Assembly (NCBI RefSeq): GCF_002109325.1
Contig: NZ_CP015348.1
Span: 2,667,501-2,731,500, forward strand
Direction: 5' to 3'
DNA: 64,000 nucleotides
From: Sporosarcina ureae
GTDB lineage: Bacteria > Bacillota > Bacilli > Bacillales_A > Planococcaceae
The notes beneath the pieces were generated by a model. It was not told where the DNA came from. It saw only the letters and a list, made by a program, of their open reading frames with translations, and made no database searches. Made by a program: the position numbers and the translations under genes. Of the stretch, positions 1 to 64,000 are shown piece after piece; within the stretch, counting starts at the first letter, position 1; each line of letters opens with the position of its first letter.

Positions 1-2
1 TT

Positions 3-1805
3 GCAGTGTTTATCGGTTTCGCAGCAATCGGTTTTGCAGATTTCCCGATATTTAAGTCAGCAGTTGCGGTAGCTGTCGGGATTGCCGTATTAATGCTCGT
101 TCTATTCACTGTTGTTCCATTATTGATGTCTATATTGAAAGGCAAGCTATTCTGGCCAGCTAAAGGGGCCGCTTCTCATAAGGACAGTAAATTATGGATT
201 GCGTTCAGTAAAGTATCCGTCATGCGTCCACTACTTTCCATGTTGATTGTAGCTATCATCACGGTTCCGCTACTGTTGACGTATGACAATGTTCTCTCAT
301 TCAATACAGTAGATGAAATTGATGGTAGCAAAGAATCTGTCATTGGGTTGAACCTCATTTCTGATGCATTCGGTGAAGGGGATTCATTGCCTGTACAAGT
401 ATTACTGAAGAAAGATTCTCCAATCGTTAAAGAAGGAGACGTTACGTATTTGGAAGCTATTTCTCGTGATTTAGAGAAAGTAGATGGCGTGAAAAGTGTC
501 CGTACTGTTACACGTCCGACTGGTGAACTATTAGAAGACTTATATGTAGATCACCAAGTTGGCTTGATGGCGGACGGCATGCAGGAGGCGAATGATGGTA
601 TACAGGAAATTCGTCTAGGATTGGCAACTGTACAATATAATTTGCGAGATGCAGCTAACCAACTACCTTCCGGTGGAGCGGGTGGCGGTAGTGGATTAAT
701 CCAAGCGGCAAATGGTATTGAGCAAATCAACGGTCAGCTCGCTCAGATTTCGGGTGGCTTACAACAAGGTTTACCAGCAGCCCAAGCAGCTGGTGGATTG
801 GATGCATTAGGAAATGAATTGGATAAGATCAGCAGCGGTATCGCAGGAGCAGGATCACAAATTAACCAAAGCGGTTCACAAATCGGCCAATTAAAAGGTG
901 GTTTGAAACAGCTTGGTAGTGGCGTGAAAGCTTCGAAGGACGGGTTGGCTGAAGTGACTACAGGACTTCAGGAGATTGCTGGTTTGCTCGCTGATATGGC
1001 GGATACGAAAAGTGTGCGCGATACGGGGTTATTCATTCCTAAAGGAACGCTTGATAATGAAGAGTTCACTCCAGTGATCGATCGTTACACATTCGACGAT
1101 AAAAAAGGAATCTTGATGGAAGTCATACTAGAGGAAAATCCTTATTCACGTGAAGCGATTTCTACAGTTCATGATATTAAAGATTCAGTGAAGCGTTCCG
1201 TTATCGGCACACCATTTGAAGATGCGGATTTAGCGTTCAGCGGTATTTCAAGTATTAACTCGGATTTAAATGATATTTCGTCAGCTGACTTTACGCGTAC
1301 CGTAGCGATCATGTTAATTGGATTGTTCGTTGTGTTATTCGTTTTATTCCGTTCGGCAATCATGCCGCTTTATATGATCGGTTCGTTATTGCTGACATAC
1401 TATACGGCGATTTCGATTACAGAACTGATTTTTGTCAACGGTCTAGGTTATGACGGAATTAGTTGGGCTGTTCCATTCTTCGGATTCATCATGCTCATTG
1501 CGCTCGGTGTAGACTACTCGATCTTCTTACTCGATCGTTTCCGCGAAGAGAGTATCGGGGGTATGAAGATCAAGGAAGCATTGATGTATTCAATGGCGAA
1601 AATGGGTACGGTTATTATTACAGCAGCCGTAATCTTAGCAGGAACATTCGGTGCCATGATGCCTTCAGGTGTTTTGAGTCTCGTACAAATTGCAACTATC
1701 GTTATTTCGGGATTATTGCTATATGGTTTAATTATTTTGCCATTGCTCATTCCAGCAATTACGGTTTCATTCGGACGAGGTGTCTGGTGGCCGTTTAGAG
1801 GATGA
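3..1805 (+). CDS. MMPL/RND-type membrane transporter, 5' truncated
   Basis: The frame is open from the left edge, so the true start lies upstream; about 600 residues are visible. Hydrophobic segments lie near residues 10-45 and 72-90, then a cluster fills 430-600. Between them is a large extracytoplasmic domain with a Gly/Gln-rich, heptad-like stretch (about 195-320). This two-half plan is typical of MMPL proteins such as B. subtilis YdfJ (about 720 residues), so roughly 120 N-terminal residues are missing. The family exports lipids or hydrophobic drugs using proton motive force; no substrate can be inferred here. A terminator follows the stop. Confidence 0.85.
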   Translation, partial: AVFIGFAAIGFADFPIFKSAVAVAVGIAVLMLVLFTVVPLLMSILKGKLFWPAKGAASHKDSKLWIAFSKVSVMRPLLSMLIVAIITVPLLLTYDNVLSFNTVDEIDGSKESVIGLNLISDAFGEGDSLPVQVLLKKDSPIVKEGDVTYLEAISRDLEKVDGVKSVRTVTRPTGELLEDLYVDHQVGLMADGMQEANDGIQEIRLGLATVQYNLRDAANQLPSGGAGGGSGLIQAANGIEQINGQLAQISGGLQQGLPAAQAAGGLDALGNELDKISSGIAGAGSQINQSGSQIGQLKGGLKQLGSGVKASKDGLAEVTTGLQEIAGLLADMADTKSVRDTGLFIPKGTLDNEEFTPVIDRYTFDDKKGILMEVILEENPYSREAISTVHDIKDSVKRSVIGTPFEDADLAFSGISSINSDLNDISSADFTRTVAIMLIGLFVVLFVLFRSAIMPLYMIGSLLLTYYTAISITELIFVNGLGYDGISWAVPFFGFIMLIALGVDYSIFLLDRFREESIGGMKIKEALMYSMAKMGTVIITAAVILAGTFGAMMPSGVLSLVQIATIVISGLLLYGLIILPLLIPAITVSFGRGVWWPFRG

Positions 1806-1808
1806 AGT

Positions 1809-1845
1809 AAAGACGCTCGGCTATAATGGCTGAGTGTCTTTTTTG
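1809..1845 (+). terminator. Rho-independent terminator of the MMPL gene
   Basis: The stem AAGACGCTCGGC pairs, with G-U pairs, with GCTGAGTGTCTT around a 7-nt loop and is followed by a T-run, directly after the stop codon. Confidence 0.85.
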
Positions 1846-1850
1846 TCTAT

Positions 1851-1877
1851 GTTTATATGACCTATCTAAGTGGGTAA
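1851..1877 (+). promoter_or_regulatory. Candidate sigma-B promoter for the FAD oxidoreductase
   Basis: GTTTAT-N15-GGGTAA matches the general stress consensus GTTTAA-N12-15-GGGTAT and lies 34 bp before the start codon. It is one of several such sites in the first 17 kb. Confidence 0.55.
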
Positions 1878-1910
1878 ATAGAGTGAAAACGATTAGACAG
1901 GGGATAGCTC

Positions 1911-3110
1911 ATGATGAAGTTACATACAGGATCATTATATTGGGAATCGACTTTTGAAAAAGAAGGTTTTCCGAAAACGGAGCGTAAAGAGTTGTATGAC
2001 GTGGCGATAGTAGGCGGAGGGATGTCAGGTGCACTCACTTCGTACGTTTTGTCGAATGAAGGCTACTCTATTGTGTTGATTGAACAAGAAGATGTAGGTG
2101 GAGGAAGTACGTCAGCCAATACCGGGTTATTGCAATTCTCCAATGATATTATGTTACACGAACTGATGGAGCAAATAGGTGAAGAAAAAGCAGTCGAGTT
2201 TTATAAAGGCTGCAAAGAAGCGATGAAGAATTTGAAAGACGTGGCGGAACATGCACCGTTTGATGTGAATTTCCATTCGCGTGAAAGCTTATATTATGCG
2301 AGTACGGAAGAAGATGTAGCAAGATTGCGTAAGGAGTTCGAAGCGCTACAAAAATATGATTTCCCTGTCGAGTATTGGGAGCCAGAAGATATTGAAGCAC
2401 ACTTCCCATTCTCCCAACCAGCCGCTATTGTGACAGAAGGGGATGCGGAAGTAAACCCTCTACGTTTATGCATGGGTGCAATCCACTATGCGTATGAAAA
2501 GGGTATGGATATATTTGAACATACTGAAGTGCTGGGAATTCAGGATACCGAAGAACGCGTATTAATAAAAACGACAGATGGAGAATTTCAGGCAAAGTCC
2601 GTTATTGTCACGACGGGTTATGCACCGACTCCCGATATGTCGATCCCTCAGAAAGACTTAAAAGTGACGTATGCAATTGCTACTCAGCCGATCGATGATT
2701 TGTCATTCTGGCATGACCGTATGATGATTTGGGAAACGAAACGACCTTATTTGTATATGCGATTAACAGATGAAAATCGAATTGTGGCGGGTGGTTTGGA
2801 TCAGAATATGGACACACTACCTGACTCACAAGAAGCGATAGATAAGAAGTTTTCACAATTAAAACAGGAATTACAAGACTTGTTCCCGAATCAGAAACTG
2901 GATTTTGAATACGAATGGACTGCACTATTTGGTGAGTCGACAGATGAATTGCCAGTAATCGGTCGCCATCCATTTGAACCACATATCTATTATTTGATTG
3001 GGCTTGGTGGTAACGGAACCGTGTATAGCATGCTCGGTGCTTATTTACTGCGTGATGAATTGGCCGGTATATCAAATTCGAATGAACCGATATTGGAAAT
3101 AGAACGCTAA
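1911..3110 (+). CDS. FAD-dependent oxidoreductase (DAO/DadA-like family)
   Basis: A 399-residue soluble flavoprotein. An N-terminal Rossmann FAD motif VAIVGGGMSG sits at about residues 28-37, followed by an acidic strand end (VLIEQEDVGGGST). A C-terminal signature, PVIGRHPFEPHIYYLIGLGG, closes the FAD site, as in D-amino-acid or gamma-glutamylputrescine oxidases. The substrate is probably an amino acid or amine but is not identifiable. The gene stands alone, with a candidate sigma-B promoter upstream and a bidirectional terminator downstream. The ATG follows a GGGG ribosome binding site; a second ATG one codon on is equally possible. Confidence 0.85.
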   Translation: MMKLHTGSLYWESTFEKEGFPKTERKELYDVAIVGGGMSGALTSYVLSNEGYSIVLIEQEDVGGGSTSANTGLLQFSNDIMLHELMEQIGEEKAVEFYKGCKEAMKNLKDVAEHAPFDVNFHSRESLYYASTEEDVARLRKEFEALQKYDFPVEYWEPEDIEAHFPFSQPAAIVTEGDAEVNPLRLCMGAIHYAYEKGMDIFEHTEVLGIQDTEERVLIKTTDGEFQAKSVIVTTGYAPTPDMSIPQKDLKVTYAIATQPIDDLSFWHDRMMIWETKRPYLYMRLTDENRIVAGGLDQNMDTLPDSQEAIDKKFSQLKQELQDLFPNQKLDFEYEWTALFGESTDELPVIGRHPFEPHIYYLIGLGGNGTVYSMLGAYLLRDELAGISNSNEPILEIER

Positions 3111-3147
3111 AAAGGTAGCTGGAGACTATTCTCCGGCTACCTTTTTA
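3111..3147. terminator. Bidirectional terminator between convergent genes
   Basis: AAAGGTAGCTGGAG pairs with CTCCGGCTACCTTT, with A and T runs outside on both sides; it serves the oxidoreductase and the converging kinase gene. Confidence 0.85.
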
Positions 3148-4044
3148 CTAACTATTAACTTGTATCATTTGTAAATGGCCGGGTAAGACAGTAATTCTCT
3201 GTGTAGTTTCTTCATAAATTTCCCCATCCATGTCTACTTTACTCCCAATAGGATCTACTATTTCTAATGACTCTACTTGTATATATTCAAGTTCAGCTAG
3301 TTGCTCATTTTCGACGAGAGGATCTTGTAATGCAAATAGTTCTTTAAAGGCAGCGAAGTTAGTGTCTTTTACGATCAGTAAGTCTAATTTGCCGTCGAAT
3401 GGGGACAATGGCGCGATAGGTAGCTCAGTTGTACCAATAAAGCGTCCATTAAGCACAAACAATAAAATAGCTTCACCTTCTAATTCCGTGTCAGTAGATC
3501 GAATTTTATAGTGAAAAGGTTCTGTTTGTTTGAGAGTGCGCAATGTACTGAGCACATAACTAATTGAACCAAAACGTTTCTTTTCTTCGGGCTTAATGTT
3601 TTCTGACGTCTCTGTAACTAATCCAATGCCCCAAAAGTTCATGAAGTAGCCCTCACCTACTTTGCCGACATCTGTTTCGATAATTGATCCGTTAAGTACT
3701 CCAGTGGCTGCTTCATTCAGTAGCTGAGGGATACCTAAAGATCGACTAAAATCATTTGACGTACCACCGGGCAATATGGCTATGATCGGTCGGACAGAAA
3801 GTGGCGCAATGCTGTTAATGCATGTATGAACAGTGCCATCACCACCGAGTATAATGAACAAGTCGACTTGATCACTATATTTCACGCAGGCTAGTTGGAG
3901 TTCTGCTTCAGAAGCTGAGTTCAGTACAATGAGTTCGTCGACTGCTTGCGCAAATATGTGAAGCGTTTCAGAAAGTTTCTGTGTCATGTTATCTTCTCCG
4001 GCGGTACAGTTATATATAAACAATGCTCGTTTGAAATGAAGCAT
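3148..4044 (-). CDS. Diacylglycerol kinase-like lipid kinase (YtlR/DagK family)
   Basis: 298 residues. The diacylglycerol/sphingosine kinase catalytic signature ILGGDGTVHT lies near residue 75, followed by PGGTSNDFSRS near 105, the usual ATP-binding pair in the DAGK catalytic domain. The C-terminal half is the expected beta-sandwich lipid kinase domain. The family phosphorylates diacylglycerol or a related lipid at the cytoplasmic membrane face; the true substrate is unknown. ATG at 4044 is chosen because GGAAG lies 10 nt upstream, whereas the GTG at 4053 would overlap the ribosome binding site. A candidate sigma-B promoter lies upstream. Confidence 0.85.
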   Translation of the reverse strand: MLHFKRALFIYNCTAGEDNMTQKLSETLHIFAQAVDELIVLNSASEAELQLACVKYSDQVDLFIILGGDGTVHTCINSIAPLSVRPIIAILPGGTSNDFSRSLGIPQLLNEAATGVLNGSIIETDVGKVGEGYFMNFWGIGLVTETSENIKPEEKKRFGSISYVLSTLRTLKQTEPFHYKIRSTDTELEGEAILLFVLNGRFIGTTELPIAPLSPFDGKLDLLIVKDTNFAAFKELFALQDPLVENEQLAELEYIQVESLEIVDPIGSKVDMDGEIYEETTQRITVLPGHLQMIQVNS

Positions 4045-4070
4045 AGTCTTCACTTCCTTTTTACTTTATC

Positions 4071-4095
4071 ATTCCCGAATTTCAGATGTAGAAAC
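4071..4095 (-). promoter_or_regulatory. Candidate sigma-B promoter for the lipid kinase gene
   Basis: Read on the minus strand, GTTTCT-N13-GGGAAT lies 26 bp upstream of the start. The -10 is a good match; the -35 has one mismatch. Confidence 0.45.
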
Positions 4096-4177
4096 TAGGA
4101 GACGATGAACCCGTGTTTTTCATCATGCGTCAAAGTTTCCCGCTTGAATAGTAGTAGGTAACAAAAATGGAAAGGAG

Positions 4178-4203
4178 GTTATTCTATTCGAATCCGAGGG
4201 AAT
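4178..4203 (+). promoter_or_regulatory. Weak sigma-B-like promoter for the DUF488 gene
   Basis: GTTATT-N14-GGGAAT; the -35 deviates from GTTTAA. It is supported mainly by the neighbouring genes showing the same pattern. Confidence 0.3.
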
Positions 4204-4229
4204 AGTAGAAATATAAGGAGTGAGTAGTT

Positions 4230-4793
4230 ATGGAAATTTATACAGTTGGGCATTCCACACATACGGAAGAAGAGTTTTTAAAATTATTGGACGATGCCGG
4301 TATTCAGAAACTAGTAGATGTTCGGGCATTTCCCGGCAGTCGCAAATTCCCACATTTCCATGAGGATCGAATGAAAGAATGGTTACCTGCGCATGGCATT
4401 GCTTATCGACATTGCGAAAAATTGGGAGGACGTAGAAGAAAATCCAAAACCGTTGATAATGAAGTCAATGAAGGATGGAATAATCAATCCTTTCACAATT
4501 ACGCGGATTACACATTGACTTCTGAATTCCAAGAGGGAATCGACGAATTGATGAAAGAAGCTTCAGAAAAGCGCATCGCAATATGTTGTTCAGAGCGTCA
4601 TCCGGCAAGATGCCATCGCTTATTAATTAGTAATTGGCTCGCCACACATGGTTGGAATGTAAAACATATTATTGATGGACCTAAGGAAAAGACGTTAATT
4701 GAAGATCATGAAGTAGGGAAGTGGGGGGCTGAACCGATTGTGTTAGATGATGGGGAAGTGACGTATCCTCCAGAACCTAGTGAAGAAACATAA
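4230..4793 (+). CDS. DUF488 family protein
   Basis: 187 residues, full length for the family. The N-terminus carries the hallmark YTVGHSTHTEEEFL and a following VDVRAFPGSRKFPHF. Near residue 125 is the cysteine-rich ICCSERHPARCHR motif. The biochemical role of DUF488 is not established. The gene is monocistronic and converges with the YdaT-like gene across a shared terminator. The start ATG follows TAAGGAG. Confidence 0.9.
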   Translation: MEIYTVGHSTHTEEEFLKLLDDAGIQKLVDVRAFPGSRKFPHFHEDRMKEWLPAHGIAYRHCEKLGGRRRKSKTVDNEVNEGWNNQSFHNYADYTLTSEFQEGIDELMKEASEKRIAICCSERHPARCHRLLISNWLATHGWNVKHIIDGPKEKTLIEDHEVGKWGAEPIVLDDGEVTYPPEPSEET

Positions 4794-4833
4794 ACTAAGT
4801 GCCCTTTATTTAATAGAAGGGCACTTAGTTTTT
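4793..4833. terminator. Bidirectional terminator
   Basis: AACTAAGTGCCCTT pairs with AAGGGCACTTAGTT, flanked by A and T runs, between the stop codons of two convergent genes. Confidence 0.88.
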
Positions 4834-4837
4834 ACAG

Positions 4838-5203
4838 TTATTCGTATAATGTTTTGTCATGCGAACCGTCCGCGTGGAAGATATTTAAAACTCCATTGTG
4901 TTCATTGACATATTTTTTAGCTTTTTCGAGCAATATTGATTTAGTTTCTTCTTTGAACATCACATGGTCACTTCCAGTCTTACGAAAAATCCACTCATTC
5001 TCTCGTGGTTTCACTTCATAGTGAGGACGACCTTCGCTTTTGCCTTCGACATACTCATGTGCTTTAGCTGTCGCAATGGAAATCGCTCGTTCTTCGGAAT
5101 AGTTTTCATCCAACAACGCGTTAGCAATTTCAATGGCTTTCTCTCGTACTTCAGAATTTAGGTTCTTTAGTGAAGTAGGATAATTACTTTTACTCCATGG
5201 CAT
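4838..5203 (-). CDS. YdaT-like general stress protein with DUF2188 domain
   Basis: 121 residues, no signal peptide. The N-terminal half (MPWSKSNYPTSLKNL...) resembles B. subtilis YdaT and ChaB-like proteins. The C-terminal half (about 58-120), with HYEVKPRENEWIFRKTGSD and a final HADGSHDKT, is a DUF2188-type unit. YdaT belongs to the sigma-B general stress regulon, and a candidate sigma-B promoter sits just upstream here. Molecular function is unknown. The ATG is preceded by a strong AGGAGGTG site. Confidence 0.8.
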   Translation of the reverse strand: MPWSKSNYPTSLKNLNSEVREKAIEIANALLDENYSEERAISIATAKAHEYVEGKSEGRPHYEVKPRENEWIFRKTGSDHVMFKEETKSILLEKAKKYVNEHNGVLNIFHADGSHDKTLYE

Positions 5204-5227
5204 CTGTAAACACCTCCTGTTTCACAA

Positions 5228-5253
5228 ATTCCCTTTCCTCATTAAAAATAAAC
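5228..5253 (-). promoter_or_regulatory. Candidate sigma-B promoter for the YdaT-like gene
   Basis: On the minus strand, GTTTAT-N14-GGGAAT lies 24 bp upstream of the start. The B. subtilis homologue being a stress-regulon member supports it. Confidence 0.55.
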
Positions 5254-5266
5254 AGCGAAATAAAAA

Positions 5267-5303
5267 CAAAGCTCCGCGGTCAACCCATGGCCGCGGAGCT
5301 TTG
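5267..5303. terminator. GC-rich perfect hairpin, possible terminator
   Basis: Arms CAAAGCTCCGCGG and CCGCGGAGCTTTG are perfectly complementary around an 11-nt loop. It has no long T-run on either side and lies just before the S-layer gene relic, so it may be the remnant terminator of a lost gene. Confidence 0.5.
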
Positions 5304-5306
5304 ATT

Positions 5307-5429
5307 ATGTACACGCTCTTCGACGAAGCGGTACAAACTATTCGACTTTACTTCTTCGCTATCACAAATCCAGCTGCACCAAACTTCAACCCAAATCCAT
5401 TTGTGCAGTTGCTGTTACTAGTAGTATAA
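5307..5429 (+). pseudogene. Relic of an S-layer (SLH) gene
   Basis: A 40-codon open frame contains FFAITNPAAPNFNPN, nearly identical to FFDITNPAAPNFRPK in the third SLH repeat of the S-layer protein encoded at 11570. At DNA level 5361-5389 matches 12152-12179 with one substitution over 28 bases. Weaker, gapped similarity continues downstream to about 5440, where the intact gene encodes the GQFASFLYK segment. There is no ribosome binding site or signal peptide. This is read as the decayed remains of a second S-layer gene copy. It sits in the 5204-5596 gap, which otherwise holds only the hairpin at 5267 and the sigma-B-like site at 5228. Confidence 0.75.
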
Positions 5430-5596
5430 CCTATCAAAAACGTAATAAACGTAAATCATCAAACTGTGAAAAATGTCATCTTTCTGTAGTCTTTGGCATG
5501 AAACTGAGATATATTACAAATACCTTACACGAACCTTTCATTACATTATATTATGCCATTTCACTCCGCTATATACATAATAATCAGAATATTCAA

Positions 5597-6955
5597 CTAC
5601 ATTAATTTTGAAATGAACATAGTCGCAATACCAAAATAAATCAACAATGACAATATATCATTAATAGTTGTAATCAAAGGACCTGAAGCGACTGCAGGAT
5701 CTACTTTGAGTTTATTAAGGATCAACGGAATCACAGTACCTGCAATCGTTCCGATAATAAGTGTGACGACTAAAGAAGAACCGACTACTAATCCAAGTGT
5801 AAAACTGCCTTGCCATATATAAGCAATCACTGAAATTAAGGCACCACAGACTACACCTAGTATGATTCCAACGATTAGCTCCCGGAATATTAAATGAAGG
5901 GATCTCTTCATTGTCATATCTTCAGACACAAGCCCACGCACTACGACTGCTAGTGACTGTGTACCTGTATTGCCTGTCATACCTGCAATCATCGGCATAA
6001 AGAACGCGAGAGCTACAACGGCGTTAAGTGTATCTTCGAATTTAGAAATGATACTTCCCGATACCAATCCGATAAATAGCAACAGGATGAGCCAGGGGAG
6101 TCTACGGTATGCAGCTATAAGTGGTTTTGTATTGAAGTCAATGGATTTACCAGAAGCAAATAACATTTCTATGTCTTTGTTTGCTTCTCTAACAACTAAA
6201 TCGAGTACTTCATCCGTACGAATAATTCCAACTAAAACGTCCTGTTCATTCACAACAGGTAGTGATACAAAGTCATATCGACCGATCATTTTGGCTACGT
6301 CACTCTGATCAGTTGTATCCAAAACTTTTGCTACACCTGTTTCCATAATTTCCGTAACACAAACATCTGCCTCCGCAAGTAATAAATCACGGTATGAAAG
6401 CACACCAATTAATTGTTTTTCGTCATTAATGATATAAACGTAGTTCAAGTAGTGAGCAAACGCTTCATAATGCTTGAGCTTTTCAATCGTCTTCTCAACG
6501 GAGTAGGACTGATGAATCCATACATAGCGTGTTATCATAATTCGTCCAGCAGAATCTTTTGGGTACTTTCGGCGCTTATGGATATTCTTTTTTTCTTCTT
6601 GACGCATTTTAGCTATCAGTTTTTCCACTTGTTTATCTGGAAGATCAGATAATAGACAGGATAAATCATCACTTTTCATTTCGTCTAAAAGTTCTGTAGA
6701 ACGAATTGGACCTACTAATTCAAGTACTCTCAGTTGTTCACTTTTCGATAAAAAAGCCAGCATATGAATCAGTTTATCTTTATCTAATACTTCTAAATAC
6801 ACAGTATGTCGTTTTCGGGGCAATCGTTTATACTGATCAGCCACTTCTTCAGGCTTCAGTTCGTCAATAGCTTTTTTTAAAGACTCAACATTGCCATCTT
6901 TGATCAGTTGTATAATCGCTCGTGAAACATCATCTTGATCACGTGTCACTGGCAT
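5597..6955 (-). CDS. mgtE: Magnesium transporter MgtE
   Basis: 452 residues with the full MgtE plan: a cytoplasmic N domain (about 15-130), two CBS domains (about 135-255) that sense magnesium, and five membrane segments (about 280-450). The channel signature MTGNTGTQSLAVV is present near 330, and the pore-region VDPAVASGPLITT near 420. The protein is a homodimeric Mg2+ channel gated by cytoplasmic Mg2+ through its CBS domains. Only 129 bp separate it from the upstream gene, too little for the M-box riboswitch that precedes mgtE in B. subtilis. The ATG follows GAGGTG. Confidence 0.95.
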   Translation of the reverse strand: MPVTRDQDDVSRAIIQLIKDGNVESLKKAIDELKPEEVADQYKRLPRKRHTVYLEVLDKDKLIHMLAFLSKSEQLRVLELVGPIRSTELLDEMKSDDLSCLLSDLPDKQVEKLIAKMRQEEKKNIHKRRKYPKDSAGRIMITRYVWIHQSYSVEKTIEKLKHYEAFAHYLNYVYIINDEKQLIGVLSYRDLLLAEADVCVTEIMETGVAKVLDTTDQSDVAKMIGRYDFVSLPVVNEQDVLVGIIRTDEVLDLVVREANKDIEMLFASGKSIDFNTKPLIAAYRRLPWLILLLFIGLVSGSIISKFEDTLNAVVALAFFMPMIAGMTGNTGTQSLAVVVRGLVSEDMTMKRSLHLIFRELIVGIILGVVCGALISVIAYIWQGSFTLGLVVGSSLVVTLIIGTIAGTVIPLILNKLKVDPAVASGPLITTINDILSLLIYFGIATMFISKLM

Positions 6956-6999
6956 CTAGCGCACCTCACTTATTTGTAAATAGTTATAGTCCTTCATTC

Positions 7000-7025
7000 T
7001 TTCCCTTATATAGTAGGGTAGAAAC
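7000..7025 (-). promoter_or_regulatory. Weak sigma-B-like promoter upstream of mgtE
   Basis: On the minus strand, GTTTCT-N14-GGGAAA lies 45 bp before the start. One -35 mismatch; it may be chance. Confidence 0.25.
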
Positions 7026-7084
7026 CAATTTACTCAATATGTACAATAAAAAAAGCCTCCTAAGAGACTTTTTTAGATAAATTA

Positions 7085-7693
7085 TTATAAATGATCTTTA
7101 TTAGCTGGTTTTGGATCTGTTAATGGATCATAACTGTGGTCCTTAGCAAATGGGTTCGGATCAATCAATGGACTAGATTCTGAATTCACATGTGTATGCG
7201 TATGTTCAACTGTTGGATCGGTTGAATACGTGGAATGTGTATGTGTAACTGGATCATATAGATCTGAATCGATTAGAACTAATATTTTACCGTGTTCAAA
7301 ATGTTCATTGTAACGATGGGCTTCTTCTTCGGGAATTCCCATGCCGATTAAAGCTCCAGCAAGTCCCCCTATTCCTGCTCCAGCTGCGGCACCTGTAATA
7401 CCTGCCACGATAGGGCCTGCTGCAATGATTGGTCCAACGCCTGGAATAGCTAGAGCCCCAATACCCGTCAAGATCCCTCCGACTCCACCAATCAAACCGC
7501 CAGTAGCGGCACCGGTTGCTGCTCCTTCAGTAGCGTGAGTCTCTGTTTGTTCAACTACATACTCTGACTGGTCAGGGTCTTTACTAATGATAGAGATTTC
7601 ATCTGCAGTGAATCCAAGATGCTTAAGGTTTTCAATTGCTGCAATCGCTTCTCTGTCCGTATCGTATGTTCCTACTACGTGTCGTTTCTTCAT
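7085..7693 (-). CDS. General stress protein, YflT/GSP17M domain with glycine zipper
   Basis: 202 residues. Residues 1-60 form the YflT-type domain (VVGTYDTDREAIAAIENLK, sensing or structural role unknown). Residues 65-125 are a Gly/Ala-rich hydrophobic glycine-zipper hairpin probably inserted in or against the membrane. The C-terminal 60 residues are His/Thr/Pro-rich and look disordered. B. subtilis YflT is under sigma-B control, and a near-consensus sigma-B promoter precedes this gene. AAGGAGGAG precedes the ATG by 7 nt. A second YflT-domain gene lies at 16699. Confidence 0.85.
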   Translation of the reverse strand: MKKRHVVGTYDTDREAIAAIENLKHLGFTADEISIISKDPDQSEYVVEQTETHATEGAATGAATGGLIGGVGGILTGIGALAIPGVGPIIAAGPIVAGITGAAAGAGIGGLAGALIGMGIPEEEAHRYNEHFEHGKILVLIDSDLYDPVTHTHSTYSTDPTVEHTHTHVNSESSPLIDPNPFAKDHSYDPLTDPKPANKDHL

Positions 7694-7747
7694 ACATTAG
7701 CTCCTCCTTAGATTAGGTAGAATATGATCTCCGCGCTATTGATAAAC

Positions 7748-7772
7748 TTACCCATTCTGATTCCTATAAAAC
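7748..7772 (-). promoter_or_regulatory. Sigma-B promoter of the YflT-like gene
   Basis: On the minus strand, GTTTTA-N13-GGGTAA matches the general stress consensus closely and lies 55 bp before the start. Confidence 0.7.
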
Positions 7773-7904
7773 ATGTAGAATAGTTTGTGTGTCAAAATGT
7801 AATAAAGTTCATGTGTGTATATACCTAAATTATCTTTTAATTCATACGAGAAACATGTTATTTGTAACATTAGACTTACCGTTGTCATTGTATTGTTTTA
7901 GTGT

Positions 7905-7921
7905 TGTAATCTAACTGTAAT
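7905..7921 (+). promoter_or_regulatory. WalR box upstream of the LysM-3D gene
   Basis: TGTAAT-CTAAC-TGTAAT is a perfect direct repeat of the WalR (YycF) consensus TGTWAH-N5-TGTWAH. It lies 46 bp upstream of a YocH-like gene; yocH is a known WalR target in B. subtilis. A palindrome ATGTTA-TTTG-TAACAT is also present at 7855-7870. Confidence 0.75.
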
Positions 7922-7966
7922 ATAAACTTGGTAAGCTGAGGCTATCAAATCGTTAGGGGTGGCATA

Positions 7967-8548
7967 TTGAAGAAGTTATTATTTGCATTGACAGTAGCCA
8001 TGTTAATCACAGTATTCACAAGCGGAATGAACGAAACATCTGCTGCGGCATCAGTTCATACAGTAAAAAAAGGTGACACACTATATAAAATTTCTCAACA
8101 ACATAAAGTGTCGGTCTCTAATATCAAGCAATGGAATAACTTGAAATCAACAGTTATCTATCCAAAACAAAAATTACGTTTGGTGAAGTCTTCTAAAGTG
8201 GCTGCTAGCACACCAAAGAAACAAAACACACCATCCCGTTCAAATGGAGCGAGTGTATCTAAAGAACTTATGGTAAGCGCAACTGCTTATACAGCTCATT
8301 GTAATGGATGTTCAGGTATTACACGTACAGGATTGAATTTACGAAAGAACCCTAATTTAAAAGTAATCGCAGTAGATCCACGAGTTATTAAATTAGGAAC
8401 AAAAGTTCACGTTGAAGGTTACGGATATGCAATCGCTGGAGATACTGGCGGAGCTATCAAAGGTAAGAAAATCGACGTATTTATTCCAAATAAATCACGT
8501 GCTTACCAATGGGGACGTAAAAATGTAAAAGTAAAAGTATTGAACTAA
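7967..8548 (+). CDS. Secreted LysM-3D domain cell-wall protein (YocH-like)
   Basis: 193 residues. Residues 1-28 are a signal peptide. One LysM peptidoglycan-binding domain (about 31-75) carries HTVKKGDTLYKISQQH. A Ser/Lys/Thr-rich linker leads to a C-terminal 3D domain (about 100-190) with the conserved aspartates VIAVDPRVIKLG, AGDTGGAIKG and KKIDVFIP. 3D domains resemble lytic transglycosylases such as MltA and Rpf-like proteins, so a muralytic role at the wall is likely. The TTG start is chosen because AGGGGTGG lies 6 nt upstream and it begins a typical Lys-Lys signal sequence. Confidence 0.88.
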   Translation: MKKLLFALTVAMLITVFTSGMNETSAAASVHTVKKGDTLYKISQQHKVSVSNIKQWNNLKSTVIYPKQKLRLVKSSKVAASTPKKQNTPSRSNGASVSKELMVSATAYTAHCNGCSGITRTGLNLRKNPNLKVIAVDPRVIKLGTKVHVEGYGYAIAGDTGGAIKGKKIDVFIPNKSRAYQWGRKNVKVKVLN

Positions 8549-8554
8549 TAAATC

Positions 8555-8595
8555 GAAAGCTCACATTAGCAGTTATGCCAATGTGAGCTTTTTTG
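8555..8595 (+). terminator. Terminator of the LysM-3D gene
   Basis: AAAGCTCACATT pairs with AATGTGAGCTTT and is followed by a T-run. Confidence 0.85.
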
Positions 8596-8674
8596 TTTGA
8601 AAAATTATATTAAGGAGTACGCCTATTATTTAAAACAATAAATATCAACCCTTTTGAAGGGCTCTTTGCTAATG

Positions 8675-10087
8675 TTATACATACGTCATGACTTGATTTT
8701 TCCCGTTCTTCTTCGCTTGATAAAGAGCGAGATCGGCTAAATGGAATAAATCTTTAAAACTTTGTACATTATGCATCGTATTATCACCTAGACCAATACT
8801 TATAGTTAAGGGAATGGGTAAAATATCCGAGTTGGCTGATAGTGACATGACTTTTTCGGCCAGTAAATTAGCTTTTCTCTTTGCATCTTCTAAAGAGATA
8901 TCTTGCATGACCAAAACGAACTCATCTCCGCCAAACCGTCCTAATAAATCCTCTTTTCTTATTTCATTAGAACAAGTATGCGCGACAAATTTAATCGCTT
9001 CGTCTCCCATGAGATGGCCAAACGTATCATTAATAGATTTAAGATTGTCTATATCGAAAGCTATACAGACAACAGAACTTCTAGTTTTCAATGCCTTTTT
9101 CAGCTTCAAATCAGTAGTTTCTTCCAGATACCTTCTGTTAAAAAGGCCTGTTAAGTAATCTATATTCTCTTTTGTTTTGCATGAAGCACTTTGTAAGCGG
9201 ATTTGTAGTTCGAGTGCTGCTTTAACCCAGGTTATATGTTCCATTTCATGTAGTAATTCAATATATTCTTTCTGGATGATGGCTAGTTCATCAAAGTCAC
9301 AAATTTTTTCAGCTAACTCAATTCTCTTTTGCTGTATGTCTTTTAATGAGGCATAATCATTCAACAAACTATCATTTTCTTTTGCGATTGTATAATAATG
9401 AAAAGCAATTTCGGGCTCGTCTAATAATTCATGAATCCTTGCTTTCAAAAATTTATAAAACACTTTCTCGCGAGGACAGTTGGATAGATCGGATAAATCG
9501 CTCACATAGTTAATACTATTTAGGGCTAAGTGAGCGTCCTGTAAATTTAAAGCGGATTCCATTAGAAATAAATGTGCCTGGATTAAATATAGTTCTCTTT
9601 CCACTTCTCTTGACTGAGCATAGCGTAATCCAAGACTTGCATATTCTAACGCTTGTTCATATTCACCTTTTTTGTTGTGTAAGTGGCTTAATCTTCCATA
9701 CGCCATGCTAATGTGCGAGTGATCTTTTAAATCAAGTGCGCTCGAGAGCATATCTTTTAACACTCGCTCACCTCTATCGTAATCCGAAGCAAACTGACTA
9801 ACAAGATATTGTAGATAATATGAACGCATCCAATCAGATTTGTTTCCATTCAATAGACAGTAGGCATGATGTTTTTCAATGTGGTAAAGAACTTTTTCGA
9901 AATTTCCAATGTAGTAATACGTGGAAGCCAAAATGTAATGTGCGGTTAAAATCACTTCGTCTATAGAATGTAATTCAGCTTTGTTTAATAACTGAGTTGC
10001 AAGTTCGATTGCTTCATAATACTTACCCGTGTTCAACGCATGATCAATGCCCGTAGAAATGGCAGTTATCTCATGTTCCCTGTTCAT
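8675..10087 (-). CDS. TPR-GGDEF diguanylate cyclase
   Basis: 470 residues, no membrane segment. The first 300 residues are helical TPR-like repeats (for example YEQALEYASLGLRYAQ). Residues about 310-470 are a GGDEF domain with intact FGGDEFVLV. An RxxD inhibitory motif (RKED) sits exactly five residues before GGDEF, so product-inhibited cyclic-di-GMP synthesis is expected. TPRs usually mediate protein contacts, suggesting the cyclase is controlled by a partner. The ATG at 10087 follows GGAGGAGGG; an upstream in-frame ATG lacks such a site. It is monocistronic. Confidence 0.88.
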   Translation of the reverse strand: MNREHEITAISTGIDHALNTGKYYEAIELATQLLNKAELHSIDEVILTAHYILASTYYYIGNFEKVLYHIEKHHAYCLLNGNKSDWMRSYYLQYLVSQFASDYDRGERVLKDMLSSALDLKDHSHISMAYGRLSHLHNKKGEYEQALEYASLGLRYAQSREVERELYLIQAHLFLMESALNLQDAHLALNSINYVSDLSDLSNCPREKVFYKFLKARIHELLDEPEIAFHYYTIAKENDSLLNDYASLKDIQQKRIELAEKICDFDELAIIQKEYIELLHEMEHITWVKAALELQIRLQSASCKTKENIDYLTGLFNRRYLEETTDLKLKKALKTRSSVVCIAFDIDNLKSINDTFGHLMGDEAIKFVAHTCSNEIRKEDLLGRFGGDEFVLVMQDISLEDAKRKANLLAEKVMSLSANSDILPIPLTISIGLGDNTMHNVQSFKDLFHLADLALYQAKKNGKNQVMTYV

Positions 10088-10279
10088 AGTTGCCCTCCTC
10101 CATAATAGGAAGTAATAGTATCGATTATAGTTCAAAGGATTTAATGAGTGATATAAATTATTAATACTATTATATCATCTAATTGCTTTTAAAGTGTATT
10201 GAAATATTAAGTATTCGATGAATATTCTATCAATAGCGTCTTTTTTATATATAGTCGATAGTTGTTTATACCCGACGCC

Positions 10280-10330
10280 TTAAAAGTATAAACGTCCTAA
10301 TTCAAAATATGAAATAGGACGTTGGTTTAT
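10280..10330 (-). terminator. Terminator of the small hypothetical gene
   Basis: AACGTCCTA (10291-10299) pairs with TAGGACGTT (10315-10323), with T-rich sequence beyond on the minus strand. Confidence 0.6.
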
Positions 10331-10343
10331 ACAATATAAATTC

Positions 10344-10643
10344 TTAGTTGGACTGAATCTGCTTGAATAATGAAATAAAGTATTCTGGTTCTTCTTCAAT
10401 CTCAAATGTAAACACGCCTTCATTCGTATGAAGATAAAATAATCCCGTATGTCCGGAAAATGGTCTGTAGGAAAGGTCGAATACGTGCTTCAAAAGAAAT
10501 GTTCTAGAAGAAGTGGTGATACGATCTTGGAAAAGACAGATGGAATGATACGTTTTTTGTGTAGTTTGTTCCACGCGATCTACGACTCGTTGAACTGAAA
10601 TATAGCTAAGCGATAGAATTAGCTGATCGCTCGAGTTATGCAT
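10344..10643 (-). CDS. Hypothetical 99-residue protein
   Basis: Not recognised. It is soluble, with no signal peptide. The middle and C-terminus alternate strand-like segments ending in a helix (GVFTFEIEEEPEYFISLFKQI), which resembles a small PH-like fold used in Bacillus bPH proteins, but this is a guess from pattern only. AGGAGG precedes the ATG by 7 nt, supporting expression. It lies alone between the GGDEF gene and the VanZ-like gene. Confidence 0.6.
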   Translation of the reverse strand: MHNSSDQLILSLSYISVQRVVDRVEQTTQKTYHSICLFQDRITTSSRTFLLKHVFDLSYRPFSGHTGLFYLHTNEGVFTFEIEEEPEYFISLFKQIQSN

Positions 10644-10734
10644 TAGATAACCTCCTATTTCGCGATATCATAGCACAGATTAGTATGCTCATAAAAAGAT
10701 AAGAAATACAATAAATCAAAACGATTCTATAGAA

Positions 10735-11211
10735 CTACCTTTTGCGTAGGTGATTGATGAGACGAGCACAAGTCAACACTAGAAGGAAGACTATAGCACC
10801 AGTCATGTCTAAATATACATCTTGCATCGTTGCTGTACGGCCACCTGTAAAGTACTGATGAAGTTCATCAGCGCAAGCTAAAAGGAAAGTGAACAGGGCG
10901 GCTAGTACTAAGCGGCCTTTTCTATTGGGTAAAACCCAATATATTACCAGAGCTAAAAAACCAAAAGTGAAGAAATGTACAGACTTTCTAATTAAAAATT
11001 CAACAAAGTGATAATATCCACGTTCTTTAATAGAAATAGTTCGATCCCAATAAGTGAATTCCAACGTTGATAAAGTATGTTTACCAGGTTCATTTGGTAA
11101 CAATTCTTGTAATGTAGAAACAAGCGATTGTTGTTCGTATGTCTGACTGGATGAGATCGCCAGTCCGATTAGTATTCCAATTAATATAAGAAGTGCGAGT
11201 AATTTTTTCAT
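10735..11211 (-). CDS. VanZ-like membrane protein
   Basis: 158 residues with four predicted membrane helices. The family signature CADELHQYFTGGRTATMQDV lies in the loop before the last helix. VanZ-like proteins are linked to teicoplanin resistance in some enterococci, but most homologues have no known function. The ribosome binding site is weak. A WalR-like box and the S-layer gene leader lie on the other side of its start. Confidence 0.85.
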   Translation of the reverse strand: MKKLLALLILIGILIGLAISSSQTYEQQSLVSTLQELLPNEPGKHTLSTLEFTYWDRTISIKERGYYHFVEFLIRKSVHFFTFGFLALVIYWVLPNRKGRLVLAALFTFLLACADELHQYFTGGRTATMQDVYLDMTGAIVFLLVLTCARLINHLRKR

Positions 11212-11288
11212 ATTGGAATTGTATCACGAAAAGTGATTTGTGATGTAGGTGAGCTATATTTCAATTTATATAAACTCAGTTACATAGT

Positions 11289-11305
11289 TGTAATCTACAT
11301 GTAAC
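11289..11305 (+). promoter_or_regulatory. WalR box in the S-layer gene upstream region
   Basis: TGTAAT-CTACA-TGTAAC matches the WalR direct-repeat consensus perfectly. It lies 67 bp upstream of the proposed S-layer -35 element, oriented towards that gene; the divergent VanZ-like gene is the other possible target. Confidence 0.6.
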
Positions 11306-11329
11306 ATGAAAGTTGTATACTTCCTATGG

Positions 11330-11378
11330 TTGGTAATTCCACAATCTGTTCGATGCATCCTGTAATTCCCATTACCAA
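11330..11378 (+). promoter_or_regulatory. Inverted repeat upstream of the S-layer promoter
   Basis: TTGGTAAT (11330-11337) and ATTACCAA (11371-11378) are perfectly complementary and 33 nt apart. The right arm overlaps the proposed -35, so it could be an operator. Confidence 0.4.
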
Positions 11379-11400
11379 CACAGGAAAGGTATGCTAATAT
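11372..11400 (+). promoter_or_regulatory. Candidate sigma-A promoter of the S-layer gene
   Basis: TTACCA-N17-TAATAT with an extended TGC before the -10. It would give an untranslated leader of about 160 nt; long, stable leaders are common for S-layer genes. The 11212-11569 gap holds this, the WalR box and the inverted repeat. Confidence 0.5.
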
Positions 11401-11569
11401 TTAAGTCGGGTAGCTAGTAATCACACTTTCCAAGATACTGTTATTTATTCTGGTAGTCTTAATGATTACTTTAGTATAAAGAGGGTATAAGATAAGGAGA
11501 GTGGTATTTTGCTGCTCTGCAACCAACCAGCATTAGCGTTTCTACAAATTATGAGGAGGAAATTATTTA

Positions 11570-14086
11570 ATGAAATCACAATCAAAAAAGAAGTACAGCA
11601 AGTATCTAACAGGCGTAGCGTCAGCAGCATTAGTAGCATCAGCGGTGGCACCAGTTGTCAGTGCGGCAGACTTTAATGACGTAGTCGACACGAACTCACA
11701 CAAGGAAGCAATTGATGCACTAGCAGCAGAAGGTGTTATCAATGGTTACCCGGACGGTTCATTCAAGCCTAATAAAACTTTAACGCGTTCTGACGTAGTA
11801 AAGTTAATGGGAAAATGGCTTGTATCTAAAGGTTACTCAATTCCAACAGACTATAAAACGAATCCACGTTTCACGGATTTAACTTCCAAGTCCAATGATG
11901 ATCTATTGCAATCTGCTGCAATCGTTAAAGATAACGATGTATTCAGAGGGTATGAAGATGGATCATTAGGAGCTGCAGGATCAATCACGCGTGAAAACAT
12001 GGCGGTTGTATTGGTTCGTGCGTATGATTCAGTGAACAAGACAAACCTACTAACATATGTTCAAGAACAAGAATTTGATAGAGATGTAGTGGATTTGAAC
12101 AAAGCAAAGGCTGAGGCACGTACGGCAATTGATGTACTCGACTTCTTCGACATCACAAATCCAGCTGCGCCAAACTTCAGACCAAAAGAAACAACTACAC
12201 GTGGACAGTTCGCTTCATTCCTATATAAAACTATTCAAGTTGAAGTACCTGGAACTGAAGAACCAGAAGCACCAGAAGTATCTGAAATCACTTCTGTAAC
12301 AGCAACTGGCGAAAAAGAACTTGAATTAGTAGGTAAGAACTTACACACGTTGAAAGCAGAACAATTAAAGATTGAAGGAAATGAACTGGCTTCATTCAAA
12401 GCGAATGCAGACGGTACTAAAGCGACAATCGAATTAAAAAACGAACTAACGTCGGGTAAAGAAATGACTCTTAACTTGACGACTAAATCAGAAGTTGAAG
12501 GAGAAGACGATGTAGTCACTCCATTCAAGTTCATGTATGAGTTGAAAGTAGAGAAAGTTACAGCTACTACTACTCAGGTGAATGCTAATACAGCGGGCCA
12601 AAAATTAGCGTTCAACGTTGATGGCAAGCCGGTTGATATGAAGAAATTGACGGATGCTGGTTATAAGGTTGCGTTCCAATCTACTAATACTGGTGTGTTC
12701 TCTGAGCAGGCAACTGGTACGTTGAAGAAATTGGCTACTACCGATAATTTCTCGTATAAAGTTATCGTGACAGATAAAGATGGAAAAACTATTGAATCAG
12801 AATTAGTAGACGTCAAGGTAGTAGACTTTGCTAATACACCTTCTGAGATTAGTAAGATTTCAGTTGAGCAAGATGGAGTAACTGTAGAGAGTGGAAAGAT
12901 TTCACTTGAAAATGGTGTAACAACATTGAAAGTTGAAGAAGCTATTGCGTTAAGCGGAGCGACACTTACAAATCCGACTGCGACATTTACTTCTTCTAAT
13001 CCAAGCGTAGCAACGGTTACTTCAGATGGTAAAGTAACACCAATCAGTACTGGAGAAGTTACGATTGTAGCTAAAGTAGGCGATGTTACGAAGGATGTAA
13101 AACTTACAGTAGGTGTTGGTAAACGTGTTGCAAGCAGTGCTACATTATCATCAACTGAGTCTAAATTAATCAAAGGTGCAACACAAGGCACTAATGTAGT
13201 AGTTAAAGACCAATATGGTGACTTGTATGCTGGCAATGTAACTGTTGAGTCAAAAAATGCTGAGATTGCTACTGTTCCAGCAGCTACTTTAGCAGTTGCA
13301 GAAGGTAAGGCTACTGTGAATGTAAAAGGGATAAAAGCTGGAACTACAACTGTCCAAATTAAATCTGGAGATACAGTTCTAGGTAATATTGCAGTTGCTG
13401 TATCGGATGATGAAACAGTAGCTACTAGAAAGCTAGAAGCTATAATACCTGGAGAAGATTTGACAATTGACGCTATTAAAGGATCTAAGGATGGTAGTGT
13501 TCAATTAGCTTGGAAAAAGTATAATAGTCAAGGTTTTTATATAGAGGGTCATGCTATTGAAGACAAGTACACAGTATCATCTTCTAATGAAAGCGTAGCA
13601 ACAGTTAGCAAAGACAATGCTACTGGTGAAATAACAGTTACTGCTAAAGAAGCAGGTACGGCAGATGTTCTAATCAAAGAAGGGGATATTGTAAGAGGTT
13701 CAGCAACCATTACAGTAGTTAACACTACTCCTGCAATTTCTTCTGTTGTCTTTAAAGACACTGAAGCAGTTACTGTTGCAGAAGCGTTAAATTTACCAAT
13801 AATAGCACCAGACGGTATCAAGTTGACTTCTACTGAGTTTGAGCCAAAGATTGATGGAAATGGTTCAATATATATAAAAGGTGAAACTTCAAATATTGTC
13901 TTAGGGACTATTGCAACTAGTTATTCTGGTGATGCAAAAGATACTACTGACTTAAAAGTATCTGGCGGAAACGTTAGAGGTACAGTTAATGCGGGAGCTC
14001 AAGGTACGATTGTTGTGAGTGTTAAGAAAACAGGACAGTCTACACCAGTTGGAACAAAAACTATCGAAGTAAACGTCCCAAAATAA
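11570..14086 (+). CDS. S-layer protein: three SLH domains plus Ig-like repeats
   Basis: 838 residues, exported (signal peptide 1-32, cleavage after VVSA). Three SLH domains fill about 33-225 (EGVINGYPDGSFKPNKTLTR; FRGYEDGSLGAAGSITREN; APNFRPKETTTRGQFA); they bind pyruvylated secondary wall polysaccharide. The remainder is Thr/Val/Lys-rich with Big_2-like Ig domains near 440-520 and 640-720 (VATVTSDGKVTPISTG, VATVSKDNATGEITVTA). Almost no Cys, the length and the acidic, repetitive C-terminal region fit an array-forming S-layer subunit. GAGGAGG precedes the ATG, with a long leader upstream and a strong terminator downstream. Confidence 0.85.
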   Translation: MKSQSKKKYSKYLTGVASAALVASAVAPVVSAADFNDVVDTNSHKEAIDALAAEGVINGYPDGSFKPNKTLTRSDVVKLMGKWLVSKGYSIPTDYKTNPRFTDLTSKSNDDLLQSAAIVKDNDVFRGYEDGSLGAAGSITRENMAVVLVRAYDSVNKTNLLTYVQEQEFDRDVVDLNKAKAEARTAIDVLDFFDITNPAAPNFRPKETTTRGQFASFLYKTIQVEVPGTEEPEAPEVSEITSVTATGEKELELVGKNLHTLKAEQLKIEGNELASFKANADGTKATIELKNELTSGKEMTLNLTTKSEVEGEDDVVTPFKFMYELKVEKVTATTTQVNANTAGQKLAFNVDGKPVDMKKLTDAGYKVAFQSTNTGVFSEQATGTLKKLATTDNFSYKVIVTDKDGKTIESELVDVKVVDFANTPSEISKISVEQDGVTVESGKISLENGVTTLKVEEAIALSGATLTNPTATFTSSNPSVATVTSDGKVTPISTGEVTIVAKVGDVTKDVKLTVGVGKRVASSATLSSTESKLIKGATQGTNVVVKDQYGDLYAGNVTVESKNAEIATVPAATLAVAEGKATVNVKGIKAGTTTVQIKSGDTVLGNIAVAVSDDETVATRKLEAIIPGEDLTIDAIKGSKDGSVQLAWKKYNSQGFYIEGHAIEDKYTVSSSNESVATVSKDNATGEITVTAKEAGTADVLIKEGDIVRGSATITVVNTTPAISSVVFKDTEAVTVAEALNLPIIAPDGIKLTSTEFEPKIDGNGSIYIKGETSNIVLGTIATSYSGDAKDTTDLKVSGGNVRGTVNAGAQGTIVVSVKKTGQSTPVGTKTIEVNVPK

Positions 14087-14125
14087 TCAAAATCTATTCT
14101 AACAAATCATTAAACTAGCAACATC

Positions 14126-14166
14126 AAGCCCTAATCCTTGGAGTTATTCAAGGATTAGGGCTTTTC
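14126..14166 (+). terminator. Strong terminator of the S-layer gene
   Basis: AAGCCCTAATCCTTG pairs with CAAGGATTAGGGCTT, followed by TT. Confidence 0.9.
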
Positions 14167-14169
14167 TAC

Positions 14170-14196
14170 GTTTAGTCAGTCACCTATCAAGGGTAC
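14170..14196 (+). promoter_or_regulatory. Candidate sigma-B promoter of the GltB-like gene
   Basis: GTTTAG-N15-GGGTAC, each half one base off consensus, 36 bp before the start. Confidence 0.4.
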
Positions 14197-14231
14197 AAGT
14201 AAAGTACAGATAATTAGGGAGGAGTGGGGCC

Positions 14232-15791
14232 ATGAGTTGGTTAGAAGGTATTAATTTTACAACTTCGCTAGTAGTGCTCATCATATTAGCGATACCGATT
14301 AGCATTGGCATATTTCTATACTTTTTTGACCGTAGTCAAAAGCAACATGCGATTTTACGTAACTATCCGATTTTAGGTAGAGTGCGCTATATGTTTGAGA
14401 AGGCGGGTCCTGAGGTTAGACAGTATTTATTCAATGACGATAACAGCGGCAAACCCTTCAGCCGTGAAGAGTATTTACATATGGTGATGCCTGGAAAATA
14501 TTTAAACAGTGTCATCGGTTTCGGTTCTAAACGGGATTTTCAGGAACCGGGTCATTATATTCGCAATGCGATGTTTACGAAACAAAATGAAGAGATGCGT
14601 GTCGATAATGATAATCTATTGAGTACGATGCGCTATGAAGTCGACACAGATAATTTATTCTCGCGTAAAGAACATCGCGAAGAAGTAACAACATTGCCTT
14701 GGCTATTACCTGAAGAAGATGCGATTGTACTAGGACCGAATTGTGAGCATCCATTTGTTGTGCGTAGCTTGCTTGGGCAGTCTGCCATGAGTTATGGAGC
14801 ACTTGGCGATCATGCAATTACTGCACTGTCTAAAGGGATTGGTATGGCAAAAGGTGCATGGATGAATACAGGGGAGGGCGGAGTATCTGATCATCACTTA
14901 GTTGGTGGAGCGGATATCGTTGCGCAGATTGGTTCAGGTTTGTTCGGATTCCGGACGGAAGATGGACAGTTCGATATTGAAAAAGTAAAAGAGAAAGCCA
15001 GAATACCACAAATTAAAGCATTCGAAATCAAGTTGGCACAGGGAGCAAAAATGCGTGGAGGACATGTTGAAGGGGAGAAGGTGACGGAAGAGATTGCGGC
15101 TATACGAGGTGTAAAACCGTTTACTTCTATTAATAGTCCGAACCGCTTTAAACAGTTTCACGACTATCCGACGTTATTTTCTTTCATTGAGGATATTCGT
15201 CATGCGGGTGGTAAGCCTGTTGGTATTAAAGTCGTCATTGGTGGTAAGCAGGATGCGGAAGAATTAGCATCATATATGGCTGAAACCGGTATGGGTCCTG
15301 ATTTTATCTCACTTGATGGAGCGGAAGGTGGATCAGGAGCAACTTATCAAGATTTAGCAGACAGTGTGGGCTTACCACTTCGTTCGTCTCTCATTCTACT
15401 GGATGATGCATTGCGTAAGTTTGAAGTGCGTGATCATGTAAAAATTATTGCTTCAGGTAAAATCATCACACCTGATAAAGCGGCCATCGCATTGGCTTTA
15501 GGGGCAGACTTAATACAAGTAGCACGTGGTTTCATGATTTCAGTAGGCTGTATCATGGCGGAACGATGTCATACGAATACATGCCCAGCTGGTGTTGCGA
15601 CGACAGACAAAAGTTTACAGCGCGCTCTTGTTGTCGAAGAGAAGAAGTTCCGTGTGACGAACTACATTTTAACGATGAGAGAAGGATTATTTCGTGTAGC
15701 CGCGGCTGCTGGTCTAGATTCACCTACTAAATTCGAACGTCATCATGTGATTTATAAAGATGAGCGTGGCAAAATCCACTCTATCGAATAA
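14232..15791 (+). CDS. Solitary GltB-like FMN protein (YerD type)
   Basis: 519 residues. One N-terminal membrane helix (about 10-32) is followed by the FMN/synthase domain of glutamate synthase (about 90-500). Glutamate-synthase signatures are present: GEGGVSDHHL, SPNRFKQFHDY-like, and a 3Fe-4S cysteine set C-x5-C-x4-C within GCIMAERCHTNTCPAGV. The glutaminase and GltD partners are absent here, so it probably is not the housekeeping glutamate synthase; B. subtilis YerD has the same layout. The reaction is unknown. The ATG follows GGGAGGAG. A candidate sigma-B promoter suggests stress expression. Confidence 0.85.
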   Translation: MSWLEGINFTTSLVVLIILAIPISIGIFLYFFDRSQKQHAILRNYPILGRVRYMFEKAGPEVRQYLFNDDNSGKPFSREEYLHMVMPGKYLNSVIGFGSKRDFQEPGHYIRNAMFTKQNEEMRVDNDNLLSTMRYEVDTDNLFSRKEHREEVTTLPWLLPEEDAIVLGPNCEHPFVVRSLLGQSAMSYGALGDHAITALSKGIGMAKGAWMNTGEGGVSDHHLVGGADIVAQIGSGLFGFRTEDGQFDIEKVKEKARIPQIKAFEIKLAQGAKMRGGHVEGEKVTEEIAAIRGVKPFTSINSPNRFKQFHDYPTLFSFIEDIRHAGGKPVGIKVVIGGKQDAEELASYMAETGMGPDFISLDGAEGGSGATYQDLADSVGLPLRSSLILLDDALRKFEVRDHVKIIASGKIITPDKAAIALALGADLIQVARGFMISVGCIMAERCHTNTCPAGVATTDKSLQRALVVEEKKFRVTNYILTMREGLFRVAAAAGLDSPTKFERHHVIYKDERGKIHSIE

Positions 15792-15826
15792 AAAAACGAC
15801 CTGATGAATTCTCATCGGGTCGTTTT
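15791..15826. terminator. Bidirectional terminator
   Basis: AAAACGACCTGATGA pairs with TCATCGGGTCGTTTT between convergent genes. Confidence 0.88.
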
Positions 15827-15831
15827 GCTTA

Positions 15832-16515
15832 TTATATTCTTCTGAAACTATTGAATTTAGATTTCCAGTATGGATTGTTCAAGTTGACAACTTCGGATTT
15901 CTTCCCGCCAGCATGAACAAATTTATTGTTACCAACATAAATACCTACATGCGAAATGCCTTTGCGGTATGTGTTATGGAAGAATACTAGATCTCCAGGT
16001 CTTGGTGATTTGATTTTTGAAGATTGTTTGAATTGCCCAGTTGTCGTTCTAGAAATAGACTTACCATTTTTCTTGAATGAATACTGAATGAATCCACTGC
16101 AGTCGAATCCTCTAGTTGTAGTGCCGCCGAAACGGTATGGAATTCCACGTAAGTTCATTGCGGTTTTTACAACACCAGAACCTCCACCTTTAGTAGGGGA
16201 AGCTGCTGCTACTGCTTTTCCTGTAGATCTTTTCAACAGTGAACTAGACACATATCCTTTTTTACCGTTAATTTTCACCTTGTACCATAATTGCTTACCG
16301 ACATATTTTTGATGTGTTAGTTGAACGCGAGTACCTTTTCTTAAAGTGAATACTCTTCTATGTTTTGTTCCTGCATCTGCACGAACGTTTGAATTATGTA
16401 CCGTTATGTATGTACCACTCTTTGCTGTTGCTTTACTAGCGGCATCGGCTGTTCCGCCTGTAAACCCCATAATCATGACTGACGCCATCAAAATTGAACA
16501 CAAAAGCTTTTTCAT
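15832..16515 (-). CDS. Secreted SH3b-NlpC/P60 peptidoglycan endopeptidase
   Basis: 227 residues. Signal peptide about 1-25; one bacterial SH3 domain about 37-95 (VHNSNVRADAGTKHRRVFTL); NlpC/P60 domain about 110-227. The catalytic Cys is in GFDCSGF, the His in SHVGIYVGNNKFVHAG. The family cleaves D-Glu-meso-DAP or related bonds in wall peptides. The ATG at 16515 follows GGAGGAG and begins the signal peptide; the longer frame upstream is not used. Degenerate WalR half-sites lie upstream. Confidence 0.9.
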   Translation of the reverse strand: MKKLLCSILMASVMIMGFTGGTADAASKATAKSGTYITVHNSNVRADAGTKHRRVFTLRKGTRVQLTHQKYVGKQLWYKVKINGKKGYVSSSLLKRSTGKAVAAASPTKGGGSGVVKTAMNLRGIPYRFGGTTTRGFDCSGFIQYSFKKNGKSISRTTTGQFKQSSKIKSPRPGDLVFFHNTYRKGISHVGIYVGNNKFVHAGGKKSEVVNLNNPYWKSKFNSFRRI

Positions 16516-16593
16516 GAATGACTCTCCTCCAGAATAATGTTTGTCGCTTTCTAGCTGCAAGTAATATCTTACACGACAGTTGAAGAGTGAAAC

Positions 16594-16650
16594 ATTACGT
16601 TCATATTAAGAAGGCATTACAGAAAGGAAGTTTTGTAAAGGATTTGTAAC
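16594..16650. promoter_or_regulatory. WalR-like half-site cluster upstream of the NlpC/P60 gene
   Basis: On the minus strand, TGTAAT, CTTAAT and CGTAAT are spaced exactly 11 bp (16594-16621). On the plus strand TGTAAA-GGATT-TGTAAC (16634-16650) is a consensus box, but in opposite orientation to both neighbouring genes. Confidence 0.4.
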
Positions 16651-16698
16651 AAAGCAAATAGCCCCCTTATATTTAAAGGAGGCTTGTCTTGAATATAA

Positions 16699-17328
16699 TT
16701 AGTCTCTAGGAAATTCAGAAGGATCTTTTTCTGTAATTTGTTCGACACGTACTGCATCGTCCACTTCTGAAGTAAGATCATTCGTCTGAATAATAGGGTC
16801 TTGATTGTTTACAGACTGGACCTCTGGATGAGCGGCATTTTGCAAAGGCTCATACCCTCCGTAAGAAGGTTCAGAATTAATGTTTTCAATAAATGGATCT
16901 GCTGTTCTATTATGATTGTTAACAGGTTTAGTCGCACTAGGGGGTATTCCGTCTGTATTAAAAAGCTCATTTTTTGAATATACGCTGAATGCCCAGCCTT
17001 CATCCACATACAGCATCATGCCGCCATGCTGAACTTCTTCGTAGTAGCGGTCTACTTGAATCGTATCCATACCTATACCGTACATCATTTGTTTAATATG
17101 ATTTTCACCGGTTAGGAAGTCCATAAAGCGGTCAGTCCACGTGTCGTATGCGGAGTACACATCCGCGCCTGTTCTACTGCGCAGCATGGATACATCGTTT
17201 TCATTTTTAGCGATAACATAAATGTTATCATCTAGATAACCTGTTTCTTTAAGTTCCTTGATCTTGTCTAGAAGGTCAGCATCGTTATAATATACACCAA
17301 CAAATGTTTTGCTAATTAGTTCATCCAT
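16699..17328 (-). CDS. General stress protein with YflT-type N-terminal domain
   Basis: 209 residues, soluble. Residues about 5-110 resemble the YflT/GSP17M domain (FVGVYYNDADLLDKIKEL). The rest is Asn/Pro/Glu-rich and probably disordered (HPEVQSVNNQDPIIQTND). Unlike the paralogue at 7085 it lacks the glycine zipper. Function unknown. The ATG at 17328 follows AAGGAGG and a sigma-B promoter lies 37 bp upstream. Confidence 0.8.
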   Translation of the reverse strand: MDELISKTFVGVYYNDADLLDKIKELKETGYLDDNIYVIAKNENDVSMLRSRTGADVYSAYDTWTDRFMDFLTGENHIKQMMYGIGMDTIQVDRYYEEVQHGGMMLYVDEGWAFSVYSKNELFNTDGIPPSATKPVNNHNRTADPFIENINSEPSYGGYEPLQNAAHPEVQSVNNQDPIIQTNDLTSEVDDAVRVEQITEKDPSEFPRD

Positions 17329-17364
17329 TGTATAGCCTCCTTCTTTATAGTTGCTATACATTAC

Positions 17365-17390
17365 ATACCCGTTTGGCGTTCTTCAAAAAC
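17365..17390 (-). promoter_or_regulatory. Sigma-B promoter of the second YflT-like gene
   Basis: On the minus strand, GTTTTT-N14-GGGTAT; the -10 is exact consensus. Confidence 0.7.
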
Positions 17391-17443
17391 ATAGCAGACT
17401 TCGAGAGTGTATTGAAGTGCAGAATAGTAATATGTTTTACATT

Positions 17444-17484
17444 AAAAAAGTCGATCAAGAGTTAGATTCTCTTGATCGACTTTT
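17444..17484. terminator. Bidirectional terminator ending the SLH-VWA operon
   Basis: AAAAGTCGATCAAGAG pairs with CTCTTGATCGACTTTT; A and T runs flank both sides. Confidence 0.88.
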
Positions 17485-17487
17485 GTA

Positions 17488-19857
17488 TTATTCTATACGT
17501 ACTTTCTGCTGTCCAATCTCTTTCCCAGAGCTATCATATGCTATAAACGTTGCATCTGAACTTAATTGGAAGTCCTCTATTTCATACTGTTTTTTATTCA
17601 GCATATAAATCCCTTGTCTTCTATGTGTAAGTTCATAATCTAAGTTTCCGTCTTTTGAAGAGAATCGAACGATTACTTTGTTGATTGGGCCGCATGCAGT
17701 CAATAGTTCCGTTGACATACGGATGTCACTGGCTGTCAGTTTGACTGATGGAGATTGGAAAATGGACGCGCTGAGTGAACATGTTTCGATTGGTGTCCCA
17801 CAATTAATTTCTTGTAAAATGGACTGATAGACAAGAGGTAGTTCGATACTATCTTTTATGAAGAAGTATTGACCACCTGTGTCACGAGCTATTTGCTCCA
17901 ATAGCTCGGTGTCTAAGTTTTTTCCTAGGCCAATTGTGTAAATTTTGATGCCAAGTTCTTTCGCTCTTTCCACTTCTTTCAATATCGGTATTTTAGATGA
18001 TTTGCCATCAGTTAAAAGAATAAGCGTTTTTGGCTGGGACAGTGTGAATTTACTGAAAGCGACTTTTAAACCATTTGCAATACTTGTACCGCCACTTTGT
18101 TTTACTCCAGGTGCCAAAGAGTCAATAACAGGTTTTGGTGCACCTTTGGCTAAAAACATACCGCTAGTGGTGAAGTGTGTAGCGATATTCATGTCTGCTT
18201 GTAAAGCTGTAATGAATTCCTCTGTTTTGGAAACACGCAAACGATCAGGATCATTCAGTTCCATACTACCTGAGGAATCTATTAGAAAACCGATTTCAGG
18301 TTTTTCATTCGTACACGTCATATCTGTAGTTAACGGAGGTGCATAAGAAACAGGTTCACTAAAGCTCTTTCCTAATATCGACAGCATCGCACTATCGGTA
18401 ACTGAAGTATTTGCTATCGCTGTCGCAAAAATTTCATTCCGCATTAGAGTGGTCGGTGTTATGAAGGATGTATTCGCAACTCCATTACTGAACCTTATGA
18501 AAGAATTCTCAAAAGGCAAGCTGTATAGGGAATCCAACTTTAAATAACCATTAAAGTCTGTAATGCGTGCTCCGCCTGGTCGTGCAAGTATGGCAGTAAT
18601 ATAGGTAATCCCATTATTGAAACTCTTTCCCTCTTCAACTTTCAACTGAATTTCTGCTCTAGGTACATACGTAATGTTTGCTGAAGCTGTAGAAAGTGGG
18701 CAAGTTCCTACTTTACTTACAGGCGTAACAGTAATCGTATCCACTTTTTCAGAAGTTGTACGGGGGGCGATTACTTTTATCGTTACTTCAGGACCGTCTG
18801 AAATTGCATGTGGATACCAAGAGTTCGCAGCAGCGACTACAGCAGAAGCCGATGCCACTACAGTTTCTGCTTCTGCAAATTCACGGTCGGGATCTTCTGG
18901 ATCCTGTGGCTTAAGTTCCGGTTTAGGCACAGGGTCAGGTGTTGGCGGAATTATTGGCTTATCTGACTGTTGAATAGGTGCATGCACTTCAATCCTTGCA
19001 CCTTCTTTGGAAGTTACTTCGAATTCAAGTTCTTGTTCATAAGGAATCAGTTCGCCGTTACAATCACGGAATGTAAACGTAATGAACGTTTCATCTATGC
19101 CATTCGCAGTCAAAGTTGGTTTATCTATATCAACTGTTACGGTTCCTTGTGGTTTCCCCGTAGGATTGCCTGGAAGGGAAGGTTGATTAGGACGCTCGAA
19201 TTCTATTTCATCTTCCTCCACGAACTTTAGAGGTTTTGCATATTGTGCATTGTCTTTACCGTTTGCTTTAGATGTGAGACCTTGCATATGCCGCCCTTGA
19301 TCTTTGAACATGTTGTGCATGATATCGACGGCCTCAGCACGTGTTAGATTTCTCTTTGGTGCAAAGTCTTGGTAATCATTCTTACCTGTTAATCCATTGG
19401 CTAGATCATGTGTGTAAAGATAATACACTGCTTCTTGTGCAAACAAGTCTTTACCTTGATACGCAGCGAATATCTTCGCCGCATACGCTCGTTGTAAAGC
19501 GGAGTTTCTAGCAGTACCACTGTTTAATCCACGTAAGGGCAAGTGGTGTTTAGCCAAGTAACGATAATTCCCCATCGATTTATGTTCACCTTTTCTTGAA
19601 AGGAACGAATTGGGGGAGTTGAGGTCAAAGCGTACGAGCATCGTTACGAGTTGTGCTTCTGTAATAGCTTGTTCCGGCTTGAACGTCCCATTTGGATAAC
19701 CGGATGTTAAACCGATTTCTGATGCCCATTCAATAGCATCCTTAGCCCAGTAGCGATCATTTACATCTGTAAAAGAAGTCTTAGCAGATGCTTGTTGCGG
19801 TAAAAGGGCAAATAGAACGAGCAGTAGACCCCATATATACGGATTGCGTGCTTTCAA
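17488..19857 (-). CDS. SLH-anchored surface protein with Ig-like and VWA domains
   Basis: 789 residues. Signal peptide 1-25 (QQASA); SLH repeats about 28-75 and 145-195 (GLTSGYPNGTFKPEQAITEA; LTRAEAVDIMHNM) with a degenerate one between. Next come an invasin/Big_1-like domain about 240-300 (PTLTANGIDETFITFTF), a Pro-rich linker, a second Ig-like region about 390-490, and a von Willebrand A domain about 515-690. The VWA has an intact metal site, FLIDSSGSM plus ILLTDGKSS. Such proteins bind partners or matrix at the cell surface. It is the last gene of a three-gene operon, 18 bp after its neighbour. The TTG start follows AAAGGAGG. Confidence 0.88.
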   Translation of the reverse strand: MKARNPYIWGLLLVLFALLPQQASAKTSFTDVNDRYWAKDAIEWASEIGLTSGYPNGTFKPEQAITEAQLVTMLVRFDLNSPNSFLSRKGEHKSMGNYRYLAKHHLPLRGLNSGTARNSALQRAYAAKIFAAYQGKDLFAQEAVYYLYTHDLANGLTGKNDYQDFAPKRNLTRAEAVDIMHNMFKDQGRHMQGLTSKANGKDNAQYAKPLKFVEEDEIEFERPNQPSLPGNPTGKPQGTVTVDIDKPTLTANGIDETFITFTFRDCNGELIPYEQELEFEVTSKEGARIEVHAPIQQSDKPIIPPTPDPVPKPELKPQDPEDPDREFAEAETVVASASAVVAAANSWYPHAISDGPEVTIKVIAPRTTSEKVDTITVTPVSKVGTCPLSTASANITYVPRAEIQLKVEEGKSFNNGITYITAILARPGGARITDFNGYLKLDSLYSLPFENSFIRFSNGVANTSFITPTTLMRNEIFATAIANTSVTDSAMLSILGKSFSEPVSYAPPLTTDMTCTNEKPEIGFLIDSSGSMELNDPDRLRVSKTEEFITALQADMNIATHFTTSGMFLAKGAPKPVIDSLAPGVKQSGGTSIANGLKVAFSKFTLSQPKTLILLTDGKSSKIPILKEVERAKELGIKIYTIGLGKNLDTELLEQIARDTGGQYFFIKDSIELPLVYQSILQEINCGTPIETCSLSASIFQSPSVKLTASDIRMSTELLTACGPINKVIVRFSSKDGNLDYELTHRRQGIYMLNKKQYEIEDFQLSSDATFIAYDSSGKEIGQQKVRIE

Positions 19858-19875
19858 TAGAGTGGTCCTCCTTTC

Positions 19876-21327
19876 TTATTGGAAAAAGATTTCATCTCGA
19901 TAATTTTGTTTCAAATCATTCTCCAAAAAATCAAGGAAACGAGATGTTAGCAATGCTGCTTGCGCTCTAGTTAGAGGTTGCTTTGGATTGAAATAGTTTT
20001 GTTCATTACCTTTTACCAATCCGAGTTCAGTTGCTACATAGACACTGTCTTTTGCCCACGCAGAAATCTTATAGTCGTCGACGTAATGTGTTTTGAATCC
20101 TGGACTTGGAGCGCGACCTTCCATCCCTAGAGCACGGACGAGAATAGCAATAGCTTGTACACGTGTGATAGGACTGTCAGGTTGGAATAAATCCGGTGTA
20201 ACGCCAGTGATGATTCCTTGCTCCACTGCACTTTCGATATACATATAGTCTTGATCTTTTGTGGATAGATCTTTAAATATAGGAACGCGCGGAACTTTAC
20301 TTTTTTTCGGCTCTTCCAAAACACGAAGATCGACTGCTTTTAAAATACCAGTAGTGTATTGATAGCGCTGCATAGGTGTGTTTGGAGAGAAGAATTGAGA
20401 GTTCTCATCAAAAATACCGAGTGAATACAGTTTTTCAATCGAATCTTTTGCCTGATGTCGATCGAGGTCACGAAACTTTGGTACAATCAGGCGTTCAACT
20501 AATGGCAAGTTTTTCTTCTGTAATTCCATCTTACCTTTACCAATGCCAAATGGAATATTGTACGTATACTCACTTACCATATCGGATGAACTGATGACGG
20601 AGTGTCCACCTGTGAAGCTCGATATGGAAGGATCGAACGGTTCATATACCATGACTCGTGATTTGCTGTCAGACGATTTACTTGTAACAAAAGCAGAACC
20701 ATTAGGTGTGATGATTTCCGAGTCCATCAATTGTGTCTCAGTAGCACCCCAAAAGTTCTTATAGCCCATATTACGCCCATTTAAATGAACAGTAATGATA
20801 TCTTCATTTTTGGTTGTACCGTCAACATATTTATAGATTTTTCGACCAACCATATTACCTGAATAAAAAGTGGAAGCGGGTAGGTTATCAGCAACCATTC
20901 CTTCTGAATATTGATAATCAGCAAGAGTATAGGTGTTTTTGCCAAAAGTTACTTTTTCAGAATAGCCTTTTACTTCAAACTGTGAAGTGGTTTGCCCTTT
21001 ACCTTCGTGTTCATTAACATTGGCTACATAGTTCACGCTTCTTGTAAGTTTTGCATCTCGATACGTAGCATTTTCTTTATCACCAGACAGTGTAAAACGG
21101 TACGTGCGAGTAAGCGTATTTTTATTCGCTTTTTCCGTCACAACAGCTTTCCCAGTAAACGTAACGGGTTCACCTGTCAGGAAAAACACTTCGCTATACT
21201 CATATTCGTTCATGACACCACCGTTTACGTCAATTGGACTTGCTGATGCAGCAGTAGCATTCAGTGAAACGACTAGTAGAACAGAGAGGAATAGAATACT
21301 AGTACTTATTTTTGTAAAGAATTTCAT
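19876..21327 (-). CDS. SLH-domain surface protein, unknown N-terminal domain
   Basis: 483 residues. Signal peptide about 1-28; residues 30-290 are beta-rich and unrecognised (EYEYSEVFFLTGEPVTFTGK; SSFTGGHSVISSSDMVSEY). Three SLH domains close the protein (about 300-480), with IITGVTPDLFQPDSPITRVQ and LVKGNEQNYFNPKQPLTRAQ. Placement between an exported protein and the VWA protein suggests they form a surface complex. The ATG at 21327 is 10 nt after AAGAAGG; the longer upstream frame lacks a site and would bury the signal peptide. Confidence 0.85.
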   Translation of the reverse strand: MKFFTKISTSILFLSVLLVVSLNATAASASPIDVNGGVMNEYEYSEVFFLTGEPVTFTGKAVVTEKANKNTLTRTYRFTLSGDKENATYRDAKLTRSVNYVANVNEHEGKGQTTSQFEVKGYSEKVTFGKNTYTLADYQYSEGMVADNLPASTFYSGNMVGRKIYKYVDGTTKNEDIITVHLNGRNMGYKNFWGATETQLMDSEIITPNGSAFVTSKSSDSKSRVMVYEPFDPSISSFTGGHSVISSSDMVSEYTYNIPFGIGKGKMELQKKNLPLVERLIVPKFRDLDRHQAKDSIEKLYSLGIFDENSQFFSPNTPMQRYQYTTGILKAVDLRVLEEPKKSKVPRVPIFKDLSTKDQDYMYIESAVEQGIITGVTPDLFQPDSPITRVQAIAILVRALGMEGRAPSPGFKTHYVDDYKISAWAKDSVYVATELGLVKGNEQNYFNPKQPLTRAQAALLTSRFLDFLENDLKQNYRDEIFFQ

Positions 21328-21346
21328 GTATACAACACCTTCTTTT

Positions 21347-21375
21347 AGGCAGTAAGAGAATTCTCTCACTGCCTG
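21347..21375 (-). other. Intercistronic hairpin in the surface operon
   Basis: AGGCAGTGAGAGA and TCTCTTACTGCCT (minus strand) pair around a short ATTC-type loop between two operon genes. No T-run follows on the coding strand, so mRNA processing or stability is likelier than termination. Confidence 0.55.
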
Positions 21376-21378
21376 ATT

Positions 21379-23052
21379 TTAATCTACTAGAATGATTTTT
21401 CCTTTTACAACACTTTCAGCAATAATAAACAGTCTGTCGTTAATTTCTAAATCACTAGGTTGAATTACGACACCGTCTTTAATGAAAGTAGCTTGTTGAA
21501 TATTCATTTCTTTAACTTCTGCTTGATCAGCCCATGCACCTTTCATCCATCTGCTTACATTACGCACACTGATTTTTGTAGGAGTGACCTTACCATACGG
21601 CGCAGGATCTAATTTAGATAAACGTCCAGCTAGTGTAATGTTGGCTGGGATCTTACTGCCATCTGTTAATTGAATAGCAGTCACTTGATTATCGTCAGAA
21701 ATATAGAAGTATGCGTATCGGTTCATGTAGAATCGTAGATCCATTTGTGGAATAAGGGTAGTAAATTCTCCCTTATGTTCTTCCACCGCATACGTTTCAT
21801 TATTGAAATTAAGATCTTTTTCCTTCATAGAAGACCAAACGTTGTTCTTTAGTTCGGATGCATCTGATAAGCGCAACTTATAACCGAGAACTCCAGAAAT
21901 CTTACCGAAATAGATAGAGTGATCGGATAGGTTGGGGCTGTTTAATCCATCATTACTAATATGTATGATGTTTGCGTACTGCGTTTTTATCGGACCGGAC
22001 GCAGCTACAAAAGCTGTCCCGTAAGCACCTAATGATTCGGGTGAGACAAGGCGACCGTTACGGATCAAAATAGAACCGTCATGATAGCGGAAGCGCTGTG
22101 AGTCCATCAGTCTGATTTCTTTTGTTTTCCCATTAAAGCTTTGTAACGGTTCGTAAAAAGTTCGTTCTGCGTTCTTTTGTATAATGATACGTTCTACTTG
22201 CTCTTTGCCATTTTTATTTACTGTAGCTAAATAGACTTTCATGTTTGCATACTTCCGCAACTGATTATGGGGAACGGGTTTGTTTTCAAAATAAATAGGT
22301 GTTTTTGTTGAATAATAATAACTGGTAGTACTTTTAGGATTGTTTTCATACCAGTGCCAATTCTGGAATTTTGTTTCGTCACGAACAATAATTTTTCGAT
22401 TGATTGGATCAATTTGGTGAAGAGTTCCTTTATATAAGCCTGCCACTTGAACACCAGGCTCTAAAATATCCAAAAGCGTAATATAGTTCGAATTATAGAC
22501 CGAGAACTTTATATTTACGCGATCTCCTTCATATAAAGAGCTGCTAGTAGTTAGTTTGCCTTTCTTAAAGAACTGCGTTTCTGAATTAATATAAACATTT
22601 TTCACGCGTCCATCATCCAGTGTAATCGTCAAGCCTTTTCGATCTCGGTCCATATAGGTGACCATACCGCTATAAGCTTTAGCGTTTGGTTCAATAACAG
22701 CTCCTGGAGTATCCGTTTTAGCATGTAGAGTTTTAAAGTAGAGGTTTTGTATATCGGCTTCTACTTTCATACCTAACTTAAAGGCGTCGATTTTAACTGC
22801 TATCGTATCGACAGATAAGCGCGTGTACTTATCGACGGTATACGTTGCTGTGCGTCCTGCATCGTTTTTGATCGTGACGCTGCGTAATTCTTTCTTTGTA
22901 GTATCTTTATCTACTAGTACTTCCTCATAGTTCGCCTTGACAAATGTGCCGGTAATTCGTTCACTTGCTTCTGTTGAGTTTGCTGAACCAAAGAGGCATC
23001 CGATGATTATCGCAATGCTCCATGTATAAATAGCAAACCATCTCTTATTCAC
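21379..23052 (-). CDS. Exported protein of the SLH-VWA operon, repeated beta domains
   Basis: 557 residues, no SLH domain. Signal peptide about 1-28 (GCLFGSANSTEA). The rest is repeated beta-rich units of about 75-90 residues that recur around phrases such as AYSGMVTYMDRDRKGLTITL, GTLHQIDPINRKIIVRDET and YFGKISGVLGYKLRLSD. This resembles DUF5666-like small barrels, but the family is not certain. It has no recognisable catalytic motif. It is first in the operon, so probably partners the two SLH proteins downstream. The GTG at 23052 follows GGAGGTGGG; an upstream TTG overlaps that site. Confidence 0.75.
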   Translation of the reverse strand: MNKRWFAIYTWSIAIIIGCLFGSANSTEASERITGTFVKANYEEVLVDKDTTKKELRSVTIKNDAGRTATYTVDKYTRLSVDTIAVKIDAFKLGMKVEADIQNLYFKTLHAKTDTPGAVIEPNAKAYSGMVTYMDRDRKGLTITLDDGRVKNVYINSETQFFKKGKLTTSSSLYEGDRVNIKFSVYNSNYITLLDILEPGVQVAGLYKGTLHQIDPINRKIIVRDETKFQNWHWYENNPKSTTSYYYSTKTPIYFENKPVPHNQLRKYANMKVYLATVNKNGKEQVERIIIQKNAERTFYEPLQSFNGKTKEIRLMDSQRFRYHDGSILIRNGRLVSPESLGAYGTAFVAASGPIKTQYANIIHISNDGLNSPNLSDHSIYFGKISGVLGYKLRLSDASELKNNVWSSMKEKDLNFNNETYAVEEHKGEFTTLIPQMDLRFYMNRYAYFYISDDNQVTAIQLTDGSKIPANITLAGRLSKLDPAPYGKVTPTKISVRNVSRWMKGAWADQAEVKEMNIQQATFIKDGVVIQPSDLEINDRLFIIAESVVKGKIILVD

Positions 23053-23258
23053 TATTTGTCCCACCTCCAAGATTTATCGCATCAATTCTATATCGGTTAA
23101 AGGATATAGAAATGAAGAAAAAAGACTCATATTCCCATCTAGTCTTTTCGCAATACAAGTGACTATAAGATACAACCCTATTATCGAATTCTTTGTCAAC
23201 GTTTTACAAATATGATAGGATACACATTATAGTTAATAGAAGAAAGGGTCGGTTTATC

Positions 23259-23672
23259 ATGAAAAAAAGACAGATGTTAGCGCCGCTGAGTCTATCACTT
23301 CTACTATTAGGAGCTTGTAATGCGGATACTGAAAAAGAAACAAATGTGGATAAAGAACAAACCGAACCAGCTAAAGATGTTGTTAAAGAACCAGTAGATA
23401 AATCTGATACAACAGCTAGTAATGATGAGTTAAAAGAGGAATTCGCCAAAGAAGAGGGCGTATCTGAAGTAAGTTTGATTATTACAGAAGATGCAGGTGG
23501 CTTTGTCTTGTTGGACTTTGAAGTAGCTGACGACATGAAAAAAGAAGATGCAGAAAAGGTTGTCAAAAAATACAACGAACGCCTTGAAAAAGAGTATCCA
23601 GAACATAGCATTGATATCCAAGCTCGTAAAAGCGGAGAAACCTTTGTGCAGGAAACGAAAGAAGTTAAATAA
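23259..23672 (+). CDS. Small lipoprotein, unknown function
   Basis: 137 residues. A lipoprotein signal ends in the lipobox LLGAC (Cys near 18), followed by an acidic Lys/Glu/Asp/Thr linker and a small C-terminal domain (about 62-130, SEVSLIITEDAGGFVLLDFE) that looks like an alpha/beta fold. No family recognised. The ATG at 23259 follows AGAAAGGG. Own terminator at 23683. Confidence 0.8.
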   Translation: MKKRQMLAPLSLSLLLLGACNADTEKETNVDKEQTEPAKDVVKEPVDKSDTTASNDELKEEFAKEEGVSEVSLIITEDAGGFVLLDFEVADDMKKEDAEKVVKKYNERLEKEYPEHSIDIQARKSGETFVQETKEVK

Positions 23673-23682
23673 TGAATATATG

Positions 23683-23713
23683 AATACCGTCCTATCTGAA
23701 GGGCGGTATTTTA
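23683..23713 (+). terminator. Terminator of the lipoprotein gene
   Basis: AATACCGTCC pairs with GGGCGGTATT, followed by TT. Confidence 0.75.
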
Positions 23714-23765
23714 CATTTCAAAAATCCACAAATGTCGATAGTCCTGTTAAATATTGATAGAAATA

Positions 23766-23799
23766 AACACATTGCAAAGAAAAATCTCTGCAATGTGTT
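23766..23799 (-). terminator. Probable terminator of the permease operon
   Basis: AACACATTGCA and its complement TGCAATGTGTT form a stem on the minus strand, followed by a T-rich stretch. A second hairpin (about 23838-23869) sits between it and the permease stop. Confidence 0.5.
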
Positions 23800-23872
23800 A
23801 AACTAGCTAATGCGTTCTGATAGGGCGCATATTCATGAGTAATCATCTGGCGCTGTACAGATGGTTACTTTT

Positions 23873-25255
23873 TTATTCTGCTGGATTAATTATTTGAATA
23901 TCCGAATTTTGTCTAACAGCAACGGAATCCGTGATTTTTGTTGCAGTCGTATAGAATATGAATGCAATGACAATTCCAACGATCCATGCGATGTCTAGAC
24001 CACCCAGTGCCTTGGAAAGGGGACCTTGATATATTTCAGTATTAATGAAAGGGACTTGGCAAAGGATGGTGAATAAATAGATACCCATCGTTTTATAATT
24101 CAGTTTCCCAAACACTCCGTCTTTCTTCATATACTCTTCACGATGGAACCGTCTTTTCAATACGTAGAAGTCCGTTAAATTAATAACGCTCCACGGGATG
24201 ATAAAGAATAGTACAAAGCCAAGATAGATTTGGAAGTAGGACATGAAATCCCCTGCACCTGCAGTTGCGGCAAAAATAACGATCGTTCCGATAACCGCAG
24301 ATACTATGACGCGTAAACGTCCGGAAGTCCGAAATGTCCAAAAGTTACTGGCGATAGATAACACGATTATACCTGCTCCATAGATGTTCAAGGAATTGAT
24401 GACCAATACTCCTAATGAAAGTAAGATAACAATTACATAACCCATCACGCCCATGTCCTTGATTTCTGCCATAACATTCCCATTGACGACCATAGTTGCA
24501 ATGGCTGCACCGATCAACATCAACCATGCAGAACTAAGAAAGCTTCCTCCAGCTGTATAGAAGAACGTTTTACGAGCGTCTTGTGAACGCATGAAACGTG
24601 AGTGATCGGATACATAAGGACCGTATGTGATCTGCCATGTAACGCAAATGGAAATAGCTAAGATAAATAATGTCCAGTTAAATGTACCTTGACTCAACAA
24701 GTTCATAGACAATTGACTGATGACTAATCCGGAAAGGACTATGAAAACGAGGGTATAGCCAATAGTGTAAAGCTTCATCGATTTTTGAATGATGTTTTGT
24801 CCGTAAATCGCAAGCAACACCATGGGAATCAGACTGACAATTACCGTGATATTGATATTAAAACCAAGTGTTTCTTCAATGCCTTGTGCAACCAATATAG
24901 TATTCATTGCACCATAACCCAAATACATCGTTAAAATGATAAGCATGGGCAAAATGACTCCAAAATAGCCAAATTGTGCACGGCTCTGCAATACTTGAGG
25001 AATTCCGAGCTTTGGTCCTTGTGCCGAATGCAGCCCCATGATGATAGCACCAATTGCATGTCCAATAAGGATTGCGAGTGCTGCCCACCAGAAACTTAGG
25101 CCGATAATGACAGCGAGTGCACCCGTAACGAGTGTAGTAGATACAGTACTTGCAGCGAACCAGGTGAAGAACAGCTCTTTTGGATTCCCCTTCCTTTCAC
25201 TTTCAGGAATAAACTCGAAACCTACTTGTTCAATCGTCTTCTGCTTTGTACCCAT
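23873..25255 (-). CDS. NCS1-family permease (purine/cytosine permease-like)
   Basis: 460 residues with about 12 membrane helices. The N-terminal block SERKGNPKELFFTWFAAS and the helix 1 to 3 region (ALAILIGHAIGAIIMGLHSA) are characteristic of nucleobase:cation symporter-1 proteins. Substrates in the family include cytosine, allantoin, hydantoins and thiamine precursors; this one is unassigned. It lies 79 bp downstream of the amidohydrolase in the same orientation, so the pair probably imports and processes the same compound. GGAGGCGG precedes the ATG. Confidence 0.85.
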   Translation of the reverse strand: MGTKQKTIEQVGFEFIPESERKGNPKELFFTWFAASTVSTTLVTGALAVIIGLSFWWAALAILIGHAIGAIIMGLHSAQGPKLGIPQVLQSRAQFGYFGVILPMLIILTMYLGYGAMNTILVAQGIEETLGFNINITVIVSLIPMVLLAIYGQNIIQKSMKLYTIGYTLVFIVLSGLVISQLSMNLLSQGTFNWTLFILAISICVTWQITYGPYVSDHSRFMRSQDARKTFFYTAGGSFLSSAWLMLIGAAIATMVVNGNVMAEIKDMGVMGYVIVILLSLGVLVINSLNIYGAGIIVLSIASNFWTFRTSGRLRVIVSAVIGTIVIFAATAGAGDFMSYFQIYLGFVLFFIIPWSVINLTDFYVLKRRFHREEYMKKDGVFGKLNYKTMGIYLFTILCQVPFINTEIYQGPLSKALGGLDIAWIVGIVIAFIFYTTATKITDSVAVRQNSDIQIINPAE

Positions 25256-25334
25256 TCAACCGCCTCCTTTGATAGTTGGTGAAATAGAAAATATGCATTA
25301 ATTTATAGAATAAATAGAGAGATTATTAACTCAT

Positions 25335-26459
25335 TTAATTATTGACGGTTGGACGAAGTGTTTTCCAATACTCTTGTTGAACATTAATCACTTCATCAAT
25401 AGCTTCTTTCTGATTGGAATATAATTTATCAGGGTAGCCCTGTGTACCTGCTGCAAAAGGATCGGTAACATCTGTTTCAATTTGACTTAGGCGCTCAATG
25501 ATTTTCAGTGTACAGAAGGGGACATATGCATTACTGTAGCCGCCCTCATGACAGAATACGATTTTACCGCCGCAATGTGCATTGGCTACACGTAACATAA
25601 TATCCGTTAATTTGCCGAATCCATCAGCTGTCATCATCATGCGGCCGAGTGGATCGAACATACCTGGATCTTGGCCGGCAGAAATAATAATTAATTCAGG
25701 TTGAAATTCTGCTGCAATCGGTTCAATGATAGATTCGAATGCATGAACATATCCCGCATCGCCTGTTCCAGGGGGAAGTGGGATGTTGACGTTGTATCCA
25801 CGGCCTTCTTCTATTCCAACATCTTCTTTTTGACCCGTGTTATTCGGGAAGCTTAAGTCTTGATGAATAGATAAGAAGAGAACATTTGAATCTTCATAGA
25901 ATGCTTGCTCCGTTCCATTTCCGTGATGTACATCCCAATCGAGTACCAATACTCTTTTGAGACCATACTTTTCACGTGCGTACTTTGCGGCGATCGCTAC
26001 ATTATTGAAAATACAAAAGCCGATTCCTTTATCGCGTTCTGCGTGATGGCCAGGTGGTCGAGTCATTGCATAGACGTTATCTACTTCGCCTTCCATAACA
26101 GCATCTACTGCCCGCAACGCACCACCAGTAGATAATAGGGCGATTTCATAAGAACCTCTGCCTACGATTGCGTGGTCTCCTGCATCTCCACCAGTTGTGT
26201 CGCTTAAATGCTTCACTTTGGTTACATATTCAGGTGAGTGGAAAAATTCTATTTCATCTCTAGTGGCAGGACGTGGCTCGATTTGTTCCAGCTTCTTCAT
26301 GAGTCCACAGCGTGAAAGCAAATTATTCACTCGTCTTTTAGTCTCGGGATGTTCCACGAATACATCGGTTTGCATATAACCACCTGATGGTAAATACAGT
26401 GTACCGCTACCGTTATCATGCCAAAAGTAGCTTTCATCGAAGATATATCCTGTTTTCAT
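25335..26459 (-). CDS. Class II histone deacetylase-like amidohydrolase
   Basis: 374 residues, the usual length for bacterial zinc deacetylases related to acetylpolyamine amidohydrolase. Active-site residues are visible: the His pair in RPPGHHAERDKG, the zinc ligands in DWDVHHGNGTEQAF, a third Asp ligand in SAGQDPGMFDPLG, and the transition-state region HEGGYSN. Gln replaces the usual Phe/Tyr before the ligand Asp in SAGxD. The substrate is an amide such as an acetylated polyamine or small ketone-amide, not histone. It is cotranscribed with an NCS1 permease, and a CcpA-type cre site lies upstream. GGAGGG precedes the ATG. Confidence 0.88.
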   Translation of the reverse strand: MKTGYIFDESYFWHDNGSGTLYLPSGGYMQTDVFVEHPETKRRVNNLLSRCGLMKKLEQIEPRPATRDEIEFFHSPEYVTKVKHLSDTTGGDAGDHAIVGRGSYEIALLSTGGALRAVDAVMEGEVDNVYAMTRPPGHHAERDKGIGFCIFNNVAIAAKYAREKYGLKRVLVLDWDVHHGNGTEQAFYEDSNVLFLSIHQDLSFPNNTGQKEDVGIEEGRGYNVNIPLPPGTGDAGYVHAFESIIEPIAAEFQPELIIISAGQDPGMFDPLGRMMMTADGFGKLTDIMLRVANAHCGGKIVFCHEGGYSNAYVPFCTLKIIERLSQIETDVTDPFAAGTQGYPDKLYSNQKEAIDEVINVQQEYWKTLRPTVNN

Positions 26460-26545
26460 ATAAATTCCCTCCAGATAAAATGATGTAGTGATTGAATAGT
26501 CATTTATGAATGATTATCAGTCATAAATAAGAATAATTAGAATAC

Positions 26546-26559
26546 GGTAAGCGTTTTCA
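26546..26559. promoter_or_regulatory. CcpA cre site
   Basis: GGTAAGCGTTTTCA differs from TGWNANCGNTNNCA only at the first base. Its position 87 bp upstream of the amidohydrolase implies carbon catabolite control of the operon. Confidence 0.6.
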
Positions 26560-26599
26560 TTTGAAAATCCAAGTAATTCGTTTCATGCTAGAATAACAA

Positions 26600-26646
26600 G
26601 TGACGACGAATTTATGTGATGTATGAATTGTGACGTATTCGTGACG
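26600..26646 (+). promoter_or_regulatory. GTGACG repeats in the divergent intergenic region
   Basis: GTGACG occurs at 26600, 26630 and 26641; the last two are 11 bp apart, one helical turn, as for a tandem transcription-factor site. The protein is unknown. Confidence 0.35.
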
Positions 26647-26783
26647 TTCAATCTCTTGTGTACTCACATTAAATGAATATGAGTCATTTGTCAATGGTGT
26701 AAATAAATGTTTTTGAATTTTCCCTAAACTGTTTTATTTTGCAATGACAAGTCCAGGCGTCATAGTTAGGAGCGGTGATTCCA

Positions 26784-26810
26784 CAATCATTTGTCAGAAA
26801 AGAATGATTG
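26784..26810. promoter_or_regulatory. Inverted repeat upstream of the TetR gene
   Basis: CAATCATT (26784-26791) and AATGATTG (26803-26810) are perfect complements with an 11-bp spacer. Position fits a TetR-type operator for autoregulation. Confidence 0.5.
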
Positions 26811-26852
26811 CGATACAATAATAGAATCTATAGATAGAGAGTGGGAAATTCA

Positions 26853-27437
26853 TTGGGGAAAAAAACAGCGATTATACATTCAGCTATAGAAGTATTTCAA
26901 GAACAAGGAATTGAGAAGACCAAGATCTCTGATATCGTCAAGCGTGCAGGTATTGCGCAAGGTACATTTTATTTATATTTTCCATCGAAACTATCTCTTA
27001 TGCCGGCAATTGCCGAAGTAATGGTAGCTAAAACGATGGACATAGTCAAACGAACAGTAAATGATCAGGATGCCTACCCAAAACAATTTGAGCAGATGGT
27101 AGATGCGATTTATGAAGTGAATAAAGAGTATTATGAGATATTAGCAGTCATATATTCCGGGCTCGCTTCAACAGAACATATCCGGGAGTGGGAGTCGGTC
27201 TATGCTCCATTTTATGAATGGATAAGCGAAAAGCTTGAAGCGGCAAAAAAAGAAGGGGCTGTCCGTCAATCGATCAAACCTGATCGGACGGCTAAAATCA
27301 TTATCGGTCTAATTGAATCGACAGCAGAGCAAGTATTTCTTTATGCCCAACACGATGAAAGCGAAGCAGATCGTCAGAAAGAAGAAGTTCTTGATTTCAT
27401 GTCCCATGCACTGCAATTTCAAAGAGTGAGAAGTTAA
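26853..27437 (+). CDS. TetR/AcrR family repressor (YvdT-like)
   Basis: 194 residues. The N-terminal TetR helix-turn-helix is clear (TKISDIVKRAGIAQGTFYLY, about 22-41), followed by an all-helical ligand domain. It precedes two SMR pump genes, the same order as yvdT-yvdS-yvdR in B. subtilis, so it probably represses them and itself; an inverted repeat upstream could be the operator. The start is ambiguous: TTG at 26853 has a GAGTGGG site, GTG at 26841 has none. The following gene starts 85 bp later. Confidence 0.85.
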   Translation: MGKKTAIIHSAIEVFQEQGIEKTKISDIVKRAGIAQGTFYLYFPSKLSLMPAIAEVMVAKTMDIVKRTVNDQDAYPKQFEQMVDAIYEVNKEYYEILAVIYSGLASTEHIREWESVYAPFYEWISEKLEAAKKEGAVRQSIKPDRTAKIIIGLIESTAEQVFLYAQHDESEADRQKEEVLDFMSHALQFQRVRS

Positions 27438-27521
27438 CATAGTCAAATGTTAGCTTTTATGATAAAATGAATGACAGTCAGTCAAATAGATGGAATGAAG
27501 AAACTTGTAGGAGTGGATGAT

Positions 27522-27908
27522 ATGAATAAAGCATGGCTATATGTTGCTTTAACGAGCTTTTTTGAATTAGTATGGATTTTTGGATTTAACACAGCAACTC
27601 ACTGGTGGCACTGGATTATCATAGTAGGTTTTATCTTTGTGGACTTTCATTACTTAACGAAAGCATGCGAAGGTTTGCCAACTGGGACCGTCTATGCGGT
27701 ATTCGCTGGAATCGGTACAGTCGGTACATCTTTAATGGATGTCATGTTCTTCGGTGAACATATTAGTATAGGAAAGATTTTTTTCATCTTCATTCTAGTA
27801 TTGGGCGTTGCAGGATTGAAGATAGCGGATGGACAGGATGAAAAGAAAGCGCTGAAAGGAGTGAAAGGCGATGGGTTGGATTCTAGTATTATTGGCAGCA
27901 CTAAGTGA
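27522..27908 (+). CDS. SMR-family pump subunit (YvdS-like)
   Basis: 128 residues, four membrane helices, with the essential glutamate in helix 1 (LTSFFELVWIFGF, Glu about 14). The C-terminal tail after helix 4 (DGQDEKKALKGVKGD) is cytoplasmic and its coding sequence overlaps the next gene. Paired SMR proteins form asymmetric heterodimers that export cationic drugs or guanidinium-type compounds. No guanidine riboswitch is seen upstream. ATG at 27522 follows TAGGAG; the longer frame has no site. Confidence 0.87.
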   Translation: MNKAWLYVALTSFFELVWIFGFNTATHWWHWIIIVGFIFVDFHYLTKACEGLPTGTVYAVFAGIGTVGTSLMDVMFFGEHISIGKIFFIFILVLGVAGLKIADGQDEKKALKGVKGDGLDSSIIGSTK

Positions 27909-28185
27909 GTTTGCCGGTGTGATAGGGCTGAAGAAATTCAGTGAAAATAAGACATTGGGGAATGGGTTGTTATACTACGGAGGATTCGGTATCGCGTTCT
28001 TCTTTTTATATAACTCCTTTAAGTTTTTACAAGTCAGTACAGCGTATGCCGTGTGGATTGGTATAGGTACAGCAGGTGCGGTGCTCATCAACATGCTGTT
28101 CTTCGGGGAATCGAAGAGTACAGGTAGAGTGGTCAGTCTACTCCTGATTGTGTTTGGTGTAGTCGGGCTTAAAGCTTTATCATAA
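27871..28185 (+). CDS. SMR-family pump subunit, partner (YvdR-like)
   Basis: 104 residues, four membrane helices with the conserved Glu in helix 1 (LLAALSEFAGVIGLKKFS). It overlaps the preceding SMR gene by 38 bp in another frame, so the two are translationally coupled and probably form one dual-topology pump. AAAGGAGTGAAAGG precedes the ATG. A shared bidirectional terminator follows. Confidence 0.87.
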   Translation: MGWILVLLAALSEFAGVIGLKKFSENKTLGNGLLYYGGFGIAFFFLYNSFKFLQVSTAYAVWIGIGTAGAVLINMLFFGESKSTGRVVSLLLIVFGVVGLKALS

Positions 28186-28222
28186 AATATGCCTCTTATA
28201 TAGAAGAAGAGTAATTTACACA

Positions 28223-28267
28223 ATAAAAAAGGACGTGCCCAATTGTAATGGGCATGTCCATTTTATT
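28223..28267. terminator. Bidirectional terminator between the SMR genes and sda
   Basis: GGACGTGCCCA pairs with TGGGCATGTCC, A-run on the left, T-rich on the right. Confidence 0.8.
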
Positions 28268-28279
28268 GTATCCGAAAGA

Positions 28280-28417
28280 TTAGCTACTGAGTTTCATCGA
28301 TTCTAAGGCACGTTTCCGTATCTCACGTTCTAACATTTGGATGAACTCCTGATTCAGTTGATACTTTTGAGCCTGCTGATACGAATAGAGCAACAATTGA
28401 TCCGATAAATGTAGCAC
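28280..28417 (-). CDS. sda: Sporulation checkpoint inhibitor Sda
   Basis: 45 residues read from a GTG preceded 7 nt by GGGAGGCGG. The helical hairpin sequence (LHLSDQLLLYSYQQAQKY, then LNQEFIQMLEREIRKRALES) aligns with the 46-residue B. subtilis Sda along its whole length. Sda binds the dimerisation domain of sporulation kinase KinA and blocks phosphorelay entry while replication is active or DNA is damaged. DnaA boxes and a LexA-like box lie upstream. It implies a spore former or a recent descendant of one. Confidence 0.88.
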   Translation of the reverse strand: MLHLSDQLLLYSYQQAQKYQLNQEFIQMLEREIRKRALESMKLSS

Positions 28418-28488
28418 AGTAGAACCGCCTCCCTTTGGATGAATAGAATCTAATCAGTGTGCATACTTCTCTCTAGATGTTATCTATT

Positions 28489-28517
28489 ACTTTACCAAAG
28501 GTTCTTTGAAAGAACAA
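28489..28517 (-). promoter_or_regulatory. Candidate sigma-A promoter of sda
   Basis: Minus strand TTGTTC-N17-TAAAGT, weak at both hexamers; the -35 lies inside the LexA-like box. Confidence 0.35.
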
Positions 28518-28524
28518 GCGTTCG
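28511..28524. promoter_or_regulatory. LexA (SOS) box upstream of sda
   Basis: AGAAC-AAGC-GTTCG differs by one flanking base from the Bacillus SOS consensus CGAAC-N4-GTTCG; the GAAC-N4-GTTC core is perfect. Confidence 0.55.
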
Positions 28525-28526
28525 AA

Positions 28527-28604
28527 TTATCCACAATGGGAGTGGGTAAGCTGTGGGTAATGTGTGAATTGTTTACAGAAACTGCTAAGATACGCGGTGG
28601 ATAA
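28527..28604. promoter_or_regulatory. DnaA box cluster upstream of sda
   Basis: A perfect TTATCCACA is at 28527-28535. Reverse-orientation near-matches are TGTGGGTAA (28552-28560), GGTGGATAA (28596-28604) and a weaker AGTGGGTAA (28541-28549). In B. subtilis DnaA controls sda directly through such boxes. Confidence 0.75.
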
Positions 28605-28913
28605 TGTGCATAGAGTTATAAACAAAAAGTAATTGTCGAAAGATGTCGAGCGAAACTTGACGTGGAACTATATGTTTTCTTTCAAATCATTGATAAAACA
28701 GCTGTTTTGCGAATAGAATAAATAGATTGTAGGAGGAATTCTACTAACCCTACTGATTACAGAAATTTAAACCAACAAAGCTACAATAAGTATTTACAAC
28801 TCTAATTAAAAGTACAAGCATGGTTTTATTTGCAAATAATAGAAATCAATTTGTATTTCTCTTATCTAATGAAAGAAGCAAAATAAAAACAAAAATATTT
28901 TACAGTATTTCAA

Positions 28914-28941
28914 TATGCAATATATCGCGCTATACTGCATG
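28914..28941. promoter_or_regulatory. Imperfect palindrome in the ilvD upstream region
   Basis: TATGCAATATA and TATACTGCATG match as inverted repeats at 9 of 11 positions around TCGCGC. The rest of 28605-29001 is AT-rich with no other recognisable feature. Confidence 0.3.
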
Positions 28942-29001
28942 TGTAAGCGTATTCAGACGTTTTAAATTAGTCACAATTAACGAAAAACTTTAAAAATACG
29001 G

Positions 29002-29030
29002 TTGACCTTTATACACATACAAGATATGAT
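29002..29030 (+). promoter_or_regulatory. Sigma-A promoter of ilvD
   Basis: TTGACC-N17-TATGAT, one mismatch per hexamer and ideal spacing, with a leader of about 110 nt to the ilvD ATG. Confidence 0.7.
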
Positions 29031-29068
29031 TACAACAATCTAGTTCGCAGCTGTGAAAGTATTCACTA

Positions 29069-29083
29069 GTTGTTCAGAATATT
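29069..29083. promoter_or_regulatory. CodY-like box in the ilvD leader
   Basis: 11 of 15 bases match AATTTTCWGAAAATT. CodY represses branched-chain amino acid genes in Bacilli, and a site downstream of the start point would act as a roadblock. Confidence 0.35.
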
Positions 29084-29146
29084 CGACTGAATGAAATTAA
29101 TGTAATTAGCAATTGATTCGTTCAATTAGTATAGGAGAGATTGCAA

Positions 29147-30814
29147 ATGAGAAGTGACATGATTAAAAAAGGAATCGATCGCGCACCACATCGTAGCTTA
29201 CTTTACGCAGCGGGCGTTAAAACGAAAGATATGCACAAACCATTTATTGGAGTGTGTAACTCATATATAGATATTATTCCCGGACATATGCATTTGAATA
29301 AATTCGCGGAAGTAGTAAAAGAAGCAATCTGGGAGGCAGGCGGGGTACCGTTCGAGTTCAATACAATTGGTGTTGATGACGGAATCGCAATGGGGCACAT
29401 TGGTATGCGCTACTCATTGCCAAGCCGTGAGCTGATTGCTGACTCAGCCGAAACAGTCATTAATGCACATTGGTTTGACGGAGTCTTCTATATACCTAAC
29501 TGTGACAAAATCACACCGGGTATGCTGATGGCAGCTGTTAGAACAAACGTCCCTTCAGTATTCGTTTCTGGTGGACCTATGGAAGCAGGGGTTTCCGCAA
29601 CGGGTGATGTTCTTTCATTAACTTCAGTGTTTGAAGGTGTAGGAGCTTACAAGAGCGGTAAGATGTCAGCAGAAACATTACTCGACATCGAACAGAATGC
29701 TTGTCCTTCCTGTGGGTCATGTTCAGGAATGTTCACGGCAAACTCTATGAACTCTCTGATGGAAATGCTTGGTATGGCTCTTCCAGGAAATGCGACAATT
29801 CTTGCTACATCTGATGCTCGCCATACATTGATCAAAGATGCGGCTAAACATTTAATGAATTGTATTGAAAATGATATTAAACCACGTGACATTATTACAA
29901 AAGAAACAATCGACGATGCATTTGCACTTGATATGGCAATGGGAGGTTCGACAAATACAGTTCTCCATACATTAGCTATCGCTCACGAAGCGGAAATTGA
30001 TTACAATATTGAAGATGTTAACGATGTAGCTAAACGAGTACCGTACTTATCGAAAATCATGCCAGCATCCGATTATTCAATGGATGATGTTCAACAAGCT
30101 GGTGGTGTCAGCGCAATTATCAATGAATTATGTAAAATTGATGGAGCGATGCATAATAATCGTAAGACGATTACTGGCAAGACAATTGAAGAAGATGTCG
30201 CTGGATATGAAATCACAAATACAGATGTCATTCGAACGAAAGATAATCCGCATAGTCCAGTAGGTGGCCTGTCCATTCTATTTGGTAACATCGCTCCTGA
30301 AGGTTCCGTCATTAAAGTGGGAGCAGTTGATCCTTCTATCAAGGAATTCAGAGGAGAAGCGATTGTCTTTAATTCACAAGAAGAAGCTCAAGAAAATATT
30401 GATAATGACACAGTAAAAGCAGGCCATGTAGTCGTTATTCGATATGAAGGCCCTAAAGGTGGACCGGGAATGCCAGAAATGTTGGCCCCAACTTCTGCAA
30501 TCATGGGTAAAGGGCTTGGTAAGGAAGTTGCTTTAATTACCGATGGTCGTTTCTCAGGAGCATCCCGCGGTATCTCTATTGGACACATATCACCAGAAGC
30601 TGCTTCTGGCGGACCGATTGCACTTGTAGAGAATGGAGATATTATCGAAATTGATCTAACCAACCGTACGATTGAATTGGTAGTATCTGATGAAGTTCTT
30701 GCAGAGCGACGAAATGCACTAAAACCATTTGAACTTAAAATCAAAAAAGGCTATCTTGCAAGATATGCCCATCTCGTCACTTCAGCTAGTACAGGTGGAG
30801 TCATGAAAATTTAA
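29147..30814 (+). CDS. ilvD: Dihydroxy-acid dehydratase IlvD
   Basis: 555 residues, full length. It dehydrates 2,3-dihydroxy-isovalerate and -methylvalerate to the 2-keto acids, the third step of valine and isoleucine synthesis. Iron-sulphur cysteines are visible in [20 protein letters not shown] and [18 protein letters not shown]; the C-terminal swivel domain has GGPGMPEM and [10 protein letters not shown] at 29147 follows TAGGAGAG; the TTG two codons upstream is unlikely. It has its own promoter and is followed, without a terminator, by the ilvB T-box leader. Confidence 0.96.
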
Positions 30815-30849
30815 TATATAAAACGTTGATGAGGTTAAAGTAGATAGAA

Positions 30850-31110
30850 ACTGTATTCACAGAGAGCCGGCGGTGCTGCGAGCCGGCAATACAACTATTT
30901 GCGACATCCCCTCGGAGTGGATTGCTTAAAGGTATACCGACTAGGCAATTCCGGGCTCGATATTCGGGCTCGTTAACAATGAAAAGGTATAGCTTAGGCT
31001 TACTTTTTCATAAGGTGACAATTGTCACGAACTAGGGTGGTACCATGAAAGCTTTTTCATCCCTATGTAAAGAGATCAGATTCTTTGCGTGGGATGAAAA
31101 GGCTTTTTTT
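30850..31110 (+). ncRNA. T-box riboswitch of the ilv-leu operon, probably leucine-specific
   Basis: The conserved T-box antiterminator sequence AGGGTGGTACCA lies at 31034-31045. The competing terminator pairs 31048-31063 with 31091-31106, ending in seven Ts. Upstream a stem I with a GCCGGC/GCCGGC distal stem is visible. In the expected specifier area the best codon is CTC (30911-30913, leucine), followed by a purine; ATC at 30906 (isoleucine) is the alternative. B. subtilis ilv-leu uses a leucine T-box. Uncharged tRNA binding would allow read-through into ilvB. Confidence 0.85.
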
Positions 31111-31167
31111 AGAGAAAAAAGTCACTGGCCAATATATATAGTTGAAAATTGTAAGGAGGAGTTCAGT

Positions 31168-32916
31168 ATGAGTGCTGAAGTACAAGAAAAACAGACTGCA
31201 TCTACTATGCCAAAGGAACAAGCCGTAAATAAACCTACAGATGGTTCTGCCATCTTGATTCAATCGCTTAAAGAACAGAACGTAGAAATAATCTTTGGAT
31301 ATCCTGGAGGAGCAGTTCTCCCAATTTATGATGCGCTATATAATGACCCGATCCCACACGTATTAGCACGTCACGAACAAGGTGCAATCCACGCAGCTGA
31401 AGGATATGCAAGGGTATCTGGAAAAACTGGGGTAGTCATTGCCACATCAGGCCCTGGCGCAACGAACTTAGTAACGGGTATTACAGATGCCATGATGGAC
31501 TCTCTTCCATTAGTAGTTATTACAGGTCAAGTAGCAAGTACAGTCATTGGTTCAGATGCTTTCCAAGAAGCGGATATCATCGGAATTACTCAACCTATTA
31601 CAAAACATAACTATCAAGTCCAAAGTGTTGCTGACATTCCACGTATTATGCGTGAAGCTTTCCATATTGCTTCTACTGGAAGACCAGGACCAGTCGTCGT
31701 CGATGTACCAAAAAATATCGCAACAGATCTCTTTGTACCTGTAGAAAAAGAAGATAAAGAAGTGAATTTACCTGGTTATCAGCCAACTACTACACCAAAT
31801 TATCTGCAAATTCAAAAAGCTTCAAAGGCTATCTCGAAAGCGAAAAAGCCGATGATCCTTGCAGGCGCAGGTGTACTTCATGCAGGCGGAACGGCCGAGC
31901 TGAAGAAACTTGTCGAAACGCATCGTATTCCGGTCGTTAATACATTACTCGGCTTGGGTACAATTCATGGAGAACATGAGTTATTCTACGGAATGGCTGG
32001 AATGCACGGAACGGCAACTGCCAACTATGCACTTAGCGAATGTGATTTATTGCTCAATGTGGGTGCACGTTTTGATGACCGTCTAACAGGAAACTTGGAT
32101 GCATTCTTGCCGAATGCACGAGTCATTCATGTAGACATCGATCCAGCTGAAATTGGTAAAAACGTAGTGACCGAAATTCCAATTGTATCTGATGCGAAAG
32201 AAGCGTTAACAGCATTGCTAAAAGCAGATTTCAAATCACCGGACACAGTAGAGTGGGTAAGTTATTTGAATGATTTAGCAGATAAATATCCGCTTTGGTA
32301 TCAAAGGGATGAGGAAGCTTTATTACCACAACAAGCACTTGAGATCATACATCGGATTACAAATGGTGATGCGATCGTCACGACAGATGTTGGCCAGCAC
32401 CAAATGTGGACTGCTCAATATTACCGTTTCAATAATCCGGATAACTGGGTTACGTCAGGTGGATTAGGAACAATGGGCTTTGGTTTCCCAGCAGCAATCG
32501 GTGCACAACTTGCAAGACCGAAAGATCGTGTAATTGCAGTGGTTGGGGACGCAGGTTTCCAAATGACAGCACAAGAGCTTTCACTTCTTCAGGAAATGCG
32601 TATTCCGGTGAAAGTCATCATCTTGAATAACGGTGCACTTGGTATGGTACGTCAGTGGCAAGAGACATTCTATGAAGAACGTTACTCACAGTCACTAGTT
32701 CCAGTACAACCAGACTTCATTAAATTGGCGGAAGCATATGACCTGAAAGGGTATCGCATTCACAATTTAGAAGAAGCGGAAAAAGTATTTACAGAAGCGC
32801 TATTATCTGATGAGCCGGTCTTGATTGATTGTCGAGTGAAACAACGTGAAAACGTCTATCCGATGGTTGCTCCAGGTAAAGGATTACAAGACATGATTGG
32901 AGTGAGTCCTCAGTGA
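31168..32916 (+). CDS. ilvB: Acetolactate synthase large subunit IlvB
   Basis: 582 residues. It condenses pyruvate with pyruvate or 2-ketobutyrate using TPP, Mg and FAD. Visible: N-terminal PYR domain with the catalytic Glu in [18 protein letters not shown]-linked middle domain; C-terminal TPP motif [20 protein letters not shown] ending in [13 protein letters not shown] at 31168 has AAGGAGGAG 8 nt before it. An upstream in-frame ATG at 31045 lies inside the T-box and is not a start. The stop overlaps the ilvH start by 4 bp. Confidence 0.96.
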
Positions 32917-33431
32917 AACGAATTATTACAGTAACAGTAATTAATCAGAGCGGAGTATTAAACCGTGTAACGGGACTGCTGATGAAGCGTCAATTCAATA
33001 TTGAAAGTATTACAGTAGGTGCTACTGAACAACCAAATAGATCCAAGATGACATTCCAAGTTCACGTAGAAGATGAAAACAAAATCGAACAACTTGTAAA
33101 ACAGCTGCAAAAGCAGATTGATGTTATTACAGTGAAAGATATAACAGACAAAGCAATCGTGTTACGTGAGTTGGCGCTTGTAAAGGTGATCTCACCACCA
33201 CAGATTCGCTCTGAGATGAACAGCATCGTTGAACCTTTCCGTCCGACAATTGTCGACTCCGGAAAGAATGTAGTAACGTACCAGGTAACGGGTGACCCAG
33301 ACAAAATCGAAGCATTTATCGATTTGCTGAGACCATATGGCATTAAAGAATTAACACGAACTGGCGCAACCGGCTTTGCCCGCGATATGCAAAAGGTTCA
33401 AGCACCACAGCTATCGATTTTAAAACAGTAA
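32913..33431 (+). CDS. ilvH: Acetolactate synthase small subunit IlvH
   Basis: 172 residues. It carries an N-terminal ACT domain (about 3-75, [20 protein letters not shown]) that binds valine for feedback inhibition and a C-terminal ACT-like domain (about 85-160). It activates IlvB in the large-small subunit complex. The GTG start overlaps the ilvB stop by 4 bp, giving coupled translation. Confidence 0.95.
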
Positions 33432-33446
33432 AACACACACACTTAG

Positions 33447-36021
<2,575 letters not shown>

Positions 36022-36089
36022 GCAACATACATCAAAGGGATAAAGTATTCGATCGAGTGATACGAGATTGATCAAGGAGGAGAAGTTCT

Positions 36090-37190
36090 ATGGAAAAGAA
36101 AGTAGCAGTATTACCCGGTGACGGCATAGGACCCGAGGTAGTAGCAGAGGCAGTCAGAGTATTGGAAGTGATCGGCAGACGTTTTAACCATACATTCCAT
36201 ACAGAATATGGACTAATCGGTGGAGCGGCGATTGATGAAAAGAATAACCCACTTCCTAAAGAGACAATTGAGTTATGTGAGTCAAGCGACGCCATTCTTC
36301 TAGGAGCAGTGGGTGGCCCTAAATGGGATCAGAATCCATCTGAATTACGACCGGAAAAAGGGTTGCTTGCTATACGTAAACATTTTGATCTATTTGCAAA
36401 CCTTCGTCCTGTTGCAGCTGTACCTTCTTTGATCCAGGCTTCTCCTTTAAAAGAAGACATCATCAAAGAGGTCGATATGATGATTGTTCGGGAATTAACT
36501 GGGGGTCTTTACTTCGGTAAACCGAGCCATCATACAGATCAATCAGCTGTTGATACGCTTGTATATACGCGCAAGGAGATCGAACGTATTGTCGACAAAG
36601 GTTTTGAGTTGGCTCGCCTGCGTAAAGGCAAAGTAACTTCTGTGGACAAAGCGAATGTGCTTGAATCCAGTAAGCTTTGGAGAAAGATTGTAGAAGAGAA
36701 GAAAGCACAGTATCCAGATGTAGAAGTAGAGCATCAGTTAGTGGATTCTGCAGCAATGAAATTAATAACGAACCCAGCACATTTTGATGTAATCGTTACT
36801 GAAAATATGTTTGGAGATATCTTAAGTGATGAAGCATCTGTTATTACGGGGTCACTTGGATTACTGCCTTCAGCGAGTGTGCGTTCAGACGGTTTAGGTT
36901 TGTATGAGCCAGTTCATGGTTCAGCACCCGATGTAGCTGGTCAGGGAATTGCAAATCCAGCAGCAACTATTCTTTCAGTTGCTATGATGCTAAAGTATTC
37001 ATTTGGATTGGAAACGGAAGCAACTGCAATTGAAAAGGCTGTTAATACAGTATTTGAAGAAGGTCACTTCACAGCAGATTTAGCTGGTAAAGATCAACGT
37101 TCGTTAACGACAAAAGAGTGGACAGATAAGATTGTAGACGAGTTGGATCTTCAGTTCGTTTCCAATAGTATCATGTACTCGTATATTTAA
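36090..37190 (+). CDS. leuB: 3-isopropylmalate dehydrogenase LeuB
   Basis: 366 residues. Oxidative decarboxylation of 3-isopropylmalate with NAD. Signatures: [15 protein letters not shown] at the N-terminus, the substrate loop [11 protein letters not shown], and [20 protein letters not shown] with the metal-binding Asp residues; the adenosine pocket [18 protein letters not shown] follows. AAGGAGGAG precedes the ATG. An intercistronic hairpin follows before leuC. Confidence 0.96.
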
Positions 37191-37220
37191 TAAAATACCG
37201 CTGTCTTAGTCTCGACATGC

Positions 37221-37258
37221 ACATAAAGGGCATACCGAAACTGGTGCGCCCTTTATGT
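37221..37258 (+). other. leuB-leuC intercistronic hairpin
   Basis: ACATAAAGGGC (37221-37231) pairs perfectly with GCCCTTTATGT (37248-37258). No T-run follows, so it is probably an mRNA processing or stabilising element. Confidence 0.6.
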
Positions 37259-37336
37259 ATAGCTAGAGAAAAGATTGACGAGTTGAATCACACGCCGCAT
37301 ATTACTATTGGCAATTGCTTGGAAGGGGAAACAATT

Positions 37337-38749
37337 ATGGCTAAAACAATTATTGAGAAGATATGGGATCAGCATATTGTGTATGAAGAAGAGGGAAAAC
37401 CGGATCTATTATATATTGATCTTCACTTGATTCATGAAGTGACATCACCGCAAGCATTTGAAGGTTTACGTCTAGCGAACCGTAAAGTGCGTCGTCCAGA
37501 TCTTTGCTTTGCAACTATGGATCATAATGTTCCGACAAAAAACTTGCCGATTATCAACGATCCTATTGCTAAAAAACAAATTACTACACTTGAAAAGAAC
37601 TGTGAAGAGTTCGGTGTTCAATTGGCTGATATGCAGCATCCAGATCAAGGTATCGTGCATATAATCGGTCCTGAGCTTGGATTGACACAGCCAGGAAAAA
37701 CAATTGTTTGCGGTGACAGCCATACTTCTACACACGGTGCATTCGGAGCTATAGCGTTCGGTATCGGGACAAGTGAAGTAGAGCACGTGTTATCTACCCA
37801 GACACTTTGGCAAGGTAAACCAAAGACTATGGAAATCCGTGTAACAGGGAAAATTGGTTTTGGTGTAACAGCTAAAGATATCATTCTTGCAATCATTGCA
37901 AAGTTTGGAATAGGTGTCGGAACTGGACATATCGTCGAGTATACAGGAGAAGCGATTCGCGCACTTACAATGGAAGAACGTATGACAATTTGCAATATGT
38001 CCATTGAAGCGGGAGCAAAAGCAGGTTTGATTGGACCTGATGAAACAACAATTAATTATTTACGCGGACGTCGTTATGCACCTCAAGGTGAAGAGTTCGA
38101 AGCAGCAGCAGAGCGTTGGCTTGCATTGAATACTGATGAAGGTGCGGAATATGATCAAGTACTTGAAATCCATGCAGATGATATTGAACCATTCGTAACG
38201 TGGGGTACTAATCCATCGATGGGATCAGGTATCTCAGCTACTATCCCTACAACTGCAGATTATGCATCCGAAACAGATAAATCGGCACTTCGTAATGCGA
38301 TGGAGTATATGGGACTTGAAGAAGGAATGGCGTTGACTGATATTGAAATTCAGCACGCATTTATCGGTTCATGTACGAATGCACGTCTTAGCGATTTGGA
38401 AGCTGCAGCGAAAGTGGTAAAAGGTAAACACGTTCATCCTACAGTGACTGCGATTGTCGTGCCAGGATCACGTACGGTGAAAAAACAGGCGGAAGATATT
38501 GGTTTGGATAAGATTTTCATAGAGGCTGGTTTTGAGTGGAGAGAGTCTGGATGCAGTATGTGTCTAGCTATGAATGATGACGTAGTACCAGCTGGGGAAC
38601 GCTGTGCATCTACATCTAACCGTAACTTTGAAGGACGCCAAGGTGCAGGCTCACGTACACATCTAGTCAGCCCGTCCATGGCTGCAGCAGCTGCTCTACA
38701 CGGACATTTCGTAGATGTTCGCAAAGTTGAAGCAACTGTGCAAAATTGA
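37337..38749 (+). CDS. leuC: Isopropylmalate isomerase large subunit LeuC
   Basis: 470 residues. Isomerises 2- to 3-isopropylmalate with LeuD. Aconitase-family 4Fe-4S cysteines are in [16 protein letters not shown] and [12 protein letters not shown]; substrate signature [22 protein letters not shown]-region is present near 140. ATG at 37337 follows GGAAGGGG; a longer in-frame extension upstream would run through the hairpin and is rejected. Confidence 0.96.
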
Positions 38750-38762
38750 GGAGGGTATTTAC

Positions 38763-39347
38763 ATGGAACCAATTAATAAAATAGAGAGTGTACTCACTCC
38801 GTTAGATAAAAATAACGTAGATACAGATCAGATTATCTCCAAAGAATTCTTGAAGCGTATTGAACGTACTGGATTCGGAAAATATCTATTTTACCACTGG
38901 CGTTTTAATGCAGATGGTACGAAAAATGAAGAGTTCGTATTGAATGACCCTCGTTATGACGGTTCGACTATCTTGGTAGCACATGAAAACTTTGGTTGTG
39001 GATCATCACGTGAACACGCACCATGGGCAATTTTAGATTATGGATTCCGTGTAGTGATTGCACCAAGCTTCGCAGATATCTTCCATAGTAACTGTTTCAA
39101 GAATGGAATCTTGCCGATCAAGCTATCTGTAGCAGAAATTGAAGAGTTTTTGCGTAAAGGCCAAGAAGCTCCGTATAAACTGACAGTGAGCCTAGAAGAT
39201 CAAACTGTAGCAGGTGAAGACGGCTCTGTGTACAGTTTTGACGTGGATCCATACTACAAAAAGATGTTGTTGAACGGTTGGGATGAAATTTCTCTGACAT
39301 TCCAATATGAAGATAAAATTACAGAATACGAACAAAAACATGCATAA
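38763..39347 (+). CDS. leuD: Isopropylmalate isomerase small subunit LeuD
   Basis: 194 residues, full length. The swivel domain partner of LeuC, with NVDTDQIISKEFLKRI at the N-terminus and the conserved FGCGSSREHAPWAI near 80. The ATG at 38763 has GAGGAGGG 6-7 nt upstream, 13 bp after the leuC stop. It is the last gene of the operon. Confidence 0.96.
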   Translation: MEPINKIESVLTPLDKNNVDTDQIISKEFLKRIERTGFGKYLFYHWRFNADGTKNEEFVLNDPRYDGSTILVAHENFGCGSSREHAPWAILDYGFRVVIAPSFADIFHSNCFKNGILPIKLSVAEIEEFLRKGQEAPYKLTVSLEDQTVAGEDGSVYSFDVDPYYKKMLLNGWDEISLTFQYEDKITEYEQKHA

Positions 39348-39350
39348 CTT

Positions 39351-39393
39351 AAAACGGTTCATCGCTTATTTAGCGTGAACCGTTTTCTTTTTA
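39351..39393 (+). terminator. Terminator of the ilv-leu operon
   Basis: AAAACGGTTCATCGC pairs with GCGTGAACCGTTTT, then a T-rich run. Confidence 0.9.
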
Positions 39394-39567
39394 TGAAAAC
39401 TTGTCGAAATAGTTATAAAAACTATATTTAATAATTTGAAACCTTTTTTGTTATTCTCCGTCTGTACGGTGCGGTTACGAGAAATTATACTGGCCTAAGG
39501 CATGTTACCGCTATAAAGCATGGAACCTTCTTCATTTTCAATGGAAGACCAAATGAAATAGGGGTTA

Positions 39568-39576
39568 TGCTATAAT
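39568..39576 (+). promoter_or_regulatory. Extended -10 promoter for the SLH gene
   Basis: TGCTATAAT, an extended -10, ends 58 bp before the proposed ATG. A near-palindrome (TGCGGTTAC ... GTTACCGC, about 39470-39511) lies upstream. Nothing else is evident in 39394-39633. Confidence 0.5.
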
Positions 39577-39633
39577 TGTCGAAGGTAACTACATACTAAA
39601 GTGATAAAACACAGAGTGGAGTTGATTTCAAAG

Positions 39634-41901
39634 ATGTTATGCGCTTCAAAAAAGAATGTATTCGCCATTTTTAATTCTTTTCTTATCGCGACGTTAATTT
39701 GCCTCATTGTACTGCCAGTAAGCGCGAAAGCAGAAACGGTAAACCAGCGTTTCTCTGACGTAAGTAATGATTTCTGGGCAAAGGATGAAGTAACACAACT
39801 AGTGGAAGAAGGAATTATTAACGGATACCAAGATTTACAGTTTCGTCCAGGAATCAGTATTAAACGTGGACAGGCGGCAAACTTGCTGACCGTCGCTTTG
39901 GAATTACCCGAGGCTTCCTACCGTCCGATCTTTAAGGATGTCAGCGCAAAATCTTCCAACTTGCGTGGTGCAATGTCTACTTATGAAGCAGGCATATTTA
40001 AAGGAAAACCCGATGGTAACTTCGGTGTAAGCGATGAATTAACACGTGAACAAATGGCGAGTGTGTTAGTCAATGCTTTCAAATTAAAAGATACAGGTGA
40101 AACAGTACGCTTTACGGATGAGAATAAAATAAGTGAGTCTCACAGATACGGCGTAAAAGTACTTATGCAACACGGTATTACAACAGGTAAAGAGGACGGG
40201 TCATTTGCTCCGAAACTCCCTGTTAACCGTGGTTCATTCGCTGTATTTCTACATAGAGCAATGATTCAAGCAGGATTGCTCGAAAAACAGCAACCAATTG
40301 TTTTCAATAAAACACAGACAATGGGCAAATTCGATCCTATTCGATTTAATCAATTTATTACGGAAGTTCCACTGACACAAGAGGGACAAACATACTTGCG
40401 TTCCAATCACTACTTGTCTTTAGCGGCCAAGCGAGTGAAAGCACACGGACATGCGACGGATCATATTTATGTCTATGGTGTCAGTGAGAGAAAAAGCACA
40501 AGAGTTACTGTAACAAAACGTGAGTTGCCAAATGGCGACTACTTTACATTTGTTGAGTTGAGAAATCCGGATCGACTGCCGATTCGCGTCGATTTGGTAC
40601 GAATTGATGGGAATATTAAAACGAATAAAATAGAACGATTTGACAAATATCCTATGAAAAAAGATGTGGATGATACATTTGGCTTTGATATTGCAACTTC
40701 TCCTGTAGGTGTCCTTGAAACCATTTCACAGCAGGGAACAGGTCAGCAAATGATTTCGAAAACATATCGTTCACGTGAACTCGAGCTGAAGTATAATAAT
40801 GGCTCAGTTAGCCATACACGTGAATTACAGGATGAGAAGGAATCTTACAGTAATATTCTGATGGGCGATACCCGAGTATCGGTATATGAGTTGAACTCTA
40901 GAGGGTATGATGTAGTGGATCAATGGATTCTTTCATCCGATAAGAAGCTTTTTTCTTCAAATGAAAGATTAGATGCATGGCTTCGGGAATCGATTACCAA
41001 CTATAAAAAGCGTAATAAATGGTATACAGCTGAAGGTCCTTACAACAAGATGGCGACTACAATTGAACCGATGCCAGCTTCGGGTCGCGGATATGGACGC
41101 AATTTACTTTTGGTAAAAGAAGATCGTGTCATGTTGTTATACAACCAAACGAAAGAACGTTATTATGAAGATATTTTGCATAACTCCTTTACAAACTTAG
41201 CTGTTTTCAGAGGAAGCAAGCCTTATTGGGAAACGGAAGTTACGAGTACGTATTTGAAGAATTTATATAACTTCACAGCACCATTCGTTGACACGCGTTT
41301 CAATGAACAGATTGCATTATTCCTTTATAATGGCGGTAGCGCATTCAATCATAAAGATTACAACGACGGTTTACGTAACTATGCAAACTTGCTCGTACAG
41401 CAGCATAGAAAAGGCAATGTGAACTTCTTGTCTCCAACTGCCTATTATATTCCGGATTACTTCCCGGCAAAATCACAAGTGAAGACCCATACGTCTATGA
41501 ACCATTTACTTGGCGGCATGAACATTCTTTTGTTGGCATTCCAAGAATTCAATGATCCAGTGTATTTGGAAAATGCCAGTGCAATTGAAAAAGCCATTCG
41601 CTTTGAAGAGAAGAACTGGACTCGTTCTAACGGTGACATCTGGTATAAACGTGCACCGAATGGTCAGTTTTCAGGTACGGATTATGTCCATTTGACGTTG
41701 GAAGACTTGATTCATTCTTATGAAAAATGGTCACAGGTTGATCAATCAAAAGCCAAAGTATTCGAGCGCATGATTAAGTCGAAGGCGGGCTATTTGAATA
41801 GTACGAAGCAAGGGTATACTACGAAGATTAAAGAAGGCTTGAAACGAATCAATATGTCTAACTTGCTACCAGCAGGTAAAGAGTACACCGACGCATTATA
41901 A
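39634..41901 (+). CDS. SLH-anchored protein with a helical-toroid C-terminal domain
   Basis: 755 residues. Signal peptide about 1-35 (LPVSAKAE); three SLH domains about 37-215 (GIINGYQDLQFRPGISIKRG; IFKGKPDGNFGVSDELTREQ; GITTGKEDGSFAPKLPVNRG). Residues about 230-500 are beta-rich and unrecognised. The C-terminal 260 residues are helical with Trp/Tyr/Asn-rich motifs (NGGSAFNHKDYNDGLRNYAN, RSNGDIWYKRAPNGQF), reminiscent of glycan-active alpha/alpha toroids such as the glucuronyl C5-epimerase C-terminal domain. That likeness is tentative. The start is uncertain: ATG 39634 has GGAG 13 nt upstream; GTG 39601 has no site. Confidence 0.75.
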   Translation: MLCASKKNVFAIFNSFLIATLICLIVLPVSAKAETVNQRFSDVSNDFWAKDEVTQLVEEGIINGYQDLQFRPGISIKRGQAANLLTVALELPEASYRPIFKDVSAKSSNLRGAMSTYEAGIFKGKPDGNFGVSDELTREQMASVLVNAFKLKDTGETVRFTDENKISESHRYGVKVLMQHGITTGKEDGSFAPKLPVNRGSFAVFLHRAMIQAGLLEKQQPIVFNKTQTMGKFDPIRFNQFITEVPLTQEGQTYLRSNHYLSLAAKRVKAHGHATDHIYVYGVSERKSTRVTVTKRELPNGDYFTFVELRNPDRLPIRVDLVRIDGNIKTNKIERFDKYPMKKDVDDTFGFDIATSPVGVLETISQQGTGQQMISKTYRSRELELKYNNGSVSHTRELQDEKESYSNILMGDTRVSVYELNSRGYDVVDQWILSSDKKLFSSNERLDAWLRESITNYKKRNKWYTAEGPYNKMATTIEPMPASGRGYGRNLLLVKEDRVMLLYNQTKERYYEDILHNSFTNLAVFRGSKPYWETEVTSTYLKNLYNFTAPFVDTRFNEQIALFLYNGGSAFNHKDYNDGLRNYANLLVQQHRKGNVNFLSPTAYYIPDYFPAKSQVKTHTSMNHLLGGMNILLLAFQEFNDPVYLENASAIEKAIRFEEKNWTRSNGDIWYKRAPNGQFSGTDYVHLTLEDLIHSYEKWSQVDQSKAKVFERMIKSKAGYLNSTKQGYTTKIKEGLKRINMSNLLPAGKEYTDAL

Positions 41902-41907
41902 TGAACA

Positions 41908-41946
41908 AACACCATCTCCTTTAGTTCAGGGGATGGTGTTTTGTTT
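41908..41946 (+). terminator. Terminator of the SLH gene
   Basis: AACACCATCTCC pairs with GGGATGGTGTT, then a T-rich run. Confidence 0.85.
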
Positions 41947-42021
41947 TTAGTGTAGTAATAGAGTAAAGGGGAAGGCACCGTTGATTAGCACCGCCATTCC
42001 CATTGCAATCACTCTCCAAAT

Positions 42022-42061
42022 GAAAAACCACCATCTTCTAAACTGCGAGATGGTGGTTTCG
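42022..42061 (-). terminator. Terminator of the SLH-glucosaminidase gene
   Basis: Minus strand: GAAACCACCATCT pairs with AGATGGTGGTTTT, then Ts. Confidence 0.85.
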
Positions 42062-42069
42062 TTGATTGG

Positions 42070-44091
42070 TTAATTTACAAGTGTAGCTAAATCGGAACGG
42101 ATCCAGCCGTATGGTTCGTTGATTTGTGCACCTGGGTTGATGTCCATGCGTACTTTGTACCAAACAAAGCCGTCTGCACCGGTTGTACGATCTGTCACAA
42201 CTAGTGGATAGCCGAATGCTGCTAGATTACCTGGATGCTTAGGCTTATAAGAGAATAGAATATTATTCTTATTCGCTGCATCTGGACTTGTGCGGATATT
42301 AACTGCTGTATTGCCTGTATACGAAATCACAGCCAATTGTGCTTGGTTCGCGTCTTTGCTGCCTAGGAACTGATCGATGCGCCACATGTGACCTGCGATC
42401 TTACTTCCCCAGAAAGGATCGGATGCATACTTCATATTAAAGCCGACTGCCTTGTTGCCGGGAGCTGCGCCATTGGCATAAGCACCAAGTGGATTCGCAT
42501 AGTTTAAGTTAATGTAGCGAGTAATGAATGCATCGACACTTCTTGTTGGATTACCATAGACTTCGCCTTTATCAGGTGAAGAGTCGAATACGCGGATACC
42601 GAAAATATTATTTTTCTGCTGTGCATTGCCGCTCATCCCGTAATCACTTTCATGAATCGCTGTCGCTAATATGAACATTGCATTGACGTTATGCTTTTTC
42701 TCCATCTGTTTCACATACGTTCCAAGTCCAATTAGCTTCGACTTCGACGTAGCGTTTTTATAGCGGGCAATACCTGTTTTTTGTCTAGCAAGTAATGCAT
42801 TGGAGATGAAACGATCCAGTTCCTGTCCAGTGTAAGTGGAAGGCTGGCGTACCGATTGGAATTGGAAGTACGGATAATACGTAATGGTTGCTGCACCGTT
42901 TAATTCTGTAAAGTGGACACCATCGTTACTCGTATACGTTTGTCCTTTTTTCATTGTCGGAGAAGCAGGGCCGACTGTATACTCTGCGTAACTTCCTTTA
43001 TATTGTTTTGTTTTAGAATCGTATGTACGATAATAAGGTTGGTGAATGAGTAAGCCGTCATTCGTTACTTTATACTGACTTGCGCCTGTAGATAGTTGAG
43101 AAGGAATTAGGTCGATTTCTGCGTGTTTCGCATAATATGTATAGCCGCCTACTTCTACTACTACACGTTCCGGGCTACTGCCTACATAATCCAGTTCATA
43201 ACCTTTCTGGACATATGTGACTTCGTTTTTTAATGAAGTATCGCTATATAGCGACGTATACTGCTTAGGGTTTTCTGAAGCAAACGCCTGTCCTGACTTC
43301 ATTTTGATAATTTTATTATTAACAGAAATCGTCTGAACGATGGAAGAAGCGTTATACGCTGCTAGCGCATCTTCAAATGTAATGTACGACTCATCCGTGA
43401 CATTCAGTTGACTATTGGAAATCGAACTAACTTTATGCACTTTAGGATTTTCTGTACCGCCAACGTTTGTAGGAGGGCGAGTACTACCTTTTCCATCAGC
43501 GACTGCGAACATCCGAAATAGAAATGCAGAAGCATGTGCAATCGTTGCATTACTTGTTGGTTTGAAATATCCTTGATCACCTCGTATGATATTCAATGAA
43601 GAAGCTGCGGATACAGCGGGTACGAAGTTTGATGAAATTTTCTTGCTGTCTTTAAATTGAACCGTAGTGGATTTGATTGGAATTTCTAGGAAACGAAATG
43701 CCTTAAAAATCATTCCTGCCATTTGTTGACGTGTAATCTGCTGATTCGCTTTGAATGAACCGTCAGGATAGCCAGCTAAAATTCCAGCACCTGCAGCATT
43801 TTGAATCTCAATTGTACGGGAGTGGTTTACTTTCAAGTCATTAAAGGTATAGCGTGTCGAAGTAGGTAATTCCAATGAACGTGCAAGATAGGAAGCGAAT
43901 TCCCCTCGTGTAACCGCTCGATTGGGATAGACATTCCCTTTTGAGTCCTTTTGGATTACGCCTTTATCTACCCAAAATGTCAGCTCTTGCTGCATCTGAT
44001 GACCTGAGAAGTCATTTGCACTCGCTACCGGTGTGAAGACAGGAGAAGCTACCAAGAGCAATAGTGTCAGTAATGTTATCAAACGTTTCAA
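42070..44091 (-). CDS. SLH-anchored N-acetylglucosaminidase with SH3 domain
   Basis: 673 residues. Signal peptide 1-25 (PVASA); SLH domains about 28-195 (VIQKDSKGNVYPNRAVTRGE; ILAGYPDGSFKANQQITRQQ; a third degenerate). Residues about 430-590 are a GH73-type glucosaminidase, with catalytic Glu in TAIHESDYGMSGNAQ and KNNIFGIRVFDSSPDKGE. An SH3-like domain (about 605-672, VNIRTSPDAANKNNIL) ends the protein. It cleaves glycan strands of peptidoglycan while tethered to the wall polymer. Between SLH and catalytic parts lies an unrecognised region of about 200 residues. Confidence 0.88.
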   Translation of the reverse strand: MKRLITLLTLLLLVASPVFTPVASANDFSGHQMQQELTFWVDKGVIQKDSKGNVYPNRAVTRGEFASYLARSLELPTSTRYTFNDLKVNHSRTIEIQNAAGAGILAGYPDGSFKANQQITRQQMAGMIFKAFRFLEIPIKSTTVQFKDSKKISSNFVPAVSAASSLNIIRGDQGYFKPTSNATIAHASAFLFRMFAVADGKGSTRPPTNVGGTENPKVHKVSSISNSQLNVTDESYITFEDALAAYNASSIVQTISVNNKIIKMKSGQAFASENPKQYTSLYSDTSLKNEVTYVQKGYELDYVGSSPERVVVEVGGYTYYAKHAEIDLIPSQLSTGASQYKVTNDGLLIHQPYYRTYDSKTKQYKGSYAEYTVGPASPTMKKGQTYTSNDGVHFTELNGAATITYYPYFQFQSVRQPSTYTGQELDRFISNALLARQKTGIARYKNATSKSKLIGLGTYVKQMEKKHNVNAMFILATAIHESDYGMSGNAQQKNNIFGIRVFDSSPDKGEVYGNPTRSVDAFITRYINLNYANPLGAYANGAAPGNKAVGFNMKYASDPFWGSKIAGHMWRIDQFLGSKDANQAQLAVISYTGNTAVNIRTSPDAANKNNILFSYKPKHPGNLAAFGYPLVVTDRTTGADGFVWYKVRMDINPGAQINEPYGWIRSDLATLVN

Positions 44092-44351
44092 ATCAAAACC
44101 TCCTATATAAATCTCCTACTATTGTAGCAGAAAGTACTATCATTGGTAAGCATCATTTGGTATATTAATAGACTATTATTACACTAGACTTCTATAAAGT
44201 GACAGAAGTATATAGACAGATAGCTGCAGAAATATGGAATAAAGTATGTAATATACCATCTCAATATAAAATGATAAATATAGCAAAAAGCGACAATCTA
44301 TAATTATTCGAAAAGATGCAACGAATGCTTTCACTATTCCGTCCTAGATAG

Positions 44352-44360
44352 TGATATAAT
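44352..44360 (+). promoter_or_regulatory. Extended -10 promoter for the polymerase-like gene
   Basis: TGATATAAT (extended -10) ends 42 bp before the ATG; no good -35. The rest of the 44092-44402 gap is AT-rich with nothing recognised. Confidence 0.5.
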
Positions 44361-44402
44361 GCAACAAGGAACTAGCAAGCGTAGAAAGGGTTTTATAGAC
44401 TA

Positions 44403-45875
44403 ATGAATATATGGAAACAGCGATTGGAAAAACAATCCACAAGTACAATATTGGTTGCAGTAGCTGTGATGCTCATTGCATTATTGCTGCCTTCAAAAAT
44501 AGCATTGCTCGGCACGACCTTATTTTTTGTCTTATTTTCGATTATTAAACCACAGCAGAGTATTCTGTTCCTGGTCATCTATGTTAATATCCGACCTTTT
44601 TTGCTGGAAGTGAACAGTGGCCTAAAGTTAATAGGGGATTTAGTAATCTTTGTCGTATTCGCATGGACATTGTTCCACTACCGACATAATATTCGTTCTC
44701 TATTTACATTCAAATGGTTTGAGTGGTCTTATTTTGCTTTTATTTTATTCGGCTCAATTATAGGATTCTTACATGATGTCACACCAACGTCTATTATTTT
44801 CCAAGTTCGTACGTTTTTGATTATGTATTTGCTTTACTATACGATTTCAAGAATGACACTGACGAACAAATGGTTACAGCAGCTTGCATGGGTGACGGTC
44901 TGGTTGAACATTGTGATGTCGCTTCATGGTTTAGTAGAGAAACTGTCTTTGCGTCAGTTACTGCTGCCGGAAGAGTGGAAGTATAAAGTTTTATCTGCAA
45001 CAAACGCTGTGCGTATTTACGGACTGACGGGCAATCCGAACTCTTTGGCATTATCATTGTTCTTCGGACTCATTGCGGTTGTCTATTTGCAACACGTTTA
45101 TCAGCAGAATAAATACAAATGGACATTCCGTGTATTACTCGTATTGTTCTTTGGTATTCTAGTTCTTACCTATTCAAGGGGGACTTGGATTTCGGCAATT
45201 ATGTTTGGCGTCGTATTCATTCTCATGACGAGAAAATGGTATCTATTGAAACGACTAGTAATTGCCGGGGTTGCATCTATTATTTTAATTTACTATCCAG
45301 TAAACTTGGCTGTTCAATATATTACAGAGCTCGGTGTGACAGTAGATGAGAAGCCAAGTGGTGCGGGAAGTATCGGTGGGCGCTTCGGAGAAACATTTGA
45401 TGAAAAGAACTTGGCACTCATGACAGAGAGTGGACGTTTCTACTATATCCGTAAAGGATTTGAGATCTTTGGTGATCATCCTATAACAGGTACAGGATTT
45501 GGATCGTTCGGGGGTTCCGCCACGTTATCTTATGGTTCACCGATTTATGATCACTATGGCATTAGCTCGGATATATACGGTGGGAAGTACTTCTATTCCG
45601 ATAACCAATATATTCAAGTGATTGCGGAGACTGGTGTGATTGGCGTATTGATTTTCGCGGTCTTCTTGCTTAGCATGTTGTGGTTCTTCTGGAAGTCACG
45701 CCATACGAATTTCGGTGTGTTTATGATTGCACTGTGGTTCTCGACCGGTGTTTCTGGAATGTATTATAATATTTGGGAACTTAAAATGTATACGTTGTTT
45801 TACTTTATCTTGCTTGGCGCGTTTGTTGCGTTCAGTAAGCATCAGCAGGAAATATCAAAACCTACGAATGGGTAA
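44403..45875 (+). CDS. O-antigen ligase/polymerase-like membrane protein
   Basis: 490 residues with about 11-12 membrane helices. The Wzy/WaaL-type PF04932 signature region is seen in TYSRGTWISAIMFGVVF and the large external loop (about 300-400) with GTGFGSFGG and YSDNQYIQVIAETGVIGVL. The family polymerises or ligates lipid-linked glycans at the outer membrane face. Beside csaB and an SLH glycosidase, a role in assembling the secondary wall polysaccharide that anchors SLH proteins is plausible but inferred. AAAGGG precedes the ATG by 13 nt. Confidence 0.82.
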   Translation: MNIWKQRLEKQSTSTILVAVAVMLIALLLPSKIALLGTTLFFVLFSIIKPQQSILFLVIYVNIRPFLLEVNSGLKLIGDLVIFVVFAWTLFHYRHNIRSLFTFKWFEWSYFAFILFGSIIGFLHDVTPTSIIFQVRTFLIMYLLYYTISRMTLTNKWLQQLAWVTVWLNIVMSLHGLVEKLSLRQLLLPEEWKYKVLSATNAVRIYGLTGNPNSLALSLFFGLIAVVYLQHVYQQNKYKWTFRVLLVLFFGILVLTYSRGTWISAIMFGVVFILMTRKWYLLKRLVIAGVASIILIYYPVNLAVQYITELGVTVDEKPSGAGSIGGRFGETFDEKNLALMTESGRFYYIRKGFEIFGDHPITGTGFGSFGGSATLSYGSPIYDHYGISSDIYGGKYFYSDNQYIQVIAETGVIGVLIFAVFLLSMLWFFWKSRHTNFGVFMIALWFSTGVSGMYYNIWELKMYTLFYFILLGAFVAFSKHQQEISKPTNG

Positions 45876-45893
45876 TCCATTTGTAGGTTTTTT
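45858..45893 (+). terminator. Terminator of the polymerase-like gene
   Basis: AAAACCTACGAATGG pairs with CCATTTGTAGGTTTT, then Ts. Confidence 0.85.
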
Positions 45894-45974
45894 CTTTTGG
45901 ATTGAGTAATTGGGGGGAGTCGTTGCTTTGCGTTTCATTTATGGAGGCTTTAATTAAAGACTAGAAGGGTGGGG

Positions 45975-46121
45975 TGATCATAGAATCACGTTGAGCGCTC
46001 TATGTTGTTCGGTGACCGCTCATAGAAATGGCGTAACCGTTCTATACTGGTGGATGGCCGCTCATAGACTTGTGTTAATCGCTCTATCGCGCCTTGCAAC
46101 CGCTCATAGACACCAAACGAA
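45975..46121. repeat. 21-bp phased tandem array, seven units
   Basis: Unit cores start at 45975, 45996, 46017, 46038, 46059, 46080 and 46101, exactly 21 bp apart. Odd units carry CGCTCATAGA (first unit degenerate), even units CGCTCTAT; sequence between cores is not conserved. 21 bp is two helical turns. Because 21 is a multiple of 3, an open frame runs through it, but it has no gene features. Confidence 0.8.
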
Positions 46122-46269
46122 TTTACCAAAAGTCATCATTAATTTGCAAATTTCCCCTTTCTTTCTACCTTTTTCGTCCAAACGGTGCATGAAAACGTAG
46201 GCATTATTTGATAGACTAGAGATTGATAAAGAGTAGAAAAGGTGGAGTTGTGTTATCGGACAAAATACT

Positions 46270-48585
46270 TTGCTGTCTCGCACGAAGCGGAATGTAGTCA
46301 TTACCGCTATGTCGGCAGCTATGCTAATCTCGTTGCCATTTTCAGCGGCAGCCAGCACAAAGGTCGTTTCTAGTTACCCCGTGTCTTCTGGTGTTACTTA
46401 TTCTCACTATACATATTCAGCAAGCAGTCACATCAATCACATTGGTGTTGATTTAAGTGATCCGTTCACGAAATTGAAGATGGGACTTCCTTCGCCTATT
46501 TCGAGGACAGCCCCTACATTAACTTTGGCGAATCGTGATTCAAAAGAAGGGCATAGAGTAGTCGGTGCAGTAAATACTTCGTTCTTCGATATGAAAACTG
46601 GCGTGCCAATGTATTTGCTATCTGAAGGCAATGAAATTGTAAACGGTGGTGTCATCTCGAGTTCGAACTCTTACTATGTCAGCCAACCGATTGCATTTGG
46701 CGTGACGAAAGACGGACTTTCGGAAATTGATTACTTTAATTTAGGAGTCGAAGTCGGCGTTCATGGCAGTGTTTTTCAAATGACAGGTCTTAACCGTGAA
46801 CGACAAGCCGATGAAACGATGATCTTCACACCGCAGCATGTGAAAAACACGACAGGTTCGAATGAATTCGGCATTGAATTGGTCGTTGAAACGAATGAAC
46901 CGATTACGTCTACACATTATGGTCAGCAAGTGCAAGGTAACGTTGTGAAGGTACGTGGCTATGGAGATAAGAACCCTGTCACGATTCCAAAGAATGGCTT
47001 TGTTGTTTCGATTCACGGCAAAAAAGGTTTGGAGCGCTTTAAATCAGTGACTGTAGGAGATTCTCTTTCATTGAAACTATCAATTGACGATAAATGGAAA
47101 GACTCCGAATTCATGATGGCGAGTGGTCCGATGCTTGTTAAAGACGGAAAGCGTCATATTACAATGGATACAAATAATCCGCGTGCTACAGCGAAGACAG
47201 CAAGAACTGCTATTGCTATTAGTAAAGACAAAAAGCAAGTTCAAATGGTGACGGTTGATTCGAGAGCTGGATACAGTAACGGCATGTCTTTAACGCAATT
47301 CGCCGATTATTTAGTGTCACAAGGTTATGATCGTGCGTTGAACTTTGATGGTGGCGGGTCCACTACGATGGGAATTCGCAATTATGGTAGTAACCAAGTA
47401 GTATTGGCTAATCGTACATCCAATTCCGCTCAACGTAGCACTTCAGCTATTCTTGAAGCGGTAAGTACCGCACCAACAGGGCAACCGGCCTATGTAAGTG
47501 TATCTCGCCCTCAAATGGGAGAAATGTTAGTAGGCGCAACTGCTGATTTGAAAATTAATCATGTATTGGATGCATATTATAACCCGATAGTACCGAATCC
47601 TTCCCAGTTGAAAACAACCTCTGCAAAGGGAACTGTTGAAGGAACGGGTCTGAAGTATAAAGCAGTTCAACCAGGAGTAGACCGCATAAGCGTCAACTAT
47701 GGAGTAGCTGAACAATCCTTCCCGATTACGGTTGTTGATCAGCCAGCGAGACTTGACGTGAAAGCTTCGGCGACAAGCGTCAAGCCGAACGAGAAAATCA
47801 CATTTACAGCTACTCCGACAGATGCATCTGGTCAACCAATCATTTATCAGCCAGAGCAATTAACGTGGAGTGTTGCAGGGAATATTGGTTCGATCACTAC
47901 ATCTGGAACATTTGCGGCAATAAAAGCTGGAAAAGGACAAGTTCAAGCGACTCTCGGTAAGAAAGTGATTTCTGTACCCGTTGAAGTGAAGTCAACTGAA
48001 GCTCCGCCTGTCATTGACCCACCGACACCTGTACCACCGATTGTGGAAAATCCAAGTACTGAGTTATTTAAAGATGTGCCATTGTCTTATGCGTACGCAA
48101 CTGAAATCTACTTCTTACGCGATCGCGGTATAATTAATGGAGACACGGACGGGACATTCAATCCTGGTAATACGTTATCTAGAGAGCATGCAGCAGTCAT
48201 TTTAAGTCGAGCTTTTAATTTACCACCCGTTGAACAAGCGCGTAGAGAGTTCAGCGATGTTCCCAAAACACATCGTTATTACAATGAAATCAGTGCGATT
48301 GCGAATGCCAATATTGTAGGCGGTCATTCCGATGGGACGTTTAATCCTACTGGACAACTGACTCGTTCACAAATGGCTATGATTTTAGTGAAAGCTTATA
48401 ATTTAGAAGGAGAGTCTGCGCAGAAATTCATTGACGTATCTCCGCAACACGGTGCATACAAGCAGATTCATATTCTAGCCAATCACGGAATTACAACAGG
48501 AAACGAAAAAGGCGAGTTTATGCCTGGCCAACCGGTCAACCGTGCACAATTCAGTGCGTTCCTCTATAGAAGTATAGCGAAGTAA
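46270..48585 (+). CDS. SLH-anchored phosphodiester glycosidase (NAGPA/DUF2233)
   Basis: 771 residues. Signal peptide about 1-29; phosphodiester glycosidase domain about 60-395 (GAVNTSFFDMKTGVPMYLL; ASGPMLVKDGK; ARTAIAISKDKKQV; ALNFDGGGSTTMGI). Family members hydrolyse GlcNAc-phosphodiester links and exist in wall teichoic or polysaccharide contexts. Ig-like domains about 405-585, Pro linker, three SLH domains about 600-770 (GIINGDTDGTFNPGNTLSRE; IVGGHSDGTFNPTGQLTRSQ; GITTGNEKGEFMPGQPVNRA). The start is odd: the only in-frame start before the signal peptide is a TTG at 46270, 22 nt from the GGTGGAG site. Confidence 0.87.
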   Translation: MLSRTKRNVVITAMSAAMLISLPFSAAASTKVVSSYPVSSGVTYSHYTYSASSHINHIGVDLSDPFTKLKMGLPSPISRTAPTLTLANRDSKEGHRVVGAVNTSFFDMKTGVPMYLLSEGNEIVNGGVISSSNSYYVSQPIAFGVTKDGLSEIDYFNLGVEVGVHGSVFQMTGLNRERQADETMIFTPQHVKNTTGSNEFGIELVVETNEPITSTHYGQQVQGNVVKVRGYGDKNPVTIPKNGFVVSIHGKKGLERFKSVTVGDSLSLKLSIDDKWKDSEFMMASGPMLVKDGKRHITMDTNNPRATAKTARTAIAISKDKKQVQMVTVDSRAGYSNGMSLTQFADYLVSQGYDRALNFDGGGSTTMGIRNYGSNQVVLANRTSNSAQRSTSAILEAVSTAPTGQPAYVSVSRPQMGEMLVGATADLKINHVLDAYYNPIVPNPSQLKTTSAKGTVEGTGLKYKAVQPGVDRISVNYGVAEQSFPITVVDQPARLDVKASATSVKPNEKITFTATPTDASGQPIIYQPEQLTWSVAGNIGSITTSGTFAAIKAGKGQVQATLGKKVISVPVEVKSTEAPPVIDPPTPVPPIVENPSTELFKDVPLSYAYATEIYFLRDRGIINGDTDGTFNPGNTLSREHAAVILSRAFNLPPVEQARREFSDVPKTHRYYNEISAIANANIVGGHSDGTFNPTGQLTRSQMAMILVKAYNLEGESAQKFIDVSPQHGAYKQIHILANHGITTGNEKGEFMPGQPVNRAQFSAFLYRSIAK

Positions 48586-48589
48586 TTAT

Positions 48590-48632
48590 AGAAGCCTTTC
48601 AATCGGTGCATGTCAGCGGATTGAAAGGCTTC
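48590..48632 (+). terminator. Terminator of the SLH-glycosidase gene
   Basis: GAAGCCTTTCAATC pairs with GATTGAAAGGCTTC around a 14-nt loop, then T-rich sequence. Confidence 0.75.
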
Positions 48633-48706
48633 CTTGTCTTTTAAATACAATAAAAAAGGCCACTCTGCTATACTTGAAACAAATGACCTGTAGAGGATGG
48701 TTGAAA

Positions 48707-49855
48707 TTGAAAATAGGAATAGTAGGAAACTATGGAAACGACAACAATGGCGATGAAGCCATTTTATTAAGCATTATATCGCAAGTCACATCTACTTTTA
48801 ACGTACCGAGTGATGTGATTACCGTATTCAGCAATAATCCTGAGCAAACAGCAAAGCGCTATCAAGTGATGAGCGCACCTTTGTATTATAGAAAAGGAAG
48901 CTCAGTGAAAACATTTGGCGCAACGTATCTTAAAAATAAAAAGATCGTTAAAACATTTGACTTACTCATTATCGGCGGTGGCGGTATTCTGATGGATCTG
49001 TATAAAACAGAAGCCCCGTTATACGGTTCTTATGCGATGATGGCAAAAAACTCTGGCGTTCCTTATGTTGTGTACGGCTGTGGAGCAGGGCCACTCAATA
49101 GCGAATTAGGTAAATGGTTTATTCGTTATATGAGCAAACACGCAAACAGTATTTCAGTAAGGGATCCTGAATCAGCAGAACTACTGAAATCAATTGGAGT
49201 GAAAAAGTCCGTTGAAGTAATAGGAGATCCGGCATTTTCCTTAAAACAACAACGCAAAGAAATATCCGACAAGCCATTGAAAATTGGCGTAACCGCTGTC
49301 CCGTATTACCACGCGGGCTACTGGCCGGAGAGTAAAGAGGAAATTTACCAACAGTATATAGAAGGAATGGCGAGAAATTTGGACGAATTAGCAGCGCAAC
49401 AACCCGTCGAAATCACATTCTTTGCCACCAAATTCCCTCAGGATGCCGATGTAACAAAAGATATTCAAGCTCTAATGAAAAAAACGGAACAAACAACCAT
49501 TATCGATCATAATCTTTTACCGAAAGATTTATTAGAAATTACAGCTGAACAAGACATATTAATTGGTACAAGACTACACTCACTGATTTTGGCGACATGT
49601 ACATCAACACCTATCATCGCTGTCTGCTACCACCACAAAGTAACAGACTTCATGAAACTAGCAGACCTAACGGAAGTATCCATTCCAATTGGCGAAATGC
49701 ATAAAGCAAACAACCACTTCTCCAAAGCCTTCGAATCTCTGGCTACAGACTGGAAAGAAACATGCGCCAAAACAGAAAAACTTTCTACTTCTTTATATGA
49801 AGAAGCAATGAAAGGCACAAAACAATTTACTGCAGCTATAAAAAAGACCAAATAA
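48707..49855 (+). CDS. csaB: Polysaccharide pyruvyl transferase CsaB
   Basis: 382 residues, cytoplasmic. Signatures: GNYGNDNNGDEAILLSI at the N-terminus, LLIIGGGGILMD, VVYGCGAGPLNSELG, and LIGTRLHSLILATC near 300 (pyruvyl transferase/GT-B-like fold). CsaB adds pyruvate ketal to the secondary wall polysaccharide; that ketal is the SLH ligand in B. anthracis and Paenibacillus. Its presence among eight SLH genes is consistent. The TTG at 48707 is chosen because AGAGGATGG ends 6 nt before it. Confidence 0.85.
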   Translation: MKIGIVGNYGNDNNGDEAILLSIISQVTSTFNVPSDVITVFSNNPEQTAKRYQVMSAPLYYRKGSSVKTFGATYLKNKKIVKTFDLLIIGGGGILMDLYKTEAPLYGSYAMMAKNSGVPYVVYGCGAGPLNSELGKWFIRYMSKHANSISVRDPESAELLKSIGVKKSVEVIGDPAFSLKQQRKEISDKPLKIGVTAVPYYHAGYWPESKEEIYQQYIEGMARNLDELAAQQPVEITFFATKFPQDADVTKDIQALMKKTEQTTIIDHNLLPKDLLEITAEQDILIGTRLHSLILATCTSTPIIAVCYHHKVTDFMKLADLTEVSIPIGEMHKANNHFSKAFESLATDWKETCAKTEKLSTSLYEEAMKGTKQFTAAIKKTK

Positions 49856-49890
49856 AAAAGCATATGAATGAATCATATGCCCTGACTGAA

Positions 49891-49922
49891 GACCAATCCC
49901 ACAATAATAGGATTGGTCTTTA
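49891..49922 (+). terminator. Terminator of csaB
   Basis: GACCAATCC pairs with GGATTGGTC, then T-rich sequence. Confidence 0.7.
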
Positions 49923-49964
49923 GTTTCTTTTTGAAGAATTTTCTATCCATAGAAGAATACACTA

Positions 49965-50104
49965 GTTGATCGTAAGTGCAAGGCGGCGACTCCCGGAGGA
50001 TTAGCGTGCGCCTTGAGACCCCGCAGGAAGCGAAGCGTACGAGGAGGCTCAAGCCACGCCCTCGGGAAAGCGTCCGCCTGGAACGTCGATCAACGGTGCC
50101 ATCC
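49965..50104 (+). repeat. Structured intergenic element, copy A
   Basis: Flanked by complementary ends GTTGATCG (49965-49972) and CGATCAAC (50087-50094), then GGCGGCGACTCC on the left and GGAAAGCGTCCGCC on the right. The centre is a GC-rich variable loop (GCGCCTTGAGACCCC ...). Shares its core with copies B and C. Confidence 0.8.
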
Positions 50105-50136
50105 CACTCACTCTTTATTATTTAAACTAACTAAAA

Positions 50137-50811
50137 TTAAAACCCTAAAAGCGCACGAACCTCATTCAAATATGTCTGACTAACCGGCAACTCCGTCCCA
50201 TCTATCAGCTTAATCACAAGATTTGAAGAAAAGTCCCGCGAAATCTTCTCTATACAATTCATATTAATAATATACGAACGATGAATCCTCAAAAAACACC
50301 TAGGCAAACGAAGATGCAAATCCTTCAACGTAAAACTGATATTATAACTTTCACCTGCAGTGTAAAACCACGTCTTCTTATGCAAACTCTCTATATAACT
50401 AACTTGATCTAAAGGAATAGGGAACCACTCATCACCTTTCTTGCCTGTTAAGAACTGTAACTGATCTTTCTTTAGTACATGGAAGTTAGGCGGTAGAATA
50501 ATGATTAATGCTCCTTTATCGCCTTGTACATCAATAGGATAACCAATACCGAAGTACGATGTACCATAAAGAGTGTTGTCCATAACGACTTCAACTTTGC
50601 GTTGTTCTTTGATGGTGATTTCAGCAATACTGCCTGTTTGGATGTGCTGACCTTCTTTTAAATGAATATCATGCATGCCCGGAACGTAGTAGATATAGTG
50701 ATCAGAAACCGCGATCGCTATAGAGGCGTCTTTTGGCACCCAGTCCTCTAATAAAGCAGCGTATTGATTAAGAATATTTTTTGGGATAGCGGTATTTGAC
50801 ATGTTTTTCAT
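50137..50811 (-). CDS. LytTR-domain transcription regulator with novel sensor domain
   Basis: 224 residues. The C-terminal 100 residues are a LytTR DNA-binding domain (IPLDQVSYIESLHKKTWFY; LRIHRSYIINMNCIEKI). The N-terminal 120 residues are not a receiver domain: no phosphoacceptor Asp pattern is seen. They look PAS/GAF-like (IAIAVSDHYIYYVPGMHDI; TLYGTSYFGIGYPIDV), so a small ligand is the likely signal. It diverges from aceA with a 203-bp gap, so glyoxylate-shunt control is plausible. AAAAGGGG precedes the ATG. Confidence 0.82.
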   Translation of the reverse strand: MKNMSNTAIPKNILNQYAALLEDWVPKDASIAIAVSDHYIYYVPGMHDIHLKEGQHIQTGSIAEITIKEQRKVEVVMDNTLYGTSYFGIGYPIDVQGDKGALIIILPPNFHVLKKDQLQFLTGKKGDEWFPIPLDQVSYIESLHKKTWFYTAGESYNISFTLKDLHLRLPRCFLRIHRSYIINMNCIEKISRDFSSNLVIKLIDGTELPVSQTYLNEVRALLGF

Positions 50812-50907
50812 ATAAACCCCTTTTTATATAGTTAATTTCCAATGTATGCCCTTTCATCCATTCTACCATTCTTTCATCCATGAAAAAAGCCTTTTTGTCG
50901 AAATGAA

Positions 50908-50936
50908 CTGACAATTCCGACGCACTGTTATATAGT
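50908..50936 (+). promoter_or_regulatory. Sigma-A promoter of aceA
   Basis: CTGACA-N17-TATAGT, good match and spacing, giving a leader of about 70 nt. CTGTTAT occurs at 50925 and 50955, 30 bp apart, with an inverted ATAACAG at 50972. Confidence 0.6.
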
Positions 50937-50959
50937 AATAACTAACGAAGGAAGCTGTT

Positions 50960-51007
50960 ATGAAACAGACTATAACAGTTACCAGTCGAAAAACCTGGAA
51001 GGTGTGA
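50960..51007 (+). other. Possible 15-codon leader peptide before aceA
   Basis: An ATG with AAGGAAG upstream opens a 15-residue frame ([15 protein letters not shown]) whose stop sits 7 nt before the aceA ATG and overlaps its ribosome binding region. The start lies in a hairpin (CTGTTAT/ATAACAG). It could couple or attenuate translation; chance is possible. Confidence 0.3.
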
Positions 51008-51014
51008 AGTTATA

Positions 51015-52295
51015 ATGTCAACTAGACAAGAACAAATTGCACAATTAGAGAAAAGCTGGGCCGAGGATAGCCGTTGGAAAGGAATCAAACGTAACTACTC
51101 TGCTGAGGATGTAGTTAAACTAAGAGGTTCACTTCTAATTCAAAATACACTAGCTGAAAAGGGTGCTGCTCGCCTTTGGGAATCTCTTCATGAAGAAGAT
51201 TTCATTAATGCACTAGGTGCACTAACGGGTAACCAAGCAGTTCAACAAGTTAAAGCTGGTCTACAAGCAATCTACCTAAGCGGATGGCAAGTTGCTGCTG
51301 ATGCAAACCTTGCAGGACAAATGTATCCTGACCAAAGTTTATATCCAGCAAACTCTGTACCTGCAGTTGTTAAGCGCATCAACCAAGCACTTCAACGTGC
51401 TGACCAGATCGACCATGCAGAAGGCCGTGAAGACGGATTTAACTGGTTCGCTCCAATCGTTGCTGACATGGAAGCTGGTTTCGGTGGTCCATTGAACGTG
51501 TTCGAACTAATGAAGGGCATGATCGAAGCTGGAGCTGCTGGTGTTCACTTGGAAGACCAATTAGCATCAGAAAAGAAATGTGGACACTTGGGTGGTAAAG
51601 TACTTCTACCAACTCAAAACGCAGTTCGTAACCTAACAGCTGCACGTCTGGCTGCTGACGTACTTGGTGTTGATACAGTAATCATCGCTCGTACTGACGC
51701 TGACGCTGCTGACATGGTAACTAGCGACATCGATCCAATCGACGCTCCATTCATCACTGGAGAGCGCACGAACGAAGGATTCTTCAAAACTACTCCAGGT
51801 ATCAAACAAGCAATCGCACGCGGACTTGCTTATGCTGAATACGCTGACCTAGTTTGGTGTGAAACTTCTCATCCATCACTTGAAGAAGCTCAAGAATTCG
51901 CTGATGCAATTCACGCGAAATTCCCTGAAAAAATGCTTGCGTATAACTGTTCACCATCATTCAACTGGAAAGCGAATCTTGATCAAGAAACAATCGCGAA
52001 GTACCAGGTTGAACTTGGTAAGATGGGTTACAAGTTCCAGTTCGTAACACTTGCTGGTTTCCACTCACTAAACCACAGCATGTTCGAATTGGCTCACGGT
52101 TACAAAACTCGCGGAATGGCTGCTTACTCAGAGCTTCAGCAAGCTGAGTTTGAAAACGAAGTAAAAGGATATACTGCTACTCGTCACCAACGTGAAGTTG
52201 GAACAGGTTACTTTGACGAAGTTACACAGGTTATCTCTGAAGGACAATCTTCAACAACTGCTATGTCTGGTTCAACTGAAACAGCACAGTTCTAA
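51015..52295 (+). CDS. aceA: Isocitrate lyase AceA
   Basis: 426 residues, full length. Splits isocitrate to glyoxylate and succinate. The catalytic-cysteine signature [11 protein letters not shown] is intact near residue 190; the metal-binding [12 protein letters not shown] and a C-terminal [12 protein letters not shown] are typical of the family. Highly biased codon use suggests strong expression. No malate synthase gene lies in the window. The divergent LytTR gene may regulate it. GAAGGTGTGA precedes the ATG. Confidence 0.96.
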
Positions 52296-52413
52296 TTGTA
52301 CGAATGGTTTACCGAATGTGATTTTTGGGAGAAAGTCTCATTCGTTGAAGCAAAGGGGTATTAATATGATAACGGGGTCACAACATCTTCCAGTAGATGA
52401 AGTGAAAAGTGGG

Positions 52414-52453
52414 AGGGAATTGGGTGTATATCCAATTCCCTCTTTTTCTTTTA
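52414..52453 (+). terminator. Terminator of aceA
   Basis: GAGGGAATTGG pairs with CCAATTCCCTC, then a T-rich run. Confidence 0.88.
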
Positions 52454-52517
52454 TTTGAAAAATTTCGATAGTTTGTATAGTATTAAGGCGACGAACTTCA
52501 TTAAGAGGAGGAATAAT

Positions 52518-53690
52518 ATGATGAGAAATAAAGAAATGTTGTTAATTCCTGGACCGACTCCAGTAGTAGATTCTATTTATGATGCGATGGCAAATGAAAC
52601 GTGGTCACATACTGATCCGCGTTTCGTGAAAATCTATAAACATACTATTGATCAGACAAGAGAAATATTCAACACAGATGGAGAAGTATTCGTAGTTGCC
52701 GGTTCCGGAACGATCGGAATGGAAATGGCAATTGTCAATACGGTGGCGGAAGGTGAAAAACTTCTCGTCGTCAGCCAAGGATACTTTGGAGATCGTTTCA
52801 TCAAACTGGGACAAGCGTTTGGAATTCAAGTTGATGTATTGCAATCTGAATGGGGGCAGCAAGTATCTCCTGAAGAGATCGATAAAAAGTTATCTGAAGG
52901 CAACTATAAAGCTGTTACTGTGACACATGCGGACACTTCGACAGGTGTGAAAATTGATTTGGAAGCTGTTGTACCTGTCATCAAGAAGCACGACGCTCTT
53001 GTTATTGTAGACGGTGTTTGTGCAACGACTGCGATGGACGAAGATATGAGTAAAGAATATGGCGGAGCAGGTAACACGATTGATATCGTACTGACTGGAT
53101 CGCAGAAAGCCATTGGTGTGCCACCGGGCATTGCATTGGTCGCATTCAATCAAAAAGCTTTGGATGCACGCGCCGCTATGGAACGTGTACAAGCATACTA
53201 CTGCGATATTTATAATTGGCTACCTGTCATGCATGATCCATCGAAATACTTCGCAACGCCTGCAGTCAATTTAATCTATGGGTTAGAAGAAGGATTGCGT
53301 ATCGTATTGGAAGAGGGAATTGATGCACGCATTGCACGACATAAAGCGTTCGGTCGCGCTGTACGACAAAGTCTAGCAGTCTACGGAATGAAGGCCATCG
53401 CTTCAGAAGAAGTAGCAGCACCGACGTTGAGCTGTATTTTGTATCCTGAAGGTATCGATGACGCAAAGTTCCGTGCGGCAATGGCGGAGAAGGGGACGGT
53501 TCTATCTGGCTCACTCGCTCATTTGGCAGGGAAGGCATTCCGTATCGGACATATGGGGAATACTACGGCGGATATGTTGGAGAAAGCTGTTATGCAAATT
53601 GGAGAGACGTTGAGCGAAATGGGACGTGAAGTGGATATTTCTAAAGCGCAAGATGTTTTCGCTAAAGAGATTAGTCAGTTGGCTATATAA
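52518..53690 (+). CDS. Class V aminotransferase, alanine/serine-glyoxylate type (PucG-like)
   Basis: 390 residues. PLP-dependent; the Schiff-base lysine is in VLTGSQKAIGVPPGIAL near 200, and the N-terminal LLIPGPTPVVDSIYDA is typical of alanine-glyoxylate and purine-catabolic aminotransferases. Directly downstream of isocitrate lyase, so it may convert the glyoxylate made there to glycine. It is separated from aceA by a terminator, so has its own promoter. ATG at 52518 follows AAGAGGAGG; the longer upstream frame lacks such a site. Confidence 0.88.
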   Translation: MMRNKEMLLIPGPTPVVDSIYDAMANETWSHTDPRFVKIYKHTIDQTREIFNTDGEVFVVAGSGTIGMEMAIVNTVAEGEKLLVVSQGYFGDRFIKLGQAFGIQVDVLQSEWGQQVSPEEIDKKLSEGNYKAVTVTHADTSTGVKIDLEAVVPVIKKHDALVIVDGVCATTAMDEDMSKEYGGAGNTIDIVLTGSQKAIGVPPGIALVAFNQKALDARAAMERVQAYYCDIYNWLPVMHDPSKYFATPAVNLIYGLEEGLRIVLEEGIDARIARHKAFGRAVRQSLAVYGMKAIASEEVAAPTLSCILYPEGIDDAKFRAAMAEKGTVLSGSLAHLAGKAFRIGHMGNTTADMLEKAVMQIGETLSEMGREVDISKAQDVFAKEISQLAI

Positions 53691-53695
53691 TAAAA

Positions 53696-53739
53696 GGATC
53701 CGTCATGGGAAGCTAACTTCTCGTGGCGGATTTTTTCTT
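53696..53739 (+). terminator. Terminator of the aminotransferase gene
   Basis: ATCCGTCATGGGAAG pairs (with G-U pairs) with CTTCTCGTGGCGGAT, then a T-run. Confidence 0.75.
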
Positions 53740-53794
53740 TGATTTGATTAAATAAGTAAAACACAGAGTGATGTCGAGGGCAAAGGGGTAGGGG

Positions 53795-53986
53795 GGGATT
53801 GGCGCTACGGAGGGGACGCTTTCCTGAGGGCGGGCGGTGAACCACACCCCTAGTGCAAAGATGTGCTCCTAACGCTACGCTTTTACTCGCAAAAGCCGTC
53901 CTTCGCTACGGCTCTCGCTTCGCTCGCAGGGTGTTTCACCTGTCCCGCTGATCCTCCAGGAGTCGCCCCTCCTACGCGCTAATCCC
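53795..53986 (-). repeat. Structured intergenic element, copy B
   Basis: In minus orientation: ends GGGATTAGCGC and GCGCCAATCCC, then the closing stem GGAGGGG/CCCCTCC around the shared CGACTCC ... GGAAAGCGTC core. Contains a 70-nt segment (53850-53919) inverted in copy C. Confidence 0.8.
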
Positions 53987-54141
53987 TTGCAATGCGAGTG
54001 GTTGATACTTTTTGTTGTGCATTGAAATAAGTGTTGTAATAGGTTTTGATCTTCAGTACTTGAATGTAAATAAGTTAAGACAAAAAAATAATTCACATAC
54101 TACTTACAGTGAAGGATATAAGTACCTCCACTATAAAAGTA

Positions 54142-54338
54142 GGATGGAAGCGGAAGTTGGCGGCGACTCCCGATGGATCAGCCTGATCAGGTGAGACAAC
54201 CAAAAGAGAGCGAGAGCCGTAGCGAAGGACGGCTTTTGCGAGTAAAAGCGAAGCGTTAGGAGCACATCTTTGCACTAGCGAACTGGTTGGCTCACCGCAG
54301 GCCCATGGGAAAGCGTCCGCCAACTGGAGCTTCCATCC
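54142..54338 (+). repeat. Structured intergenic element, copy C
   Basis: Terminal arms GGATGGAAGC (54142-54151) and GCTTCCATCC (54329-54338), closing stem AGTTGGCGG/CCGCCAACT, core CGACTCC ... GGAAAGCGTC. The internal segment 54209-54278 is the inverted copy of 53850-53919 with one mismatch. The 53691-54444 gap holds only copies B and C and terminators. Confidence 0.8.
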
Positions 54339-54406
54339 CATCGTACACACTAACTCCCACACTATTCCTAAGTACTTGCTTTTGAACTTAAACAAGTCCA
54401 GTTCAA

Positions 54407-54439
54407 ACAAAAAACCTCCCAAGTCAGATGCTTGGGAGG
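54407..54439 (-). terminator. Terminator of the SLH-amidase gene
   Basis: Minus strand: CCTCCCAAGCA pairs with CTTGGGAGG, then a T-run. Confidence 0.85.
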
Positions 54440-54444
54440 GGGGA

Positions 54445-56127
54445 TTATTGTTTGCTGTAATACTGGTGTAAACCTGTGTAGATGGCATCAGCATAAATAT
54501 TCAAATACTGCTCGCTAGTCAACTTCGCGTAGTCCTGAGAGTTTGTAATAAAGCCTAATTCTACAAGCACAGCAGCTACGTTATTATTCTTGATTACATA
54601 AAAACCTCTATTCTTCACGCCACGATCAGACATATTGGCTTTTTGCACAATATTACGCTGAATGAATGAAGCTAAATCACGGCTTTCTGTTGCGTTTACG
54701 TTGGAAGAAGAATCATAGAAAACTTCTGTTCCTTTTGCTGCAAAACCTGCTGCGTTCACGTGAATGGAAACGAATGTTTCAGCAAAATTCTTCTTAGCGA
54801 AATCTGTGCGTGCTTGAAGTGAATGATAAGTATCATTAGAACGTGTCATGATCACTTTAGCGCCCGCATTCTTTAACTTCGCTTCCACTTTTTTTGCTAC
54901 ATTCAATGTGATATTTTTTTCAGATTGACCATTCTTACCTGCACCTGGATCATGTCCGCCGTGCCCTGCATCAACCACGATGATTCGGTCTTTCAGTGGA
55001 TTACCTGTTTGATTCAATAACTTCAAATACGTCTTGTGAACATAACCTGTTGTACTGCCTGTGCGAATTTTTGCCCAGTAACCAGACGTAGACAAGACTT
55101 CTACTTTTTGACCGGCTTGTAGCTTACCAACAGTTGGTGCACTGGAATTACCTGCAGAACGCATATTTAAATTATTTACCGTCACTTTACCCATTGTTTT
55201 CGCAACAGGAGTCGGTGTTGGCGTCGGTTTTGGTGTTGTGACAGGTGGTGTTGGAGTCGGTTTATTCGGTGTCGCATCATTTAGATTCGTAGTCGTGAAA
55301 TATTCATGAATATATCCTTCTACTCCGTTTATATTTACTTTCAGCCATATACCTGTACTGCCAGTTACTTCTACTAATGTACCGTTAGGCAGCACGTGGA
55401 TAATAGCAGAAGACTCGGAAGGCGCACTGCGCACGTTCAGTGGATCTGTATCGTCACCAGTTGCTACGCGTACATACTTTACGCTAGATTGCTGGTCAGG
55501 AGTTTTAACAGTTAACGCAAATTGCTTGTCCATTGCGCGTGCAACGAATAATGCGAATTGCTTACGTGTTAACTTATTATTAGGCAAGAACTTCTTATTG
55601 TCGCCTTGTGTAATACCTGCATAATACAAACCGTTGATACGGTCAGCGTATTTGTGGTTTTTCACATCATCCATGCCCAAAGGTTTTTGGCTCGTGACTT
55701 TTTCGGATAAATTGAACGCTACAGACATAGCATAGGCCATCTCATCACGTTTAATTTCTTCGTTCGGTTTAAAGTTATTTGCGTCAGTATTAGGGAAAAA
55801 TCCTTTTTGAAGCGCAATATTAGCAAACTTGTATTGTTCACTAGACGGCTTCAAACCATTGATCTCCATATTTTTCAACTGTGTATCTTGTGTTCCTGTT
55901 GCGATGACAAGCATCTTGGCAACATGTGAACGACGTAAATTGTCTTGAGGATTAAATTTCGGAGTTTGATTAATAATGCCTTTTTCCGCTATGTAATGGA
56001 CTTCTTTGAAATATTCACTGTTCGCTGGGACGTCGGAAAACTTGAAGCTTGCCAATGACTGGAGAGGTGAGAGAGCTAAGATGGTTAGCAGCAACAGACC
56101 AACTGTTGCCCATTTAAATTGTTTCAT
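54445..56127 (-). CDS. SLH-SH3-N-acetylmuramoyl-L-alanine amidase
   Basis: 560 residues. Signal peptide about 1-27; three SLH domains about 28-205 (GFFPNTDANNFKPNEEIKRD; GITQGDNKKFLPNNKLTRKQ); SH3b about 212-275 (LNVRSAPSESSAI); Pro/Thr linker about 280-310; second SH3b about 312-370 (LNMRSAGNSSAP); Amidase_3 about 380-560. Zinc and catalytic residues are present: VVDAGHGGHDPGA, SEKNITL, SIHVNAAG, VLVELGFITN. It cuts MurNAc from stem peptides. The ATG at 56127 follows GAGGAGG; the longer frame upstream is not used. Confidence 0.92.
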   Translation of the reverse strand: MKQFKWATVGLLLLTILALSPLQSLASFKFSDVPANSEYFKEVHYIAEKGIINQTPKFNPQDNLRRSHVAKMLVIATGTQDTQLKNMEINGLKPSSEQYKFANIALQKGFFPNTDANNFKPNEEIKRDEMAYAMSVAFNLSEKVTSQKPLGMDDVKNHKYADRINGLYYAGITQGDNKKFLPNNKLTRKQFALFVARAMDKQFALTVKTPDQQSSVKYVRVATGDDTDPLNVRSAPSESSAIIHVLPNGTLVEVTGSTGIWLKVNINGVEGYIHEYFTTTNLNDATPNKPTPTPPVTTPKPTPTPTPVAKTMGKVTVNNLNMRSAGNSSAPTVGKLQAGQKVEVLSTSGYWAKIRTGSTTGYVHKTYLKLLNQTGNPLKDRIIVVDAGHGGHDPGAGKNGQSEKNITLNVAKKVEAKLKNAGAKVIMTRSNDTYHSLQARTDFAKKNFAETFVSIHVNAAGFAAKGTEVFYDSSSNVNATESRDLASFIQRNIVQKANMSDRGVKNRGFYVIKNNNVAAVLVELGFITNSQDYAKLTSEQYLNIYADAIYTGLHQYYSKQ

Positions 56128-56303
56128 GAGATCCTCCTCGAGTATATTATTTGTTACTAGACTCATAGGTTCATTTTACCAGTAAAGAAAAATGATTACT
56201 AGATGTTTTTGTCATGGTTCGTAAAATAGTAATAACTCTTAGATGATTCTTCATTACTACTCATGGATAGTTAATACGTAGGGGGCATATATGTGAATTC
56301 AGA

Positions 56304-56335
56304 GAAAACCGAATGCTCTAGTTAGAACATTCGGT
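56304..56335 (-). terminator. Terminator of the SLH-NlpC/P60 gene
   Basis: Minus strand: ACCGAATGTTCTA pairs with TAGAGCATTCGGT, then T-rich sequence. Confidence 0.85.
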
Positions 56336-56342
56336 AGGGGAG

Positions 56343-57254
56343 TTAATTATTAATACGGTCGATGAATTTATGTAGTTGTCCAACTGATACTTTATCTGTC
56401 AAACCAAACGTTCCATCGCCATAGCCAGTTGTAATTTCATTGTAGAATAAGATGTTAATGTACTCAGTTGCCCAGTGACCGTTCGGAACATCAGAGAAGT
56501 TCGCGATAGCAGAGTGTCTAAGTTCAAATGCTTCGACTAAAACTTTTGCTAGTTGAGCACGAGTCAATTCTTTATTCGGATTAAATTTCCCTGCGTCGCC
56601 TGTGAAAATCTTCGCCTCAGCTACTGCAGCAATTGCTTTATAATGTTTATTGGATTCATCAACGTCATCGAATGTAACGTTAGCTGTTGTCATGTCGAGA
56701 TCTAATTTCTCAGCCAATACTTGTGCTACTTCTGCACGTGATGCATAAACGATTTCTTTAACAGGTGCATCAGCAGCAACTTGTGATTCTTCTTTACTTA
56801 CGTTATCACTAAAGTCTGCTACACGACGAGCACCGATGTAACGGCTTTTCCAGTAGTATGGATCGTCTAGTGATGATACCATTACGCCTTTACTGACTGA
56901 AGCGTGGATAAAGTTATTAGAACCTGAGTAGATTCCTACATGTGATACACCGCGACCTGATGTATTGAAGAATACCAAATCTCCAACTTCTAGGTTGCTT
57001 TTGGAAACGGAAGTTCCAATAGCTATTTGTTGACCAGTCGTTCTTGGAATAGAAAGACCTTCTTTATTGAAAACGTATTGTGTGAATCCTGAACAATCAA
57101 AAGCGGTTGGGGTTGTCCCACCTAATCGATAAGGTGTTCCCATATATTTTTTCGAGGTATTAATTAATGACGTTGGTGAGTTTGCGGAAGCAAATTCTGG
57201 CACGAATGAAAAGAATAATAGACTTGCCATAACCAGAGTTAATAGACGTTTCAT
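56343..57254 (-). CDS. NlpC/P60 endopeptidase with C-terminal SLH domains
   Basis: 303 residues. Signal peptide about 1-24 (EFASA); NlpC/P60 domain about 28-145 with catalytic Cys in TAFDCSGFTQYVF and His in SHVGIYSGSNNFIHAS. Two clear SLH domains follow (about 190-300: IFTGDAGKFNPNKELTRAQL; ITTGYGDGTFGLTDKVSVGQ), with a degenerate preceding segment. Domain order is the reverse of the SLH-amidase next door. A triple WalR half-site cluster lies upstream. Confidence 0.9.
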   Translation of the reverse strand: MKRLLTLVMASLLFFSFVPEFASANSPTSLINTSKKYMGTPYRLGGTTPTAFDCSGFTQYVFNKEGLSIPRTTGQQIAIGTSVSKSNLEVGDLVFFNTSGRGVSHVGIYSGSNNFIHASVSKGVMVSSLDDPYYWKSRYIGARRVADFSDNVSKEESQVAADAPVKEIVYASRAEVAQVLAEKLDLDMTTANVTFDDVDESNKHYKAIAAVAEAKIFTGDAGKFNPNKELTRAQLAKVLVEAFELRHSAIANFSDVPNGHWATEYINILFYNEITTGYGDGTFGLTDKVSVGQLHKFIDRINN

Positions 57255-57337
57255 GCTGATCTCAAATTCCCCTTTCGCACAATCACTGTTGCGCTTTGTA
57301 ATCTAGGAATATATTAGCACTTATAAACGTCTTAATT

Positions 57338-57365
57338 ATTACAGTTACATTACAAGAGAATTACA
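57338..57365 (-). promoter_or_regulatory. Triple WalR half-site cluster
   Basis: On the minus strand three exact TGTAAT half-sites are spaced exactly 11 bp (separators TCTCT and GTAAC), giving two overlapping consensus WalR boxes 84 bp upstream of the SLH-NlpC/P60 start. Confidence 0.75.
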
Positions 57366-57477
57366 CGTCGACATATGAATGAAATGTTAGTACAAACGCC
57401 TAGTAAGGTAACTTATTGATCAGAATAAATAAAATAGTCAGTTTATGGACGTTGCGACAATATACTCGTGTGGTATG

Positions 57478-57486
57478 TGGTATAAT
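57478..57486 (+). promoter_or_regulatory. Extended -10 promoter for the glycosyltransferase operon
   Basis: TGGTATAAT, an extended -10, ends 59 bp before the GTG start. Confidence 0.55.
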
Positions 57487-57545
57487 CATCAACGTATAAA
57501 AAACTAACTTGTATATGACAGTAAGTAATAAAGGATGAGTTATGA

Positions 57546-58643
57546 GTGACTAAAGTAGCAGTATTCAGCAATATGTATCCTTCCGCAGAGCATCCTACCT
57601 ATGGAATCTTTGTTAAAAACCAAGTGGAACAATTAAAAAGTAATGGAGTAGATGTTAAAGTCATCGCCATTCATGATCCGGGTAAAGGAAAGATCGGGAA
57701 AGTAATCAACTATCTATCATGGGGAATGCGATCCCTTCTATATGTAATGCAACATAAACGCACGATTAATATCACGCATGCACATTACGCGTTTCCGACT
57801 GGAATGGTTTCATTAATCGCAAAGAAATTATGTAAAATGCCTTATGTTGTCACAGTTCACGGTGGAGATCTAGATAAAATGGCTAAGAAGAGTACGAGAA
57901 TCGCGAGTTTTACTAAACGTATTTTACAAGAATCCTCAGCCGTTATTACAGTAGGGGAGAAGTTGCGAAGTGACGTGATCAATGACTATGGCATTTCACC
58001 GGATAAAGTGGAAGTCATGAGCATGGGTGTCGATACGAGTATTTTTAAACCGATGGGTCAGGAAGAAGTTCGTCTTCTATTAGATGTACCATTGAATGAA
58101 CGTGTAATACTGTTTGTTGGGAACGTCATCGAAGCGAAGGGTGTCGTGGAATTAATAGATGCATTTGAGAAATTACAAGAAACAAAGAATGATCTCCTTC
58201 TATATATAGTAGGTTCACAAAAGGATCAGCGCTTCGCGACGGAAGTGAAGAATAAAGTTATTAATAATGCGGATATCCGTTTTAAAGAACCAGTGAGTCA
58301 AACCGAGCTGGCGAAATGGATGTCAGCTGCAGATATACTTGTTCTACCGTCCTATCATGAAGGTTTTGGATTGGTAGCACTCGAAGCTCTTGCGTCAGGA
58401 GCCAAAGTCGTCGCAACAAATGTTGGCGGTCTTCCTTATTTATTGAAAGATGATGTGGGAACTCTCGTTGAACCGCATAATGCACAAGCTTTAGCTGCTG
58501 GACTCGAAGAAGCACTTGCGAATGAAGTGACGAGAGAGCAGCATGAAGTTACGCAACAAGTGATTCAGCAACATTCTTCAAAAGTAATCGTCAAAAGGTT
58601 GAACGATATCTATGAACAGAATGGAAAGGGTCCTTCCAAATGA
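57546..58643 (+). CDS. Family 4 glycosyltransferase
   Basis: 365 residues, GT-B fold. N-terminal domain starts TKVAVFSNMYPSAEHPTYGI; HGGDLDKMAKK lies in the acceptor half; the C-terminal donor domain has the EX7E motif in LPSYHEGFGLVALEALASG and VVATNVGGLPYLL. It transfers an activated sugar to a lipid-linked or polysaccharide acceptor at the cytoplasmic membrane; specificity unknown. The GTG follows AAAGGATGA. It overlaps the flippase gene by 4 bp (ATGA). Confidence 0.9.
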   Translation: MTKVAVFSNMYPSAEHPTYGIFVKNQVEQLKSNGVDVKVIAIHDPGKGKIGKVINYLSWGMRSLLYVMQHKRTINITHAHYAFPTGMVSLIAKKLCKMPYVVTVHGGDLDKMAKKSTRIASFTKRILQESSAVITVGEKLRSDVINDYGISPDKVEVMSMGVDTSIFKPMGQEEVRLLLDVPLNERVILFVGNVIEAKGVVELIDAFEKLQETKNDLLLYIVGSQKDQRFATEVKNKVINNADIRFKEPVSQTELAKWMSAADILVLPSYHEGFGLVALEALASGAKVVATNVGGLPYLLKDDVGTLVEPHNAQALAAGLEEALANEVTREQHEVTQQVIQQHSSKVIVKRLNDIYEQNGKGPSK

Positions 58644-59914
58644 GTAAATTATTCAAGATCATCGGTGGGGTTGCCATTATCAATATTGTGGCAAGACTAT
58701 TCGGTTTCGGTCGAGAAGTCGTCATCGGCAGACAGTATGGTACGTCTACAGTGGCGGACGCCATTGCGACAGCCTATACTATTCCGAACTTTATTTATCT
58801 AGTACTAGGTGGAGCATTGACGACTGCATTTATATCAGTCTATCATTCCTCCAAGATGGACAAGCCGTTATTTGTCCGCAAGGCGTTTACGACGGTTGTA
58901 TTAAGCGCTACGCTCGTCACGGTAGTTATTATCGCATTGACGAATCCGATTTTGCACCTGTTCTTCAAAGAATTAAGTGAAGAAGACTATACATTGGTAC
59001 GGAATCTTTTCCTCTGGATGATGCCATCTTCCATCGTACTGGTCATGTCTACTTGGATGAGCGGATTATTGAACATCAATGATCGCTTTCAGTTGTCGAG
59101 TTTAGCGATCTTATTGTATAACGCGACGTTCGTCAGCATAGGTTTTGCCTTGACGAAATGGCTTGGGCCTGAATCATACGGTGTGGGAGCGATGGTGAGT
59201 GCCGTTTTGATGGGTTTATTCCTTTACTGGGGAATCAAACGTGCAGACCTGTCTTCACTGAAGCCTTCATTCGGCATGCCAACGGATATTAAGAGAATGT
59301 GGTGGCTGGCATTACCGATTTTATTTGGTGGCGCGTCACTGCAGTTCTATTTCGTCATTCATCGGATCGCGGCAGGTGGACTGGGCGAAGGTGCGATTTC
59401 GTCCATTAACTATGCATCCAAATTAACAGGCTTCCCACAAGCAATCCTTATGACGGCTGTTACAACAGTCATCTATCCCATGCTCGCAAAGAAAGAAGGC
59501 GAAGGGGATACGGGTATGATTAAGAAGCTCTACAAAAAAGGTATGCTGTACATGGTCGTGCTGTTAGTACCTACTACCGTGTTCTGCTACATCTTTGCTG
59601 AGCCGTTGATCAAGTTGGTATTCGGCTTCGATGAAAAATCCATCATGCTAACTGTGCCGGTGTTTAAAGTATTTGCTTTGTCGATGTTCTTCTTGGCGGC
59701 CAATACGTACATCACTCGTTTCTACTATGCAAAGGGCAACTCCATTATGCCGATTATCTTTAGTTTGATTAGTGTGTTTGGTATTAATATCGGGATCATC
59801 TATGCATTCGTCGATCAGATCGGCGCACAGGCCATTGCCTATGGTACGGTAATTAGTGCCGCAGTCAACTTCCTGTTGCTTGCAAGCTATGCTCGATTTA
59901 AATGGAAATTGTAA
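58640..59914 (+). CDS. MurJ/MviN-like lipid-linked glycan flippase
   Basis: 424 residues with about 12 membrane helices. The N-terminus (LFGFGREVVIGRQYGTSTVA, then AYTIPNFIYLVLGGALTTAF) matches the MurJ/MATE-related flippase family; it is shorter than typical MurJ (about 510 residues, 14 helices), so a polysaccharide-intermediate flippase is as likely as lipid II export. Translationally coupled to the glycosyltransferase, so they probably serve one glycan. Confidence 0.85.
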   Translation: MSKLFKIIGGVAIINIVARLFGFGREVVIGRQYGTSTVADAIATAYTIPNFIYLVLGGALTTAFISVYHSSKMDKPLFVRKAFTTVVLSATLVTVVIIALTNPILHLFFKELSEEDYTLVRNLFLWMMPSSIVLVMSTWMSGLLNINDRFQLSSLAILLYNATFVSIGFALTKWLGPESYGVGAMVSAVLMGLFLYWGIKRADLSSLKPSFGMPTDIKRMWWLALPILFGGASLQFYFVIHRIAAGGLGEGAISSINYASKLTGFPQAILMTAVTTVIYPMLAKKEGEGDTGMIKKLYKKGMLYMVVLLVPTTVFCYIFAEPLIKLVFGFDEKSIMLTVPVFKVFALSMFFLAANTYITRFYYAKGNSIMPIIFSLISVFGINIGIIYAFVDQIGAQAIAYGTVISAAVNFLLLASYARFKWKL

Positions 59915-59920
59915 TGACAG

Positions 59921-59962
59921 AAAAAAGCTTGCGCTCAGTAAGTTGAGTGGAAGCTTTTTTGT
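59921..59962 (+). terminator. Terminator of the glycosyltransferase-flippase operon
   Basis: AAAAAGCTTGCGCTCAG pairs imperfectly with TTGAGTGGAAGCTTTTT, then Ts. Confidence 0.75.
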
Positions 59963-60096
59963 GGTTTTTGGCTTGTGTTTCCGTAAAAATCGGCATAGAA
60001 TTATGGTTCTTGCACATGCTTATGCGGGTCCAGAAAGCAGATACGCACTATTTTCGATGCCAAAACTGACTCGAGCGATGAACCCAATGAAATGAT

Positions 60097-61689
60097 TTAC
60101 AGCATAAAGAAGTTATCTTCACCGATCTTTTCATACAGACCACTTCGTTTGAACAGGCTGACTTTCTCTGGAGGCACTCTTTTGAAGATTAGTCGCTTTT
60201 TCTGTCGTTTCGCTTCGTCGAGCATGGCAGAAAGGGCTGCTTCGCCTGTTGCGTCAATGGCTGTTAGATTTTTCATGTCTAAAATGATCGTCTTCTGCTC
60301 AAGATTCAATAGTTCAGGATATCGATCTTCGAAATGTTTCGCTGTACCGAAGAACAGGGGACCCGAGATTTTGAATTTGATCAGCTCGGATTCATTTTCT
60401 GTAGACAACTTGAACTTTTCGACGTCGGTCAGTTTACTCTTTTTAATATCCAACGAACCACTCATCTTGCGTAAGAACGACAGGGCAGCGAGTAAAATCC
60501 CGACTTCGACTGCGATTGTTAGATTCACGAATATCGTCAACAAGAAAGTCGTCAGTAACACAATTGAATCTCCTGAGCGTAACGAAGCGATCTGGACGAA
60601 TGCTTTACGTGAACTCATATTCCATGCGACAAACATCAAAATCGGTGCCATGGCAGCTAGCGGTATATAAGATGCGTAAGGTGCAAATAGTAATAAGAAT
60701 GCTAATACAAATAAACTTTGTACGACGCCTGATATCGGACTGACTGCTCCTGAACCGATATTTGTGGCGGTACGAGCGATAGCACCTGTAGCTGGGATTC
60801 CACCGAATAACGGCGTAATAATATTCGCGATCCCTTGGCCAAATAATTCTTTCTTGGAATCATGCTTAGGAACTTTGCTTTTCATTCCATCTGCAACGAC
60901 TGCGGAGAGCAAGGACTCAATCGCACCGAGTGCAGCAATGATTAAAGCGGGTTGCCATAGATTGACCAGTTTAGTAAATGTAATCTCGGGAAAATGAAAA
61001 CTAGGCAAATGTTGCGGAATGCCGCCGTATGCTGTACCGATTGTTTCCACCTTACCTGGGAAGAACCATATCGAGCAGATCGTAGGAACTAGCAACGCAA
61101 TGAGTAACAATGGAACCTTAGGAGCAATCTTCGGTAAAGTGAAGATGACGACCAAACCAATTACGGCAGTCAAGATGCTAAATGTGTTGATGGTATGAAA
61201 ATTATGAGCGATTTCCATCATGCTTTCATGGAAGAACTCTTTTTTCTCAACACCTGTTAATCCAAAGAAGTTTTGGAATTGGCCAGTGAATATAATGACT
61301 GCTATCCCAGCGGTGAATCCTATCGTCACTGATCGCGGAACGAAATGAATGAGATTACTGACACCGAGAAAGCTCATGATGACGAGGAGAATACCAGCGA
61401 GAAATCCAGCAATCAAAAGATCTTCATAACCATATTGCAGTACGATAGCTAGTAATATAGGAATGAATGCACCTGTAGGACCTGCAATTTGGTAACGTGA
61501 ACCACCTAACAAGGCGACTAGAAGACCTGCGATGATCGTAGTATACAGTCCGTATTCAGGTTTTACACCGGAAGCAATAGCAAAAGCCATCCCAAGCGGA
61601 ATGGCTACAATTCCAACAGTAATCCCTGCAATTAGATCCTGCCGGAAGCCCGCTGCATTATAATTAAGATAACGTTGATCTTTGAACAT
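60097..61689 (-). CDS. SulP-family anion transporter with STAS domain
   Basis: 530 residues. About 12-14 membrane helices (SulP signature LRQDLIAGITVGIVAIPLG-like start and YGLYTTIIAGLLVALLGGS) and a C-terminal STAS domain (about 420-525, ILDMKNLTAIDATGEAAL). Family members carry sulphate, bicarbonate or dicarboxylates; this one is unassigned. Monocistronic with its own sigma-A promoter. Confidence 0.92.
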   Translation of the reverse strand: MFKDQRYLNYNAAGFRQDLIAGITVGIVAIPLGMAFAIASGVKPEYGLYTTIIAGLLVALLGGSRYQIAGPTGAFIPILLAIVLQYGYEDLLIAGFLAGILLVIMSFLGVSNLIHFVPRSVTIGFTAGIAVIIFTGQFQNFFGLTGVEKKEFFHESMMEIAHNFHTINTFSILTAVIGLVVIFTLPKIAPKVPLLLIALLVPTICSIWFFPGKVETIGTAYGGIPQHLPSFHFPEITFTKLVNLWQPALIIAALGAIESLLSAVVADGMKSKVPKHDSKKELFGQGIANIITPLFGGIPATGAIARTATNIGSGAVSPISGVVQSLFVLAFLLLFAPYASYIPLAAMAPILMFVAWNMSSRKAFVQIASLRSGDSIVLLTTFLLTIFVNLTIAVEVGILLAALSFLRKMSGSLDIKKSKLTDVEKFKLSTENESELIKFKISGPLFFGTAKHFEDRYPELLNLEQKTIILDMKNLTAIDATGEAALSAMLDEAKRQKKRLIFKRVPPEKVSLFKRSGLYEKIGEDNFFML

Positions 61690-61732
61690 AATTGTTCACT
61701 TCTTCCATTTGTAGAGTATATATACATCTTCT

Positions 61733-61761
61733 ATTATACCGTATGCATAGGGCCTATACAA
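61733..61761 (-). promoter_or_regulatory. Sigma-A promoter of the SulP gene
   Basis: Minus strand TTGTAT-N17-TATAAT, 44 bp before the start. Confidence 0.65.
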
Positions 61762-61836
61762 GGTGTGCATAAAGTGAAAGCGTTAGAAACAACCAACGTC
61801 AGATGAAGATATTGGCAATCTGAATAATTGAACAGA

Positions 61837-61863
61837 ATATAGTTTAATGTTAAACTATATAAT
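61837..61863 (+). promoter_or_regulatory. Perfect palindromic operator at the SDR promoter
   Basis: ATATAGTTTAA (61837-61847) and TTAAACTATAT (61850-61860) are perfect complements around TG, and the right arm overlaps a TATAAT -10 (61858-61863). It is a strong operator for an unknown, probably MarR-like repressor. Confidence 0.6.
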
Positions 61864-61891
61864 AGTAACAACAATAAAGGAGAGATATAGT

Positions 61892-62629
61892 ATGGGCAGA
61901 TTACAAGACAAAGTAGCATTCATTACAGGTGGAGCATCCGGTATGGGTGAAATGATGGTAAAGCAATTCACGACAGAAGGTGCTAAAGTAATTGCAGCTG
62001 ACATCAATACAGCAGCGCTCGAAGAAAAGTGGGGCGGTCAGGACAATATTTTCACTATCAAATTGAATGTAACTGAAGATGCAGAGTGGGAAGACGCAAT
62101 GAAAAAAGCAGTCGATCACTTCGGCAAAATTGATATTCTTGTGAATAATGCTGGTATCTCAACTGAAAAAACTGTGGATCAGATCACGATTGAAGATTGG
62201 CGCAGACTTTCAGATATCAACAGCTTCGGTACATTCTTAGGTATGAAGCATGCGTCGAAATATATGACAGAAGCGAAAAAAGGTTCAATCGTTAATATTT
62301 CTTCATATACAGCTTTAATCGGTATGGGCTTGAATCCATACTCTGCTTCTAAAGGTGCAGTACGTGCGATCTCTAAAGCGGCGGCAGCGGAATATGGACA
62401 TGCAGGTATCCGTGTGAACACAGTATTCCCAGGAGTTATCCAAACACCAATGGTTGCGAATCTTGAAGATTCTAAAGCACAGTTGGACATGTTGATTAAA
62501 ATGACTCCATTGCAACGTTTGGGTCAACCGGAAGATGTGGGGAATGCAGTACTATTCTTGGCATCAGATGAAGCGTCTTATATTACGGGCGCAGAACTAG
62601 TAATTGATGGCGGATATTCTGCACGATAA
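61892..62629 (+). CDS. Short-chain dehydrogenase/reductase (SDR)
   Basis: 245 residues, classical SDR. NAD(P)-binding TGGASGMGE at the N-terminus, NNAGIS near 86, catalytic Ser in VNISSYTAL and Tyr/Lys in YSASKGA near 150; C-terminal LVIDGGYSAR. The family oxidises or reduces alcohols and ketones; the substrate cannot be read from sequence. ATG at 61892 follows AAAGGAGAG; the longer frame upstream would run through the operator. Confidence 0.9.
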   Translation: MGRLQDKVAFITGGASGMGEMMVKQFTTEGAKVIAADINTAALEEKWGGQDNIFTIKLNVTEDAEWEDAMKKAVDHFGKIDILVNNAGISTEKTVDQITIEDWRRLSDINSFGTFLGMKHASKYMTEAKKGSIVNISSYTALIGMGLNPYSASKGAVRAISKAAAAEYGHAGIRVNTVFPGVIQTPMVANLEDSKAQLDMLIKMTPLQRLGQPEDVGNAVLFLASDEASYITGAELVIDGGYSAR

Positions 62630-62639
62630 TTAAACAACA

Positions 62640-62690
62640 AAAACGGGTTGTCCTACAAGTCATTATGACTTACAGGACAACCCGTTTTTC
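62640..62690. terminator. Bidirectional terminator
   Basis: AAAAACGGGTTGTCCT pairs with AGGACAACCCGTTTTT between convergent genes. Confidence 0.9.
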
Positions 62691-62695
62691 ATTGA

Positions 62696-63430
62696 TTATT
62701 TCACATCTATAAAGCGTTTAAAGCCCATGAAGTGTGAGCTCCAATAAGAAGAATCTAGTGAAGCGATTTCAATTTCTTTCGTACCCGCATGAATGAACTT
62801 ATTGTCTCCAAGATAAATACCGATATGTGAGATACCTGGTCGATATGTATTTTCAAAGAATAATAAATCGCCAACAACCGGATCTTTGATGAATACTGAA
62901 CGGTTAAAGAAACCGATTGTATCTTGTCTTGGTACTTTCACGCCTGCTTGGTTGAATGCATAATAGATGAACCCGCTGCAATCGAATCCTGCTGGAGTAA
63001 CGCCTGCCCATACATAAGGAGTTCCTAGTAACGGTTGCGTAAGATCTACTAATTTTTTGCCGAGTGCCTGGTTAGTAGCAGGTAAGCTAGGCTTAACTAC
63101 AGGTAAGTTTGGCTTAACCACAGGGGCGCTTGGTTGAATTACAGGTTTGATTGATGATAGGGAACCATGTAATGAATTAGTAGAAGAAACAGCTTTTGAT
63201 GAATTTACTTTATTTTCTACTATTAGTTTCTGTTTAACTTTGATATCATTAGAAGTGAGAGAATTCAGACGTTTTAGTTCAGTTACCGTAATCTTGTACT
63301 GATTGGAAATCTTGTAAAGAGTTTCTCCTGATTGCACGATATGCGTTTTTGATGCAGCAGCAACGCTACCGACCGATATGCTTGTTGCAAGCATAAGAGA
63401 GGCGATCGCGGCTAGGGCAATTTTCTTCAT
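62696..63430 (-). CDS. LysM-NlpC/P60 peptidoglycan endopeptidase
   Basis: 244 residues. Signal peptide about 1-27; one LysM domain about 30-73 (HIVQSGETLYKISNQYKITV); Ser/Pro linker; NlpC/P60 domain about 130-240 with Cys in GFDCSGFIYYAF and His in SHIGIYLGDNKFIHAG. It cleaves wall stem peptides. ATG at 63430 follows AAAGGAGA; the 19-residue upstream extension is rejected. It is one of three NlpC/P60 genes here but has no clear WalR box. Confidence 0.9.
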   Translation of the reverse strand: MKKIALAAIASLMLATSISVGSVAAASKTHIVQSGETLYKISNQYKITVTELKRLNSLTSNDIKVKQKLIVENKVNSSKAVSSTNSLHGSLSSIKPVIQPSAPVVKPNLPVVKPSLPATNQALGKKLVDLTQPLLGTPYVWAGVTPAGFDCSGFIYYAFNQAGVKVPRQDTIGFFNRSVFIKDPVVGDLLFFENTYRPGISHIGIYLGDNKFIHAGTKEIEIASLDSSYWSSHFMGFKRFIDVK

Positions 63431-63685
63431 TTCGGCGTATCTCCTTTTAGTATAATAGATTTGGTACTTTGTACTGCTGAGTATCATTTCGTTATTAATC
63501 CTATAAACCTATCATACAATACTCTTCTGGATATTAAACGTATCTTTAGACTTATTTTTACGATAAATGTTCAATAGATTGATAGATTTATTATATATGT
63601 AAGTACTACAAAAAATGGTTTCATTATACATTTATAGTATAATAGAACTGTTACTGTCTAATTGAAGTTCTAAGCAGTTTATAAA

Positions 63686-63733
63686 AAAAGCCCATGAAAA
63701 ATCCGCGACTATCCGGATTTTTCAGGGCTTTTC
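63686..63733. terminator. Terminator after the cytochrome oxidase gene
   Basis: AAAAAGCCCATGAAAAATCCG pairs, one bulge, with the complementary arm ending CAGGGCTTTT; serves the minus-strand oxidase gene. Arm shown in part. Confidence 0.7.
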
Positions 63734-63739
63734 TGTTGT

Positions 63740-64000
63740 TTAAGAACGTCCGATTGGCCAGTCAAATGGAATGGATCCAGGAGGAGAGTGCTTAATGATA
63801 TCGATCATCGGTATCGTATATGCGAATAGAATCAATGCGATCGTAATACCAATCCACAAATACCAGTTTTCCAAAATCTTTGGTGTCTTTTCTGCATCTA
63901 TTTCTTCTTCAGCGATAGGGTATTCTTCATAACCACGTGGCGCGAAGAATGCTAACTGAATGAAGATGTAGAACATTAACAGGATACCGATGAATAGAAT
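63740..64000 (-). CDS. Cytochrome c oxidase subunit I, ba3-like, C-terminal end
   Basis: The frame is open to the window edge; only the last 86 residues are visible: a membrane helix (ILFIGILLMFYIFIQLAFFA), a loop EEYPIAEEEIDAEKTPKILE, a last helix and a proline-rich tail SPPGSIPFDWPIG. This resembles the C-terminus of b(o/a)3-type haem-copper oxidase subunit I. No catalytic residues lie in the visible part, so identity rests on general similarity of this tail. Confidence 0.6.
   Translation of the reverse strand: MLFIGILLMFYIFIQLAFFAPRGYEEYPIAEEEIDAEKTPKILENWYLWIGITIALILFAYTIPMIDIIKHSPPGSIPFDWPIGRS

Follow-up and report, generated by a model that had tools for sequence, protein, structure and literature searches.

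The window, the whole 64,000-nucleotide stretch of Sporosarcina ureae DNA analysed here, contains an array of seven 21-bp units that belongs to a family of dispersed chromosomal elements, with 52 loci and ~68 elements in the 3.38-Mb host genome (G000). We propose, with about even confidence, that these arrays are docking platforms for a putative sequence-specific DNA-binding protein and serve as local architectural or barrier elements. The array and its surroundings in the window are as follows.

44403..45875, plus strand: upstream gene, Wzy_C / O-antigen ligase family membrane protein (PF04932)
45857..45897, plus strand: intrinsic-terminator-like hairpin of the upstream gene; the array begins ~80 bp past it
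45915..45974, plus strand: 5' flank of the array, G/T-rich in the family as a whole, without conserved letters
45975..46121, plus strand: seven-unit array, 7 x 21 = 147 bp, a member of the genome-wide family
45975..45984, plus strand: unit 1 core, TGATCATAGA
45996..46003, plus strand: unit 2 core, CGCTCTAT
46017..46026, plus strand: unit 3 core, CGCTCATAGA
46038..46045, plus strand: unit 4 core, CGTTCTAT (variant)
46059..46068, plus strand: unit 5 core, CGCTCATAGA
46080..46087, plus strand: unit 6 core, CGCTCTAT
46101..46110, plus strand: unit 7 core, CGCTCATAGA (terminal unit)
46111..46170, plus strand: 3' flank of the array, A/C-rich in the family as a whole, without conserved letters
46270..48585, plus strand: downstream gene, phosphodiester glycosidase (NAGPA, PF09992) with three SLH repeats (PF00395)

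The core starts (45975, 45996, 46017, 46038, 46059, 46080 and 46101) are separated by 21 bp at every step, which bears out the seven exactly phased cores described in an earlier note on this DNA. The letters given there are correct for units 2, 3, 5, 6 and 7, but unit 1 is TGATCATAGA rather than CGCTCATAGA, and unit 4 is CGTTCTAT rather than CGCTCTAT. The two cores (..TCATAGA and ..TCTAT) do alternate in the window array, but the alternation recurs in only a few other copies and is not a rule of the family. In most copies, units 1 and 7 are mainly of the ..CATAG type, and units 2-6 are mainly CGCTCTAT (CTCTAT type). Single cores are common enough in the window, and it is the phased array that is rare. 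The window array scored E 1e-24 against a sequence-only array model, the E-values of which are rough. Tandem Repeats Finder did not report the window array, as expected because its spacers have diverged. A separate 2.6-copy tandem repeat with a period of 21 lies at window 63079-63133 (CAGGTAAGCTAGGCTTAACCA), and its letters are unrelated to the array.

Searches of the host genome with a two-unit pattern and with a three-unit pattern allowing <=3 mismatches gave 14 and 138 places, respectively, and 0 for the reversed control. The remaining loci were found with the sequence-only model, built from 15 arrays, and units were catalogued by core score. After trimming of spurious end units, exactly seven units were counted in ~60 of the ~68 elements; none had 4-6 units, and a few were expanded to 9-46 units. 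The step was 21 bp in 537 of 583 cases. The motif GCTCWWW, required three times at 21 bp, gave 238 + 115 genome matches vs 0 for the reversed control, far beyond chance, and all 353 exact three-unit matches fell within catalogued arrays. The catalogue is therefore complete for exact cores, and use of a seven-unit model does not account for the predominance of seven. When the reversed sequence was catalogued in the same way, the result was no more than four chains, each of three units and due to chance. The array edges are sharp, and the flanks outside the seven units carry essentially zero position-specific information.

The family motif is approximately TTAASYGCTCWWW followed by ~8 variable bp. 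In two species, GCTC approaches 2 bits in all seven units, and the next three bases (WWW) are 100% A/T. The spacer, which the earlier note took to be unconserved, consists mostly of free bases, but a weak TTAAS box is present family-wide just 5' of each core. A/T-rich (WW) steps recur with a 10.5-bp period, more strongly than in controls in which the 21 columns were permuted identically in every unit of an array (38 of 38 arrays; power at 10.5 bp 0.120 vs 0.068). A wedge model of static curvature gave no excess over the column-permuted arrays. Two known motifs were also considered and rejected: the DnaA box (TTATCCACA) differs at two positions, and B. subtilis Chi (AGCGG) is found in only some of the units, on their minus strand and with the wrong polarity.

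G030, a sister species with ~86% identical flanking DNA, was compared over 59 regions. Most G000 arrays have a G030 counterpart that lies in the same intergenic gap and shares the strand but often differs in unit number; strand also agrees at nearly all loci shared with a third species, G018. Seven is the commonest unit number in both (45 of 94 arrays in G030, 23 of 62 in G018). When the twelve orthologous pairs with seven units in both species are compared, identity is 49% in spacers and 84% in cores, against 36% and 78%, respectively, in random pairs; DNA 60-160 bp from the arrays is ~84% identical. The 72 orthologous unit pairs agree without exception (100%) at G2, T4 and C5 of GCTC, while identity falls to 33-53% at spacer positions 9-18; unit spacing is equal in 65 of them, the remainder being off by 1 bp. 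Descent in place, and not replacement, is indicated by two features: 20-bp steps that orthologues share and spacer identity above that of random pairs. We interpret these comparisons as selection on the core and the helical phase that leaves the spacers free; repeated partial conversion between arrays is a less probable alternative. Single arrays can be gained or lost, because G030 and G018 carry a minus-strand array between convergent genes orthologous to window 39601-41901 and 42070-44091 that G000 lacks (window 41851-42120). The G030 copy is listed here.

L294, around G030:C1:2685155, minus strand: extra array of G030

The simplest account of these observations is a protein assembling on seven sites, because GCTC plus A/T would have to be read once every two turns, always from one helical face. 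The earlier note had likewise placed the sites on one face for a cooperative protein; the geometry stands, with a 21-bp step held while spacers diverge, three invariant core bases and 10.5-bp A/T steps, and it is consistent with binding that may be cooperative. The putative protein would occupy all seven sites, assembling over ~147 bp and bending or wrapping the DNA. As the arrays lie where transcription units end and shortly after terminators, such an assembly would most likely be a local architectural or barrier element, either a topological domain boundary or a roadblock or insulator between neighbours. The fixed number of seven, the constrained core and spacing, the kept position and strand, the gene-end location and the lack of an RNA fold all count in favor of such a docking platform.

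The position of the arrays relative to genes was examined using neighbor ORFs called by simple longest-ORF rules; only the neighbors in the window were named by domain search. At least one gene 3' end adjoins 47 of the 52 loci, and the upstream unit is co-directed with the array in 41 (P 4e-5). There are 21 convergent, 20 tandem co-directed, 6 tandem opposite and 5 divergent loci, with convergent exceeding divergent sites (21 vs 5, P 0.002). Five loci with an apparent antisense upstream ORF were reclassed by hand as lying behind 23S-5S rRNA genes (placed by Rfam at one locus and by 5S positions at all five). Thus, five of the eight rRNA operons have a co-directed array ~115 to 230 bp past the 5S gene, and three have none; the five array copies are near-duplicates and not independent.

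L070, L090, L095, L096 and L098: arrays behind rRNA operons in G000

At 40 of 52 loci the array is oriented with the leading strand (origin near 1.87 Mb, inferred from GC skew), a bias not cleanly separable from gene co-orientation; restricted to convergent and divergent sites, the count is 22 to 7, in classes drawn before the rRNA correction. The chromosomal distribution of the arrays is uneven: G000:C1 ~2.86-3.38 Mb is array-free, and there are almost no arrays in the corresponding part of G030.

These locations bear on the claim of the earlier note that the array controls the SLH-glycosidase gene. An operator at which a transcription factor regulates 46270-48585 would fit the position of the array, 149 bp upstream of the gene start, and the conservation in G030 of the stretch adjoining the gene. 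However, the genes next to the element at its 52 loci are unrelated, and 21 of these loci are convergent with no promoter downstream; moreover, the G030 orthologue, at the same place, has 16 units instead of 7, in near-identical 42-bp double units. As a general role, control of this gene is not supported, and an operator function at this locus is very unlikely. Three SLH-domain proteins are encoded within 9 kb (window 39601-48585). The gene that comes after them (48674-49855) is polysaccharide pyruvyl transferase-like, in keeping with the anchoring of SLH proteins to pyruvylated wall polymer.

The co-directed units preceding 41 of 52 arrays would also suit an RNA-level element, in which transcribed 3' untranslated repeats are bound by an RNA-binding protein. 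We consider this highly improbable: the consensus fold of 15 arrays (RNAalifold) contained 0 pairs, the arrays had no match in Rfam, the window array begins ~80 bp past an intrinsic terminator, and a spacing of exactly two helical turns has no obvious meaning for single-stranded RNA.

A further candidate is DNA gyrase, which would wrap the 147-bp element at strong sites and relieve positive supercoils behind transcription units. In E. coli, the motif of gyrase spans ~130 bp with a GC periodicity of 10.75 bp, and gyrase sites cluster downstream of rRNA operons and in BIME-2, which binds gyrase (PMC6379681). The arrays resemble this motif in size (~130-150 bp), in ~10.5-bp GC/AT periodicity and in lying behind transcription units, five of eight rRNA operons among them. 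Gyrase accounts for length, periodicity and location but not for the invariant core. The gyrase motif is degenerate, without invariant letters, and read indirectly, whereas GCTC is near-invariant in every unit of the arrays. In addition, no distinct central cleavage region was seen in the arrays, which can reach 46-61 units, and the 10.5-bp signal is missing from the 21-bp arrays of two relatives described below. We therefore regard gyrase sites as improbable.

More weight must be given to a selfish or neutral dispersed repeat, that is, a seven-unit element spread by copying or recombination, with tandem expansion and no host function; we consider this unlikely, though well within the range of plausible explanations. 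Copying of the element does happen, because a ~232-bp block has recently dispersed in G000 to five loci in seven copies, and is also present as a tandem triplicate.

L082, L084, L109, L119 and L120 (G000:C1 751814, 863774, 2452164, 2828705-2829313 and 2859746): loci of the recent subfamily

Members of this subfamily have near-identical spacers, and at most copies the likeness reaches ~85 bp into the flanking DNA. At some loci whole elements are tandemly multiplied at steps of 164-262 bp, at others arrays are expanded as near-identical two-unit (42-bp) repeats, and presence within the genus is patchy. Against a selfish repeat, most loci are stationary across the three species, and the 21-bp step persists together with G2, T4 and C5 although the spacers are close to saturation; neutral decay would erode core and phase alike. 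The earlier note held that variable spacing or whole-unit identity in homologous arrays would indicate a plain microsatellite. Spacing proved to be fixed, but whole-unit identity is present in the expanded loci, including the sister-species orthologue of the window array.

The same observations count against the docking platform: whole-unit expansion would be superfluous for a fixed seven-site complex, dispersal of the 232-bp block means that copying contributes to the similarity, and tolerated insertions of any kind would also accumulate at gene ends. So does the lack of the GCTC motif in several close relatives. As G005 and G040 have 21-bp arrays of other kinds, each species would need its own protein or at least its own binding specificity.

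To follow the distribution of the arrays, relatives and other replicons were searched. Named GTDB relatives with the pattern are mostly Sporosarcina. Of 41 genomes sampled from the genus, 32 matched the model; the number of matches ranged from none in some genomes to ~100 in others. Arrays of 21 bp with variable spacers are also present in Fictibacillus, Planococcus, Evansella, Neobacillus, Alkalibacillus and Lysinibacillus, while most matches outside Bacillales are plain repeats. The reversed control pattern unexpectedly had many matches in other genera, at 21-bp arrays with other cores (e.g., TTATTCTCG, ATACTCGCG). A phage origin was rejected, as the matches to the pattern in 15 viral contigs are all plain repeats, and so was a plasmid origin, as no array match was found among 72,556 plasmids. 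No earlier description of the arrays was found in the open-access literature searched, and one may exist elsewhere.

A motif-free scan of 200 kb each of G005 and G040, which lack GCTC arrays, revealed five arrays at lag 21 and none at other lags of 14-33, all with cores other than GCTC. The G005 arrays (L332:12721, L337:3059, L339:9513) have a core near GCTTGCACTCA, approximately six units and a shared end like CAAGTCGGGACC. The G040 arrays (L340:8689, L342:19703) contain two alternating unit types, with cores CATKACAGTTT and AACTAAGCAACG, and their letters are unrelated to those of the window array. The 10.5-bp signal is present in most CTCG-core arrays, and absent in those of G005 and G040. 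The 21-bp step is thus common to these lineages and the core lineage-specific, and the arrays are candidate members of one family. We tentatively suggest a new Bacillales architectural element, a 147-bp seven-site wrapping platform whose 21-bp geometry would be kept across genera while the core changes by lineage, as if the specificity of a binder evolved together with its sites; this broader proposal is doubtful. Lineage-wise change of the core at a constant step would allow a DNA-binding specificity and all its sites to be traced through evolution. If a protein binds, the host genome would offer ~50 position-conserved, countable docking platforms at gene ends, with a geometry that predicts a specific assembly of seven in-phase sites spanning 147 bp. 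The separation of adjoining transcription units, or the management of supercoils, could then be studied in a clean natural bacterial system.

Comparison with known repeat families shows partial likeness to several. Iterons of plasmid origins are direct repeats of ~17-22 bp bound by Rep. The arrays share with iterons (cf. PMC5043065, PMC4980987) several short direct repeats at near-integral helical turns and a lineage-particular motif, and their step lies within the iteron range. Iterons differ in marking one replication origin with its cognate rep gene, whereas the arrays occupy 52 chromosomal loci at gene ends, match no plasmid, and have, at the window locus, Wzy_C and SLH/NAGPA genes and no rep gene beside them. 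The BIME/REP elements of E. coli are similarly dispersed, extragenic, biased to gene 3' ends and often present in multiples, but REP units are palindromic hairpins, whereas the arrays are direct repeats without stem-loops in strict 21-bp phase. CRISPR arrays contain near-identical repeats of ~23-50 bp with unique spacers, next to cas genes; here, the core is only 7-13 bp of a 21-bp unit, the neighbors in the window are not cas genes, and this identity was rejected.

Minisatellites (VNTRs) are tandem, and like them the arrays vary in unit number between species at some loci. They differ in that the arrays keep core and phase but vary their spacers: 8-12 bp per unit are near random in the seven-unit arrays, the whole unit is conserved in expanded arrays only, and unit number does not vary freely, as most elements have exactly seven. 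For pneumococcal BOX/RUP, we know of no 21-bp phase or seven-unit architecture. BOX/RUP are likewise small interspersed repeats of a Gram-positive chromosome (PMC3049150).

Finally, the arrays have polar flanks. The 60 bp 5' of the arrays are G/T-rich and the 60 bp 3' are A/C-rich, a pattern that fades by 100 bp, with G-C skews next to the array of +0.39 (5') and -0.53 (3'). Inverted repeats pairing the two flanks were rejected, as matched pairs scored no better than mismatched ones, and the flanks do not form a stem. In a test for cytosine deamination with a G000 outgroup, A>G (left) and T>C (right) were in excess near arrays and C>T was not, with small counts and poor alignment near arrays. 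The skew is absent from array-free gaps; it is present in G000, in G030 and in every gene-orientation class, and a weaker, similar pattern flanks arrays in other genera.
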